A stretch of 43,203 nt of DNA from an uncultured Paraprevotella sp. (lineage in GTDB: Bacteria; Bacteroidota; Bacteroidia; Bacteroidales; Bacteroidaceae). Made by a program: the position numbers and the translations under genes. Positions 1-43,203 of the stretch are shown one piece after another; position 1 is the first letter of the stretch, and each line of letters starts with the position of its first letter. The stretch is from positions 1 through 43,203 of the forward strand of contig CAMWUI010000024.1 in assembly GCA_947177395.1 (NCBI GenBank). Reading direction: 5' to 3'. The notes under the pieces were generated by a model. It made no database searches. It was not told the DNA's origin and was given only the letters and a program-made list of their open reading frames with translations.

Positions 1-21
1 TTGCCTGCACCATAAAGAGAA

Positions 22-57
22 AGAGGCCGCCTAAACTTGTTAGACAGCCTCTTTTTT
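22..57 (+). terminator. Rho-independent terminator of an off-window upstream gene
   Basis: The arms GAGGC (23-27) and GCCTC (47-51) pair around an inner CTAA/TTAG stem, and a run of six T follows at 52-57. This is a standard intrinsic terminator for a gene ending to the left of the window on the plus strand. Confidence 0.75.
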
Positions 58-159
58 ACTCCCTATCCCCATAGTCACTATAATAGTCCTTATCTTAGAG
101 GGCAATGTAAAAAAATGGTTGAAAAGTTAAAAAATCCCGCTGAAAAATATGACAATAGA

Positions 160-191
160 TTTGGGTATTATCAATAAAAGTATTAAGTTTG
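160..191 (+). promoter_or_regulatory. Bacteroidales promoter (-33 TTTG, -7 TAAGTTTG)
   Basis: TTTG at 160-163 is followed after exactly 20 bases by TAAGTTTG at 184-191, matching the Bacteroides sigma-ABfr consensus (TTTG, 19-21 bases, TAnnTTTG). It is the best promoter match in the window. Transcription would start near 198, leaving a leader of about 345 nt before the AAA+ gene at 543. Confidence 0.7.
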
Positions 192-197
192 CCGCAT

Positions 198-542
198 GAT
201 AGCTTGGTTTTCTTTGTGAGATAACCCATATTTACAGTTTAAATATTTCATTTTTAGCTATGAGACATCTTCATTTCAACAACAGCAAGTTTTGCGGTGG
301 CGCTCCCCCGGGCGGCGCGGAAATGAGGTGCGCATAGTCTTTCCACCAACATTTTTCTACCGCAGAAATGCCGCGACAGCCCGTGGTGCGTCTATATGTG
401 TTCGCGTCTCAGGCTGTCGGGAGCAGAGTGCTCTTTGACATGTTGGTAATGGTGCCGGAGGCAGGCCTCCGGCTGTGATAATGAAAATGAATTGTGTATA
501 ACCCGGAAGGCTTTTGCAGCCTTCCCAATAAAACTGTAAAAT
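198..542 (+). other. Long structured 5' leader without a gene
   Basis: No supported coding region lies between the promoter and the AAA+ gene. The stretch is GC-rich around 300-330 and contains two clear hairpins near its 3' end: GCCGGAGG/CCTCCGGC around 454-473, and GGAAGGCT/AGCCTTCC around 506-526, the latter just before the start codon. Neither is followed by a T-run, so they look like leader structure rather than terminators. I do not recognise a riboswitch class. Confidence 0.45.
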
Positions 543-1982
543 ATGAAAAAAGAATCTCCTATATCTGTTAATAAGGTGAAGTTCTGTTCCTTTACTTTCA
601 ATGAAAAAAAAGAAATTGGTAAAGACCTTTGGAAACTTACCTTTGACGATCGTCATGACTTTCCCGTGGATTCCGCTTTTGCCGGTATCGCCGCGATGGT
701 CATTATTGGTAATGAACGAATAAATTGCGAACGTCCGCGAGGTGTCCGGCGGAAGGTGAAACTTACACTTGTCAATACGACAGACCGATGCGAAGTCGCA
801 TCACAAAATGTGGGATTCTATATCCCCAAAGATGACTATCTGTATCTTGCCTATGCGGACTTTTCCGTACGCACGGCAGACTTTCAGGCTGGCCACGCGT
901 ATAAGCTCGTGGTGCAGGACCTCATTTCTTCCGTCATGCTTGGGGAATATGGCTTCCAACTTTCCGGCCGGGGGATGTCCGGACCGGATAGTGACGCAGA
1001 CGCGTCGGACGAAGAAGATGAATTTGAGGCAGCGCTCAACCGGTTTATCGAATCCTGTCCGGGCGATGACGAGGCGGAAGATGCAAAGTCAGCAGGCGGG
1101 GCAGGGGAAAAGCCAGGAGAGTCTTCTTTGATGTCGCCTCTCGACCATCTCACCGGGCTTGCTTCTGTGAAAGAAAAACTCCTGACTTACGAACGTGTGG
1201 TACGTTTCAATAAAATGCGGGCTGACAAGAAACTGCCGACTTCTCCGGCTCCGCTCCATGCCATGTTTCTTGGTTCGCCCGGTACTGGAAAAACCACTGT
1301 CGCCAAAATGATAGGGATAATGCTTCGCCGTGCGGGAGTGCTTTCGAGAGGTCATGTGGTAGTGAGGGAACGTGCCACCCTGCTCGGTCAATACTATAAT
1401 TCTGAAGGCGAGAAGACCCTTGCCGCCATCGAGGAAGCGCAGGGAGGTATTCTTTTTATCGACGAAGCCTATCAACTTTATCAGCCGGATGACTCTCGCG
1501 ACCCCGGTAAGTTCATCATCGAGACCTTGCTTACAGCCTTGGCGGACGAGTCGAAACGCGACTGGATGCTCGTGCTGGCCGGTTATCCTGATGCAATGAA
1601 ACGCATGTTCGACCTGAATCCCGGATTCAAATCGCGCATTCCGGATTCAAACATCTATACTTTTGATGATTTCACGGAAGAGGAACTGATGAAGATTGCG
1701 GAGAAGTATCTTTCCTGTCATCAGTATACCCTTTCTCCGGATGCTCATGCCGCGTTGTCCGACAGGCTGAAGTTCGACTATTCCCATCGGGAGAAAAACT
1801 TCGGCAATGCCCGCCATGTGATAAATATGATTCAGACCGAGATACTTCCGGCTATGGCTGTCCGAGTTACTTCCAAGGGGACGGTGGATGAGTCCGATTT
1901 GACCGAGATACAGTCGGCTGATATCCCGCAGCCCGTTGTCTCGCGTGTCGTTTCGCGTCCACGCATCGGTTTTGTAGCTTGA
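543..1982 (+). CDS. AAA+ ATPase, CbbX/SpoVK-like
   Basis: A 479-residue protein. Residues 1 to about 190 form an unassigned beta-rich N-terminal region ending in an acidic, low-complexity linker (many D/E around 145-185). The C-terminal half is a AAA+ module of the CbbX/SpoVK type: LTGLASVKEKL at its start, Walker A GSPGTGKTT near residue 245, Walker B ILFIDEAY near 305, and a sensor-like stretch followed by the helical lid with FGNARHVINM. Family members remodel or dissociate partner proteins using ATP; the partner here is unknown. The gene is preceded by a long structured leader with its own promoter and is not obviously co-transcribed with the next gene, 230 bp downstream. Confidence 0.85.
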   Translation: MKKESPISVNKVKFCSFTFNEKKEIGKDLWKLTFDDRHDFPVDSAFAGIAAMVIIGNERINCERPRGVRRKVKLTLVNTTDRCEVASQNVGFYIPKDDYLYLAYADFSVRTADFQAGHAYKLVVQDLISSVMLGEYGFQLSGRGMSGPDSDADASDEEDEFEAALNRFIESCPGDDEAEDAKSAGGAGEKPGESSLMSPLDHLTGLASVKEKLLTYERVVRFNKMRADKKLPTSPAPLHAMFLGSPGTGKTTVAKMIGIMLRRAGVLSRGHVVVRERATLLGQYYNSEGEKTLAAIEEAQGGILFIDEAYQLYQPDDSRDPGKFIIETLLTALADESKRDWMLVLAGYPDAMKRMFDLNPGFKSRIPDSNIYTFDDFTEEELMKIAEKYLSCHQYTLSPDAHAALSDRLKFDYSHREKNFGNARHVINMIQTEILPAMAVRVTSKGTVDESDLTEIQSADIPQPVVSRVVSRPRIGFVA

Positions 1983-2215
1983 GATTCAGGTGAGAATAAA
2001 TGTTGATTTACCCGAATCCCGGTATGGAAATATAATGATTCCGATCGGGATTTTCCGGAGAACTTCTGTTAAATAGGTGAAAGTTCCGGAATATTTTGTA
2101 TCTTCGCCAATGGACTGACCATGGTTGTTCATGATATCTGAGAGAATAAAGACATGGCGTTGCAGTGCGCCGTATTATGATAATCGCTCTTGGACAGAGA
2201 GCACTTAATTTAATT

Positions 2216-2866
2216 ATGCGAATGAAAACAAAGTCCTGTCGGAGTTGCGGCATGCCGCCCAACAACGAAGTCCTTTATGTTCTTCTTCCTGATTTCGCAT
2301 CTCACGAGATGGTTTATCTCATGGAGGCAATCAGCAGTGACGAACAACAATTGAAGACGGCCCCGAAGTATGTCAACCGGATTGTTGCCCCGACAATGGA
2401 ACCGGTGGTTGCGATAGGTGGTTTCAAGGTACAGCCCGACTATTCTTTTGAGACTGTGCCGGAAGATTATGCCGCCCTTGTCCTTATCGGCGGGTATGGA
2501 TGGCATGCGTCGGTTGCTGATGTCGTCAGTCCGATTGTGTACAAGGCCATAGAGCGGGGGATTGTTGTCGGTGCGATATGCAATGGCGCGTCGTTCCTGG
2601 CTAAGTCGGGAGTCCTGAACGAAGTCAATCATACCGGCAACGGTCTCGACCAGCTCAAGCTGTGGGGCGGCGAACGCTATACCAATCCGTCTGGTTATGT
2701 TCACCGGCAGGCCGTTTCGGACGGAGGGATTGTGACGGCCAATGGTTCCGGAGTGCTGGAGTTTACCAAGGAGTTGCTTCTTCTGCTCGAGAATGACACT
2801 CCGGAGCGCATCGAGATGTATTATCAATTTAACAAACAGGGATTCTGTGCACTGTTTCCCGGATAA
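2216..2866 (+). CDS. DJ-1/PfpI family protein (class I glutamine amidotransferase-like)
   Basis: About 216 residues from the ATG at 2216; a GTG at 2165 and an ATG at 2222 are alternatives, and the short KTKSCRSCGMPP segment directly after the ATGs suggests one of the internal starts. The DJ-1/PfpI fold is shown by VLYVLLPDF near the start, ALVLIGGYG in the middle and the nucleophile elbow GAICNGASFLA (Cys near residue 122). Such proteins are deglycases, chaperones, hydrolases or amidases; the substrate cannot be told. A CRSCGMP metal-knuckle-like motif precedes the domain, which is unusual. First gene of a probable three-gene operon with the PNPOx-like and TfoX-N genes (gaps of 14 and 5 bp). 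Confidence 0.8.
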   Translation: MRMKTKSCRSCGMPPNNEVLYVLLPDFASHEMVYLMEAISSDEQQLKTAPKYVNRIVAPTMEPVVAIGGFKVQPDYSFETVPEDYAALVLIGGYGWHASVADVVSPIVYKAIERGIVVGAICNGASFLAKSGVLNEVNHTGNGLDQLKLWGGERYTNPSGYVHRQAVSDGGIVTANGSGVLEFTKELLLLLENDTPERIEMYYQFNKQGFCALFPG

Positions 2867-2880
2867 ACTTATATAAAATT

Positions 2881-3291
2881 ATGCATTCGGATTTAATGGA
2901 GAAGGCCGAACTTCTTCTTGCGGACTGTTGTCTTGTTACGATTGTGTCCATAAACAGCGAGGGTTTCCCCCGTCCTGTACCTATGGCCAAAGGGGCGACG
3001 CAGGGATGTAATGTCGTATGGATGGCCACTGGTACGGATTCTGTAAAGGTAGACGAATTCAGACATAATCCTAAGGCCGGGTTGTGTTACGAACACGGGG
3101 GCTCGGGCGTGAGCCTGAGAGGTACGGTTGAAATAATCACCGACGATGCGATTCGCAGTGAGATGTGGCAGGACTGGTACATTGAGCATTTTCCCGGAGG
3201 CCCGTCAGATCCCAATTATCTTCTGCTCAAGTTCACAGGTGACGAGGCGACTGTCTGGATAGACCGTCAGTTTGCCCATTTAAAGATTTGA
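2881..3291 (+). CDS. Pyridoxamine 5'-phosphate oxidase-like flavin-binding protein
   Basis: A 136-residue single-domain protein of the PNPOx-like split beta-barrel family (general stress protein 26 type). The N-terminal CLVTIVSINSEGFPRPVPM and the middle VDEFRHNPKAGLCYE are typical of small FMN- or F420-binding barrels. The family reduces or oxidises small molecules or simply binds flavin. It sits 14 bp after the DJ-1-like gene and its stop is 5 bp before the next ATG, so the three genes are probably translated from one transcript. Confidence 0.8.
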   Translation: MHSDLMEKAELLLADCCLVTIVSINSEGFPRPVPMAKGATQGCNVVWMATGTDSVKVDEFRHNPKAGLCYEHGGSGVSLRGTVEIITDDAIRSEMWQDWYIEHFPGGPSDPNYLLLKFTGDEATVWIDRQFAHLKI

Positions 3292-3296
3292 ATGTT

Positions 3297-3611
3297 ATGG
3301 CCTGTTCAACGGAATTCATAGAGTATATATGCGATGTCCTATCGCCGTTGGGGGAGGTGCGCAGCCGCAAGATGATGGGCGATTATGTCATATATGTCAA
3401 TGAGAAATGCGTGATAACGGCCTGTGACAACAATGCCCTTGTCAAGAAGCTTCCCTGTATTGTGGGCTTGATGGAGGATGTAGAGTGCGGTAGCCCCTAT
3501 CCGGGAGCCAAAGAAGCTTATATCCTTGATTTCACTGATACCCGCAAGACGTTGAAGGTTATCGAGACGATATGGGATGAACTCCCGTTTCCCAAATCAA
3601 GAAAGAAATAG
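3297..3611 (+). CDS. TfoX N-terminal domain protein
   Basis: About 104 residues consisting only of a TfoX/Sxy N-terminal domain: the RSRKMMGDYVIYVNEKCVI core and the C-terminal PYPGAKEAYILDF are characteristic. In proteobacteria the full TfoX protein acts in competence regulation; stand-alone N domains in Bacteroidetes have no established role. The ATG at 3297 is preferred to a TTG at 3288 that overlaps the previous stop codon. Last gene of the 2216-3611 group. Confidence 0.8.
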   Translation: MACSTEFIEYICDVLSPLGEVRSRKMMGDYVIYVNEKCVITACDNNALVKKLPCIVGLMEDVECGSPYPGAKEAYILDFTDTRKTLKVIETIWDELPFPKSRKK

Positions 3612-3641
3612 GCAGATTGGCTTGAAGGTAGGTATGGAAAA

Positions 3642-3688
3642 ACTAAAGGGTAGTGGACTGCTGTTCACTGGGGAAGTGGAATACAATC
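3642..3688 (+). repeat. Dispersed copy of the approx. 23-bp repeat family (about two units)
   Basis: Two adjacent imperfect units, 3642-3666 and 3667-3688, carry TAGTGGACTGCTGTTC then ACTGGGGAAGTGG. They resemble the reverse complement of the third block of the 23-bp array at 23915-24006 and a unit at 43063-43086. The units are 25 and 22 bp here. No gene is seen in 3612-3812 apart from this. Confidence 0.5.
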
Positions 3689-3798
3689 TTTAGGCGCGCC
3701 GCTTTCTTCCTCTTTACAGGGAGTTTCATTTAAAATATCCTGTATAGGGAAGGGAAATTTATTTCTCCCGCCGGCACAAAAGTCTCATGCTTTTTATC

Positions 3799-3806
3799 TA
3801 CATTTG
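3799..3806 (+). promoter_or_regulatory. -7 element TACATTTG upstream of the sensor kinase gene
   Basis: TACATTTG matches TAnnTTTG exactly; no good TTTG lies about 20 bases upstream. Its closeness to the ATG at 3813 implies an almost leaderless transcript, or translation from a downstream ATG. Confidence 0.4.
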
Positions 3807-3812
3807 CATCAC

Positions 3813-6800
3813 ATGCAAAAACCGGAAAACATAGGGATATGGTTCTTTCGTGTTGTGTTTGGACTGATGTCATGGATTTTTATATCGTCTGCGTCGGGAA
3901 ACAACATGAAAGAACTGGTGGATTCCCTGAATGGGGAGGCATACGCTTGGCGTTACAAGGATGTGGCGCGCTCGCTGGCCTTTGCCTGCCGGGCTCACGG
4001 ACTTTCAGAGGATTATGGGGACGGGCATTGCGAGGCGCTCAATCATATCGTGTATGCCTGTTACCACCAGATGGATTTCGACAGGGCGGAAAGGCTGGCC
4101 CGGCAGGTGCGCCGGCAGGCCGGCAGTCAAATTGAAGCCCTCGTGGCCGATGTCATGTTGATGAAGATATGCCAGCGGACATCCCGGAACCGTCTGTTTT
4201 ATGTATACAGGAATAGCGCCGAGCGGCGCATCCTGCGTATCGAAGAAGAGCGGAACCTGTTGACCGGGAGAGAACGGATGCGGTTGCTTTTTGCCGAAAC
4301 GGAATTTCATATTGTGTCTTCCACATACTATTATTACCTGAAGCAGTTGCCCCGGGCATTGGCCGAGATCGAAGTCGTGGGGGCGATGAATGACTTGCGG
4401 AGGGATACGGCCCAGTGGCTTTATTATAACTATATGAAAGGTTCCGGCGGTCTGTGCGAGGGAAGGAATGCGGAGGAAGTGGCTTTGCGTGAGTTTGATT
4501 ATCTGTTCAAGAGTTTCACACTGAGCAAGGTGGCCGGTTATCTGTATTTCGAAGGCAACAATCTGCAGTCGCTCGCTTCGCTACTGGCGCGGAAAGATTT
4601 CTTCGCGTTGGTGCACCGGAACCGTCCCGACGGTTTGCGGTACCTTTGGAACCTGTACCATGAAGGGATGGTGCTGATGGCAGAGGACAGTCTGTGTCTT
4701 TCCGGATGGTTGGCCCGGGGAGCTTTGGAAAAGTTCCGTCTTTACGGCGACCTATACCAAGTGGCCTGTGCATACCGGACAACGGGGGAACTGCAACTGG
4801 AGGAGGGGCGGTATGAAGAAGCTCTGCATAGTTTTATCCGGGCGCTGGGGTATGTCAATCACCACCATCGGAGATTTTATCCGGCGGACAGCCTTCGTGA
4901 ACTGAGCCCTTATGCGGAGGCGGATGGCGTGTCGGTGGAGATGCAGTGGATGAATGACGGCGATGTCCGTACCGTACCGGAATGGATAGCCGGCATCCGC
5001 GAACGGATGAGCGTGGCGTACAGTGCGTTGGGAGACAAGAGAAAATCAGACTACAACCGGAATGTTTATCTGGACATATTGGAGCAGACCCGCCAAGATC
5101 GAGAACTGGAGAACCGTTATGAGGAACTGAATGCGGGTTCGCGGGCCTTGTCCCTGTTGTTGGTGTTGGTGCTCGGGGGAATGCTCCTGTTGGTGGCGGT
5201 CTGTGTCTATCTCTATCGTTTGGGGCGGCGGCGTAGCAGGCGGCAGGTGGCTCTGTTGCAACATGTGCTTGAATCCTGCCGCAGACTGACATCGGCTGAT
5301 GCCGGAATGCCTGCGGCAGAACTGCCGTGGACACGGGAAGAGCAGCAGACAATTGCCCGTCTGTTGCAGCCCTACGATGAGTGGGCGAAAGAGAACTGTA
5401 GCGTGTTGCAGGAACTGGATGACAGGCGCCAGTCGGTGCACGAGCAGCGGGCGGTAAGCGAGCTCCGTATAGCCGGCAACAAGCGTAAGAATGTGGAGAA
5501 TCGGGCCAGACTGTCGCTCATGTATGCCATTGTCCCCTTTATAGACCGGATGCTGGGTGAGGTGGCTCGTCTGCGCCGGAACGACGGGAAGCGGCAGGAA
5601 CGCCTTGTGTATGTGAAAGAACTGGCCGACCGTATCAGGCTGTACAATGATATATTGACAGATTGGATTCAGTTGCGTCAGGGAGAATTGAGTTTGCATG
5701 TCGAAACGTTCGCCATGCAGGATGTGTTCGATGTCGTGAAGAAAAGCTACCGGGGATTTGAACAGGCGGGGCTGACATTGGACGTCCTGCCGACGGATAC
5801 AGTGGTCAAGGCGGACAAGGCACTGACACTCTTTATGGTAAATACGCTGGCGGACAACGCACGCAAGTTTACGCCGCCGGGCGGGAGGGTGACGCTGGAA
5901 GCCTCCGGAACCGATGCTTACGTGGAGGTGCGGGTGGCCGATACCGGTTGCGGGCTTACTCCGGAAGAGGTGGACAGGATTCTTACGTCCAAGGTATACG
6001 ACGCCTCAGATATCGGAACGTGCAATGAGTTTGCCCAAAGCCACAAAGGGCATGGGTTCGGGCTGATGAACTGCAAGGGAATCATTGAAAAGTATCGCAA
6101 GACAAGCGATCTGTTTCGCGTGTGCACGTTCTTTGTGACAAGTCGGGCGGGGCAAGGTTCGTGTTTTGGCTTCCGGTTGCCCCGGGGGGTGCGTAAGTCT
6201 TTGTTCGCAGGGTTGCTATTGTGGAGCAGCGGCGTTTGCGATGCCCGGGCGGCGGAAGCGGCCGTTCCGGAAAGCGGGCAACGGTATGCCGCCCTTTTGC
6301 AACAGGCGCGCATGTATAACGATTCGTTGTATTTTGCCAATCTTGAAGGAGCCTATGAACATGCTTTGGCCTATTCCGATTCCACGCTTCATTACCTGAA
6401 CGTCTATTATAGCCTTGCCAATCCCGGCAAGTACGATTTCCTGGACCGCGAAGCTGGTGATGGGGCGGAGGTCCCCTCGGAAGTGAAATGGTGGACGGAC
6501 GGTTGGACGGAAATGGACTACGGTCTGCTGTTGGGGTGGCGGAATGAAACGGCGGTGGCCGCCCTGGCCATGCACGAATGGGGGCTTTATCAATACAACA
6601 ACGACGTATATACGCAACTCTATAAGTGGGTCAGCCAGGATCGGACCCTGGGGGCGGATTGCAAGGCGATGGAGGCGTCGCAGAACAACAAGAGGGTGGG
6701 CATCATTCTGTTGGTCTGCCTGGCAGCCGTGGGAATTCTGGTGTTCTACATATTTTATTTCCGGCGCGTCCTGTTGTTCCGTATGAATCTGGCCCAGTTG

Positions 6801-7958
6801 CTCGCGACCAACCGCCGCCTGCTGGAGTGTTTCCGTAAGGGCGGCGATATGAACCATCGTGTCACGGAGCTGTTGCAGACGGTGTGGGAAGGGCTGAACG
6901 AAATACATGCCGTGGACGGCCTGCAGCTGGAACTGTGTGATGAGAACGGCGTGGCGTCGGGATGTTTCACGGTCGGCGATGCCGCTTTCCATGCTTCGGC
7001 AGATTCCCGTGTCCGCTCCTATCCGTTGCGGGTAGAGGGCGCTTTGGGGCGGGACGTGCGTTTCGGTACGTTGCAGATACATGTACCGGACGATGGGGCG
7101 GCCGGTGAGCCGGAATACCTGCTGGACGAGATGATGGTGAACTATCTGTCAGCTTTGCTTTACGGCGGTCTGGTGCGCCGCAGGCAGGAACGTGAGGAAC
7201 TGGAACAGGCGGAAGACGAGCGGCAGAGGGCCTTGTACGAGGAAAATCAATTGCATGTGCAGAATCAGATACTAGACAACTGTCTTTCTACTATTAAGCA
7301 CGAGGCCATGTACTATCCGGGACGTATCAGCCAGATGGCGGATCGGCTGGCCAGAGCGGACGATGAAAAAGACGACATACCGGCTATGGTGGAAGAACTG
7401 AACGAGTGGGTGTTGTATTACCGGACTCTCTATACCCTGCTGGGACGTCAGGCTGAACATCAGTTGGCACGCGTGAACTTCCGGCGCCGTCCCTGCCAGA
7501 TAGACGGACTGCTGGACGGAGCCTTGCGACGGATGTCTGTCCTGATGCGCGAGTCAGGGGAAGGACTTCTTGTCGCGGAGAATGTCTCCGGGACGTCTGC
7601 CGTGACGGGGGATGCCGATTTGTTGGCCTGTCTGCTGGAAGTCCTTCTGTCGGCAACGGTGGAAGACTGCAGGCGTGCGTCGACGGAGCCTGCGTTGACC
7701 CTGCGGGCGGAGGACGAAGGACGCTTTGTCCGTTTTACCCTGATGTGTGAAACGGTCGGCCATACAGAAGCGGAGCTGCATGAGCTGTTTATGCCCGACG
7801 CGAGTCATATACCTTATTTAATAAGCAAACAGATAATCAGAGAACACGATATGTTTACCAACCACTGTGGTTGCCGCATCAATGCGGAAGCCCTCCCGGA
7901 CGGTGGCTATTGTATTTGGTTTACACTTCCTAAATCAAAAGAGCATGAAACCTTTTAA
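3813..7958 (+). CDS. Large tandem sensor histidine kinase (DUF5112/DUF5113 type)
   Basis: About 1381 residues from ATG 3813 (a TTG at 3804 is the only upstream alternative). Visible order: N-terminal hydrophobic signal/anchor; helical TPR-like presumed periplasmic region to about 440; membrane helix at about 445-467; cytoplasmic part with an ATP-binding domain (N-box with DNARKFTPPGG near 680, G1 VADTGCGLTPEEV near 708, G2 GHGFGLMNCKG near 745); a second signal-like hydrophobic stretch near 793-812; a second probable periplasmic part; membrane helix near 960-985; and a second kinase half with STIKHEAMYYPGRI (His near 1163). The first half lacks a phospho-accepting His; the second half lacks recognisable N and G boxes. 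It overlaps the response regulator gene by 14 bp and should phosphorylate that protein. The signal sensed is unknown. Confidence 0.85.
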   Translation: MQKPENIGIWFFRVVFGLMSWIFISSASGNNMKELVDSLNGEAYAWRYKDVARSLAFACRAHGLSEDYGDGHCEALNHIVYACYHQMDFDRAERLARQVRRQAGSQIEALVADVMLMKICQRTSRNRLFYVYRNSAERRILRIEEERNLLTGRERMRLLFAETEFHIVSSTYYYYLKQLPRALAEIEVVGAMNDLRRDTAQWLYYNYMKGSGGLCEGRNAEEVALREFDYLFKSFTLSKVAGYLYFEGNNLQSLASLLARKDFFALVHRNRPDGLRYLWNLYHEGMVLMAEDSLCLSGWLARGALEKFRLYGDLYQVACAYRTTGELQLEEGRYEEALHSFIRALGYVNHHHRRFYPADSLRELSPYAEADGVSVEMQWMNDGDVRTVPEWIAGIRERMSVAYSALGDKRKSDYNRNVYLDILEQTRQDRELENRYEELNAGSRALSLLLVLVLGGMLLLVAVCVYLYRLGRRRSRRQVALLQHVLESCRRLTSADAGMPAAELPWTREEQQTIARLLQPYDEWAKENCSVLQELDDRRQSVHEQRAVSELRIAGNKRKNVENRARLSLMYAIVPFIDRMLGEVARLRRNDGKRQERLVYVKELADRIRLYNDILTDWIQLRQGELSLHVETFAMQDVFDVVKKSYRGFEQAGLTLDVLPTDTVVKADKALTLFMVNTLADNARKFTPPGGRVTLEASGTDAYVEVRVADTGCGLTPEEVDRILTSKVYDASDIGTCNEFAQSHKGHGFGLMNCKGIIEKYRKTSDLFRVCTFFVTSRAGQGSCFGFRLPRGVRKSLFAGLLLWSSGVCDARAAEAAVPESGQRYAALLQQARMYNDSLYFANLEGAYEHALAYSDSTLHYLNVYYSLANPGKYDFLDREAGDGAEVPSEVKWWTDGWTEMDYGLLLGWRNETAVAALAMHEWGLYQYNNDVYTQLYKWVSQDRTLGADCKAMEASQNNKRVGIILLVCLAAVGILVFYIFYFRRVLLFRMNLAQLLATNRRLLECFRKGGDMNHRVTELLQTVWEGLNEIHAVDGLQLELCDENGVASGCFTVGDAAFHASADSRVRSYPLRVEGALGRDVRFGTLQIHVPDDGAAGEPEYLLDEMMVNYLSALLYGGLVRRRQEREELEQAEDERQRALYEENQLHVQNQILDNCLSTIKHEAMYYPGRISQMADRLARADDEKDDIPAMVEELNEWVLYYRTLYTLLGRQAEHQLARVNFRRRPCQIDGLLDGALRRMSVLMRESGEGLLVAENVSGTSAVTGDADLLACLLEVLLSATVEDCRRASTEPALTLRAEDEGRFVRFTLMCETVGHTEAELHELFMPDASHIPYLISKQIIREHDMFTNHCGCRINAEALPDGGYCIWFTLPKSKEHETF

Positions 7959-8667
7959 AGTAATCATCGTAGAAGATGTAAAATTGGAACTGAAAGGCAC
8001 GGAAGAAATCTTCCGGAGCGACATACCGGATGCCGAGGTTATAGGTACGGCCATGAATGAGACTGAATTCTGGAAACTGATCTCCGTGCAGATGCCCGAC
8101 CTCGTGTTGCTTGACTTGGGTCTGGGAGGCTCCACCACAGTGGGGGTGGACATCTGCCGGGAGGTACGTCGCCGTTATCCCTCGGTGCATGTGCTTATCT
8201 TTACGGGTGAGGTACTCAATGAAAAACTTTGGGTGGATGCGTTGTCCGCCGGTGCCGACGGCATTATCCTGAAAACGGGCGAAATGCTCACCGAGACAGA
8301 TGTGCAGCAGGTGCTGAGTGGTCGCCGCTGGGTGTTCAACCAGCCTATCATGGAGAAGATTGTCCGGCGTTTCCAGCAGGCCGTGCAGGCTGATAGCCGG
8401 AGGGTGGAAGCTGTCATCGATTATGACATAGACGAATATGACGAACGTTTCCTTCGCCATCTGGCACTGGGATATACAAAAGAGATGATAACCAATCTCA
8501 AAGGAATGCCTTTCGGGGTGAAGAGCTTGGAGAAACGGCAGAACGATCTGGTTGGCCGCCTGTTTCCTGGGGGGGAACGTTCGGGCGTGAATGCGACCCG
8601 CTTGGTGGTGAAAGCTCTCGAACTAGGTATTATAGACATAAACCGGCTTCAAGCCGATGACGAATAA
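7945..8667 (+). CDS. Response regulator with C-terminal HTH, partner of the tandem kinase
   Basis: A 240-residue protein. The receiver domain is clear: acidic pocket VIIVEDV at residues 5-11, phospho-acceptor Asp57 in LVLLDLGLGG, the conserved Thr/Ser region LIFTGEV, and Lys in ILKTGE. After a linker (about 130-160) comes a LuxR-like helix-turn-helix (FLRHLALGYTKEMI, then GVKSLEKRQNDL) of the variant seen with DUF5112/5113 kinases in Bacteroides. It probably binds DNA when phosphorylated. The ATG at 7945 lies inside the kinase gene (14-bp overlap), suggesting translational coupling; an upstream in-frame extension to 7867 is not credible because it lies wholly in kinase codons. Confidence 0.88.
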   Translation: MKPFKVIIVEDVKLELKGTEEIFRSDIPDAEVIGTAMNETEFWKLISVQMPDLVLLDLGLGGSTTVGVDICREVRRRYPSVHVLIFTGEVLNEKLWVDALSAGADGIILKTGEMLTETDVQQVLSGRRWVFNQPIMEKIVRRFQQAVQADSRRVEAVIDYDIDEYDERFLRHLALGYTKEMITNLKGMPFGVKSLEKRQNDLVGRLFPGGERSGVNATRLVVKALELGIIDINRLQADDE

Positions 8668-8670
8668 GGC

Positions 8671-9300
8671 ATGAGAGGGATGGCGTTGCATCGTGTCGCG
8701 GACTTTCTGCTGTTGGGCCTGTTGGTTCTGCTTGCTTTGGTCACTGTTGGCTCATGGATAGGTGAAGCGGCAGGCTGGCCGGTCAACAGCCTGCTGTCGG
8801 CCGAAGGGTTGCGCTGGTGGTTTTCCCACAGTCATGAAAACCTGTTCGGTACCGGGACGATGCAGGTCTGGTTGTTGCTTACCGTGTGGGGGGCTGTGCG
8901 TTATACGGGACTCGATTCGACGGTCGGTGCCATGTTGTCAGGGCGGAGCGACAGACCGGTCAGCCAACGTCAAAGGCATGCTTTGTGTGTGTCTGTTGTC
9001 GTGTGGATGGTCTGGGGAATGGTGATGCTGGTGTGGGGTGTTTTGCCCCATGGCATTCTGCTGAGTGCCACGGGGCGCATCAGTCCTTCTCCTTTCATGC
9101 GGGGATTATTGCCGGCTCTGTCGGTCGGGACATTGCTGTCCGTCTTGTTTTATGGATTGCTGAGCAATAGAATCCATCGGGCGGCAGAGGTTGCCCGTAT
9201 GTTCTGTCATGGCATGTCGTCCTATGCCGACTGGTTCTGCATTTGTGTGCTTGCCTCTTTCCTGTGGGGCTGTGTTCGTTATATGGCGGGGCTTGTCTGA
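8671..9300 (+). CDS. Small polytopic membrane protein, AbgT-like in part
   Basis: A 209-residue protein with about five hydrophobic helices (near 10-30, 65-80, 105-130, 145-165 and 190-207). The stretch NSLLSAEGLRWWFSHSHENL resembles the N-terminal part of AbgT/YfcC-type transporters, but it is less than half the length of those families, so it is not a complete transporter of that type. It starts 3 bp after the response regulator stop and is probably in the same operon, perhaps as an accessory to sensing. Function unknown. Confidence 0.65.
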   Translation: MRGMALHRVADFLLLGLLVLLALVTVGSWIGEAAGWPVNSLLSAEGLRWWFSHSHENLFGTGTMQVWLLLTVWGAVRYTGLDSTVGAMLSGRSDRPVSQRQRHALCVSVVVWMVWGMVMLVWGVLPHGILLSATGRISPSPFMRGLLPALSVGTLLSVLFYGLLSNRIHRAAEVARMFCHGMSSYADWFCICVLASFLWGCVRYMAGLV

Positions 9301-9338
9301 TTCTTCCTGATTCTTTCGTGTAATCTTCTTTTTATCCC

Positions 9339-9346
9339 TATCTTTG
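9339..9346 (+). promoter_or_regulatory. -7 element TATCTTTG for the helicase gene
   Basis: Exact TAnnTTTG match 31 bp before the start codon at 9378. A TTTC about 20 bases upstream may be the -33 box. Confidence 0.5.
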
Positions 9347-9377
9347 TGTCTGCAAAGCAATCATCTCATCATACATC

Positions 9378-11705
9378 ATGGCAATAGATTATAAAACGGA
9401 ACTGAACGAGCGTCAATACGAGGCGGTCGCTTATACCGATGGCCCCCAGCTGGTGATAGCCGGAGCCGGTTCCGGAAAAACCCGCGTGCTGACATACAAG
9501 ATAGCCTATCTGCTGGAACAGGGGATGGCTCCGTGGAATATTCTGGCATTGACGTTTACGAACAAGGCCGCCCGGGAAATGCAGGAACGTATTGCCGGAC
9601 AGGTGGGGAAGGAGGCGGCCGCCCGTCTGTGGATGGGAACGTTTCATTCTATCTTTTCTCGTATCTTGCGGACGGAAGCAGGGTATCTCGGTTTTACGTC
9701 GTCCTATACGATTTACGACCAAGCCGATTCCCGCAATCTGCTGAAGACCCTGATTAAGGAAATGGGGCTGGACGAAAAGACTTACAAGCCAGTAACGGTA
9801 CAGCACCACATCAGTCTGGCCAAGAACCGTCTTATAGCCCCAGAAGCATACATACGTAATGCTCAGGTGCGCAAGGCCGATGAGGCCGCCCACATTCCTT
9901 TAACTGGTGAGATATATCGGCGTTATTGCCAGCGATGCCGGTTAGCCGATGCCATGGATTTTGATGATCTGCTGTTCAACACTTACTTGCTTTTCGAAGA
10001 GCATCCCGACGTATGTGCCCGTTATGCCGAACGTTTTCAGTATGTGTTGGTGGATGAGTATCAGGATACGAACTATGCCCAACATAAAATCGTATGGCAA
10101 CTGACCGGAGAACGGCAACGGGTCTGTGCCGTGGGAGACGATGCGCAAAGCATCTATAGCTTCCGGGGGGCGAGTGTTGACAATATTCTTAAATTCTGCG
10201 AGAAATATACGGATGCGCGCCTGTTTAAACTGGAACAGAATTATCGGTCCACAAAGAACATCGTGGCGGCAGCCAACAGTCTTATCGACCACAACCGCGA
10301 CCGGATAGAGAAGTCTGTGTTCAGTGAGAATGCCCAGGGGGCTCCCGTATCTGTATACGGGGCATATAGCGACATAGAAGAAGCGGACATCGTGGTGAAT
10401 AAGATAGCCGAATTGCGTCGGGCTGAGAACATGGAATATACGGATTTTGTCATTCTCTATCGTACTAACTCCCAGAGCCGTTCGTTTGAGGAGGCGTTGC
10501 GCAAGCGCAGCATGCCTTATCGCATCTATGGTGGTCTGTCTTTTTATCAGCGCAAGGAAATCAAGGATGCCATCGCATACTTTCGGTTAGTGGTAAATCC
10601 TAATGATGAAGAGGCTTTCAAGCGCATCGTGAACTATCCGGCGCGGGGCATCGGGCAGACCACGCTGGAGAAGATAGGGATAGCGGCTTCGGAGAACGAG
10701 GCGAGTCTGTTGGCTGTGGCGTGTGACCCAGAGACTTTCGGGGTTGGGCTGAACAAAGGTACGTGTACGAAGTTGCGTAGTTTCTGTGCGATGATAGAAC
10801 AGTTCCGCAAAGATGTCCTTATGTCGGAGGCGGATGTGTTAGCCGAGCGTATTTTGCAGGAAAGCGGGCTTGTCCGTGACATATTTCAGAACAACGATCC
10901 CGAGAATGTAAGTCGTCAGGAGAACATACAGGAACTGATGGGCGGACTGAATGAGTTTGTGGCCGGGCGGAAAGAGGAAGGCAGAGCCGAGGAATGTTTC
11001 CTGCCGGACTTTCTGCAGGAGGTCTCCTTGTTGAGCGATTTGGACGAGGACAAGGGCGGGGATGACAGTAAGGTCACGCTCATGACTGTGCATTCGGCCA
11101 AGGGATTGGAATTTCGTGTCGTGTTTGTGGTCGGACTGGAGGAGAACCTGTTTCCAAACCAAATGGCCATGGACGGTATGCGGGGGCTGGAGGAAGAGCG
11201 CCGGTTGTTCTACGTGGCTTTGACCCGGGCGGAGGAACGTTGTTTCCTTACCTATGCTCTCAGCCGTTACCGCTTTGGCAAAACTGAATTTGGCAATCCT
11301 AGTCGTTTTTTGAGAGAGATTGATGCACGATATCTGAAAGTGGACGCTTCTGCGCGTTCCGCAGCTTCTTCGGACATGCCGTCCCGTTCCCGTTTCTCTG
11401 GAGGAACAAGGATGGAGGACTACGAAAGCAATGGCCCTGTGCGTCGTGTGGCTTCGGTGAGCGGACTGAAGCGTGTGACATCTCCTGTGTCCCGTCCGGC
11501 CGCCTTGTCCTCACCATCTTCTTCCGTTTCCGGCGGGAAGGCGCTGGTACAAGTGGGGCAGACCATCGAACATGAGCGTTTTGGTGTGGGGCGGGTGTTG
11601 CAGGTGGAAGGCAGCGGAGAAAACACCAAGGCCACGGTGGAGTTTCAGCACAGCGGAAAGAAACAGCTGCTTCTGCGTTTTGCCCGTTTCAAGATTGTGA
11701 AATGA
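9378..11705 (+). CDS. pcrA: ATP-dependent DNA helicase, UvrD/PcrA family
   Basis: A 775-residue superfamily 1A helicase of normal length. Motifs in order: LNERQYEAV (Q motif), AGAGSGKTRVL (Walker A), TFTNKAAREM, MGTFHS, VDEYQDTN (motif II), GDDAQSIYSFRGA (motif III), EQNYRST, the 2B region, TVHSAKGLEF (motif V) and FYVALTRAEERCFLTYA (motif VI). A Ser/Pro-rich linker follows, and the C-terminal VGQTIEHERFGVGRVL segment is the small domain usual for PcrA. It unwinds DNA 3'-5' in nucleotide excision and mismatch repair and removes RecA or stalled polymerase. It has its own -7 element and appears monocistronic. Confidence 0.95.
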   Translation: MAIDYKTELNERQYEAVAYTDGPQLVIAGAGSGKTRVLTYKIAYLLEQGMAPWNILALTFTNKAAREMQERIAGQVGKEAAARLWMGTFHSIFSRILRTEAGYLGFTSSYTIYDQADSRNLLKTLIKEMGLDEKTYKPVTVQHHISLAKNRLIAPEAYIRNAQVRKADEAAHIPLTGEIYRRYCQRCRLADAMDFDDLLFNTYLLFEEHPDVCARYAERFQYVLVDEYQDTNYAQHKIVWQLTGERQRVCAVGDDAQSIYSFRGASVDNILKFCEKYTDARLFKLEQNYRSTKNIVAAANSLIDHNRDRIEKSVFSENAQGAPVSVYGAYSDIEEADIVVNKIAELRRAENMEYTDFVILYRTNSQSRSFEEALRKRSMPYRIYGGLSFYQRKEIKDAIAYFRLVVNPNDEEAFKRIVNYPARGIGQTTLEKIGIAASENEASLLAVACDPETFGVGLNKGTCTKLRSFCAMIEQFRKDVLMSEADVLAERILQESGLVRDIFQNNDPENVSRQENIQELMGGLNEFVAGRKEEGRAEECFLPDFLQEVSLLSDLDEDKGGDDSKVTLMTVHSAKGLEFRVVFVVGLEENLFPNQMAMDGMRGLEEERRLFYVALTRAEERCFLTYALSRYRFGKTEFGNPSRFLREIDARYLKVDASARSAASSDMPSRSRFSGGTRMEDYESNGPVRRVASVSGLKRVTSPVSRPAALSSPSSSVSGGKALVQVGQTIEHERFGVGRVLQVEGSGENTKATVEFQHSGKKQLLLRFARFKIVK

Positions 11706-11850
11706 CCGGTATGCCCCGGTATGTGCTTGTTTTTCTCGTCGCGTTTTATAAAATTATATATATCTTCCTAATCTAAAATATTTTTTAGATAACTCATATT
11801 AAGGAGACTGAACAAATGCAATATTATTTTTTGTTTGCTTTGCAAACGTC

Positions 11851-11858
11851 TATCTTTG
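11851..11858 (+). promoter_or_regulatory. -7 element TATCTTTG for the small lipoprotein gene
   Basis: Exact TAnnTTTG match; three TTTG boxes at 11830, 11834 and 11839 lie 9-17 bases upstream, closer than usual. The start codon is at 11937, leaving a leader of about 70 nt. Confidence 0.5.
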
Positions 11859-11936
11859 TCACAGAGATTCAGATACCGGACGGATTTCTGTAACGAAGGG
11901 ATGATAACCTGTTTATTAATTTATAAAAACTGGATT

Positions 11937-12269
11937 ATGAAAAAGATTTTAGTGTTTGGATTGGTAGTGACGGCAGTACTTACGGTAGTGGCTTGTAAGT
12001 ATAAAAACAGTTCATCGGAAAAGCGTCACACGTTTGAAAAAGCCGGTCGTTCGGCAGACAAGGCACTTGACAAGGCTTCGGAAAAGACAGAGAAAGAAGT
12101 CGAAAAAATAAAAGACAAATGGGAAGCAGCGAAAGAAGACGTGAAAGATGGTGTCGAAAAAGTCAAGGATGAAACCGAAGAGGGGCTTGAAAAGGCCAAA
12201 GACGGTGTTAAGAAAATGAAGGAAGGATATGAAGATGTTAAGGATAAGGTGAAAGACAAACTTGACTGA
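11937..12269 (+). CDS. Small lipoprotein with charged 11-residue repeats
   Basis: A 110-residue protein starting with a lipoprotein signal peptide (MKKILVFG..., lipobox VVAC, Cys near 20). The mature part is almost wholly amphipathic Lys/Glu/Asp helix. Its C-terminal half can be laid out as 11-residue units KEDVKDGVEKV, KDETEEGLEKA, KDGVKKMKEGY, EDVKDKVKDKL, similar in pattern to group 3 LEA or apolipoprotein-like proteins. It is probably anchored in the outer or inner membrane and may act in envelope stress; this is inference. The ATG at 11937 is chosen because it gives the signal peptide. A strong terminator follows. Confidence 0.75.
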   Translation: MKKILVFGLVVTAVLTVVACKYKNSSSEKRHTFEKAGRSADKALDKASEKTEKEVEKIKDKWEAAKEDVKDGVEKVKDETEEGLEKAKDGVKKMKEGYEDVKDKVKDKLD

Positions 12270-12305
12270 TCGGTCTGTACCTTAAAGCGGTAGAGAATAC
12301 CGTAA

Positions 12306-12363
12306 GATGAGGTCGCGTCGTAATTAATGGAGATTAATTTCCCGTTTACGACGCGACCTCATC
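12306..12363. terminator. Long bidirectional hairpin terminator between convergent genes
   Basis: Arms 12306-12323 and 12346-12363 are perfectly complementary over 18 bp (starting GATGAGGTCGCG), with a further AATTAAT/ATTAATT stem inside. It lies between the lipoprotein gene (plus) and the DUF2264 gene (minus). Confidence 0.75.
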
Positions 12364-12371
12364 GCTATCAT

Positions 12372-13631
12372 TTAGTATTCCACTTTGTAGTCTTTATGGA
12401 GAGATTCGCCTTTCCAAGCTCTTTTGGTGGTCCAGTCGGCTGGAGCGTCGGTCCAGAATCTGTTGTCTGCGGGAAGACCCAAAGGCAGGAAACTAAGTGT
12501 GGCCATATAGAGACTGCCCGTGGAGGTGTATACGTCGGCAGCTTCGGGCTGGTGACCGTTGAATCCGAGAACGAGCCATCCGTTGGAATCAAAATTCTGG
12601 TTGCCTTCGAACATGTTGCGATGAACGGCAGTCAGGGCACAACGAACCTGAGCCGGGGTAACATGTTCCGGCAGTTTTTCGCGCAGAGCGACTTCGGCCA
12701 GCGACTGAAACGCAGCCGTACGGTAGGTGACAGAGCGGCCGAAAGCAGGGTATGTACCGTCAGGCCCGATGATTCTTTCTGAGAATTCGGAGTGGCGGAT
12801 CATTCTGCGCAGGGCTTCGTCGTATTCAGTTTGGTTGGCACGTTTTTTAGCCAGCAATGTTTCCAGCATCTCAACCATCATCGGATGCATTACATAAGCG
12901 TTGTAGTAATCCATGCTGAATTTGCTGCCGTCGCTGTACCAGCCGTCACCGACATACCACTCTTTTATCTTGTTCTTCGCCAGTGAGATGCGGAACGGAT
13001 CGGGTTGTTCGCCTTGCTGCAAGAGAAATGCTTCGGTGATACCGGCAAAAAGCAACCAGTTGTTGTAGGCTCCCGTACGGTTTCTCAGACTTTTGAAAGC
13101 GGCGATGTAACGTTGTTTGGTGGTAGCGTCCAATGGTTCCCACAGGGATTTGGGGGCGCGTAGAAAGGCGTGTGCCAGATAAGCAGCGTCTACAATCGGT
13201 TGGGCCTGGCTCTCGAAATTCAGTCTGTCCGGTGACGCCGGATCTACCGCATTCTTAAGTCCTTTCAATACTTCTTCGCGCAACTGTTTACGCATCTTTC
13301 CTTCTTCCGTGTCATCATCAGGAAGCTCCAGCCAGGGAGCTACGCCGGCTAAAGTACGGCCGACAGCTTCCAGATAGGTTACTTTCTCAAGGTTCAGGTT
13401 GTAGTGAGCCGATTTCTCCAGTGGCATATTTTGCCGTAAGGCGCCTTCTGCCAGATTGTGGATTACCGGATAGGATATTTTCCAGAGATACTTTACCCAC
13501 AGGGCACGGTCCTCGGATCCTGTTGTTTGGGTTATTTGTGCTTTAGGCGTTTTTTTGTTACGTGCCTGTACGTCAAAGACTGATGCGGTCAGTAGCAACA
13601 TGAATGCAACATATAAACTACGGTATTTCAT
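12372..13631 (-). CDS. Secreted DUF2264 family protein (probable glycosidase)
   Basis: A 419-residue protein with a signal peptide (hydrophobic 8-20, cleavage near VQA-RN). The body is a helical (alpha/alpha) toroid of the DUF2264 family: WVKYLWKISYPVIHNLAEG near the start, RTGAYNNWLLFAG in the middle, GDGWYSDGSKFSMDYYNAYV around 230-250 and DGTYPAFGRSVTYRTAAF near 300. DUF2264 proteins are linked with uronic-acid polysaccharide breakdown in Bacteroides. It starts 22 bp after the GH88 gene stop, so the two are one operon: GH88 would remove unsaturated uronic acids and this enzyme would process the remaining chain. No SusC/SusD pair is in the window. Confidence 0.85.
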   Translation of the reverse strand: MKYRSLYVAFMLLLTASVFDVQARNKKTPKAQITQTTGSEDRALWVKYLWKISYPVIHNLAEGALRQNMPLEKSAHYNLNLEKVTYLEAVGRTLAGVAPWLELPDDDTEEGKMRKQLREEVLKGLKNAVDPASPDRLNFESQAQPIVDAAYLAHAFLRAPKSLWEPLDATTKQRYIAAFKSLRNRTGAYNNWLLFAGITEAFLLQQGEQPDPFRISLAKNKIKEWYVGDGWYSDGSKFSMDYYNAYVMHPMMVEMLETLLAKKRANQTEYDEALRRMIRHSEFSERIIGPDGTYPAFGRSVTYRTAAFQSLAEVALREKLPEHVTPAQVRCALTAVHRNMFEGNQNFDSNGWLVLGFNGHQPEAADVYTSTGSLYMATLSFLPLGLPADNRFWTDAPADWTTKRAWKGESLHKDYKVEY

Positions 13632-13653
13632 AATGTGATGATAGTATTATTGG

Positions 13654-14919
13654 TTAGAATAAAGGTTGTCCGTTGAGCAGACGGTCGTAACGGTAAAGAG
13701 CTTCTGTAAAATAGTAATCGGCATAGGTCAGCGGGACGTCTATCTCCGAGTTATGGGGGATGGAACCGACGCTATGCATAAGGATGAAGTTGCCGTTGGC
13801 GCCCTCTTGGGCTCTGTATGCCGGACTGCCTAATGAATGCAGTATCTGCCGGGCTGTTTCCAGATATGCTTTTCCTTTTTTCCCTTTGGTATAAGTGCTC
13901 AGTTCCAGCAGGGCAGAGGCTATTGTCGCAGCGGCGGACGCATCACGGTAGTTGGTTACGACGTTGTTGGCATTCGAACGTATTCCCGGAGTGTAGCCGT
14001 TCTGGTTGGCATTGAAGTCCCAGTATGTAATCTTGTCGGCAGGCAAACCTGGATGGTTGACATAATAGTCTGCCATTCTTTGGGCTGTTTTCAGGAAACG
14101 GGGATCCTGAGTTTCCCGATAGACCATCGTAAAACCGTATATACCCCATGCCTGTCCTCTGGCCCAGGTTGAATTGTCGGCATATCCCTGTGCCGTTTCG
14201 CCTTTGATAGCCTTGCCGGTGTTCTTGTCATAATACACGACATGATAGCAACTATAGTCATTGCGCACCTGGTTTTTCATAGTTTTCTCGGCATGTGACA
14301 CGGCCATATCCTTAAACTTCCGGTCTCCGGTTTTGCGTGACGCGAAGAACAATAGTTCGAGGTTCATCATATTATCGATAATCACGGGAAAATCATACGT
14401 TTCGTCTCCGTGCCAGGAACGGAAACTGTTCCACGATTGTATGGTTCCGGTGGTTGCATTGAAACGGCTACAGAGTGAACGGGCCGATTCGATAAGAATG
14501 TCATCATAACGGCTGTCCGGAACGAAACGGTTGGCGTTCCCGTAACTGCAATACATCATGAAACCTATGTCGTGGTTGCCGGTAAAGGTCTTTACGGGCT
14601 CCATTTTCTCCGTGTATACCCGTGCGGAATCGCGTAAATCTTTGTTGTTTGTGTACTCTGACACGTACCACAATGTACCCGGGAAGAAACCGGCTGTCCA
14701 TAGATAAATACTGCCTTTGGCCTGCTGTCCGTTGCGGGTCAGACTGTGGGGCATGACAGCTTTGCCTTTGGAGGGGGTCTGCAACATGAGGCTGCATTGT
14801 TTAGCTGCAAATTCCATGTTCTCTTTAATGAATGCATGTTCATTATCAATCATCTGCGCATATACTTTCGCGCAGAAGCATAACGCGAGCGTGGCTGATA
14901 AAAAATGTTTGGTTCTCAT
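13654..14919 (-). CDS. Glycoside hydrolase family 88, unsaturated glucuronyl hydrolase
   Basis: A 421-residue secreted enzyme with a signal peptide ending at about AQ (residues 21-22). GH88 features: GSIYLWTAGFFPG (69-81), NHDIGFMM with Asp117, and VIIDNMMNLELLFFAS with Asp182, corresponding by position to the two catalytic Asp residues of Bacillus UGL, then DNSTWARGQAWGIYGF near 250. It hydrates the C4-C5 double bond of uronic acids left by polysaccharide lyases (heparin, chondroitin, gellan or similar), releasing the sugar. It is upstream partner of the DUF2264 gene. The exact glycan cannot be inferred. Confidence 0.92.
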   Translation of the reverse strand: MRTKHFLSATLALCFCAKVYAQMIDNEHAFIKENMEFAAKQCSLMLQTPSKGKAVMPHSLTRNGQQAKGSIYLWTAGFFPGTLWYVSEYTNNKDLRDSARVYTEKMEPVKTFTGNHDIGFMMYCSYGNANRFVPDSRYDDILIESARSLCSRFNATTGTIQSWNSFRSWHGDETYDFPVIIDNMMNLELLFFASRKTGDRKFKDMAVSHAEKTMKNQVRNDYSCYHVVYYDKNTGKAIKGETAQGYADNSTWARGQAWGIYGFTMVYRETQDPRFLKTAQRMADYYVNHPGLPADKITYWDFNANQNGYTPGIRSNANNVVTNYRDASAAATIASALLELSTYTKGKKGKAYLETARQILHSLGSPAYRAQEGANGNFILMHSVGSIPHNSEIDVPLTYADYYFTEALYRYDRLLNGQPLF

Positions 14920-15071
14920 GATTGTTTGTTATTTATTTCTGGTAATTCCATATTATGGCCTTGACAATGCGTGGAGATACGGTATAATATCTTAGGCTCG
15001 AAATACTTTGTTTAATGTTGTTTCCACCGAAATCTGATATAATGAAACTATTGTTTCTGCAGTTAGGCTTA

Positions 15072-15449
15072 TTAGCCTTTGTTCTCTGTCTCGAACTCTT
15101 TTCGGTGCTCTACAATTTTCTTTATGTTGGTTTGTGCCCATTCGGTTAGTTGGGTAATAAGAGGTACTAATGAATATCCCATTTCTGTCAGTTGATATTC
15201 TACTTTCGGAGGTACCACGGGATATATTTTGCGGGAGATGAGTCCATCGGCCTCCAACGTCCTCAATGTGCCGGACAGGACACGGGATGAAATATCGGGT
15301 ATCAATCGGCATAGTTCGTTGAAACGGACCTTCTTTTGTTCACTTAAAACCAGTACGACCAACAATGCCCATTTGTTTCCGAAACGGGCAATTACGTTCC
15401 GAACGGGACAAATTTCGATAATCGAGTTGCGCTCTTCTTTTTTCAGCAT
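15072..15449 (-). CDS. HxlR family transcriptional regulator
   Basis: A 125-residue winged-helix regulator of the HxlR family: CPVRNVIARFGNKWALLVV near the N-terminus, FNELCRLIPDISSRVLSGTLRTLEADGLI (recognition helix region) and the wing YPVVPPKVEYQLTEMG. Cysteines occur at positions 14 and 47. In Bacillus subtilis HypR, Cys14 and Cys49 form a disulfide switch and the target encodes a nitroreductase; here the gene is divergent from an operon that also ends in a nitroreductase. It probably controls that RiPP operon and itself in response to oxidants or electrophiles; this is inference from spacing and context. Confidence 0.88.
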   Translation of the reverse strand: MLKKEERNSIIEICPVRNVIARFGNKWALLVVLVLSEQKKVRFNELCRLIPDISSRVLSGTLRTLEADGLISRKIYPVVPPKVEYQLTEMGYSLVPLITQLTEWAQTNIKKIVEHRKEFETENKG

Positions 15450-15479
15450 TGCTTACGATTTAAAAGTTGCTTCTTATTG

Positions 15480-15487
15480 CAAAATTA
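15480..15487 (-). promoter_or_regulatory. -7 element TAATTTTG for the HxlR gene
   Basis: The plus strand reads CAAAATTA, giving TAATTTTG on the minus strand 31 bp before the HxlR start codon. No clear -33 box. Confidence 0.45.
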
Positions 15488-15577
15488 GTAATAAAATTCA
15501 GATATTGTTTTCGGGATATGTTTTTATTTTTTTAACGCATTACAAATATGCTGATTTTCTGCAAAAACGAGAAAAAG

Positions 15578-15601
15578 GTTACTATTGAACCAGAATGTAA
15601 C
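15578..15601. promoter_or_regulatory. Possible HxlR operator between the divergent genes
   Basis: An interrupted palindrome GTTAC (15578-15582) / GTAAC (15597-15601) sits directly upstream of the -33 position of the peptide operon promoter. The position suits a regulator site; that HxlR binds it is inference. Confidence 0.3.
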
Positions 15602-15603
15602 TT

Positions 15604-15635
15604 CTTGCAAAATAGTGTTATGTGATATATTTTTG
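15604..15635 (+). promoter_or_regulatory. Promoter of the RiPP operon (-33 CTTG, -7 TATTTTTG)
   Basis: CTTG at 15604-15607, 20-base spacer, TATTTTTG at 15628-15635. The expected start of transcription near 15642 gives a leader of about 70 nt, in which CTTGTAA and TTACAAG can pair just ahead of the precursor start codon. Confidence 0.55.
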
Positions 15636-15712
15636 CATTGATGGAAGGATAAATCAGTTGCGTAACACAGCGGTTTTTCCTTGTAATATATTCACTAAAA
15701 ATTACAAGTAGT

Positions 15713-15895
15713 ATGAAAAGAGTATCTGTATGCGGAGTTTATTCCGCAAAGAGAAGCGCGCAAAGCTACCTTTGTGCAAAAGAGGAAACGGAAAATCCAA
15801 GCGGAGCCTGCGGTTCGGCTTGTGGTGCAGGTGATGACAACCCCGAGCCCAAACCGGCTGCTTGTGGTTCGGCTTGCGGAGCCGGCGACAAGTAA
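15713..15895 (+). CDS. Cys-rich ACGX-repeat RiPP precursor peptide
   Basis: A 60-residue peptide with no signal sequence. The N-terminal leader (residues 1-30) has Cys7 and Cys21 and a charged end. The C-terminal core contains two identical nine-residue units, ACGSACGAG at 32-40 and 50-58, separated by a Pro/Asp/Glu spacer; core Cys are 33, 37, 51 and 55. Repeated ACG motifs next to a radical SAM/SPASM enzyme are the hallmark of what I recall being named the ACGX system in protein family collections; the chemistry is not known to me. Modification at the Cys or neighbouring residues by the adjacent maturase is the natural reading. A strong hairpin separates it from the maturase gene, which would allow more peptide than enzyme to be made. 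Confidence 0.88.
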   Translation: MKRVSVCGVYSAKRSAQSYLCAKEETENPSGACGSACGAGDDNPEPKPAACGSACGAGDK

Positions 15896-15911
15896 TCTGC
15901 TGTTTCGCTGA

Positions 15912-15956
15912 AATCGGCTCTGTGCCGTAAAGTGATTTATGGCACAGAGTCCGATT
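15912..15956 (+). terminator. Attenuator-like hairpin between precursor and maturase
   Basis: Arms 15912-15926 and 15941-15956 pair over 15 bp with a single bulged base (CTCTGTGCC against GGCACAGAG at the top), 14-base loop. It starts 17 bp after the precursor stop. Only a short T-poor tail follows, so it may be a partial terminator or an RNA 3'-end stabiliser. The in-frame ATG at 15939 lies on its loop/right-arm border, which speaks against that start for the next gene. Confidence 0.65.
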
Positions 15957-15992
15957 CGGTTTCAATTAGGATTCACAGACAAATTGCAGATT

Positions 15993-17012
15993 ATGGAATA
16001 CTTTGCATTTCAGTGGCACATTACTGACAGTTGCGACCAACGTTGCAAACACTGTTATATATTCTCGGAAGGACATTCCAAACTGGTGGAGATGCCTTTT
16101 CCACGAGCACGGCAAGTGATAGTCGATTGTGTGGAGATGTGCCGCCGTATGAATCGTCAGCCCTATTTTTATATCACGGGTGGTGACCCGATTCTGCACA
16201 GTCGTTTCTGGGATATTCTTGCGTTACTCAGGGGGCAAGGCATTCCGTTCACGATATTGGGTAATCCGTTTCATTTGACCGAAGAGGTTTGTAACCGTCT
16301 GAGAGCATACGGCTGCGATAAATACCAGCTATCTATTGACGGGCTTCGGGAAACGCACGATGCCATCCGTAAACCCGGTTCATTCGACACGACGATTGAA
16401 AAAATAGCCGTGATCCGTCGTGCCGGCATTCGCTGCGCTGTCATGACGACCGTTTCGGGCACTAATATCTGTGAAATACCGGATATCATTGATCTGGTAG
16501 TGGCTCACAAAGTGGATATTTTCGCTTTCGGGCGTTATTGTCCCACTTCTTTCGAAAAAAGCACTCACATCGAACCGTTGGAGTACCGCGATTTTCTGGA
16601 GCGTATTTGGCAGAAGTTTGTGCAATACAAGGAATGTGGCACGACGTTTAACCTGAAAGACCATTTGTGGACGCTGTTCCTCTATGAAAAAGGACTGTTC
16701 CGAATACCTGATGCGGTGGATGCCGATACGGTTTACGACGGTTGCCATTGCGGTGATTGCCACATGACTATTTTGCCCACAGGCGGTGTCATGGCCTGCC
16801 GGCGGTTCGAAAGCCCGGTGGGCAATCTGTTCCATGAACATATATACCACATTTATAACGGCGAAAAGATGAACGTCTACCGGCAATACGACCGATTTGA
16901 GAAATGTTCCCGTTGTGAACTGTTGCGTTTCTGTCGGGGATGTCCCGCCGTGGCATACGGTTACACGCACGATTTCTATGCGTCAGACCCGCAATGTTGG
17001 AAAAATTTATAA
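15993..17012 (+). CDS. Radical SAM/SPASM peptide maturase, ACGX system type
   Basis: About 339 residues from the ATG at 15993; the in-frame ATG at 15939 lies in the hairpin and is less likely. The radical SAM cluster motif CDQRCKHC (CX3CX2C) is near residue 14, followed by YFYITGGDP, CDKYQLSIDG and FAFGRYCPT, all typical of the core barrel. The C-terminal part is Cys-rich and fits a SPASM domain binding auxiliary 4Fe-4S clusters: GCHCGDCHM, LPTGGVMACRRF, then KCSRCELLRFCRGCP and a final Cys near QCW. It should use S-adenosylmethionine radical chemistry on the ACGSACGAG peptide. I see no separate peptide-recognition (RRE) domain gene. One base separates its stop from the nitroreductase start, so the two are coupled. 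Confidence 0.9.
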   Translation: MEYFAFQWHITDSCDQRCKHCYIFSEGHSKLVEMPFPRARQVIVDCVEMCRRMNRQPYFYITGGDPILHSRFWDILALLRGQGIPFTILGNPFHLTEEVCNRLRAYGCDKYQLSIDGLRETHDAIRKPGSFDTTIEKIAVIRRAGIRCAVMTTVSGTNICEIPDIIDLVVAHKVDIFAFGRYCPTSFEKSTHIEPLEYRDFLERIWQKFVQYKECGTTFNLKDHLWTLFLYEKGLFRIPDAVDADTVYDGCHCGDCHMTILPTGGVMACRRFESPVGNLFHEHIYHIYNGEKMNVYRQYDRFEKCSRCELLRFCRGCPAVAYGYTHDFYASDPQCWKNL

Positions 17013-17013
17013 T

Positions 17014-17595
17014 ATGAAGGATATACTTGAACTGATAAAATATCGTCGGAGTATCCGGCGATATACCGACCGGCAGGTGCCGGAAGAAGATCTGCAGAAA
17101 ATACTCGAAGCCGGAGTCTATGCTCCCAACGCCGGAGGAGGGCAGCGCAGTCGTTTTGTCGCCTGCCGGAACAAACGGCTTAATGGCATCATCGGCAGGT
17201 TGAACGTCAGCGGCCTTGACCGTTCGCGTCTCATGGGTGGTTTCGTGTCGAAAGACCAGCCTTCGATTATCGACGATCCTTCCATACGTTCAGGATTTTA
17301 CGGCGCCCCGACCGTCATCACGATTTTTGGACTGAAAAATTTCCTCTATTCCGTGCCCGATGCTTTTTGTGCCGCCGAAAACATGGTGCTCGAAGCTACG
17401 GCACTCGGCATATCGTCGTGCATTTTGGCCCGTGGGGAGGAAACTTTCTCGAATTCCGAAGGTGAACATATTTTGCGGGACTGGAACATTCCCGATAACA
17501 TGGTAGCCCATTGCTTTGTGATTCTGGGCTATGTCGACGGCCCTTATCCGGTCTCGAAGCCACGTAAAGAGGGGCGTTATACAATCGTCGAATAG
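17014..17595 (+). CDS. Nitroreductase family flavoprotein in the RiPP operon
   Basis: A 193-residue protein with nitroreductase family signatures: YRRSIRRYTDRQVPEEDL at the N-terminus (FMN phosphate-binding Arg residues), ILEAGVYAPNAGGGQ, and the central AENMVLEATALGISSCILARG helix. It starts 1 bp after the maturase stop. Relatives reduce nitro groups or quinones, or act in peptide and cofactor maturation (for example dehydrogenation of azolines by McbC-like members). In this operon it may oxidise or reduce the modified peptide, or serve as an electrophile-detoxifying partner of an HxlR regulator. Both are inference. Confidence 0.88.
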   Translation: MKDILELIKYRRSIRRYTDRQVPEEDLQKILEAGVYAPNAGGGQRSRFVACRNKRLNGIIGRLNVSGLDRSRLMGGFVSKDQPSIIDDPSIRSGFYGAPTVITIFGLKNFLYSVPDAFCAAENMVLEATALGISSCILARGEETFSNSEGEHILRDWNIPDNMVAHCFVILGYVDGPYPVSKPRKEGRYTIVE

Positions 17596-17633
17596 GGTTT
17601 TATGACATAGGAATATATATCATATGCTAAATT

Positions 17634-17669
17634 GCACCCCAAAAGTTTTGTGTCTAACTTTTGGGGTGC
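17634..17669. terminator. Perfect 14-bp hairpin, bidirectional terminator
   Basis: Arms 17634-17647 and 17656-17669 (GCACCCCAAAAGTT and its complement) with an 8-base loop lie between the convergent nitroreductase and peptidase genes. A few T follow on the plus strand. The sequence also resembles ends of IS3-group elements, so a relic origin is possible. Confidence 0.65.
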
Positions 17670-17700
17670 TTTCTATATGTGATACAGTTATGAACAGCGT

Positions 17701-19002
17701 TTATTCCATCCAGCGGAGCAGACGGGCAATGGCGGCGTCGCGCAGGGAAGGAGGCAACGTGTTGATACGCGAGATATGGGAGCCGACAGGGTCGACAAAC
17801 GCACACATCTCACGCTTATGACTGAAGTCCAGCCAAGTGATGACACCCGAAGCCGACCACGGGTCGTTCTCTCCATAGATGAACATGATTTTCGGGTCGT
17901 TCTTCTTCAAGAATTTACGTGTGTGCTTATATAACTTTTTGCTGAATTTATACCGAGGCATATCGGCGGGGAGCATCAGACGGCGCAGGTAATCCTTCGT
18001 GGTGCGGATGCTCATATAGTTGCGGAACGGACGCATGTCGTAGCCGTAGTAACCTAGTTCGCGGGCGGCTTGGACAAAGAATGACAGGTTGCCGGTTTTC
18101 GGCTGGAAATATTCCGGGCCGCACAACTGGATGAAGTTCTTGAACAATGTCTCGTCATCCGACTGGGAGGATGCAAGCTTGTGCACGGGCGTGCCCCATT
18201 GCCAGAGAGAGAACGCCAGTTCCAGTACGCAGAAATCATAGATTTCGTCCAGCGGTGCATTGAACTGGTAGCCTTTTTCGTTGCAGAACTGTTCGAAGAG
18301 CGGCATCAGACGGCCTTTCCGTTTCAGCAGTTCCAACTGGTAGGCCTCGATGCATTTGCGCTGTTCCGCCGTACCGGCCGTGTTGCTGATGAACGGCTCA
18401 TGGCGTCCGTCCTCCACGGCGGCGTTCAGCGGGGCCACGTAAGGGACGGTCACATCCACGTCGTTCGGGAAGTAAGCCCGGTAGAACAGACTTGTCATGC
18501 CGCCTTTGCTCACGCCCGTAGCCAGCCATTTCCGTTCGTATACGTTACTGAATGCCGTGCGCACCTCGTGCAGGTCGTTCAGGGAATTCCATACCGTAAG
18601 ATGCTCCCAGTTGCAGGGGGCGGGCGTGGATTCCAAGAAATAGCGGTATTCGACGAACACCAGGTTGGCGTTGAGGATTTCGCACAGTTCCTCGGTGAAA
18701 TCCTTGTTCAAGGCGTATGCTGCCCCGTAACCTTCCGTCACTAGGACAGTGGGGCGGTCGAACCCTTTGTGCCCGATGATGACCCGTTGTTCAAACGTGC
18801 CGGCAGAAGGATTGGCGTAATCCACAGGATGCTGGAAGCGGACGACGTATTTTTCGGCAAAACGGGTCGTTTCGAGAGTGTCCACCCGTTTGATGGCCGG
18901 GATGGACGTCAGCCGGCTTTCGAGTATGCCGGCCCACAGTATGGCCGGCAGCCATACCATCAGGCCCAGTAGGGCAAGGATTGATCTTGTTCTGTTCATC
19001 AT
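17701..19002 (-). CDS. Secreted serine peptidase (S28/S37-like tripeptidyl aminopeptidase)
   Basis: A 433-residue protein with an N-terminal signal sequence (hydrophobic 8-24). It has an alpha/beta-hydrolase fold: VLVTEGYGAAY near 87-97, the nucleophile elbow GVSKGGMTS with Ser165, the acid region YGENDPWSASG and the His in GSHISR near the C-terminus. This matches the S37/PS-10 and S28-type peptidases annotated in Bacteroides that cut Pro-containing or tripeptide N-termini in the periplasm. It is the last gene of the ettA operon, 25 bp after the SUI1 gene. It converges on the RiPP operon, but a strong terminator separates them, so a role in peptide maturation is not supported. Confidence 0.82.
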   Translation of the reverse strand: MMNRTRSILALLGLMVWLPAILWAGILESRLTSIPAIKRVDTLETTRFAEKYVVRFQHPVDYANPSAGTFEQRVIIGHKGFDRPTVLVTEGYGAAYALNKDFTEELCEILNANLVFVEYRYFLESTPAPCNWEHLTVWNSLNDLHEVRTAFSNVYERKWLATGVSKGGMTSLFYRAYFPNDVDVTVPYVAPLNAAVEDGRHEPFISNTAGTAEQRKCIEAYQLELLKRKGRLMPLFEQFCNEKGYQFNAPLDEIYDFCVLELAFSLWQWGTPVHKLASSQSDDETLFKNFIQLCGPEYFQPKTGNLSFFVQAARELGYYGYDMRPFRNYMSIRTTKDYLRRLMLPADMPRYKFSKKLYKHTRKFLKKNDPKIMFIYGENDPWSASGVITWLDFSHKREMCAFVDPVGSHISRINTLPPSLRDAAIARLLRWME

Positions 19003-19027
19003 AAATCTGATTTTCTGTTTTTCGTAA

Positions 19028-19372
19028 TTACTTGGTCTGTTTATAGCCTTCGGAACGGAGCAATGTCACGATCTTGTCGCGCCATTCGCCTTGTATCAGT
19101 ATTTCCCCGTCTTTGACGGCTCCGCCCACTCCGCAGCGGGTCTTGAGCAGTTTGCCGAGCGCTTTCAGGTCTTCTTCCGTACCGATGAATCCCCGTATCA
19201 CAGTGACAACCTTGCCACCCCGGTTTTTCTTCTCGATGCTTGTACGCAACGGTTGTTGCTCGCGTGGCAATGTTTCCGGTTCCGTATCTTCTTCCGTGTC
19301 GAAACTGAAGTCGGGATTGGTGGAATAGACCATTCCCAGACGGCTTTTCCAATCATTGTTATTCTTTCCCAT
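19028..19372 (-). CDS. SUI1/eIF1-type translation factor (YciH-like)
   Basis: A 114-residue protein. The N-terminal 45 residues are acidic and probably flexible; the remainder is a SUI1 fold with GGKVVTVIRGFIGTEEDLKALGKLLK and the GVGGAVKDGEILIQG strand-loop that identify the YciH family. These proteins resemble eukaryotic eIF1 and bind the small ribosomal subunit; their bacterial role is modest and not well defined. It lies 9 bp after the phosphorylase-like gene and downstream of ettA, an operon with a translation theme. Confidence 0.9.
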   Translation of the reverse strand: MGKNNNDWKSRLGMVYSTNPDFSFDTEEDTEPETLPREQQPLRTSIEKKNRGGKVVTVIRGFIGTEEDLKALGKLLKTRCGVGGAVKDGEILIQGEWRDKIVTLLRSEGYKQTK

Positions 19373-19381
19373 GGCTGTAAA

Positions 19382-19975
19382 TCAAGATAAGGTGCGGGAG
19401 GAGAAAAAAGCCTTGAGTCCCAGCCGGGCATCGGCCAGTTTTTCTTCCCATTGGCGGATGGAGTTCTGCCCGACGATGTCCGTCACATATTTCACGGAGA
19501 TAAACGGGACATTGTGCAGGAGGCAGGCCTGGGCGGCCGCGTATGCCTCCATGTCCACCACGTCGCCGCGTATGTTACCGGTCTCTGTGACAAAACTGTC
19601 GCCTGTGCTGCATACATGTCCGGCGAAGAAAGCCGTTTCCTGCGGTGTTACGGATGTCCAGGTACTGCATAAGCCGGCCTCTTCCAGCAGTGCGGAGGTA
19701 GACAGGGGACTCCCGGTGTCGGGAATCCCGATTAGTTCCAGATCGCGGTCCGTGAAGTCGCGGCATACAATGAGGTCGCCTACGTTGTGGGTCAGCGTCC
19801 CTGCACTGCCATAATTAATCACCAGATCGGGCCTTGTCTGCGACAATGCCTGGGTAAGCCGGATGGCCGTCTGTGCCTTGCCGACTCCGGTTTGCAACTG
19901 TGTGACTTCCGCTCCTTCGAAATGAAGGTTTATGCGCTCGCCCTCCACGGCGTGGATGGCCAAGATTTTCTTCAT
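19382..19975 (-). CDS. Nucleoside phosphorylase superfamily protein (MTA/SAH nucleosidase-like)
   Basis: A 197-residue protein of the PNP/UDP phosphorylase superfamily. Seen: LQTGVGKAQTAIRL near 30, VINYGSAGTL near 55 (phosphate or ribose site), CSTGDSFV near 122 and VVDMEAYAAAQAC near 140 (the Met-Glu pair that binds ribose), with a late Asp in KYVTDIVG as expected for the purine-binding acid. It is most like MTA/SAH nucleosidase, recycling adenine and thioribose from S-adenosylmethionine products, but it is shorter than the usual about 230 residues. It starts 2 bp after the ettA stop. Confidence 0.78.
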   Translation of the reverse strand: MKKILAIHAVEGERINLHFEGAEVTQLQTGVGKAQTAIRLTQALSQTRPDLVINYGSAGTLTHNVGDLIVCRDFTDRDLELIGIPDTGSPLSTSALLEEAGLCSTWTSVTPQETAFFAGHVCSTGDSFVTETGNIRGDVVDMEAYAAAQACLLHNVPFISVKYVTDIVGQNSIRQWEEKLADARLGLKAFFSSRTLS

Positions 19976-19977
19976 GT

Positions 19978-21675
19978 TCAGTCCTCCATCAGTTTGCGGT
20001 AGCGGATGCGTTTCGGTTCCTCCAGTCCCAGCCGCTTCATCTTGTTGGACTCATAGTCGGAGTAGCTTCCTTCGAAGAAGAACACATTGCCTTCTCCTTC
20101 AAAAGCAAGTATGTGGGTGCAGATACGGTCGAGGAACCAGCGGTCGTGGCTGATGACCACGGCGCAGCCGGCGAATCCTTCCAGACCCTCTTCCAGGGCG
20201 CGCAGGGTATTTACGTCGATGTCGTTGGTGGGTTCGTCCAGCAACAGAACGTTGCCTTCCTCCTTCAGTGCCATGGCGAGATGCAGGCGGTTGCGTTCGC
20301 CGCCGGAGAGCACGCCGCATTTCTTTTCCTGATCACCTCCCGAGAAGTTGAAACGGCTCAGGTAAGCCCGTGCGTTGATGTCCCGGCTACCGATGCGGAT
20401 CAGGTCGTTGCCTCCGCTGATGACCTCGTAGACACTCTTGTCCGGAGCAATGTCCTTGTGGCTTTGGTCCACATAGGCCAATTTAACGGTCTCCCCCACG
20501 TCGAATGTTCCAGCGTCGGGCGTGTCCAGTCCCATAATCAGGCGGAACAAGGTCGTTTTTCCGGCTCCGTTCGGACCTATTACTCCTACGATGCCGTTGG
20601 GCGGAAGCATGAAGTTCAGATTGTTGAACAATACTTTTTCGCCGAAAGCCTTGCTTACGCCCGTCGCTTCGATGACCTTGTTGCCCAGGCGCGGGCCGTT
20701 GGGGATATAGATTTCCAGTTTTTCTTCTTTTTCCTTCTGGTCCTCGTTGAGCAGCTTGTCGTATGAGTTCAGACGTGCCTTGCCCTTGGCCTGGCGTGCT
20801 TTGGGAGCCATGCGCACCCATTCCAGCTCGCGTTCCAGTGTCTTGCGGCGCTTGCTGGCCGTCTTTTCCTCCTGTTCCATGCGTTTGGTCTTCTGTTCCA
20901 GCCAGGAAGAGTAATTGCCTTTCCAGGGTATGCCTTCCCCGCGGTCCAGTTCCAGAATCCATCCGGCTACGTCATCCAGGAAGTAGCGGTCGTGAGTCAC
21001 GGCAATGACCGTTCCTTCGTATTGGTTCAGATGCTGTTCCAGCCAGTCGATGCTCTCGGCATCCAAGTGGTTGGTCGGTTCGTCGAGGAGCAGGACGTCA
21101 GGCTTCTGCAGCAACAAGCGGCATAGGGCCACACGGCGGCGTTCGCCGCCCGACAGGTTCTCCACAGTCTGGTCGGCCGGCGGACAACGCAGTGCATCCA
21201 TGGCACGTTCCAGTTTGCTGTCCAGATTCCAGGCATCCGAAGCGTCCAATATATCCTGCAATTCTCCCTGGCGGGTGAAGAGCCCGTTCATCTTGTCTTC
21301 GTTTTCATAATATTCCGGCAGTCCGAACTTCTGGTTGATTTCCTCGTATTCTGCCAGTGCATCCACGATGGGTTGTACGCCTTCCATCACCACCTCTTTC
21401 ACCGTCTTCGTGTCGTCGAGTTGGGGCTCCTGTGGCAGGTATCCTACGCTGTATCCCGGAGAGAACACCACTTCCCCCTGGTAGTTCGTGTCCAGTCCGG
21501 CAATGATTTTCATCAAAGTGGACTTACCGGAGCCGTTGAGACCGATGATACCTATCTTGGCTCCGTAGAAAAAGCTCAGATAGATATTCTTTAATACTTG
21601 TTTGTTGGTTTGTTGAATGGTCTTGCTGACGCCGACCATTGAAAAGATGATTTTCTTGTCGTCTACTGTTGCCAT
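19978..21675 (-). CDS. ettA: Energy-dependent translational throttle protein EttA (ABC-F)
   Basis: A 565-residue soluble protein with two ABC ATPase domains and no membrane helices. First domain: GLNGSGKST, LSGGERRRVALC, LLLDEPTNHLD. Second domain: GPNGAGKTT, LSGGERNRLHLAMAL, LLLDEPTNDID. The linker between them (about 245-325) is the charged P-site tRNA interaction motif of ABC-F factors, and the arm insertion in domain 1 is of EttA type. It binds the ribosomal E site and gates the first elongation step according to ATP/ADP ratio. First gene of a minus-strand operon with the phosphorylase-like, SUI1 and peptidase genes. Confidence 0.95.
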   Translation of the reverse strand: MATVDDKKIIFSMVGVSKTIQQTNKQVLKNIYLSFFYGAKIGIIGLNGSGKSTLMKIIAGLDTNYQGEVVFSPGYSVGYLPQEPQLDDTKTVKEVVMEGVQPIVDALAEYEEINQKFGLPEYYENEDKMNGLFTRQGELQDILDASDAWNLDSKLERAMDALRCPPADQTVENLSGGERRRVALCRLLLQKPDVLLLDEPTNHLDAESIDWLEQHLNQYEGTVIAVTHDRYFLDDVAGWILELDRGEGIPWKGNYSSWLEQKTKRMEQEEKTASKRRKTLERELEWVRMAPKARQAKGKARLNSYDKLLNEDQKEKEEKLEIYIPNGPRLGNKVIEATGVSKAFGEKVLFNNLNFMLPPNGIVGVIGPNGAGKTTLFRLIMGLDTPDAGTFDVGETVKLAYVDQSHKDIAPDKSVYEVISGGNDLIRIGSRDINARAYLSRFNFSGGDQEKKCGVLSGGERNRLHLAMALKEEGNVLLLDEPTNDIDVNTLRALEEGLEGFAGCAVVISHDRWFLDRICTHILAFEGEGNVFFFEGSYSDYESNKMKRLGLEEPKRIRYRKLMED

Positions 21676-21768
21676 AGATGATATGTTAGAATATTCTTTT
21701 GGATTACGAAAACGCCCGGCTGATGGCTGGGCAATCGTCCGGGCTTGTATGGAATGGAAAAATGGAGG

Positions 21769-22188
21769 TCAGTTTTTCTCTCCTTTCACCTTGCTCTTTT
21801 TGTCGTTCGCCAGGTCGAAAGCGTAGTATACTTTCTTCAGCGGAAGCACTTTCTTGAATTCCTCGTAGTATTTCTTTCTGACTGCGAGTTCTTTTGCGTC
21901 AGCTTCAAACTTGGCGTTGAGCAGTTGTTCGGCCTGTCCGTTGGTCAGCGTGCCGTTTTTCTCCGCATCCTTATATTTGTCTTTCAGCTTGCTGTACTCG
22001 GACTTTGCGATTTTCAGTTCCTCCAGATAGTTTTTGCATACGGGAGAGAACTTGCCGGTCAGTTCCTTGTTCAGTTTCAGGTTTTTCATTACGTATTGGT
22101 GGCGCAGTTCAAGATTGCTTTGTGCCATGGCTGGGGTGGACAGTGTCGTGCAGATCAAAAGCAATGCCCATAAGCTAATTCTGTTCAT
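21769..22188 (-). CDS. Small secreted helical protein of unknown function
   Basis: A 139-residue protein with a signal peptide (MNRISLWALLLI..., cleavage near AMA-QS). The mature part is charged and helical, with many Lys and Glu, and has a shape similar to Spy/CpxP-type periplasmic proteins (ELTGKFSPVCKNYLEELKIA, then NGTLTNGQAEQLLNAKF). I do not see the exact LTxxQ motifs, so this is only a resemblance. It is 93 bp upstream of ettA and has its own -7 element, so it may be a separate unit or the start of that operon. Confidence 0.7.
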   Translation of the reverse strand: MNRISLWALLLICTTLSTPAMAQSNLELRHQYVMKNLKLNKELTGKFSPVCKNYLEELKIAKSEYSKLKDKYKDAEKNGTLTNGQAEQLLNAKFEADAKELAVRKKYYEEFKKVLPLKKVYYAFDLANDKKSKVKGEKN

Positions 22189-22214
22189 GGTAGTAATGGA
22201 TTAAGTTATGTGGA

Positions 22215-22222
22215 CAAAGTTA
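22215..22222 (-). promoter_or_regulatory. -7 element TAACTTTG for the small secreted protein gene
   Basis: The plus strand reads CAAAGTTA; on the minus strand this is an exact TAnnTTTG 27 bp before the start at 22188. No convincing -33 box. Confidence 0.5.
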
Positions 22223-22405
22223 CAATAAATCTTTGGAATAACCGATAAAAGAGATTGAAATGTCACTGAAATATCTATTTATAAAGCATTTATAGAATCA
22301 AATGAAGCCAACCGTAAAAAGCGGGCAAGGCTTTGATGTCCGGCAGAATCCCGAGCAAGCCACTAATCTATAAATCAAGACAGAATCCGTGATATTTGGT
22401 GTTTT

Positions 22406-22777
22406 ATGAGCGTTGTATCACGGAATTTTATACTTTTGTATTTGGATTGGGAAAGCTCTTTCCAAGGGCATATAAAGAAAGAAGCGTTCTTCAATGCCAA
22501 TAAGGATTTCATTATGGCCAATGCAAAAGCAGATACTGTTCGCTACGGTGGTCTTGGCGGTGTTGCTGAATCTTTATGTTACCGCATCAAAAATATTTCT
22601 GTAAGTTTGGGCGGACATACGATGGGGATTCAGGAGCTCACGGTTGGCACTTCGCAATCTTCCACCGCGGCGGATTTCAATAATCAGTTAGGGATAAAAT
22701 CCCTTGTGCAGTTTGATAAAATCAGATTCAACCTGGTTGATTTCGTGTTGACGACATATCCTCAGGCACCCTTCTGA
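22406..22777 (+). pseudogene. Truncated, degenerate retropepsin-like aspartyl protease remnant
   Basis: An open frame of 123 residues whose second half, with GGLGGVAESLCYRIKNISV and NQLGIKSLVQFDKIRF, matches the later part of the retropepsin-like aspartyl protease domain found in Bacteroides secreted proteins. The expected active-site DTG is absent; at its place the frame reads YLDWESSF. The usual signal peptide and the first domain half are missing. A promoter-like TACTTTTG at 22431-22438 lies inside the frame, so an expressed product, if any, would begin at about the ATG at 22514. Probably a decaying 3' fragment; the family assignment is moderate. Confidence 0.45.
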
Positions 22778-23474
22778 CATCCATCCGCCTATACTAAGAA
22801 ATATAGATTGGTCGATTCGCGGCGGTGCCAAATCAACAGAATTATACCCACATTTGGCACCTTCGTGTATTTTTCTTTTAAAATATTTTGATTACATAAT
22901 AAAAACGTGGGCTTCCACATCCACTTGTCCGCTTCTGAGGTCCTGAGAAAACCTTGTTGGTGAACAAATGGAGTGTCTGCCCAGCAAATATGTTGCACGT
23001 TCCCATAAAAGTGTGCGGAGAGTATTATATACTCCCACTACACACTCCGGGATACAACTTAACATATCCGTAGCATTCACTTCTGACATTGTCCATGACC
23101 AACAATTCGAAATTTCTCAGGTTTCAGAAAGCCACAAGACAAAGCATCAATGACGCTTTTAATTATGTAATATATTACCCGCCACCATTGTTGACACCAC
23201 AGTGTAGATAATATTATTGCAAAGATATTCAAATTCAATCATTCAAGCAAAAAGCAAAGCCAAAAAATAGAAAAATTAGAATAAACATTATAACCGTGAG
23301 GTTATATAGACAGGAAAACATTTTCTCTTTTGAGGAATTTTCGTTCCTCAATCGGTTAAGTCAAACCGATGAAAATCTAAAATATAAATCCACTGTTTTT
23401 TAAGGCTCAGTGTGATTGTTCCGTTTCTCTGTTTGTTCTCAACGCATCGTCATACCGTGTTTGGGCGGATTTTC
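22778..23474. other. Gene-free AT-rich stretch with three consecutive hairpins
   Basis: No frame here has a credible product. Hairpins follow one another at 23289-23306 (TATAACC GTGA GGTTATA, a GNRA-type loop), 23330-23351 (TTGAGGAA/TTCCTCAA) and 23351-23370 (ATCGGTT/AACCGAT), followed about 25 bp later by a T6 run near 23396. A small structured RNA on the plus strand is possible. Nothing else is recognised in 22778-23288. Confidence 0.35.
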
Positions 23475-23612
23475 ATTCAGTGCTTTATTACCCCTTCATT
23501 CAGTGCTTTGTTAGGGGGGCATTCAGTGCTTCGTTAGTCCTTCATCCAGCACTGTATTAAGGTCTCATTCAGTGCTTCATTACACCCTCATTCAGTACTG
23601 AATGAAGGTGCG
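23475..23612. repeat. 23-bp tandem repeats, block A (six units)
   Basis: Six contiguous units of exactly 23 bp start at 23475, 23498, 23521, 23544, 23567 and 23590. Five begin ATTCAGT and one ATCCAGC; four share ATTCAGTGCTT. The second half of each unit varies. Because 23 is not a multiple of three and stops occur in all frames, this is not coding. Confidence 0.85.
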
Positions 23613-23684
23613 ACAAAACGAACTTGAAAACATCGACATTCTTCGACTGTTTTCGACATTTGGCACTCTCCTCATTTCGTATAT

Positions 23685-24006
23685 TCCAACTATCCGAAGA
23701 GTGTTATTGCAGTTGTCGTAAGGTCGCCATTCCAACTGCGATAATGTAGTCACTCAAACTGAAATGAGTTGTTCATCCCAACTGAAATGGCATCCTTAGG
23801 AATACTATCCTTAGGGTCTAACGAATACAATCGTAAGGTGCTAAGGAATACGTTTTTAAGGATGTAAGGGATACTATCCTTAGGGTGTAAAGAATGCATT
23901 CGTAAGGAAACAAGGACAGCACTTCACTATACCTAATGAACCGCACTCCACTCGACAAGTGAACAGCATACGGCTTGACAAGTGGACAGCACTCCACTTG
24001 ACAAGT
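23685..24006. repeat. 23-bp tandem repeats, block B (fourteen units, three sequence families)
   Basis: Fourteen units of exactly 23 bp run from 23685 to 24006. Units 1-5 (23685-23799) are mostly of the CCAACTG type; units 6-10 (23800-23914) are of the GAATACTATCCTTAGGGT type; units 11-14 (23915-24006) are of the GGACAGCACTCCACTTG type, ending ACAAGT. The sequence changes from block to block while the period does not. About 72 bp of less regular sequence separates this from block A. Confidence 0.85.
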
Positions 24007-24055
24007 GAACCGCCTGCGGGCGGGAAGCCGCTTTCAGCCGTCGCCGCCCTCCTCC

Positions 24056-24350
24056 CTACACACATGTTTGTGGAAAAAGGCTTCAATGGTTCAAACTATT
24101 TGATAGTCAGCGATAAATGGTTCAGCTATCCTTCAGCTTTCCTTCATTTATCCTTCAGTTTTTCCGCCCAATGGTTCATCGGACGGCCGCTACGGCGCGC
24201 CGCAACCGGTAATTCCTGAACCTTTGCTGAATCATTACTCATTGATAATCAGTGGGTCTGAACTATTGCTGAACCTTCGCTGAACCATTACTTATTGATA
24301 CTCAGTGAGTCTGAACCATTGAAGACTTTTTCCACAAACATTTGTGTATA
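24056..24350. repeat. Inverted-repeat block with internal 11- and 53-bp repeats
   Basis: An arm at about 24057-24092 (core TGTTTGTGGAAAAAG, then CTTCAATGGTTC) recurs inverted at about 24312-24348 with only a few differences. Inside the right half, CTGAA occurs at 24216, 24227, 24258, 24269, 24280 and 24311, giving 11- and 31-bp steps and an overall 53-bp duplication. The left half contains related ATGGTTCAGC-like pieces in the opposite sense. The centre (about 24180-24210) is GC-rich. It resembles a non-autonomous mobile element or dispersed repeat; no transposase is present. Confidence 0.6.
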
Positions 24351-24486
24351 GTGGAGGCCTGTTTGGTTGTACCGGCAACCAACAAGCAGAACGCGCTGTG
24401 CTTCAATGGGTAATGGTTCAGGACGGCGGCCGCCGTGAAGAAACTGCACACGGCGGCGGAGAAGAAGAACCGGAGAGCCCTGCCGG

Positions 24487-25572
24487 TCAGAGCAGCGGGA
24501 CGAGGTATTTGCAGAGCAGGAAACCGCCGAGGAGGAGCCATAGGTACAGAAGGCCGGCCAGGACGAACGGTTTGGCACCGGCTTGTTTGAATTTGTCCAT
24601 ACTGGTTTCCGCGCCCAGCGCTGTCATGGCCATTGTAAGCAGGAACGTGTCGAGCCCGCTGACATTGGCACGGAACTCGGCGTAGCCGGCCTGCAGGCTC
24701 TCGCCCCCGTCGCGCAACAGGTGGATGAGGGCGGAATTCAACAGGATGACAGCCAGAAAACCGAATGCGAACCAAGGGATGGTGATGCGGTTCTTGCGGG
24801 CCTGTCCGCCGGACGGGGTACCTTTCCTCAGCCGGGACAGGACGAAGCTCATGATGACGAGCACAGGGGCCAGCATCATGACACGTATCATCTTCACGAT
24901 GGTGGCATTGTTGGAAATGCCCAGCAGACCATCCGGGTCCATGGCGTTGCCGGCTCCCACGACGTGGGCCACTTCGTGGAGCGTGGAACCGGTGTAGATG
25001 GCCACTCCCATGTTGTCGAGGGCGTACAAGGCTCCGGAGCGGAAAAGGATGGGGTAGACGAACATGGACAGTGTGCCGAAGATGACCACGGTGGACACGG
25101 CCACGGCTGTCTTGTGGGCCGGACAGCGCACGACGGGTTCGGCACCCAGTACGGCGGCGGCCCCGCAGATGGCGCTGCCGGTGGAGGTCATCAGGGCCGT
25201 CTCTCCGTCTATTTTCAGTAGGCGGGCCAGCAACAGCCCCAGCCCGATGGTGCCGCAGACGATGATGGTGTCGACGAACAAGGCGGCCGGGCCTACGGCG
25301 GCCACGTCCTGCAACGTGAGTTTGAAACCGTAGAGGACAATGCCGGTGCGCAGTATCTGTTTGGTGCACAACTTGATTCCCGGCACCCAAGTCTCGGGGA
25401 GATGGTTGCGCAGACTGTTGGCATAGAGGATGCCAATGAGGATGCCGACGATGAGCGGGCTGAAAGACAGTTGTTTCACCCAGGCGAAGTCGGCGATGTA
25501 AAATGCCGCGAAACTGAAGCCCATGATGAGCAGGACGCCGTGAATGACATTGGAGCGTTGTTCGTTGAACAT
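24487..25572 (-). CDS. YeiH/UPF0324 family putative sulfate exporter
   Basis: A 361-residue inner-membrane protein with about ten hydrophobic helices. Family marks are SPLIVGILIGILYANS near 40, TGIVLYGFKLTLQDV near 77, the STGSAICGAAAVLGAEPVV signature near 130-150 and STLHEVAHVVGAG near 195. The family is annotated as a putative sulfate or sulfonate exporter; direct evidence of substrate is thin. It starts 33 bp after the YgiQ-like gene and is the last gene of the 27947-24487 operon. Its downstream side borders the repeat region. Confidence 0.88.
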   Translation of the reverse strand: MFNEQRSNVIHGVLLIMGFSFAAFYIADFAWVKQLSFSPLIVGILIGILYANSLRNHLPETWVPGIKLCTKQILRTGIVLYGFKLTLQDVAAVGPAALFVDTIIVCGTIGLGLLLARLLKIDGETALMTSTGSAICGAAAVLGAEPVVRCPAHKTAVAVSTVVIFGTLSMFVYPILFRSGALYALDNMGVAIYTGSTLHEVAHVVGAGNAMDPDGLLGISNNATIVKMIRVMMLAPVLVIMSFVLSRLRKGTPSGGQARKNRITIPWFAFGFLAVILLNSALIHLLRDGGESLQAGYAEFRANVSGLDTFLLTMAMTALGAETSMDKFKQAGAKPFVLAGLLYLWLLLGGFLLCKYLVPLL

Positions 25573-25605
25573 ATCGGATGGATTAAATGATGAATGGTTT
25601 GATAT

Positions 25606-27615
25606 TTATCTGTTTTTTCCCTTATTTCTTTTCTGCCGGTCGCTGTGAAACCCGTGTGCCGGTTTGCCGGAGGACGGGCGTGGGGCTTTTGCGGTTTCGG
25701 GGCCGAACAGCCGGGTGATGAGTTCCGGCCTCCGGATGCGTGCCAGTTCCTGCCGGATACGCTGCCGTTCTTCCGGTTTGTACCAAAAGAAAAACATACG
25801 CTGTGCCTGTTTCTCCTGCGGAGTTTTGGCGCTGAAAACGGGAGCGAGCGTATAGGGATGAAAACCGGTGGCCCAGGTTTCCGTACTCACGGTCATGGGA
25901 GTCGGGGTGAAATCCTGCACCTGTTCCAGCTGGAAGTCCATCTGTTTCGTCTGTATGGCCAGTTCGGCCATGTCTTCCTCCGTACATCCCGGATGACTGC
26001 TTATAAAATAAGGAATAATCTGTTGATTCAGTCCGGCCTCCCTGTTGATGCGCTCAAACAACCGTTTGAATTCTCCGAACAGCGCGAAGGAGGGCTTGCG
26101 CATCAGCTGGAGTACCCGTTCGCAGGTGTGTTCCGGAGCCACTTTCAGGCGGCCGCTCACGTGGTTCACTATCAGTTCGCGGGTGTAGTCGGCGGCAGCT
26201 TTGTTGACGGCCGGGTCTTTGGCGTCGTGCAGCAACAGGTCATAACGTACTCCGCTGCCGATGAAACTCTTCTTGATATACGGCAGAGCGTCCACGGTCC
26301 GGTATATGTCCAGCAACGGCCGATGGTCCGTGTTCAGGTTCGGGCAGATCTGCGGATGTATGCAGGACGGGCGCTGGCATTTGCGGCAGGCCTTTTCGTT
26401 CTTGCCTTTCATGGCATACATGTTGGCGGACGGCCCGCCCAAATCGGACAGATAGCCCTTGAAGCCGGGCATCTGTGCCACCTGTTCCACTTCCCGCAGG
26501 ATGCTTTCCTTGCTCCGGCTCATGATGAACTTGCCCTGATGGGCCGAGATGGTGCAGAAAGCGCATCCTCCGAAACATCCCCGGTGGATGTTGACGGAAA
26601 ATTTAATCATCTCGTAGGCCGGAATGCGCTTTCCTCTGTATTTGGGATGAGGCAGGCGGGTGTATGGCAGGTCGAAAGATCCGTCCAGTTCCCCCTGGGT
26701 GAGGGGAGGATACGGAGGATTCACCACAACGAAACAATGCCCTGTCTGCTGTATGATGCGCCGGGCTTCGTATTTGTTGCTTTCTTCCTCGATGTGCCGG
26801 AAATTCTCGGCCTGGCATTTCGGATCGGTCTGGCATTGCTCGTGGCTGTGCAGAAGAATGTCGTTTTCCGTGATGCCTCCGGGAATATCCTCCCGGTGGT
26901 GATACGCCACTACGGTCTGCAATACCGGACGGCTGTCGAATACGATTCTTCTGAATGCCCTTGCCGTCATCAGGCTCTCGCCGTGCTCGTCGTAGGCAAT
27001 GTCTTCATGGCCTTCTTCCATGGCAGAGACAAGTCTGTGCGCCATGTCCGCCAGCGGTTTCTCGCCCATGCCGTAGAGGATGGTGTCCGCTCCGCTTTCT
27101 GTCAGGATGCTGGGCATCAGCCGGTCCTGCCAATAATCGTAGTGAGTGAGGCGGCGCAGCGATGCTTCGATGCCTCCCAATACCACGGGTACGTCGGGAT
27201 AGAGTTTTTTCAGGATACGGGTATAGACGATTGTGGGATATTCCGGGCGCAGGTCGTGCCGTCCGTCCGGAGAATAAGCGTCTTCGCTGCGGAGCCGCCG
27301 GGCCGCGGTGTATTTGTTTACCATAGAGTCCATGCAGCCGGGTGACACGCCGAAGAACAGCCGGGGGCGTCCCAGTTTCCGGAAGTCCCGGAAGTCGCCG
27401 TGCCAGTCGGGCTGGGGGACAATGGCCACTTTCAGCCCCTCGGCTTCCAGCAGTCTGCCCACCACGGCAGCCCCGAACGACGGATGATCCACGTATGCGT
27501 CTGCGCTGAATAGTATGACATCGGCCTGTTGCCATCCCCGCAGTTCCATTTCCTTGCGGGTGGTGGGTAGCCAGTCGGACAATCTGTGTTCTTTCATCAG
27601 ACCGGAATGTGACAT
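25606..27615 (-). CDS. YgiQ family radical SAM protein
   Basis: A 669-residue protein of the YgiQ/UPF0313 type. The N-terminal domain (DWLPTTRKEMELRGW, then ILFSADAYVDHPSFG) is followed by the radical SAM cluster motif CFGGCAFC near residue 345 and the C-terminal signature with EHTCERVLQLMRKPS and SSHPGCTEEDM near 540. A second Cys-rich segment, ACRKCQRPSCIHPQICPN near 410, may bind another cluster. The Lys/Arg-rich tail (last 30 residues) is typical. The reaction catalysed is not established. Its start is 2 bp after the stop of the small upstream gene; an internal ATG at 27597 is a possible alternative. Confidence 0.9.
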   Translation of the reverse strand: MSHSGLMKEHRLSDWLPTTRKEMELRGWQQADVILFSADAYVDHPSFGAAVVGRLLEAEGLKVAIVPQPDWHGDFRDFRKLGRPRLFFGVSPGCMDSMVNKYTAARRLRSEDAYSPDGRHDLRPEYPTIVYTRILKKLYPDVPVVLGGIEASLRRLTHYDYWQDRLMPSILTESGADTILYGMGEKPLADMAHRLVSAMEEGHEDIAYDEHGESLMTARAFRRIVFDSRPVLQTVVAYHHREDIPGGITENDILLHSHEQCQTDPKCQAENFRHIEEESNKYEARRIIQQTGHCFVVVNPPYPPLTQGELDGSFDLPYTRLPHPKYRGKRIPAYEMIKFSVNIHRGCFGGCAFCTISAHQGKFIMSRSKESILREVEQVAQMPGFKGYLSDLGGPSANMYAMKGKNEKACRKCQRPSCIHPQICPNLNTDHRPLLDIYRTVDALPYIKKSFIGSGVRYDLLLHDAKDPAVNKAAADYTRELIVNHVSGRLKVAPEHTCERVLQLMRKPSFALFGEFKRLFERINREAGLNQQIIPYFISSHPGCTEEDMAELAIQTKQMDFQLEQVQDFTPTPMTVSTETWATGFHPYTLAPVFSAKTPQEKQAQRMFFFWYKPEERQRIRQELARIRRPELITRLFGPETAKAPRPSSGKPAHGFHSDRQKRNKGKNR

Positions 27616-27617
27616 GG

Positions 27618-27947
27618 TCAGGCTTCCTCCTGTACGGCTTGTTGCGGTGCTTCCTCCAGCTCCTTCAGCCAGTTCAGGTACAAGACTATCAGTTGGTGCA
27701 GACCGAAAGCCTTCATGTTGTTGTGAAACAGTACGTCCTTACAGAGGGTAATCAGGTCGTCGTTTTCTTCCGCGGACCGCATGATCGACTGCACGTTCAG
27801 TTTCAGTTTGTCGAGTACGGTTTCATTGACAATTCCGCTGCTGTCTATAAGGTCGGCAAACAGGGCGTATTTCCGTATGGTGTGCAGGTGCTGTTCATCG
27901 ATCCACATCTGCCGGGAGCCCGATGCGTTGGTCTGTATTTGATACAT
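27618..27947 (-). CDS. Conserved small protein of unknown function
   Basis: A 109-residue mostly helical soluble protein starting at the ATG at 27947 (MYQIQTNASG). It ends in a short Glu/Gln/Ala tail and shows no recognised motif. It is the first gene of the operon with the YgiQ-like and YeiH-like genes (2-bp gap) and has an exact -7 element just upstream. An in-frame extension to 27977 is rejected because it would overlap that promoter. Confidence 0.7.
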   Translation of the reverse strand: MYQIQTNASGSRQMWIDEQHLHTIRKYALFADLIDSSGIVNETVLDKLKLNVQSIMRSAEENDDLITLCKDVLFHNNMKAFGLHQLIVLYLNWLKELEEAPQQAVQEEA

Positions 27948-27974
27948 AAATATATGTGTGTTAGATTGCTTTTG

Positions 27975-27982
27975 CAAAGTTA
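27975..27982 (-). promoter_or_regulatory. -7 element TAACTTTG for the 27947-24487 operon
   Basis: Plus strand CAAAGTTA, an exact TAnnTTTG on the minus strand 27 bp before the start codon. Confidence 0.55.
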
Positions 27983-28136
27983 CAATAAAAAACGGAATTA
28001 GGAAGCATGTGGTGATATGTTTGATTTACAGTAGATTTAAATGCCCTCCCTTTTTTTTGAATGTCGCTCAATCTTTGTTGATACTATATCATAGCATTAC
28101 TATGCTGTGCCTACCCCATTGTTTATGTGAATGAGA

Positions 28137-28168
28137 TTCGTTATTTTCAATAAAAAGCGGTACTTTTG
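28137..28168 (+). promoter_or_regulatory. Promoter of the restriction-modification genes
   Basis: TTCG (28137-28140), 20-base spacer, TACTTTTG (28161-28168): -7 exact, -33 one mismatch. It is 26 bp before the methyltransferase start codon. Confidence 0.55.
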
Positions 28169-28194
28169 TTCTCATTAATTGATTTATAAATTAG

Positions 28195-29484
28195 ATGATG
28201 TCGAAAGAGACAACCATACAAGATATAAAACTCGTTGATTTTCCGGAGGAAATTGATGAGTTGAATGGCATTAAATTATATGGTGAAACCAGTTGGGCGA
28301 ACCAATTGGCTGTGCTTAGTCATTATTTGCATAATAACGGTTGCATAGAAGAAGAAAAGAAAAGAGAAGTTATCAGTGCTATTCGTGAGTTTTTGGAACG
28401 AAAAAAAGAGAATAAAGAAGAAATAACAGATGAATATATTAGCGTAGTTGCAGAAAATCCTATTGAATATAATCTGTTCTCGGAGTTTTTCAAGGTGCCG
28501 TTCCCGAGTCCGAAAGAGCCTAAATTTACTTTTATAGATTTGTTTGCAGGCATGGGTGGTTTCCGTTTGGCCATGCAGGCGCAAGGTGGCAAATGTGTTT
28601 TTTCTTCGGAATGGAACAAATATGCCCAAAAGACTTATTTGGCCAACTTTGGTGAAATGCCTTTTGGGGATATTACGAAGGAAATCACCAAAAGTTATAT
28701 TCCAAAAAGATTTGATGTGCTTTGTGCAGGCTTTCCGTGTCAGCCATTTTCTATTGCAGGAGTTTCCAAGAAAAAAAGTCTTGGACGGGAAACAGGATTT
28801 AGAGATAAAACACAAGGTACATTATTTTTCGATGTAGCAGACATTATTAGCCGCCATCGTCCTAAGGCATTTTTTTTGGAAAATGTCAAGAACCTGATGT
28901 CGCATGACAAAGGGAATACGTTCAAAGTAATTAAGGGTGCATTGGAAGAATTGCGTTATTCGCTTCACTATCTTGTTATGGATGGACAAACTTATGTGCC
29001 TCAGCATCGGGAACGTATCATGATTGTAGGCTTTAATCGTGATGTCTTTTGTGGACAAGAAAACTTTTCTTTTCCAGAACAAAGACAAGCTACCCGAAGT
29101 ATTAAAGAGATTCTAGATCCTGATATTGATGAGAAATATACATTGAGTGATAAATTGTGGAGCTATTTACAAAATTATGCAGAAAAGCATCGTGCTAAGG
29201 GAAATGGATTTGGGTTCGGAATGGTGGATCTCAATGGTATTTCTCGTACATTAAGTGCTCGTTATTATAAAGATGGTTCTGAAATCCTTGTCCCACAAGA
29301 TAAGGGAAGAAACCCTCGTAAATTGTCTCCTCGCGAATGTGCTAGGTTAATGGGGTATCCTGATGAATATCGTCTTAATCAAGTTTCTGATGTACAGGCT
29401 TATAGACAGTGCGGAAATTCTGTTATCGTACCCCTCATTACGGCTGTTTCCGAGCAATTAGTAAGAACTATGTTAACTGATTAA
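28195..29484 (+). CDS. DNA (cytosine-5-)-methyltransferase, Dcm/M.EcoRII-like
   Basis: A 429-residue C5 methyltransferase. An N-terminal extension of about 110 helical, charged residues precedes motif I FIDLFAGMGGF; then the catalytic loop GFPCQPFSIAG with Cys182, ENV in FLENVKNL, QHRERIMIVGF, and the late motifs LSPRECARLMGYPDEY and YRQCGNSV. The target-recognition part, with HRAKGNGFGFGMV and RTLSARYYKDGSEIL, closely matches E. coli Dcm from memory, so CCWGG (inner C) is the likely site. The restriction gene starts 5 bp after it. The two genes are visibly richer in A and T than all neighbours, which suggests lateral gain. Two ATGs at 28195 and 28198 are equally possible. Confidence 0.93.
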   Translation: MMSKETTIQDIKLVDFPEEIDELNGIKLYGETSWANQLAVLSHYLHNNGCIEEEKKREVISAIREFLERKKENKEEITDEYISVVAENPIEYNLFSEFFKVPFPSPKEPKFTFIDLFAGMGGFRLAMQAQGGKCVFSSEWNKYAQKTYLANFGEMPFGDITKEITKSYIPKRFDVLCAGFPCQPFSIAGVSKKKSLGRETGFRDKTQGTLFFDVADIISRHRPKAFFLENVKNLMSHDKGNTFKVIKGALEELRYSLHYLVMDGQTYVPQHRERIMIVGFNRDVFCGQENFSFPEQRQATRSIKEILDPDIDEKYTLSDKLWSYLQNYAEKHRAKGNGFGFGMVDLNGISRTLSARYYKDGSEILVPQDKGRNPRKLSPRECARLMGYPDEYRLNQVSDVQAYRQCGNSVIVPLITAVSEQLVRTMLTD

Positions 29485-29489
29485 TTATT

Positions 29490-30665
29490 ATGAGCGATAT
29501 ATTGGATAGTGCGATAGCTAAGGTCCAGAATTCCAAACATGCATTTTGTCGTTTCATTACAGCAAATGATACAGGAAAAAACGGATCACATCAGGCTGGT
29601 TTCTATATACCCAAATGTGCCGCACCATTATTATTCGATGTATTAGGAGTGAAGGGTGAGAATAAAGATAAATTTGTAGAGGTGAAATGGCAGGATGATT
29701 TTATTACAGAAAGTCGTTTTATATATTATGGACAAGGAACACGTAACGAATATCGAATAACTCGTTTCGGAAAAAGCTTTCCGTTCTTTGAGGAGGACAA
29801 TGTAGGTGATTTACTTGTCATTGCGCAATATAGCGAAACATATTATTATGGCTTTGTCTTGCAAACAGACCAAGATATTGACGATTTCTTTGCTTATTTC
29901 AACCTTTCTCCGGAAAAGACTAATCAACTGATTGATGTTACTCAGGCCAATACACCAGAAAAACAAATGGAAATAGGTATTCAAGAGCTTGTTTCCCAAT
30001 ATACAGGTTTTCCAGAGACTCGTCAAATGGCTGAATTTGCTAGATATATATACAATAAAGTCCATAATGTCACAGATGCTAAAGTCTGTAATGCCCCTGA
30101 TGAGCAATTATTAAAATGGATTGATACTGAGTATAGTTTGTTCCGTGGTTTTGAGGAAAAGGTTTATGCTCCGATTTATAGTATGCCTTTCTCTAACTGT
30201 CAAGAATTGATTAAATTCTCTAATATTATCCTCAACCGTCGCAAATCCCGTGCAGGAAAATCTTTGGAGCATCATCTTGCCACCATTTTTACGACTGCAA
30301 ACATAGAATATGAGGAACAAGCCGTGACGGAAGATAACAAGAAACCGGATTTCTTGTTTCCTAATGGAGAAGCCTACCATAATCTGCTATTCCCTGCGGA
30401 TAAGTTGGTTTTCTTAGGCGCCAAGACTACTTGTAAAGATCGTTGGCGCCAAGTCTTGAACGAGGCTAACCGCATTGAAACCAAATATTTATTTACCTTG
30501 CAACAAGGTATATCCAAGAACCAATTACGGGAAATGAAGCATGAGCATCTAAAACTTGTTGTTCCTGCTCCTTACCGCACATCATTTGATAAGGAATTCC
30601 AACCTGAGATTGAGACATTGGCCTCATTTATCGAAATGGTTAAAATGAAGCAAAATACCCAATAA
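29490..30665 (+). CDS. Type II restriction endonuclease, EcoRII family
   Basis: A 391-residue enzyme. The N-terminal domain has the EcoRII effector-type stretch ITANDTGKNGSHQAGFYIPK (residues about 24-43). The C-terminal catalytic domain has RRKSRAGKSLEHHLATIF, then KKPDFLFP (near 285) and LGAKTTCKDRWRQVLNEA (near 308-325), the split PD-(D/E)XK motif of EcoRII, ending with LVVPAPY. EcoRII-type enzymes cut CCWGG and need two sites, one acting as effector. It follows the Dcm-like methylase by 5 bp, which protects the same site. AT-rich like its partner. It converges on vsr with a 15-bp gap. Confidence 0.92.
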   Translation: MSDILDSAIAKVQNSKHAFCRFITANDTGKNGSHQAGFYIPKCAAPLLFDVLGVKGENKDKFVEVKWQDDFITESRFIYYGQGTRNEYRITRFGKSFPFFEEDNVGDLLVIAQYSETYYYGFVLQTDQDIDDFFAYFNLSPEKTNQLIDVTQANTPEKQMEIGIQELVSQYTGFPETRQMAEFARYIYNKVHNVTDAKVCNAPDEQLLKWIDTEYSLFRGFEEKVYAPIYSMPFSNCQELIKFSNIILNRRKSRAGKSLEHHLATIFTTANIEYEEQAVTEDNKKPDFLFPNGEAYHNLLFPADKLVFLGAKTTCKDRWRQVLNEANRIETKYLFTLQQGISKNQLREMKHEHLKLVVPAPYRTSFDKEFQPEIETLASFIEMVKMKQNTQ

Positions 30666-30680
30666 TATATTCTGTATAAG

Positions 30681-31199
30681 TTATTTCTTCCCATACTCCA
30701 CCTCGCTTTCGGCAACCATGCCGGGGGCTTGTCCTTCATGCTCCCTGAAGTCATAGCGTTTGGGCGTTTTCGGTTTGAACCTCTCCAGATACGTGTGGTT
30801 GATGTAGTATTCAATTTCTAATAAAGACTGTTGCCTGACAGCCGGTTTCAACTGGCATTCCCATACGGTTATGACAGACCATCCCATTTTTCGCAATGCT
30901 TCCTTGTTCTTCACATCGCGTTGCTTGTTCCGTTCGATCTTCTTTTGCCAGAATTCTTGGTTGGAACGCGGGATGTGTCCGTCCACTTCGTGCCCGTGCC
31001 AAAAGCATCCGTGTATGAATATGACAATGCCATACTTGCGCAACACGATGTCCGGTGTGCCCGGCAACCCTTTCACGTTTTTACGATAACGGTAACCGCG
31101 CGAGAAAAGATACCGGCGCACAATCCATTCCGGCTTTGTGTCCCGACTTCGTATTTTGGCCATGACGGCGGAACGTTTTTTCTTGTCCCATATATCCAT
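30681..31199 (-). CDS. vsr: Very short patch repair endonuclease Vsr
   Basis: A 172-residue protein: MAKIRSRDTKPEWIVRRYLF, the catalytic GTPDIVLRKYGIVIFIHGCFWHGH (Asp, and the His pair of the WHGH motif), then WQKKIERNKQRD and VITVWECQL, all Vsr hallmarks. Vsr nicks at T:G mismatches arising when methylated C in CCWGG deaminates, so the neighbouring Dcm-like methylase gives it a substrate. It is about 30-40 residues longer than E. coli Vsr, with a basic C-terminal tail. Its base composition matches the minus-strand operon (amidase, acyltransferase) rather than the AT-rich methylase genes; it is 21 bp after the amidase gene. Confidence 0.93.
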   Translation of the reverse strand: MDIWDKKKRSAVMAKIRSRDTKPEWIVRRYLFSRGYRYRKNVKGLPGTPDIVLRKYGIVIFIHGCFWHGHEVDGHIPRSNQEFWQKKIERNKQRDVKNKEALRKMGWSVITVWECQLKPAVRQQSLLEIEYYINHTYLERFKPKTPKRYDFREHEGQAPGMVAESEVEYGKK

Positions 31200-31220
31200 G
31201 CGTAGGAGCTTTGTTCATTG

Positions 31221-34133
31221 TTACCGGGCAAGAAGGAATTTCAGGATTCCACCCATTATCTGCTGGCGTATATTGTCTTCGACGATGCTTTCGTACGGGA
31301 AACCTATGACCATGCAGCGGTAATCGTTGCCGGCGTATGCCGTGCCGGCCGACTGGTTGCCGTTCAGGTAGAGCATGGAGCAATAGGCGTTTCCGGCCGG
31401 AGACAGACTGCTGCACGAAGGGACGGTATAGCGTGTCTCGTTCAGGCGGCTGTGGATGGTGAACTGTGCGTTCATGCCGCGCAGTCCGTTTATCTCGCAT
31501 GACGGAATCTGTCCGTTGGTCGTACATTTTAGTACAGAAGCGAGGAAAGCCCGTTCCTGCTCCGTGGAAAGGGAAGACAGATAGGCACCGCTGACAAAGA
31601 GATTGCCTCCGGAGCGAGTGTAAGCCTGCAACTGTCGGCAAAGGAGGTCGCCGAGAACATCATATTGTACAAGGCTGTAGCCGTCGTTGCGTTGCAGGCC
31701 CAGGATGAGGTCGACGGCGTTGTATCCGGACAGGTCGACCCGCCCTTTTTCTACAGCTGTACGGCTGCAGGACGCAATGGAATACCCGCCTGCCGCCTGT
31801 ATGTCCCTGCCGTGCAACACGGGATAGTCGAACGTGTTTCCGGCGACAATCATTCCCTCCAACTCGTTGCCGCTGGCCCCGAGAGCCAGTTCGTCCGGCA
31901 TGCCGGCTTTGTCCTTCCGGAATATACGTTGTGCTCCGGAGAGCCCGGCGGTTCGCATATAAGCCACGCCCGGATCTGTGTGCAGATCGAATCCCTGCAG
32001 GGAATCGTTCTCGAAAGGCTGTGGGCCGGCCACCCGCTGGAAACCGTTGATGATAAGTACCGACGCCCGGCTTTTTGAAGCCCTGAGGGCGCACAGTTCT
32101 TCGGAAGGCATGCTTTCTCCGCCGGCATTTACGGCGGTTATTTTGAAACTGTACAGAACGTCTTCTTCCAGTGGTATATCCAGATGAGGCTCGGACGTGT
32201 AGACTCCGTTGTCGAAGTCTTCGCCATTCCGGCGCGTGTAGACAACATATCCGGCCGGGGATGCCTCCGGTTCCAGCGGGTCAGCGACCGGAGTCCAGCT
32301 CAGCCGGGCTTCTGCTTTCTGGTTGTGCAGCCGTACGGCGAAGTCCGCTACCGGCAGAGGCTGTATAACACCTTTTTTGTGGTGCATGGATGCGCTGTAA
32401 CGTACAATGGCCTTGTAGACGGCGCGTGCCAGCGTGAACTTGAAGTGTGGGTCGTGGCCCAGTCGCATATCTGCGAAATTCTGGTGGGAGAGCATTTCCA
32501 GTATCATGGACGGAATGCCCGGAACCCGTGTCTCGCTGTAATTGCGGTCGAACATCTGGCGGCGTGTCCATGTGCCGTAGGTGGCAGACAAGTCGTTGTA
32601 AACCTGCGTCATCACCATGTCGCACAAGTCGCGCGAACTCAATCTGGGCAGTCCCGAAGCCAGCAGGCCGTCGTTGGCGGCTGTGGTGTAGATGCCCAGT
32701 GTGCCTATCAGCGAATGGTCCGTCCTGTAGCCGGCGTCACTGTGCAGGGCGACGGACATTTCCAACGGAACGCGCAGGCCGCTGTCTGCCGGCAGATAGA
32801 CCGAACCGCCGGCAACGTAATTCGTCATGAAGGAACGTGTGTTGATGTCGTCCGCATAGTCATTGACTCCTTCTTTCCGGCTGTAAACGGAATCGGGCAT
32901 ACCGGCCCATTGGGCGGTGTAACGCGCTCCTTCCAGGAAACGGGGCAGGCCGCTTACACAGGCCGGATGGATGGAATCCCCCCGGGCTATGTTGCCCATG
33001 CCGCCTCCGAACCGGACGGCGTCCGCGCTGACACATCCCCGGTGGTCGCTCAGGTTGCTCAGCATGACATAATTGTTGCGCTCGTCTCCCGGAGCGAATT
33101 CAAAGGTTCCCAGATATACCCATGTGCCGCCTCCCATCTGCTGGTTTACTTTGAAACGGGTGACGATGCCTTTGTGACGCACGGTGTATTGGGCGTCTGC
33201 GACACTGGTTGGCAGGGTGGTATAGGATACGTATACGGCGTAACGTCCTTCTTTCCGTATGTCGGGAAACCAGGTGGCGGTAGACTGTTGGTTTTTGTTT
33301 GTCACGGTGTGGGCGGACAGGGCCGTTCCTTCCCGGAAGGGATTTTCGTGTTCGTGGTAAACATCCCTGCGGGCGGCGAATCCGGTTCCGCAAGGCTGCC
33401 AGTCGTATTTGCCTTTTCTCTGCACGTAGTGTCCTTGTCGGTTCGGGGTGTCGTTGTCCACGATGACTTCTTCGCGTTGCCAGTCCCGTTCCCGGGGAGT
33501 GAACACGACGGCGCCGGCGTTTTCCAGCATCGGCATGAGGTAGGGAATGACGAAAGTCTGTGTGAACAGGTCTTCGTTTGTGCAATAAAGAGTGGGGCGT
33601 TGCCATACCCATTCATTCAGGGCGTGTTTGTAATATCGTCCGTGGCTGGCCCATAGGGCCAAGTGGCGTCCGTGCAGCCCGTGGCTGGCTTTGTACGGCC
33701 GTGACAGGCAACTGACCCATGGCTCCCCTTTATATGTCCTGTCTTCCCATGTCCGTCGTCTCCCGCTGTCATTGTTCAGAAACGAGGGAACCAGTTCTTC
33801 GACGGGCGTCCTGACGCCGTAGATGGTGAGGCGGTAAGTGTTATACGGTGCCGGAAGCTGCTTTTTGACATCTTTGTAGAGCCGGTCCACCTTGTCCGGA
33901 GTAAAAGACTGTCCAGCGAACAGCTCGTTCATGTAGATATGCAGTTCTTTCTGGCGGGTATCTATCTGTATGTCCTCGATGCGTGCCCGGTCGCTGGGGG
34001 TGGAGATGCTGGTGACGTATGTCTGGAATACGTCGCTCAACCTTGTCTTGATGGCTTTGTCGGCCCGTTGGGCATATACGGAAAAGCCCAGCAAGTACAT
34101 ACTTGCCAGGGCTGTCACTAAGCGTTTTCTCAT
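31221..34133 (-). CDS. Secreted amidase_3-like protein with golvesin and FN3 domains
   Basis: A 970-residue exported protein (signal peptide 1-21, ending YAQ). An N-terminal alpha/beta section (about 30-230) and the section with VALHSDAGYRTDH near 445 and IPSMILEMLSHQNFADM near 545 together read like an N-acetylmuramoyl-L-alanine amidase (zinc His and catalytic Glu), interrupted by a golvesin C-terminal-like beta domain (about 275-390, ATWFPDIRKEGRYAVYVSY to GCVSADAVRFGGG). A fibronectin III-like domain (about 610-690) follows, then an unassigned alpha/beta domain to the end. Such proteins are often labelled xanthan lyase in Bacteroides; peptidoglycan hydrolysis is the better inference. It lies 4 bp after the acyltransferase gene. 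Confidence 0.78.
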   Translation of the reverse strand: MRKRLVTALASMYLLGFSVYAQRADKAIKTRLSDVFQTYVTSISTPSDRARIEDIQIDTRQKELHIYMNELFAGQSFTPDKVDRLYKDVKKQLPAPYNTYRLTIYGVRTPVEELVPSFLNNDSGRRRTWEDRTYKGEPWVSCLSRPYKASHGLHGRHLALWASHGRYYKHALNEWVWQRPTLYCTNEDLFTQTFVIPYLMPMLENAGAVVFTPRERDWQREEVIVDNDTPNRQGHYVQRKGKYDWQPCGTGFAARRDVYHEHENPFREGTALSAHTVTNKNQQSTATWFPDIRKEGRYAVYVSYTTLPTSVADAQYTVRHKGIVTRFKVNQQMGGGTWVYLGTFEFAPGDERNNYVMLSNLSDHRGCVSADAVRFGGGMGNIARGDSIHPACVSGLPRFLEGARYTAQWAGMPDSVYSRKEGVNDYADDINTRSFMTNYVAGGSVYLPADSGLRVPLEMSVALHSDAGYRTDHSLIGTLGIYTTAANDGLLASGLPRLSSRDLCDMVMTQVYNDLSATYGTWTRRQMFDRNYSETRVPGIPSMILEMLSHQNFADMRLGHDPHFKFTLARAVYKAIVRYSASMHHKKGVIQPLPVADFAVRLHNQKAEARLSWTPVADPLEPEASPAGYVVYTRRNGEDFDNGVYTSEPHLDIPLEEDVLYSFKITAVNAGGESMPSEELCALRASKSRASVLIINGFQRVAGPQPFENDSLQGFDLHTDPGVAYMRTAGLSGAQRIFRKDKAGMPDELALGASGNELEGMIVAGNTFDYPVLHGRDIQAAGGYSIASCSRTAVEKGRVDLSGYNAVDLILGLQRNDGYSLVQYDVLGDLLCRQLQAYTRSGGNLFVSGAYLSSLSTEQERAFLASVLKCTTNGQIPSCEINGLRGMNAQFTIHSRLNETRYTVPSCSSLSPAGNAYCSMLYLNGNQSAGTAYAGNDYRCMVIGFPYESIVEDNIRQQIMGGILKFLLAR

Positions 34134-34137
34134 GTTC

Positions 34138-34692
34138 TTACAGTGTACCTATTGTGAATTTATCAGGATGTTTTCCCGTAAAGTCCTTGAAATACATCTT
34201 GATTTCCCTCATCTGTCCCTCGGCGTTTCCGTCGGGATGAATCTCCCGTGTACAGACGATGCGTTTTGCATGGTAGTCAAGTCCGTACAGCAATATGGGA
34301 AGTCCGGCTTTCAAGGCAATGTAGTAAAATCCCCTTTTCCATTCTGCAACGGCCGATCGGGTGCCTTCCGGTGTGATGGCCAGACGGAACGTATTCCGTT
34401 TGCGGGCCACTTCCGCCAGTTGGTCCGTCATGCTGGTACTCTTGCTCCGGTATACGGGAACGCCGCCCAGCCATTTCATAAACTTTCCCACCGGCCAGAA
34501 AAACCATTCTTTTTTCATCAGGAAGTCGGAACGGAATCCCATGGCGCGGCTGTACAATATCCCCAGCAGGAAGTCCATGTTGCTGGTGTGCGGCGCAATG
34601 GCTATGATGCATTTGTCCTTCAGCGGGATGCTGATTTCGGCTTTCCATCCCATCAGTTTGAACAGGATGAAATGACAGACGGATTGTAGCAT
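34138..34692 (-). CDS. 1-acyl-sn-glycerol-3-phosphate acyltransferase (PlsC family)
   Basis: A 184-residue membrane-associated acyltransferase. The catalytic HX4D motif is HTSNMD near residue 35; KKEWFFWPVGKFMKWLGGVP is the expected second block, and PEGTR near 110 the third. It transfers an acyl chain to lysophosphatidate or to another lipid acceptor in membrane lipid synthesis. It is short for PlsC (about 240), lacking a long N-terminal membrane segment. Second gene of the 34974-30681 operon. Confidence 0.88.
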   Translation of the reverse strand: MLQSVCHFILFKLMGWKAEISIPLKDKCIIAIAPHTSNMDFLLGILYSRAMGFRSDFLMKKEWFFWPVGKFMKWLGGVPVYRSKSTSMTDQLAEVARKRNTFRLAITPEGTRSAVAEWKRGFYYIALKAGLPILLYGLDYHAKRIVCTREIHPDGNAEGQMREIKMYFKDFTGKHPDKFTIGTL

Positions 34693-34704
34693 GCCGTTTA
34701 CCGT

Positions 34705-34974
34705 TTAGGACAGAGCGGCGAGAGCTTTGTAGATTTCTTCCGATTCGCGGCTGAAATCTTCCTCCAGTTTTTTGAAGAACAGACGGGTGTTTCCCGGTTC
34801 CACATGACTCACCCGTTTCAGCAGATCCAGCTGCAGGTCGAGAACGCGCATCATGATGGGGTCGATTTTTTCTCGGGTGATGTTTTTATCGAACAATTGT
34901 ACAGCCACGCAGTCGGCGAACATCTCGCTGCAACATGTGTTGATGGTCTTTTTCAGAATTCTTCTTTTAGCCAT
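34705..34974 (-). CDS. Small conserved protein of unknown function
   Basis: An 89-residue helical protein from ATG 34974 (MAKRRILKKTINTCCSEMF), with a basic start and a paired Cys, and many Glu and Lys later. No motif is recognised. It is the first gene of the operon with the acyltransferase, amidase and vsr genes, and an exact -7 element precedes it. The in-frame extension to 35019 would run through that promoter. Confidence 0.7.
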   Translation of the reverse strand: MAKRRILKKTINTCCSEMFADCVAVQLFDKNITREKIDPIMMRVLDLQLDLLKRVSHVEPGNTRLFFKKLEEDFSRESEEIYKALAALS

Positions 34975-35006
34975 ATTATTATAGGTTGATTTGGATAAAT
35001 AGCAGC

Positions 35007-35014
35007 CAAAGATA
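35007..35014 (-). promoter_or_regulatory. -7 element TATCTTTG for the 34974-30681 operon
   Basis: Plus strand CAAAGATA; exact TAnnTTTG on the minus strand, 32 bp before the ATG. Confidence 0.55.
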
Positions 35015-35119
35015 GTCATTTTTACTTAAAAACAGGCAACCTCCTCTTTTTTATTGAAGTTTTATCGGGGAAATTCTCTTTTTTCAATACCTCTCTTTCG
35101 TAATATTCTCGAAAAACGC

Positions 35120-35127
35120 TAAATTTG
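35120..35127 (+). promoter_or_regulatory. -7 element TAAATTTG for pfp
   Basis: Exact TAnnTTTG match 53 bp before the start codon; a TTTC about 20 bases upstream may be the -33 box. Confidence 0.55.
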
Positions 35128-35180
35128 TACGGAAATCCATGGAATATCATTATTCAATCAATTATAAACAGAATTAAGTT

Positions 35181-36818
35181 ATGGAAAAAAGTGCATTGCA
35201 AATTGCAAGAGCCGCTTACCAGCCTAAATTGCCGAAAGGCCTGCAGGGCAGTGTGAGTGTGAAGGAGGGAGCTCCTACCCAGTCGGTTGCCGATCAGGAA
35301 GAAATCAAGAAGTTGTTCCCTAACACCTACGGTATGCCTCTCATCGAGTTCGTACCCGGCGAGGCAAAGGAATATGCGCCCATCAACGTAGGCGTTATTC
35401 TGTCGGGCGGTCAGGCTCCGGGCGGACACAATGTGATCTGCGGTCTTTTCGACGGTCTGAAACGTTTGAATCCGGCCAACCGGCTGTATGGCTTCATTCT
35501 CGGCCCCGGCGGTCTGGTGGACCACAACTACAAGGAACTGACGGCGGACATCATCGATGAATACCGCAACACGGGCGGTTTCGACATGATAGGTTCCGGA
35601 CGTACGAAACTGGAGAAGGAAGAACAGTTTGAAAAAGGACTGGAGATTATCCGTCAGCTGGACATCAAGGCCATTGTCATCATCGGTGGTGACGACTCCA
35701 ATACCAATGCCTGCGTACTGGCCGAATACTATGCAGCCAAGAAGTATGGCGTTCAGGTGATCGGTTGTCCCAAGACCATCGACGGCGACCTGAAGAATGA
35801 GCAAATCGAAACATCGTTCGGTTTCGATACAGCCTGCAAGACATACGCCGAGGTTATCGGTAATATCCAGCGTGACGCCAACTCGGCCCGCAAGTACTGG
35901 CACTTCATCAAACTGATGGGACGCTCGGCTTCCCACATCGCACTGGAATGCGCATTGCAGTGTCAGCCCAACATCTGCATCGTGTCTGAGGAAGTGGAGG
36001 AAAAGAACCAGACACTGGACGATATCGTTACCTATATCGCACAGACGGTTGCCGACCGCGCTGCCGCCGGCAACAACTTCGGTACGGTGCTGATTCCCGA
36101 AGGACTTATCGAGTTCATTCCGGCCATGAAGAAGCTGATTGCCGAACTGAACGACCTGCTGGCTACTCCGGAAGGAGAGGCTGTGGAGAAAGACGAGCAG
36201 CGTGCCTGGATTCTCGGCAAACTGTCCGCAGAGAACAAGGCCATCTACGAATCGTTGCCTTTGGGCGTGGCCGCACAGCTTACGATGGAGCGCGACCCGC
36301 ATGGAAACGTACAGGTGTCACTGATTGAAACAGAGAAACTCCTGTCCGAGATGGTGGCTGCCAAACTGTCTGAATGGAAAGCCGCCGGCAAGTATGCGGG
36401 CAAGTTTGCCGCACAGCACCACTTCTTCGGTTACGAAGGACGTTGCGCCGCTCCGTCCAACTATGACGCTGACTATTGCTATGCGCTCGGTACCAGTGCC
36501 GCCATGCTGATGGCTAACGGAAAGACCGGTTACATGGCTATTGTGAAGAATACCACGGCTCCCGCTGCCGAATGGGTGGCAGGCGGTGTGCCCATCACGA
36601 TGATGATGAATATGGAGAAGCGTCACGGAGAGATGAAGCCGGTAATCAAGAAAGCCCTCGTTCGTCTGGACGGCGCTCCTTTCAAGGCCTTTGCTGCACA
36701 ACGTGAGCGTTGGGCCAAGGAGACGGCATTTGTTTATCCCGGCCCCATCCAGTATTTCGGTCCTACGGAAGTGTGCGACCAGTCTACCAAGACCCTGCAA
36801 CTCGAACAGGCCAAGTAA
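35181..36818 (+). CDS. pfp: Diphosphate--fructose-6-phosphate 1-phosphotransferase
   Basis: A 545-residue long-type PPi-dependent phosphofructokinase. Motifs: [16 protein letters not shown] (phosphate loop), [27 protein letters not shown] (the GGDD of the PPi-using enzymes, where ATP-PFK has Gly), PKTIDGDL (catalytic Asp region), [12 protein letters not shown] and [15 protein letters not shown]. It reversibly phosphorylates fructose-6-phosphate using pyrophosphate in glycolysis, conserving ATP, and is common in Bacteroidales. Its codon use (many CTG, GGC and GCC) suggests high expression. Ends with an intrinsic terminator at 36838-36874. Confidence 0.96.
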
Positions 36819-36837
36819 TAGACAAGTCCAGAGAAAC

Positions 36838-36874
36838 AAAGTCCCTTCGTCCGAACCGGCGGGGGGACTTTTTT
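36838..36874 (+). terminator. Rho-independent terminator after pfp
   Basis: AAAGTCCC (36838-36845) pairs with GGGACTTT (36864-36871), with the T-run continuing to 36874. The next gene starts 20 bp later. Confidence 0.75.
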
Positions 36875-36894
36875 AGAGTAACAGATATTGAGAT

Positions 36895-37785
36895 ATGAAC
36901 GAACCGAAAGCTGCACATTCCCGGTCGGGTAAAACAGGCCCCGTGCGTAAGACGAAAGGCGAGGCACCTAAAAAGTCGCGAAAGAAGAAAAACAGTCGTC
37001 TCTTTTTTCGCAACTGGCCGTCGTGGACTTTCGGGGGCGGCTGCTTACTCACGATTCTTCTCTATGTGTTTCTCTTTTATTATTTCTTTGTCGGGCCTTC
37101 CTCTTTTCGCTGGAGAGCCATGTATGGCGAGGCTGATTATCCCGAAGGGTTTGAAGTGCATGGCATTGATGTATCCCACTATCAGGGAACCATAGACTGG
37201 GAGCGTTTGCGCAATGCCAATATCAAAGCCTTTCCGGTTCGTTTCGTATTTATCAAGGCGACGGAAGGCTTGTCTCTTATCGACGAAAACTTCAATCAGA
37301 ATTTTTACGAGGCGCGGCGCAACTCCATTGTGCGCGGTGCTTACCATTTTTTTGTTCCAGACTATGATGCGGCGGCTCAGGCCCGCTTCTTCCTGAAACA
37401 GGTACATCTGGAACCCGGTGATCTCCCGCCGGTACTCGATGTGGAGAAAATAGGTAATCTTACTCCGGCCCGGTTGCAGAAAGCCGTGAAACAGTGGCTG
37501 GATATTGTGGAGAAAGAGTGTGGGGTGAAACCTATTCTCTATACCGGCTATAAGTTTAAGTTGGACTATCTTAATACTCCCGAGTTTGAAAGTTATCCCT
37601 ATTGGATAGCTCATTATTATGTGGAGAAACTGTCGTACAAAGGCGAGTGGAAATTTTGGCAGCATACCGACTGCGGTCGTGTGGACGGCATCCGGGGGTA
37701 TGTGGACTGCAATATCTTCAACGGAAGTATCAGGGAACTGAATGAACTCACCATTCCTGAAGAGGCAGGAGAAGTTGTTTTCTAA
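36895..37785 (+). CDS. Membrane-anchored GH25 lysozyme
   Basis: A 296-residue protein: a basic cytoplasmic N-terminus (residues 1-45, many Lys/Arg), a single membrane helix near 52-68 and a GH25 catalytic domain from about 83 (GIDVSHYQGTIDWERL, FVFIKATEG, GAYHFFVPDYDA, PPVLDVEKIG). The Asp and Glu residues of the GH25 barrel (IDVSHYQ, LDVEK) are present. GH25 muramidases cleave the MurNAc-GlcNAc bond of peptidoglycan. In this arrangement it would act from the periplasmic face of the inner membrane. Follows the pfp terminator by 20 bp. Confidence 0.9.
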   Translation: MNEPKAAHSRSGKTGPVRKTKGEAPKKSRKKKNSRLFFRNWPSWTFGGGCLLTILLYVFLFYYFFVGPSSFRWRAMYGEADYPEGFEVHGIDVSHYQGTIDWERLRNANIKAFPVRFVFIKATEGLSLIDENFNQNFYEARRNSIVRGAYHFFVPDYDAAAQARFFLKQVHLEPGDLPPVLDVEKIGNLTPARLQKAVKQWLDIVEKECGVKPILYTGYKFKLDYLNTPEFESYPYWIAHYYVEKLSYKGEWKFWQHTDCGRVDGIRGYVDCNIFNGSIRELNELTIPEEAGEVVF

Positions 37786-37965
37786 TTATATGCAAAGTGT
37801 GTTAAGAGATGTATGATTGGGATAATGTGATTTATATAATAGTTTTAATGATTTGATTGGCTATTATGCATCGAATTTGCTCAATATTATATATTATATC
37901 TATTATTTTATTTAAAAAACCTTTAAAAAGAATACTAATGGTTATGTTGTTGCATGGGAAAATAT

Positions 37966-37973
37966 TATTTTTG
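37966..37973 (+). promoter_or_regulatory. -7 element TATTTTTG for the fimbrial operon
   Basis: Exact TAnnTTTG match 42 bp before the ATG at 38016, in an AT-rich 230-bp gap with no gene. No convincing -33 TTTG. Confidence 0.5.
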
Positions 37974-38015
37974 CATATTCAAAGACAATCTCTTGCATAG
38001 AGCCCTAAGGATTTT

Positions 38016-39302
38016 ATGAGAAGGATCATTGCGTGTACACTGGCGATTTTTTTCGTTTTTATCGCTTTTGGTCATAATTCGGCCGATTCGGTAAAAGTGT
38101 ATTTTCGTGTCAACCGTGCAAATTTCGATCCTTTGCTTGGCGGCAATGCAGCATCGCTGGATTCTTTCGTCAATAAAATCCGTGTGGCCGCCGATGCCCG
38201 TGAGTTGGATTATATCACCATTCGGGCTTATGCCTCGCCCGAAGGCCCCTTGCGTGTAAACAACCGGCTTTCCGAAGAGCGAAGCAAGACTGTAGCCGAT
38301 TACATAATAAGCCGGACTGGCATCGACCCCGATCTTATCCGGATTAAGCCCGAAGGCGTGGCTTGGGATGAGTTGCGGCGCGTGGTAGCCGGCAATCCCG
38401 ATGTCCCGTGTAAGTCGCAGGTTCTTGAGATACTGGATAATACGCCGCTTTGGATTTTTGATTCCAAGGGGCGGGTTGTGGACGGACGCAAGAAACGCCT
38501 GATGTCGCTTGCCGGAGGCGTACCTTATCGGTGGCTGTTTGCTCACGTCTTCCCTCAGTTGCGCAATGCGCTTGCCGTGTCCGTTTGCCTCAAACCGGAT
38601 AGTTGCGACCGGCAGCCTGCGGCCGATGTAGCCGATACCCTTCGGTTGTCCGATCAAGTTGATATTGTAAGTGTTGTTACGTCGGATACGCTCCGGCACT
38701 CCGTTGACGGCGAACTGTCGGACACGGCCTTGTTCAACAAACAGCCGGCGGCCGCAGAGCCCCTCCCGGCACCGCGCCATCTCCTTGCCCTCAAGACCAA
38801 CATGCTGTATTACGCGGCGCTGATGCCCAATCTCGAATTGGAATACCTCTTCAGCGACCGGTGGTCGGTGGCGGTTGAAGGAGACGTGGCATGGTGGGGA
38901 CGCTATTCGCATGATAAAAGCTACCGGATAGCGATCATCACTCCGGAGGTGCGCCACAGGATAAAACCCCGTTCACCCTGGCACGGCATGTATGTGGGAC
39001 TGTTTGCCGGCGGCGGATGGTACGACTTCTGGAATGGAGGTACCGGTTATTATGGAGAAGGCGTGATGGCCGGTGCATCGTTCGGTTACATGTGGCCCAT
39101 CGGGAAAAGGCTTTCTTTGGAAGCCGCCCTCGGCGCCGGGTATATGCACACCCGTTTCAAAGAGTATGAGCCTTATGAAGGGCATCGTGTTTACCAGCGC
39201 ACCAAGTCGCTTGATTACTTCGGCCCTTTGAAACTGAAGCTATCGATAGCGTGGCGCTTTCTTGACAGGAACAAATCCAAACGAATAAAATCGGAAATAT
39301 GA
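38016..39302 (+). CDS. DUF3575 outer-membrane protein with OmpA-like N-terminal domain
   Basis: A 428-residue exported protein. Signal peptide 1-20. Residues about 24-150 resemble an OmpA-type periplasmic domain (VYFRVNRANFDPLLGGN, DYITIRAYASPEGP, NNRLSEERSKTVADYI). From about 250 (LALKTNMLYYAALMPNLELE) to the terminal aromatic strand LSIAWRF it reads as a DUF3575 beta-barrel. Proteins of this pair type head Bacteroidales fimbrial operons. Its stop overlaps the next start by 4 bp (ATGA). Confidence 0.88.
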   Translation: MRRIIACTLAIFFVFIAFGHNSADSVKVYFRVNRANFDPLLGGNAASLDSFVNKIRVAADARELDYITIRAYASPEGPLRVNNRLSEERSKTVADYIISRTGIDPDLIRIKPEGVAWDELRRVVAGNPDVPCKSQVLEILDNTPLWIFDSKGRVVDGRKKRLMSLAGGVPYRWLFAHVFPQLRNALAVSVCLKPDSCDRQPAADVADTLRLSDQVDIVSVVTSDTLRHSVDGELSDTALFNKQPAAAEPLPAPRHLLALKTNMLYYAALMPNLELEYLFSDRWSVAVEGDVAWWGRYSHDKSYRIAIITPEVRHRIKPRSPWHGMYVGLFAGGGWYDFWNGGTGYYGEGVMAGASFGYMWPIGKRLSLEAALGAGYMHTRFKEYEPYEGHRVYQRTKSLDYFGPLKLKLSIAWRFLDRNKSKRIKSEI

Positions 39303-40330
39303 GGAACAACGGATATTACATAATAGCTGTTGCGCTTATCATATTGCCGATATTCGCATCGTGCCGAAAGGAATTGTGTTACGACCATTATCCCGTCGCC
39401 AACGTCGCTTTCTCGTGGGAGCGGGAGTGGGAGCGCGACTATGGGATGGCCTATCGTGCAAACTGGGACCGTGCGTATTATGGTTTCAGCTACGACGAAC
39501 TGAAGCCCGCCATACCGGAGTGGGTGACGCAGGTGAGATACGCTGAGGATGAATATCCCGATGAACGGTATCTCTCGCCCGAGGGCGGTCAGCTGGTTCT
39601 GGGCGGAAGTCCGCGCCAGTCACTCCTTTTCTATAACGGCGATACGGAATACATCGTGCTTTCGGATGTGGCTTCCCTGTTCAACGCGCGTGCTTCGGCC
39701 ACGTCGCGTTCGCGTTCGTCGATTGCCAGTGTCATCAAGAGGCACCCGAATACCCGTACGACCAATCCGCCCGACATCCTGTATGCGGCTTTCGTAAAGG
39801 ACGTGTCTTCCGTCGGGAATCACGAACGGTTGTCGCTGCCGGTGAAGATGCAGCCGCTGGTGTACACTTACGTCATCCGTTATGAATTCGAGTATGGTCT
39901 GAAGCACGTATCCCTTGCGCGGGGAGCTCTCGGCGGAATGGCTGAATCGGTCTATCTGCGTGATGGAAATACCTCCGACGAGTCGACCATCATACTCTAC
40001 GATTGTGAACTGAAACCTTATGGTTGCGAGGCGCATGTAAGGTCGTTCGGGGTTCCCGGATTCCCAGATGAGTATTACGGGCGGGCTGCTTCCGTAGCGG
40101 AAGGCAGGCCGTTTACTCTGAATCTGGAGGTAAAGCTGAAAAACGGCAAAACCGTCGAATTCAATTTCGACATCTCCGATCAGATGGTCCGTCAGCCGCG
40201 CGGAGGGGTCATAACGGTGACCGGGTTGCGCATCGAGGATGAGCAGAATCAATATAACTCCGGGTTCGAAGTCGATGTGTCGGACTGGGGGGAACATGAG
40301 GTTATCAACCTACCGGTGAGTGCAGGATGA
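39299..40330 (+). CDS. DUF5119 fimbria-associated lipoprotein
   Basis: A 343-residue lipoprotein: the hydrophobic start IIAVALIILPIFASC has a lipobox with Cys near 21. The mature part (CYDHYPVANVAFSWEREWERDYG, ...PEWVTQVRYAEDEYP, ...VYTYVIRYEFEYGLKHV) matches the DUF5119 family found between DUF3575 and fimbrillin genes. Its exact job in fimbrial assembly or anchoring is not known. It starts inside the last codon of the preceding gene (translational coupling). Confidence 0.87.
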   Translation: MRNNGYYIIAVALIILPIFASCRKELCYDHYPVANVAFSWEREWERDYGMAYRANWDRAYYGFSYDELKPAIPEWVTQVRYAEDEYPDERYLSPEGGQLVLGGSPRQSLLFYNGDTEYIVLSDVASLFNARASATSRSRSSIASVIKRHPNTRTTNPPDILYAAFVKDVSSVGNHERLSLPVKMQPLVYTYVIRYEFEYGLKHVSLARGALGGMAESVYLRDGNTSDESTIILYDCELKPYGCEAHVRSFGVPGFPDEYYGRAASVAEGRPFTLNLEVKLKNGKTVEFNFDISDQMVRQPRGGVITVTGLRIEDEQNQYNSGFEVDVSDWGEHEVINLPVSAG

Positions 40331-40386
40331 GATATTAACTAATAATATAAAAATCCAATTAATCATTTATTTAAATTCTTACCAAG

Positions 40387-41505
40387 ATGAAAAAAAGTTT
40401 ATTTTACTTTGCTGTAAGTGCCCTTGCACTCTCGGCATGTACTTCAGAGGAAGTGTTGGACGAAAGCAGTAGCGTTCAGAGAAATGCCATTGGTTTTCAG
40501 AACGTAGTAAGCAAACAAAGCCGTGCTGGTGAATTTGACGGAGTAGACATTACTGCTGCAAATCTTAAGCATTTCAGTGTATTCGGCTACTACACTAACC
40601 CGAACACTCCGACTCAGGCTGTGCTTGTCTTCAATAACGAACTGGTTTCCAAAGGTCAGAATGAGCAGGGACAGACTACTTGGAATTATGATAATACACG
40701 CTATTGGGTACCCGGAGCCAACTACTGTTTCTATGCTTACAGTTGTGGTGATGTAAAGCTCAACAGTAACTTCGGTAAATTTTCCATGGATACCAATCAG
40801 GCTCAGGCGAATGACCGGGTTCTCAAAATCAACGGTTATGTATGTGATGTCACTCACCAGCACGACTTGTTATTCGCATCCAGAGAGAACGTTAAGCCAG
40901 AGACTGATGAAACTGGTCAGAATGTTACAGCCGGTGCGGATGTAGCTTTCAAGTTCGCTCACATACTATCGAAAATAGATACTAAATTCTCTAGTGACTT
41001 CGCACCTGAATATACGGTTGAGATTAAAAATATCATGGCATCGAACATTAGAAATGTCGGAGATTATGATCCTAAAAAAGATTGGTATAATCAGAAACGT
41101 CAAAGCATTGATGGCGTTGATCCTTATGTAATGGTTCAAGGAGAAACAGCTATTGTAGCTCAGAAAGGTGGAACGGTTACAGCTGTGGATGGAACAACTA
41201 CCGTAATCGAGAAAAAGGAGCCCACTTCAAGCTTCGCATTTGTGCTGCCCCATACCTATACCAGCGCCGACGTCACGCTCTCATTTGAAATTGCAGTTAA
41301 AAAGGACGACAAACTTATTCTTAGCCGCGTTTTGAGTGGTTCTTGGAAACCGACTTGGGTAACTGGACATTGGTATACTTACACTATTCAAATTACCGGT
41401 GATGCGGCCAATCTTACTCCTATTATGTTCACTACTGAGACGGATCCGATCACAGGATGGACAAGCGGTGAAACGCCTTCCGACATTGTATTCTCTGCAA
41501 ACTAA
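40387..41505 (+). CDS. Fimbrillin family (Mfa-like) lipoprotein
   Basis: A 372-residue lipoprotein with signal and lipobox LSAC (Cys near 18). The body is beta-rich with many Asn, Thr and Val, and has the fimbrillin-type final part (TYTIQITGDAANLTPIMF, ITGWTSGETPSDIVF). Type V pilins of Bacteroidia are exported as lipoproteins, cut and assembled by donor-strand exchange, so this is a likely structural or tip subunit. It lies 56 bp after the DUF5119 gene and ends with a strong terminator. Its base use is more AT-rich than the two genes before it, as is common for surface antigens. Confidence 0.9.
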   Translation: MKKSLFYFAVSALALSACTSEEVLDESSSVQRNAIGFQNVVSKQSRAGEFDGVDITAANLKHFSVFGYYTNPNTPTQAVLVFNNELVSKGQNEQGQTTWNYDNTRYWVPGANYCFYAYSCGDVKLNSNFGKFSMDTNQAQANDRVLKINGYVCDVTHQHDLLFASRENVKPETDETGQNVTAGADVAFKFAHILSKIDTKFSSDFAPEYTVEIKNIMASNIRNVGDYDPKKDWYNQKRQSIDGVDPYVMVQGETAIVAQKGGTVTAVDGTTTVIEKKEPTSSFAFVLPHTYTSADVTLSFEIAVKKDDKLILSRVLSGSWKPTWVTGHWYTYTIQITGDAANLTPIMFTTETDPITGWTSGETPSDIVFSAN

Positions 41506-41532
41506 TTGACTGATATAACTTTTGAAATCAAG

Positions 41533-41570
41533 AGGCCGCCCCGTTCATGCACGAACAGGGCGGCCTTTTT
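41533..41570 (+). terminator. Strong terminator of the fimbrial operon
   Basis: GGCCGCCC (41534-41541) pairs with GGGCGGCC (41558-41565), with an inner GTTC/GAAC pair, followed by TTTTT at 41566-41570. Confidence 0.9.
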
Positions 41571-41655
41571 AAAGACATTATTATAACCGTATGGACTTTG
41601 CAGTTGAGGGTGTTCAACCTATGCCGAAATTCAGCCGTGCGAGTTCGTTGGTAAG

Positions 41656-42614
41656 ATGTATCAAGGAGGATTTATTATGCTTTGGGGTGGCTGGCTGATT
41701 TATGTCTTGGCGTTGATATGCTGTTCCTGTCAGAATGGGACTCAAAAGAAGGAACAGTTTCAGGCGGATGAACGTTTGTCTCCGCTTGAAGTATATTGTC
41801 ACGGAATCGACTATGGCGACACGATTGCACTTCGCGACAACAAAGTCATGACCGAAAGGATGGTGTAGATAGTAAAGCTGTTGCCTGGGACCGACTCCTT
41901 GGCGGCGAAGGCCGCACTCTCTCTTTCTGGATGGAATAAAACATGTCGACAAGGCATTGCTCGTCACAGACAGTCTTGCCGACCTCTATCTCAACAATCC
42001 CGCCTCGCCTGTGAGGAACGAGGGATTGTATATAGAATACCTCAAAATCCTTGTTGCGACGGACGGCATTCCCGATTTTGTCAGGGGGCGCGGAACGGTA
42101 AGGCTCAGGATAGCATCCCTTAACCGTCCCGGCACTGTTGCCGCCCTGACCCAAAAGGGGAGAAGACTGTCGCTTCACGAGTTGAAAAGCGAATGCACCC
42201 TGCTGGTGTTTTACGACCCCGAGTGTCCACATTGTGCCGGCATTCTCGATGAGATAGCCGGAGACGCGCGTGTCAATACCTCGATTGCCGAAGGTAACCG
42301 TGACGGTGTTGGCTGTGTATGCCGAAGGTAAAAGGAATGTGTGGGAACGGACAAAATGCAATTTGCCTTCAAATTGGCTGGTAGGGTATGACGTCAGCGG
42401 CATACTCGAACGCAACCTTTATGATTTACCGGTTATGCCGATTGTCTATTTTCTCGACCGTGATAAACGCGTCTTATTGAAAGATCCGGATGTGAAGTCG
42501 CTGCTCAAAGGCGGCAGACAAGTCCGGCTGTATCTTCACGGGTATTCCCGTTGTTTGGATACTTCTCTACCTAAGAGAAAGATTGACGGGTGCAAAAATA
42601 GACAAAATATTTAA
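41656..42614 (+). pseudogene. DUF5106-like lipoprotein/thioredoxin-fold gene, broken
   Basis: A lipoprotein start with hydrophobic stretch and LICCSC lipobox runs from 41656, but the frame stops at 41866-41868 (TAG). The same frame continues with IVKLLPGTDSLAAKAALS and then shifts within the CTCTCTCTTT tract near 41917-41926 into a second frame that carries VTDSLADLYLNNPASPV to FYDPECPHCAG (a thioredoxin-like CPHC motif). It shifts again near 42290-42300 into a third frame with VTVLAVYAEG and YDLPVMPIVYFLDRD. Joined, this is a DUF5106 plus thioredoxin-like protein with at least three lesions. Its 3' end overlaps the left arm of the inverted repeat at 42564, so the final residues (beyond about 42500) may not be original. 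Confidence 0.8.
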
Positions 42615-42766
42615 AACATCAATAGCTTTCTGTAAATAATAGAAAAACAGCTTTCGTTAAATCATCAAGTAATGCTGAGCATTTCTTGTGGATATGCTTT
42701 ATTTTCAAAGCATATTAAACTGTCTTTTTGTCGTTTACCGAAATGAATCTTTCTCTTAGGTAGAGA
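42564..42766. repeat. 21-bp inverted repeats bounding a probable invertible promoter
   Basis: Perfect 21-bp arms at 42564-42584 and 42746-42766 enclose 161 bp. Each arm itself contains TTCTCT-ACCTA-AGAGAA or a near copy, the imperfect palindrome with short core expected for a site of a tyrosine or serine invertase. A minus-strand promoter lies just inside the left arm. No invertase gene is in the window. Confidence 0.7.
42593..42623 (-). promoter_or_regulatory. Promoter inside the invertible segment, now facing left
   Basis: On the minus strand ATTG (plus 42620-42623), 19-base spacer, TATTTTTG (plus 42593-42600). Start of transcription would fall within a few bases of the left inverted repeat. 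Inversion would place it by the right arm, firing rightwards. Confidence 0.6.
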
Positions 42767-43062
42767 GAGGCCGTTTTTAATTATTTCATTTATATAAAGA
42801 GATTATGATTTTCTTTCGGGCTTCCGGTCAGTGGATTTCGAAGTAAAAAGTAAATCTTCAGTCATGCTCTGCTGTTTGCATGACAGGGTAAAGAGCCGTT
42901 GCGTCAAGTGGCGGCGATATGACGGAGTCGTGAGGCTCTCCCATTCTTTTTCTGAGGCTGTGGCGTAACGAAAGTTTACGTTGCGGCCTCACTCTTTAAA
43001 TATTTCAGTATGCCATTGGAAAATCATCAATAACATGCGACTCACAGGGTGGGCTGTTGTTC
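42767..43062 (+). other. Gene-free, strongly structured segment right of the inverted repeat
   Basis: No open frame of note. Hairpins: GTCATGC/GCATGAC (42861-42867 with 42878-42884), AGAGCC near 42891 with GGCTCT near 42935, and TGAGGC/GCCTCA (42953-42958 with 42986-42991) enclosing CGTAA/TTACG. The last is followed by CTCTTTAAA and could be a weak terminator. It would be the 5' leader of a transcript from the inverted promoter. Confidence 0.4.
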
Positions 43063-43086
43063 ACTTGGGATAGTGGAGTGCTGTTC
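43063..43086 (+). repeat. Dispersed copy of the approx. 23-bp repeat family
   Basis: A 24-bp unit with TAGTGGAGTGCTGTTC resembles the reverse complement of units in block B (23984-24006) and the pair at 3642-3688. The bases before it (GGGCTGTTGTTC) look like the end of a further unit. Confidence 0.5.
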
Positions 43087-43135
43087 ACGGCTCAGTAGAA
43101 AATTAGTGGGGAGAGAATTTTCTACTGAGCCGTGA
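43085..43135. repeat. Perfect 20-bp hairpin palindrome
   Basis: Arms 43085-43104 and 43116-43135 are exact complements over 20 bp with an 11-base loop; the arms end in AGAAAATT and begin TCACGGCTC. No T-run follows on the plus strand. Function unknown; it directly follows the dispersed repeat unit. Confidence 0.75.
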
Positions 43136-43155
43136 TCAGGAAATAGTCCCTTAAA

Positions 43156-43187
43156 GTTGTCCGGTTGGAATGTAATCCTTATTTTTG
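43156..43187 (+). promoter_or_regulatory. Promoter for an off-window gene on the right
   Basis: GTTG (43156-43159), 20-base spacer, TATTTTTG (43180-43187). A gene likely starts shortly after the window end. Confidence 0.5.
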
Positions 43188-43203
43188 CGGTATAAATGAG
43201 TGT

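Follow-up and report, generated by a model that had tools for sequence, protein, structure and literature searches.

An ACGX cysteine-repeat peptide cassette in Paraprevotella and its probable place in redox and electrophile stress

What does a bacterium do with a short cysteine-repeat peptide whose gene stands directly before those of a radical SAM/SPASM enzyme and a nitroreductase? The question is raised by a locus in the window, a 43,203-nt stretch of DNA from an uncultured Paraprevotella sp. (contig CAMWUI010000024.1), for which an earlier note had used the name ACGX and proposed a nearly minimal, three-gene biosynthetic unit. Here, we report a comparison of this locus with its relatives. 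We find that it belongs to the named, already known ACGX system, in which the radical enzyme probably modifies the cysteine-repeat peptide and whose usual neighbour genes suggest intracellular coping with oxidising or reactive chemicals, not antibiotic making. The account that we favour, with somewhat better than even confidence, is that the ACGX cassette is an HxlR-controlled redox/electrophile-stress operon with an intracellular cysteine-modified peptide, perhaps carrying Cys–Asp/Glu thioethers.

Organization of the cassette

The coordinates confirm the layout given in the earlier note, in which a peptide with two ACGSACGAG units precedes a radical SAM/SPASM protein and, after a 1-bp gap, a nitroreductase (Table 1). 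The peptide and maturase genes are adjacent on the same strand, the maturase stop codon (17010–17012) is separated by 1 bp from the nitroreductase ATG at 17014, and the regulator gene is divergent to the peptide and maturase genes. The maturase start at 15993 yields MEYFAFQWHIT, which is invariant in 49 aligned relatives; an in-frame ATG also lies upstream, at 15939. Terminator-like sites number three, against a mean of 2.7 in shuffles, and the hairpin after the nitroreductase gene is the sole one with a 14-pair stem, the other sites having 5 pairs. Between the window's regulator and this hairpin, open reading frames and family searches revealed no exporter or leader peptidase.

Table 1 Features of the ACGX cassette in the window
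Feature	Position	Strand	Basis
HxlR/DUF24-type regulator, 125 aa, N-terminal CPV sensor-type Cys	15072–15449	−	PF01638
Inverted repeat and promoter region	15577–15635	+	Pattern search of intergenic regions
ACGX-repeat precursor peptide (acgA-like), 60 aa	15713–15895	+	TIGR04341; synonymous divergence of units
Radical SAM/SPASM maturase (acgM-like), 339 aa	15993–17012	+	TIGR04340, PF04055, PF13186
Nitroreductase-family protein, 193 aa	17014–17595	+	PF00881
Perfect 14-bp hairpin then TTTC, probable terminator of cassette	17634–17669	+	Terminator scan

The precursor peptide and its maturase

The name ACGX proved correct: the peptide and the maturase both score above the curated NCBIfam cut-offs of the ACGX-repeat peptide (TIGR04341, 34.6 bits; cut-off 28) and of the ACGX radical SAM/SPASM protein (TIGR04340, 571.5 bits; cut-off 400), and RefSeq names the orthologues in Roseburia sp. 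831b acgA and acgM. The window peptide contains two C-G-S-A-C-G-A-G-D units, identical over 10 amino acids with 7 of the 10 codons different. All 61 peptides whose units can be compared show such divergence (615 of 1833 codon pairs for identical amino acids differ between units, pairs inside one peptide overlapping and not being independent). Codons that differ under identical amino acids, together with the family scores, indicate that the units of the window peptide are conserved and exclude chance. A precursor-like frame beside orthologous maturases, on whose conservation the earlier note had staked its reading, is present in 76 of 81 loci (80 loci and the window) and in 26 of 30 loci of a second set, a count that leaves out the peptide of locus L116, which was taken from an annotated frame. 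No peptide was found in three frames of roughly 700 bases upstream of the maturase in L080 and L103 of the first set, and the peptide search gave no match in L118, L148 and L153 of the second. In the window's own genome, no precursor other than the window peptide reached the threshold.

The usual unit is Cys-Gly-X-X-Asp/Glu. Among 100 peptides (L116 not included, and the two of the 76 with undetermined residues, L071 and L108, dropped), an acid stands at +4 from the cysteine in 158 of the 180 unique contexts that have a non-Cys residue there, compared with 0–32% of contexts at other offsets, contexts and loci being related by descent; a further 69 contexts have Cys at +4. A few of the 22 contexts lacking the +4 acid belong to leaders or precede the start codon, and the peptides of L079, L081 and L082 end in CGAK. 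Gly is nearly fixed at +1, where 139 of 142 unique Cys contexts have it, and a second Cys at −4 is found in many units. In the window peptide, both second-Cys sites read CGAGD, and all seven units of an archaeal peptide read CGXE. An archaeal cassette lies near BREX genes, in a single case. The number of CG units per peptide ranges from 2 to 10, and inspection by eye shows neither an evident signal peptide nor a GG leader.

In the alignment of 49 relatives, the maturase motifs described in the earlier note were borne out: CX3CX2C corresponds to C14/C18/C21, and further cysteines are invariant at 108, 251, 253, 269, 305, 308, 314, 317 and 335. An AlphaFold2 model (mean pLDDT 89.7) gave SuiB, SkfB, 5why and anSME as top Foldseek matches. 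The second-best NCBIfam model is that of SbtM (TIGR04082, 188.6 bits; cut-off 350), and the models for the mycofactocin maturase (67.5 bits) and for heme-cofactor radical SAM enzymes also match, all below their cut-offs. The PapB model (NF047865), whose cut-off is 340, gives 51.3 bits and is outscored by SbtM and AhbD (129.8 bits), so that PapB chemistry is proposed for AcgM by analogy only.

Redox neighbours and regulation

Neighbours were counted across the 81 loci as matches above 55 bits within 5 kb. Nitroreductases occur in 38 loci, MDR quinone reductases in 37 and a PNPOx/ferredoxin protein in 20, with at least one of the three in 75. Three of the six loci without a redox gene end at a contig edge; such a gene is absent within 5 kb on well-covered contigs in L076 and L109, and in the 2.4 kb downstream in L079. 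Directly downstream of the maturase stands an MDR (29) or a nitroreductase (28) in 57 of 81 loci. The window nitroreductase (PF00881, 79.3 bits; seven NCBIfam matches, none over cut-off and none SagB-type) is 55% identical over 190 amino acids to that following acgM in Roseburia; a quinone reductase stands in this slot in many loci and dissimilar nitroreductases in others, as in L032, where the maturase is 89% identical to that of the window and the nitroreductase only about 45%. The ACGX unit has the nitroreductase as a variable member, not a fixed one. By midpoint, nitroreductases (31 loci), MDR (29) and PNPOx/ferredoxin (20) fall in the first kilobase downstream and HxlR genes (48) in the first upstream, compared with 0–2 loci for each of the four at a distance of 3–4 kb in either direction (covered in 64 and 56 loci). 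The background in the window's own genome is six frames with nitroreductase matches and three HxlR matches.

The regulator matches the HxlR family well above cut-off (PF01638, 99.7 bits; cut-off 20.8) and the NCBIfam RrpA/RrpB models below theirs. HxlR genes lie within 5 kb in 62 of 81 loci; the 19 loci without one include 15 of the 63 that have 1.5 kb on both sides. All 61 aligned HxlR neighbours retain the sensor-type cysteine, an N-terminal sensor Cys being typical of HxlR proteins in general. An inverted repeat, GGTTAC-N14-GTAAC (15577–15601), is a possible HxlR operator; it ends 3 nt before a predicted promoter, TTG-N20-TATTTTTG, of the Bacteroidales −33/−7 type. A sigma-70 scan did not report this promoter. 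Of 51 intergenic regions, 14 contain the corresponding motif A (0.24 on average in shuffles), and in 13 of these 14 the promoter follows after exactly 3 nt; the strict GGTTAC-N-(G/A)TAAC pattern occurs in 10 of the 51, and the clade-specific motifs A–C together in 35; these motifs were derived from the very regions in which they were counted, and the shuffles are approximate (limited swaps).

SirTM accompanies 19 of 81 loci, a macrodomain 17 and both 15; the Roseburia sirtuin neighbour matches 5a3a at 6.8e-65, a structure deposited with a SirTM/macrodomain paper (PMC4518038). The second set has the same pattern (redox gene in 29 of 30 loci, HxlR in 25, SirTM or macrodomain in 16). Below-cut-off radical SAM loci of relatives, seen with flanks of up to roughly 1.5 kb, are free of HxlR, redox and SirTM/macrodomain neighbours in 28 of 29 cases, the 29th (L011) being a decayed ACGX locus. 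Estimated gene junctions are short; gaps were taken from the first start codon lying no more than 25 bases before the preceding stop, a rule that partly accounts for the negative values, which go down to −25.

Neighbour clustering agrees with the earlier note that export and leader-protease genes are absent: among 21 clusters present in at least four loci no peptidase was identified, hence no conserved leader peptidase, and no exporter is constant. ABC cluster 11, found at varying places in seven loci, has an ABC-F-like frame (19978–21675) as its window member, and two of three members examined have a transporter membrane domain; it was not counted as part of the cassette. The recurrent clusters that were identified include no recognised family for metal transport or metal storage. 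In clusters 5 and 12, most members (19 of 23 and 6 of 7) run antisense to tabulated genes, cluster 18 is antisense to the peptide region, and the one member of cluster 19 examined had no Pfam match. An anti-phage reading was set aside, PADLOC giving only a remote viperin resemblance of the radical SAM domain (58.7 bits) and weak matches in two other proteins.

A model for the cassette and its alternatives

The reading of the earlier note is supported for the pairing of peptide and maturase, with the nitroreductase as a replaceable member, and the recurrent company of HxlR, quinone/nitro reductases and SirTM/macrodomain speaks more for stress physiology than for a minimal natural-product cluster. 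In our model, the HxlR-type regulator would use its N-terminal cysteine to sense a thiol-reactive compound (a quinone, aldehyde, oxidant or nitro compound) and then release the promoter, and the peptide, the maturase and a quinone/nitro-reducing enzyme would be produced together. AcgM, using no RRE domain of its own, may recognise the N-terminal segment of the peptide, abstract a hydrogen from the acidic residue in every CGxx(D/E) unit and link the Cys sulfur to the Asp β (Glu γ) carbon, as PapB does. Once modified, the peptide would remain intracellular and, alongside the detoxifying reductase, serve as a thiol/thioether scavenger, redox carrier or metal ligand. We consider the stress role somewhat more likely than not; the thioether step, drawn from analogy, is the least certain part and somewhat short of an even chance.

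The same neighbours could mean that the modified peptide acts, like mycofactocin or PQQ, as redox cofactor or electron carrier, activated by AcgM and served by the neighbouring reductase. The below-cut-off matches to mycofactocin and heme-cofactor maturases and the reductase directly downstream in most loci are consistent with this, but MftA has a single C-terminal core, unlike the variable number of CG units, and dissimilar nitroreductases or an unrelated MDR fill the slot, as would be expected of interchangeable detoxifying reductases more than of a dedicated partner; we consider this reading unlikely. If AcgM and the nitroreductase instead made thiazol(in)es from Cys, the latter as a SagB-type dehydrogenase, the adjoining genes and the second-best match to SbtM would be explained; the missed SbtM cut-off, the lack of a SagB-type model among the nitroreductase matches and the replaceability of the nitroreductase make this very improbable.

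A secreted RiPP with an antimicrobial or signal role, for which unlinked enzymes would provide export and trimming, would suit the resemblance of the maturase fold to the RiPP maturases SuiB, SkfB and 5why and the ABC transporters in the flanking sequence retrieved for a few loci, in L080 directly upstream of the maturase. Against it stand the redox context, the 21 recurrent clusters in which no peptidase was identified, the inconstant ABC cluster and a peptide with no evident signal or GG leader, and we regard it as quite doubtful. About as doubtful, or slightly more so, is a Cys-rich metal or cluster ligand that AcgM alters slightly, for example by epimerising or hydroxylating Ala/Ser: CX3C-spaced Cys pairs with a near acid could bind metal and the repeat number varies, but no metal-handling family was recognised among the recurrent neighbours identified.

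A bolder form of the stress-operon account, which we hold to be unlikely, sees in ACGX a ribosomal answer to thiol stress in anaerobes: an enzyme-tailored poly-(Cys-Gly-X-X-Asp/Glu) peptide would replace low-molecular-weight thiols or the lipoylated GcvH-L carrier, be induced through an HxlR electrophile sensor, work with interchangeable quinone/nitro reductases and, in many Clostridia, be the target of the adjacent SirTM/macrodomain ADP-ribosylation pair. If the stress-operon account itself is right, anaerobes would use a radical-SAM peptide for the cell's own chemistry, not warfare, and both HxlR regulons and SirTM ADP-ribosylation, as systems of stress response, would be joined to a modified peptide. 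The comparison yields three predictions: a crosslink motif, an operator and a class of inducers.

Comparison with known systems

The window cassette differs in nothing of kind from the NCBIfam ACGX family, for which the open literature searched held no paper, and shares the gene order, divergent helix-turn-helix gene and downstream nitroreductase annotated in Roseburia sp. 831b; missing from it are the genes for PNPOx/ferredoxin, macrodomain and SirTM proteins that come next in Roseburia and in many other Clostridia loci. SbtM, a maturase of thio(seleno)oxazole modification, is akin by model score, but its model has roughly 200 extra N-terminal positions. The ranthipeptide pair PapA/PapB is likewise a small peptide with repeated CX3D/E sites beside a radical SAM maturase. 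PapB forms thioethers at CX3D/E and tolerates other spacings (PMC9413430, in the part drawn on here), and the +4 spacing of the ACGX units is that of its sites; the window maturase, however, falls far below the PapB cut-off, and ACGX units have the near-fixed Gly and often the second Cys.

For regulation, the nearest likeness is to the YodB/CatR/HypR regulons of Bacillus subtilis, in which HxlR proteins sense HOCl, quinones and diamide through a conserved N-terminal Cys and control nitroreductase (YodC among them) and flavin reductase genes; the part of the source drawn on here (PMC6943732) mentions no radical SAM-modified peptide. SirTM/macrodomain operons (GcvH-L, LplA2, LLM, OYE), linked to oxidative stress in the portion of PMC4518038 used here, resemble those ACGX loci in which SirTM and a macrodomain lie beside flavin-type oxidoreductases. 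The window itself has no SirTM, and a crude motif search of 18 SirTM-bearing ACGX loci found no GcvH-type lipoyl site; in place of a GcvH-type protein, ACGX loci hold the cysteine peptide.

The cassette and its precursor peptide

The earlier note had given the name ACGX system to the peptide and radical SAM/SPASM maturase of the window, and the name is correct: the peptide scores 34.6 bits against NCBIfam TIGR04341 (cut-off 28) and the maturase 571.5 bits against TIGR04340 (cut-off 400). RefSeq names the Roseburia orthologues acgA and acgM. The window locus is a plain member of this family already named in NCBIfam. We found no paper on the ACGX system, TIGR04340/TIGR04341 or acgA/acgM in the open literature collection searched, most subscription papers and bioRxiv preprints being outside that scope, and neither nitroreductase nor HxlR occurs in the main text of a Bacteroidales RiPP mining paper (PMC10352776). 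The flanks of the window cassette are ordinary, and their genes do not cluster with any gene of the other ACGX loci.

Positions of features in the window and in other ACGX loci
Sequence	Feature	Position	Strand	Basis
Window	DUF2264 protein and GH88-type hydrolase side	12372-14919
Window	HxlR-type regulator, 125 aa, divergent from cassette	15072-15449	divergent	ORF + Pfam
Window	GTTACT-N-(G/A)TAAC-type motif and its promoter	15577-15635
Window	Peptide, 60 aa	15713-15895	+	ORF reading
Window	Radical SAM/SPASM protein, 339 aa	15993-17012	+	ORF reading
Window	Nitroreductase, 193 aa, 1 bp past maturase	17014-17595	+	ORF reading
Window	Perfect 14-bp hairpin downstream of cassette	17634-17669
Window	S37-family peptidase	17701-19002
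L011	Decayed ACGX locus	about 1325-2529
L042	Cupin-domain protein between peptide and maturase	4569-4994
L043	Cupin-domain protein between peptide and maturase	4072-4449
L044	Cupin-domain protein between peptide and maturase	3579-3956
L076	Variant precursor, SGCGV units	4701-4937
L116	Archaeal ACGX-like cassette	4434-8018

A search of a contig collection reported 98 maturase relatives, of which 80 were kept; with the window these give 81 loci, assigned by record title to Bacteroidales and Clostridia. As the reading in the earlier note requires, a precursor-like frame is conserved beside orthologous maturases, a CG-repeat peptide lying upstream in 76 of the 81 loci. No such peptide was counted in L068 and L089, which both start at a contig edge, or found by the maturase in L080 and L103, and L076 has an SGCGV-repeat variant in its place. 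The variant locus is without an HxlR or redox neighbour, and no terminal branch of the maturase tree is longer than its own. Two N-terminal types account for most of the 76 peptides: 49, from Bacteroidales loci, have an S/TAQ type of segment there, and 23, from Clostridia loci and two Prevotellaceae loci (L106 and L109), an LKNLF type. Between unit copies, 615 of 1833 codon pairs for identical amino acids differ (pairs overlap within peptides and are hence non-independent), with such drift in all 61 comparable peptides; the window's units differ in 7 of 10 codons. Constant amino acids combined with drifting codons mark selection on the peptide, rather than recent DNA duplication.

Redox genes beside the cassette

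Profiles made from neighbour clusters were scanned over the 81 loci, matches above 55 bits within 5 kb being counted. At least one of three redox genes accompanies the cassette in 75 loci: a nitroreductase (38 loci), an MDR-family quinone reductase (37 loci; best model TIGR02824 PIG3, 195.3 bits, under its cut-off of 296.8) or a PNPOx-like domain fused to ferredoxin (PF01243 and Fer4; 20 loci). An HxlR regulator is present in 62, a SirTM-type sirtuin in 19 and a macrodomain in 17, the last two together in 15. We assign the sirtuin to SirTM because it adjoins the macrodomain gene and because the Roseburia sirtuin neighbour matches 5a3a (6.8e-65). Among the six loci without a redox gene, three (L065, L086 and L108) stop at a contig edge and L079 extends 2.4 kb downstream; L076 and L109 have none within 5 kb although well covered.

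The neighbour positions are sharply local to the cassette. By midpoint, 48 HxlR genes lie in the first kilobase upstream, and 31 nitroreductase, 29 quinone reductase and 20 PNPOx/ferredoxin genes in the first kilobase downstream; at 3-4 kb on either side, which sequence reaches in 64 and 56 loci, there are 0 to 2 of each type. The gene directly 3′ of the maturase is the quinone reductase in 29 loci, the nitroreductase in 28, the PNPOx/ferredoxin gene in 11 and none of these in 13. Among the 63 loci with 1.5 kb on each side, 60 have the peptide, 60 a redox gene and 48 HxlR, which is divergent and directly upstream in 41. As background, in the 2.65 Mb of the window's own genome HxlR is matched 3 times and nitroreductase in 6 frames. 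Of 29 below-cut-off radical SAM loci in relatives, with no more than about 1.5 kb of flank, 28 lack every one of these neighbours, and the sole exception, L011, is a decayed ACGX locus in its own right. We read the cassette genes as putative operons, since the estimated junctions mostly come out at about 40 bp or less and, in L104, maturase, nitroreductase, PNPOx/ferredoxin, macrodomain and SirTM genes follow one another with an estimated overlap at every step (start codons guessed throughout).

Other genes recur in smaller groups of loci. A DUF5131 cluster (tested member L052; about 290 aa, C-x5-C-x2-C near the start) lies up- or downstream in 8 of the 81 loci (L045, L047, L052, L053, L055, L086, L108 and L109). 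After the quinone reductase, 8 Bacteroidales loci (L064, L066, L067, L069, L070, L071, L077 and, one gene later, L060) encode an approximately 364-aa protein with a signal-like N-terminal stretch and a weak beta-helix match. Relatives of the cupin-domain proteins occur elsewhere in three more loci (Pfam checked on L038, L042). Close to the cassette there is also an Rrf2-family regulator (Pfam checked on L083) in four Clostridia loci (L083, L085, L090, L095), and a protein cluster with antibiotic biosynthesis monooxygenase (ABM) domains in L051, L052, L059, L060 and L062, the L051 protein having a pair of these domains and starting like a lipoprotein.

The association recurs in a second set of 30 loci, comprising 25 listed matches from the order of L104's genome other than L104's own (one incomplete and under the cut-off), three plasmid and two Bacteroidales matches, with maturases at most 86% identical to those of the first set. 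In that order, the maturase is above cut-off in 24 of 394 genomes, L104's own counted. The same neighbour profiles found a redox gene in 29 of the 30 loci (the one miss ends within the maturase), HxlR in 25, SirTM or macrodomain in 16 and the peptide in 26.

Spread and reductase exchange

The system occurs patchily. In the window's order, 3 of 393 genomes have the peptide family above cut-off, the window's own among them; of 61 near genomes, one, again the window's own, has the maturase above cut-off, and a decayed copy lies in genome G030 (L011). The closest relative, L031, has regulator, peptide, maturase and nitroreductase in common with the window and no other clustered gene within about 4 kb. 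Maturases also occur on plasmid records from Roseburia, Subdoligranulum and the archaeon Methanosphaera. Together, these observations fit lateral spread of a self-contained cassette. L011, from the same family as the window, retains a short peptide remnant with CGSACGAGD, a maturase start with internal stops, the nitroreductase rear part in another frame and HxlR on the opposite strand. The Methanosphaera plasmid cassette, L116, lies a few kilobases from BREX genes (brxL, pglZ). It carries a divergent CGXE peptide, an HxlR-like regulator, a quinone reductase, a PNPOx/ferredoxin-like 4Fe-4S protein and a maturase whose annotation is split over two frames.

The reductase slot appears exchangeable. 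Placed on the maturase tree, either label, quinone reductase or nitroreductase, must change 13 times or more on well-supported branches, an indication only, given loci cut at contig ends and a program warning of long branches. Relative to the window, L031 has 92% identity in the maturase and 89% in the nitroreductase; for L032 the values are 89% and just 45%. The slot nitroreductases come from unlike lineages, and the slot seems to want any quinone/nitro reductase, no single dedicated tailoring enzyme. Such interchangeability argues against a thiazole-forming role, and we regard an azole product as very improbable.

Maturase and repeat unit

Foldseek places the AlphaFold2 model of the maturase (mean pLDDT 89.7) closest to SuiB, SkfB, anSME and 5why, an entry that concerns sactipeptide thioether formation. 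The protein starts only 13 residues ahead of the first cluster Cys and Pfam finds only Radical_SAM and SPASM domains; it therefore has no recognisable RRE domain.

We collected every unique CG context from 100 peptides (74 from the first set, 26 from the second), leaving out L116. A second Cys occupies +4 in 69 contexts and 5 stop short of +4; among the remaining 180, Asp or Glu stands at +4 in 158 (88%), the acid fraction at other offsets from +1 to +8 being 0 to 0.32. Position +3 is variable, with G, A, S, K, V, T, E and other residues, but the +4 acid is kept, and single CGxxD units predominate or stand alone in some loci, such as L168. In L116, whose peptide TIGR04341 fails to detect, leader and linkers differ, yet all seven CG are CGXE, with the acid at +3. 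From this +4 conservation and the CGXE units, the unit that recurs would seem to be Cys-Gly-X(1-2)-Asp/Glu, more than mere ACGX.

The ranthipeptide maturase PapB links Cys to Asp or Glu at CX3D/E sites and accepts other spacings (PMC9413430), which makes a Cys-to-acid thioether our leading guess for the AcgM product. Against it count a maturase that falls outside the PapB family (51.3 bits, with 340 as the cut-off), the missing +4 acid in 22 of 180 contexts, CGAK at the end of three Bacteroidales peptides, and a first Cys of each pair without an explained role.

Regulation and proposed function

Three clade-specific motifs were derived from the same 51 regulator-peptide intergenic regions in which they were counted: GTTACT-N-(G/A)TAAC in 14 (0.24 in shuffles), a TAAC-N-GGT type in 13 (1.1) and GTGCGTACTT in 8 (1.68), with 16 regions holding none. 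Thirteen of the 14 GTTACT-N-(G/A)TAAC copies sit exactly 3 nt ahead of a TTG-N-TAnnTTTG promoter, and 11 of the TAAC-N-GGT type exactly 11 nt ahead. All 61 aligned HxlR neighbours keep the N-terminal CP Cys, which is typical of HxlR proteins generally.

Probably, the locus is a redox/electrophile-stress cassette under HxlR control, with a peptide that AcgM modifies and that stays inside the cell; we infer every part of this, from induction and modification to product, location and benefit. Within this reading, Cys-Asp/Glu thioethers on the peptide are a tentative proposal, a little short of an even chance. That the modified peptide serves as a redox cofactor is unlikely, a secreted RiPP is quite unlikely, and a metal-ligand role for the peptide is a shade less likely still. 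The stress-cassette reading has parallels in known systems. Bacillus HxlR kin sense HOCl, quinones and diamide through the N-terminal Cys and have the nitroreductase YodC in their regulons (PMC6943732), and SirTM/macrodomain operons, described in the paper with which 5a3a was deposited (PMC4518038), are linked to oxidative stress and neighbour flavin oxidoreductases.
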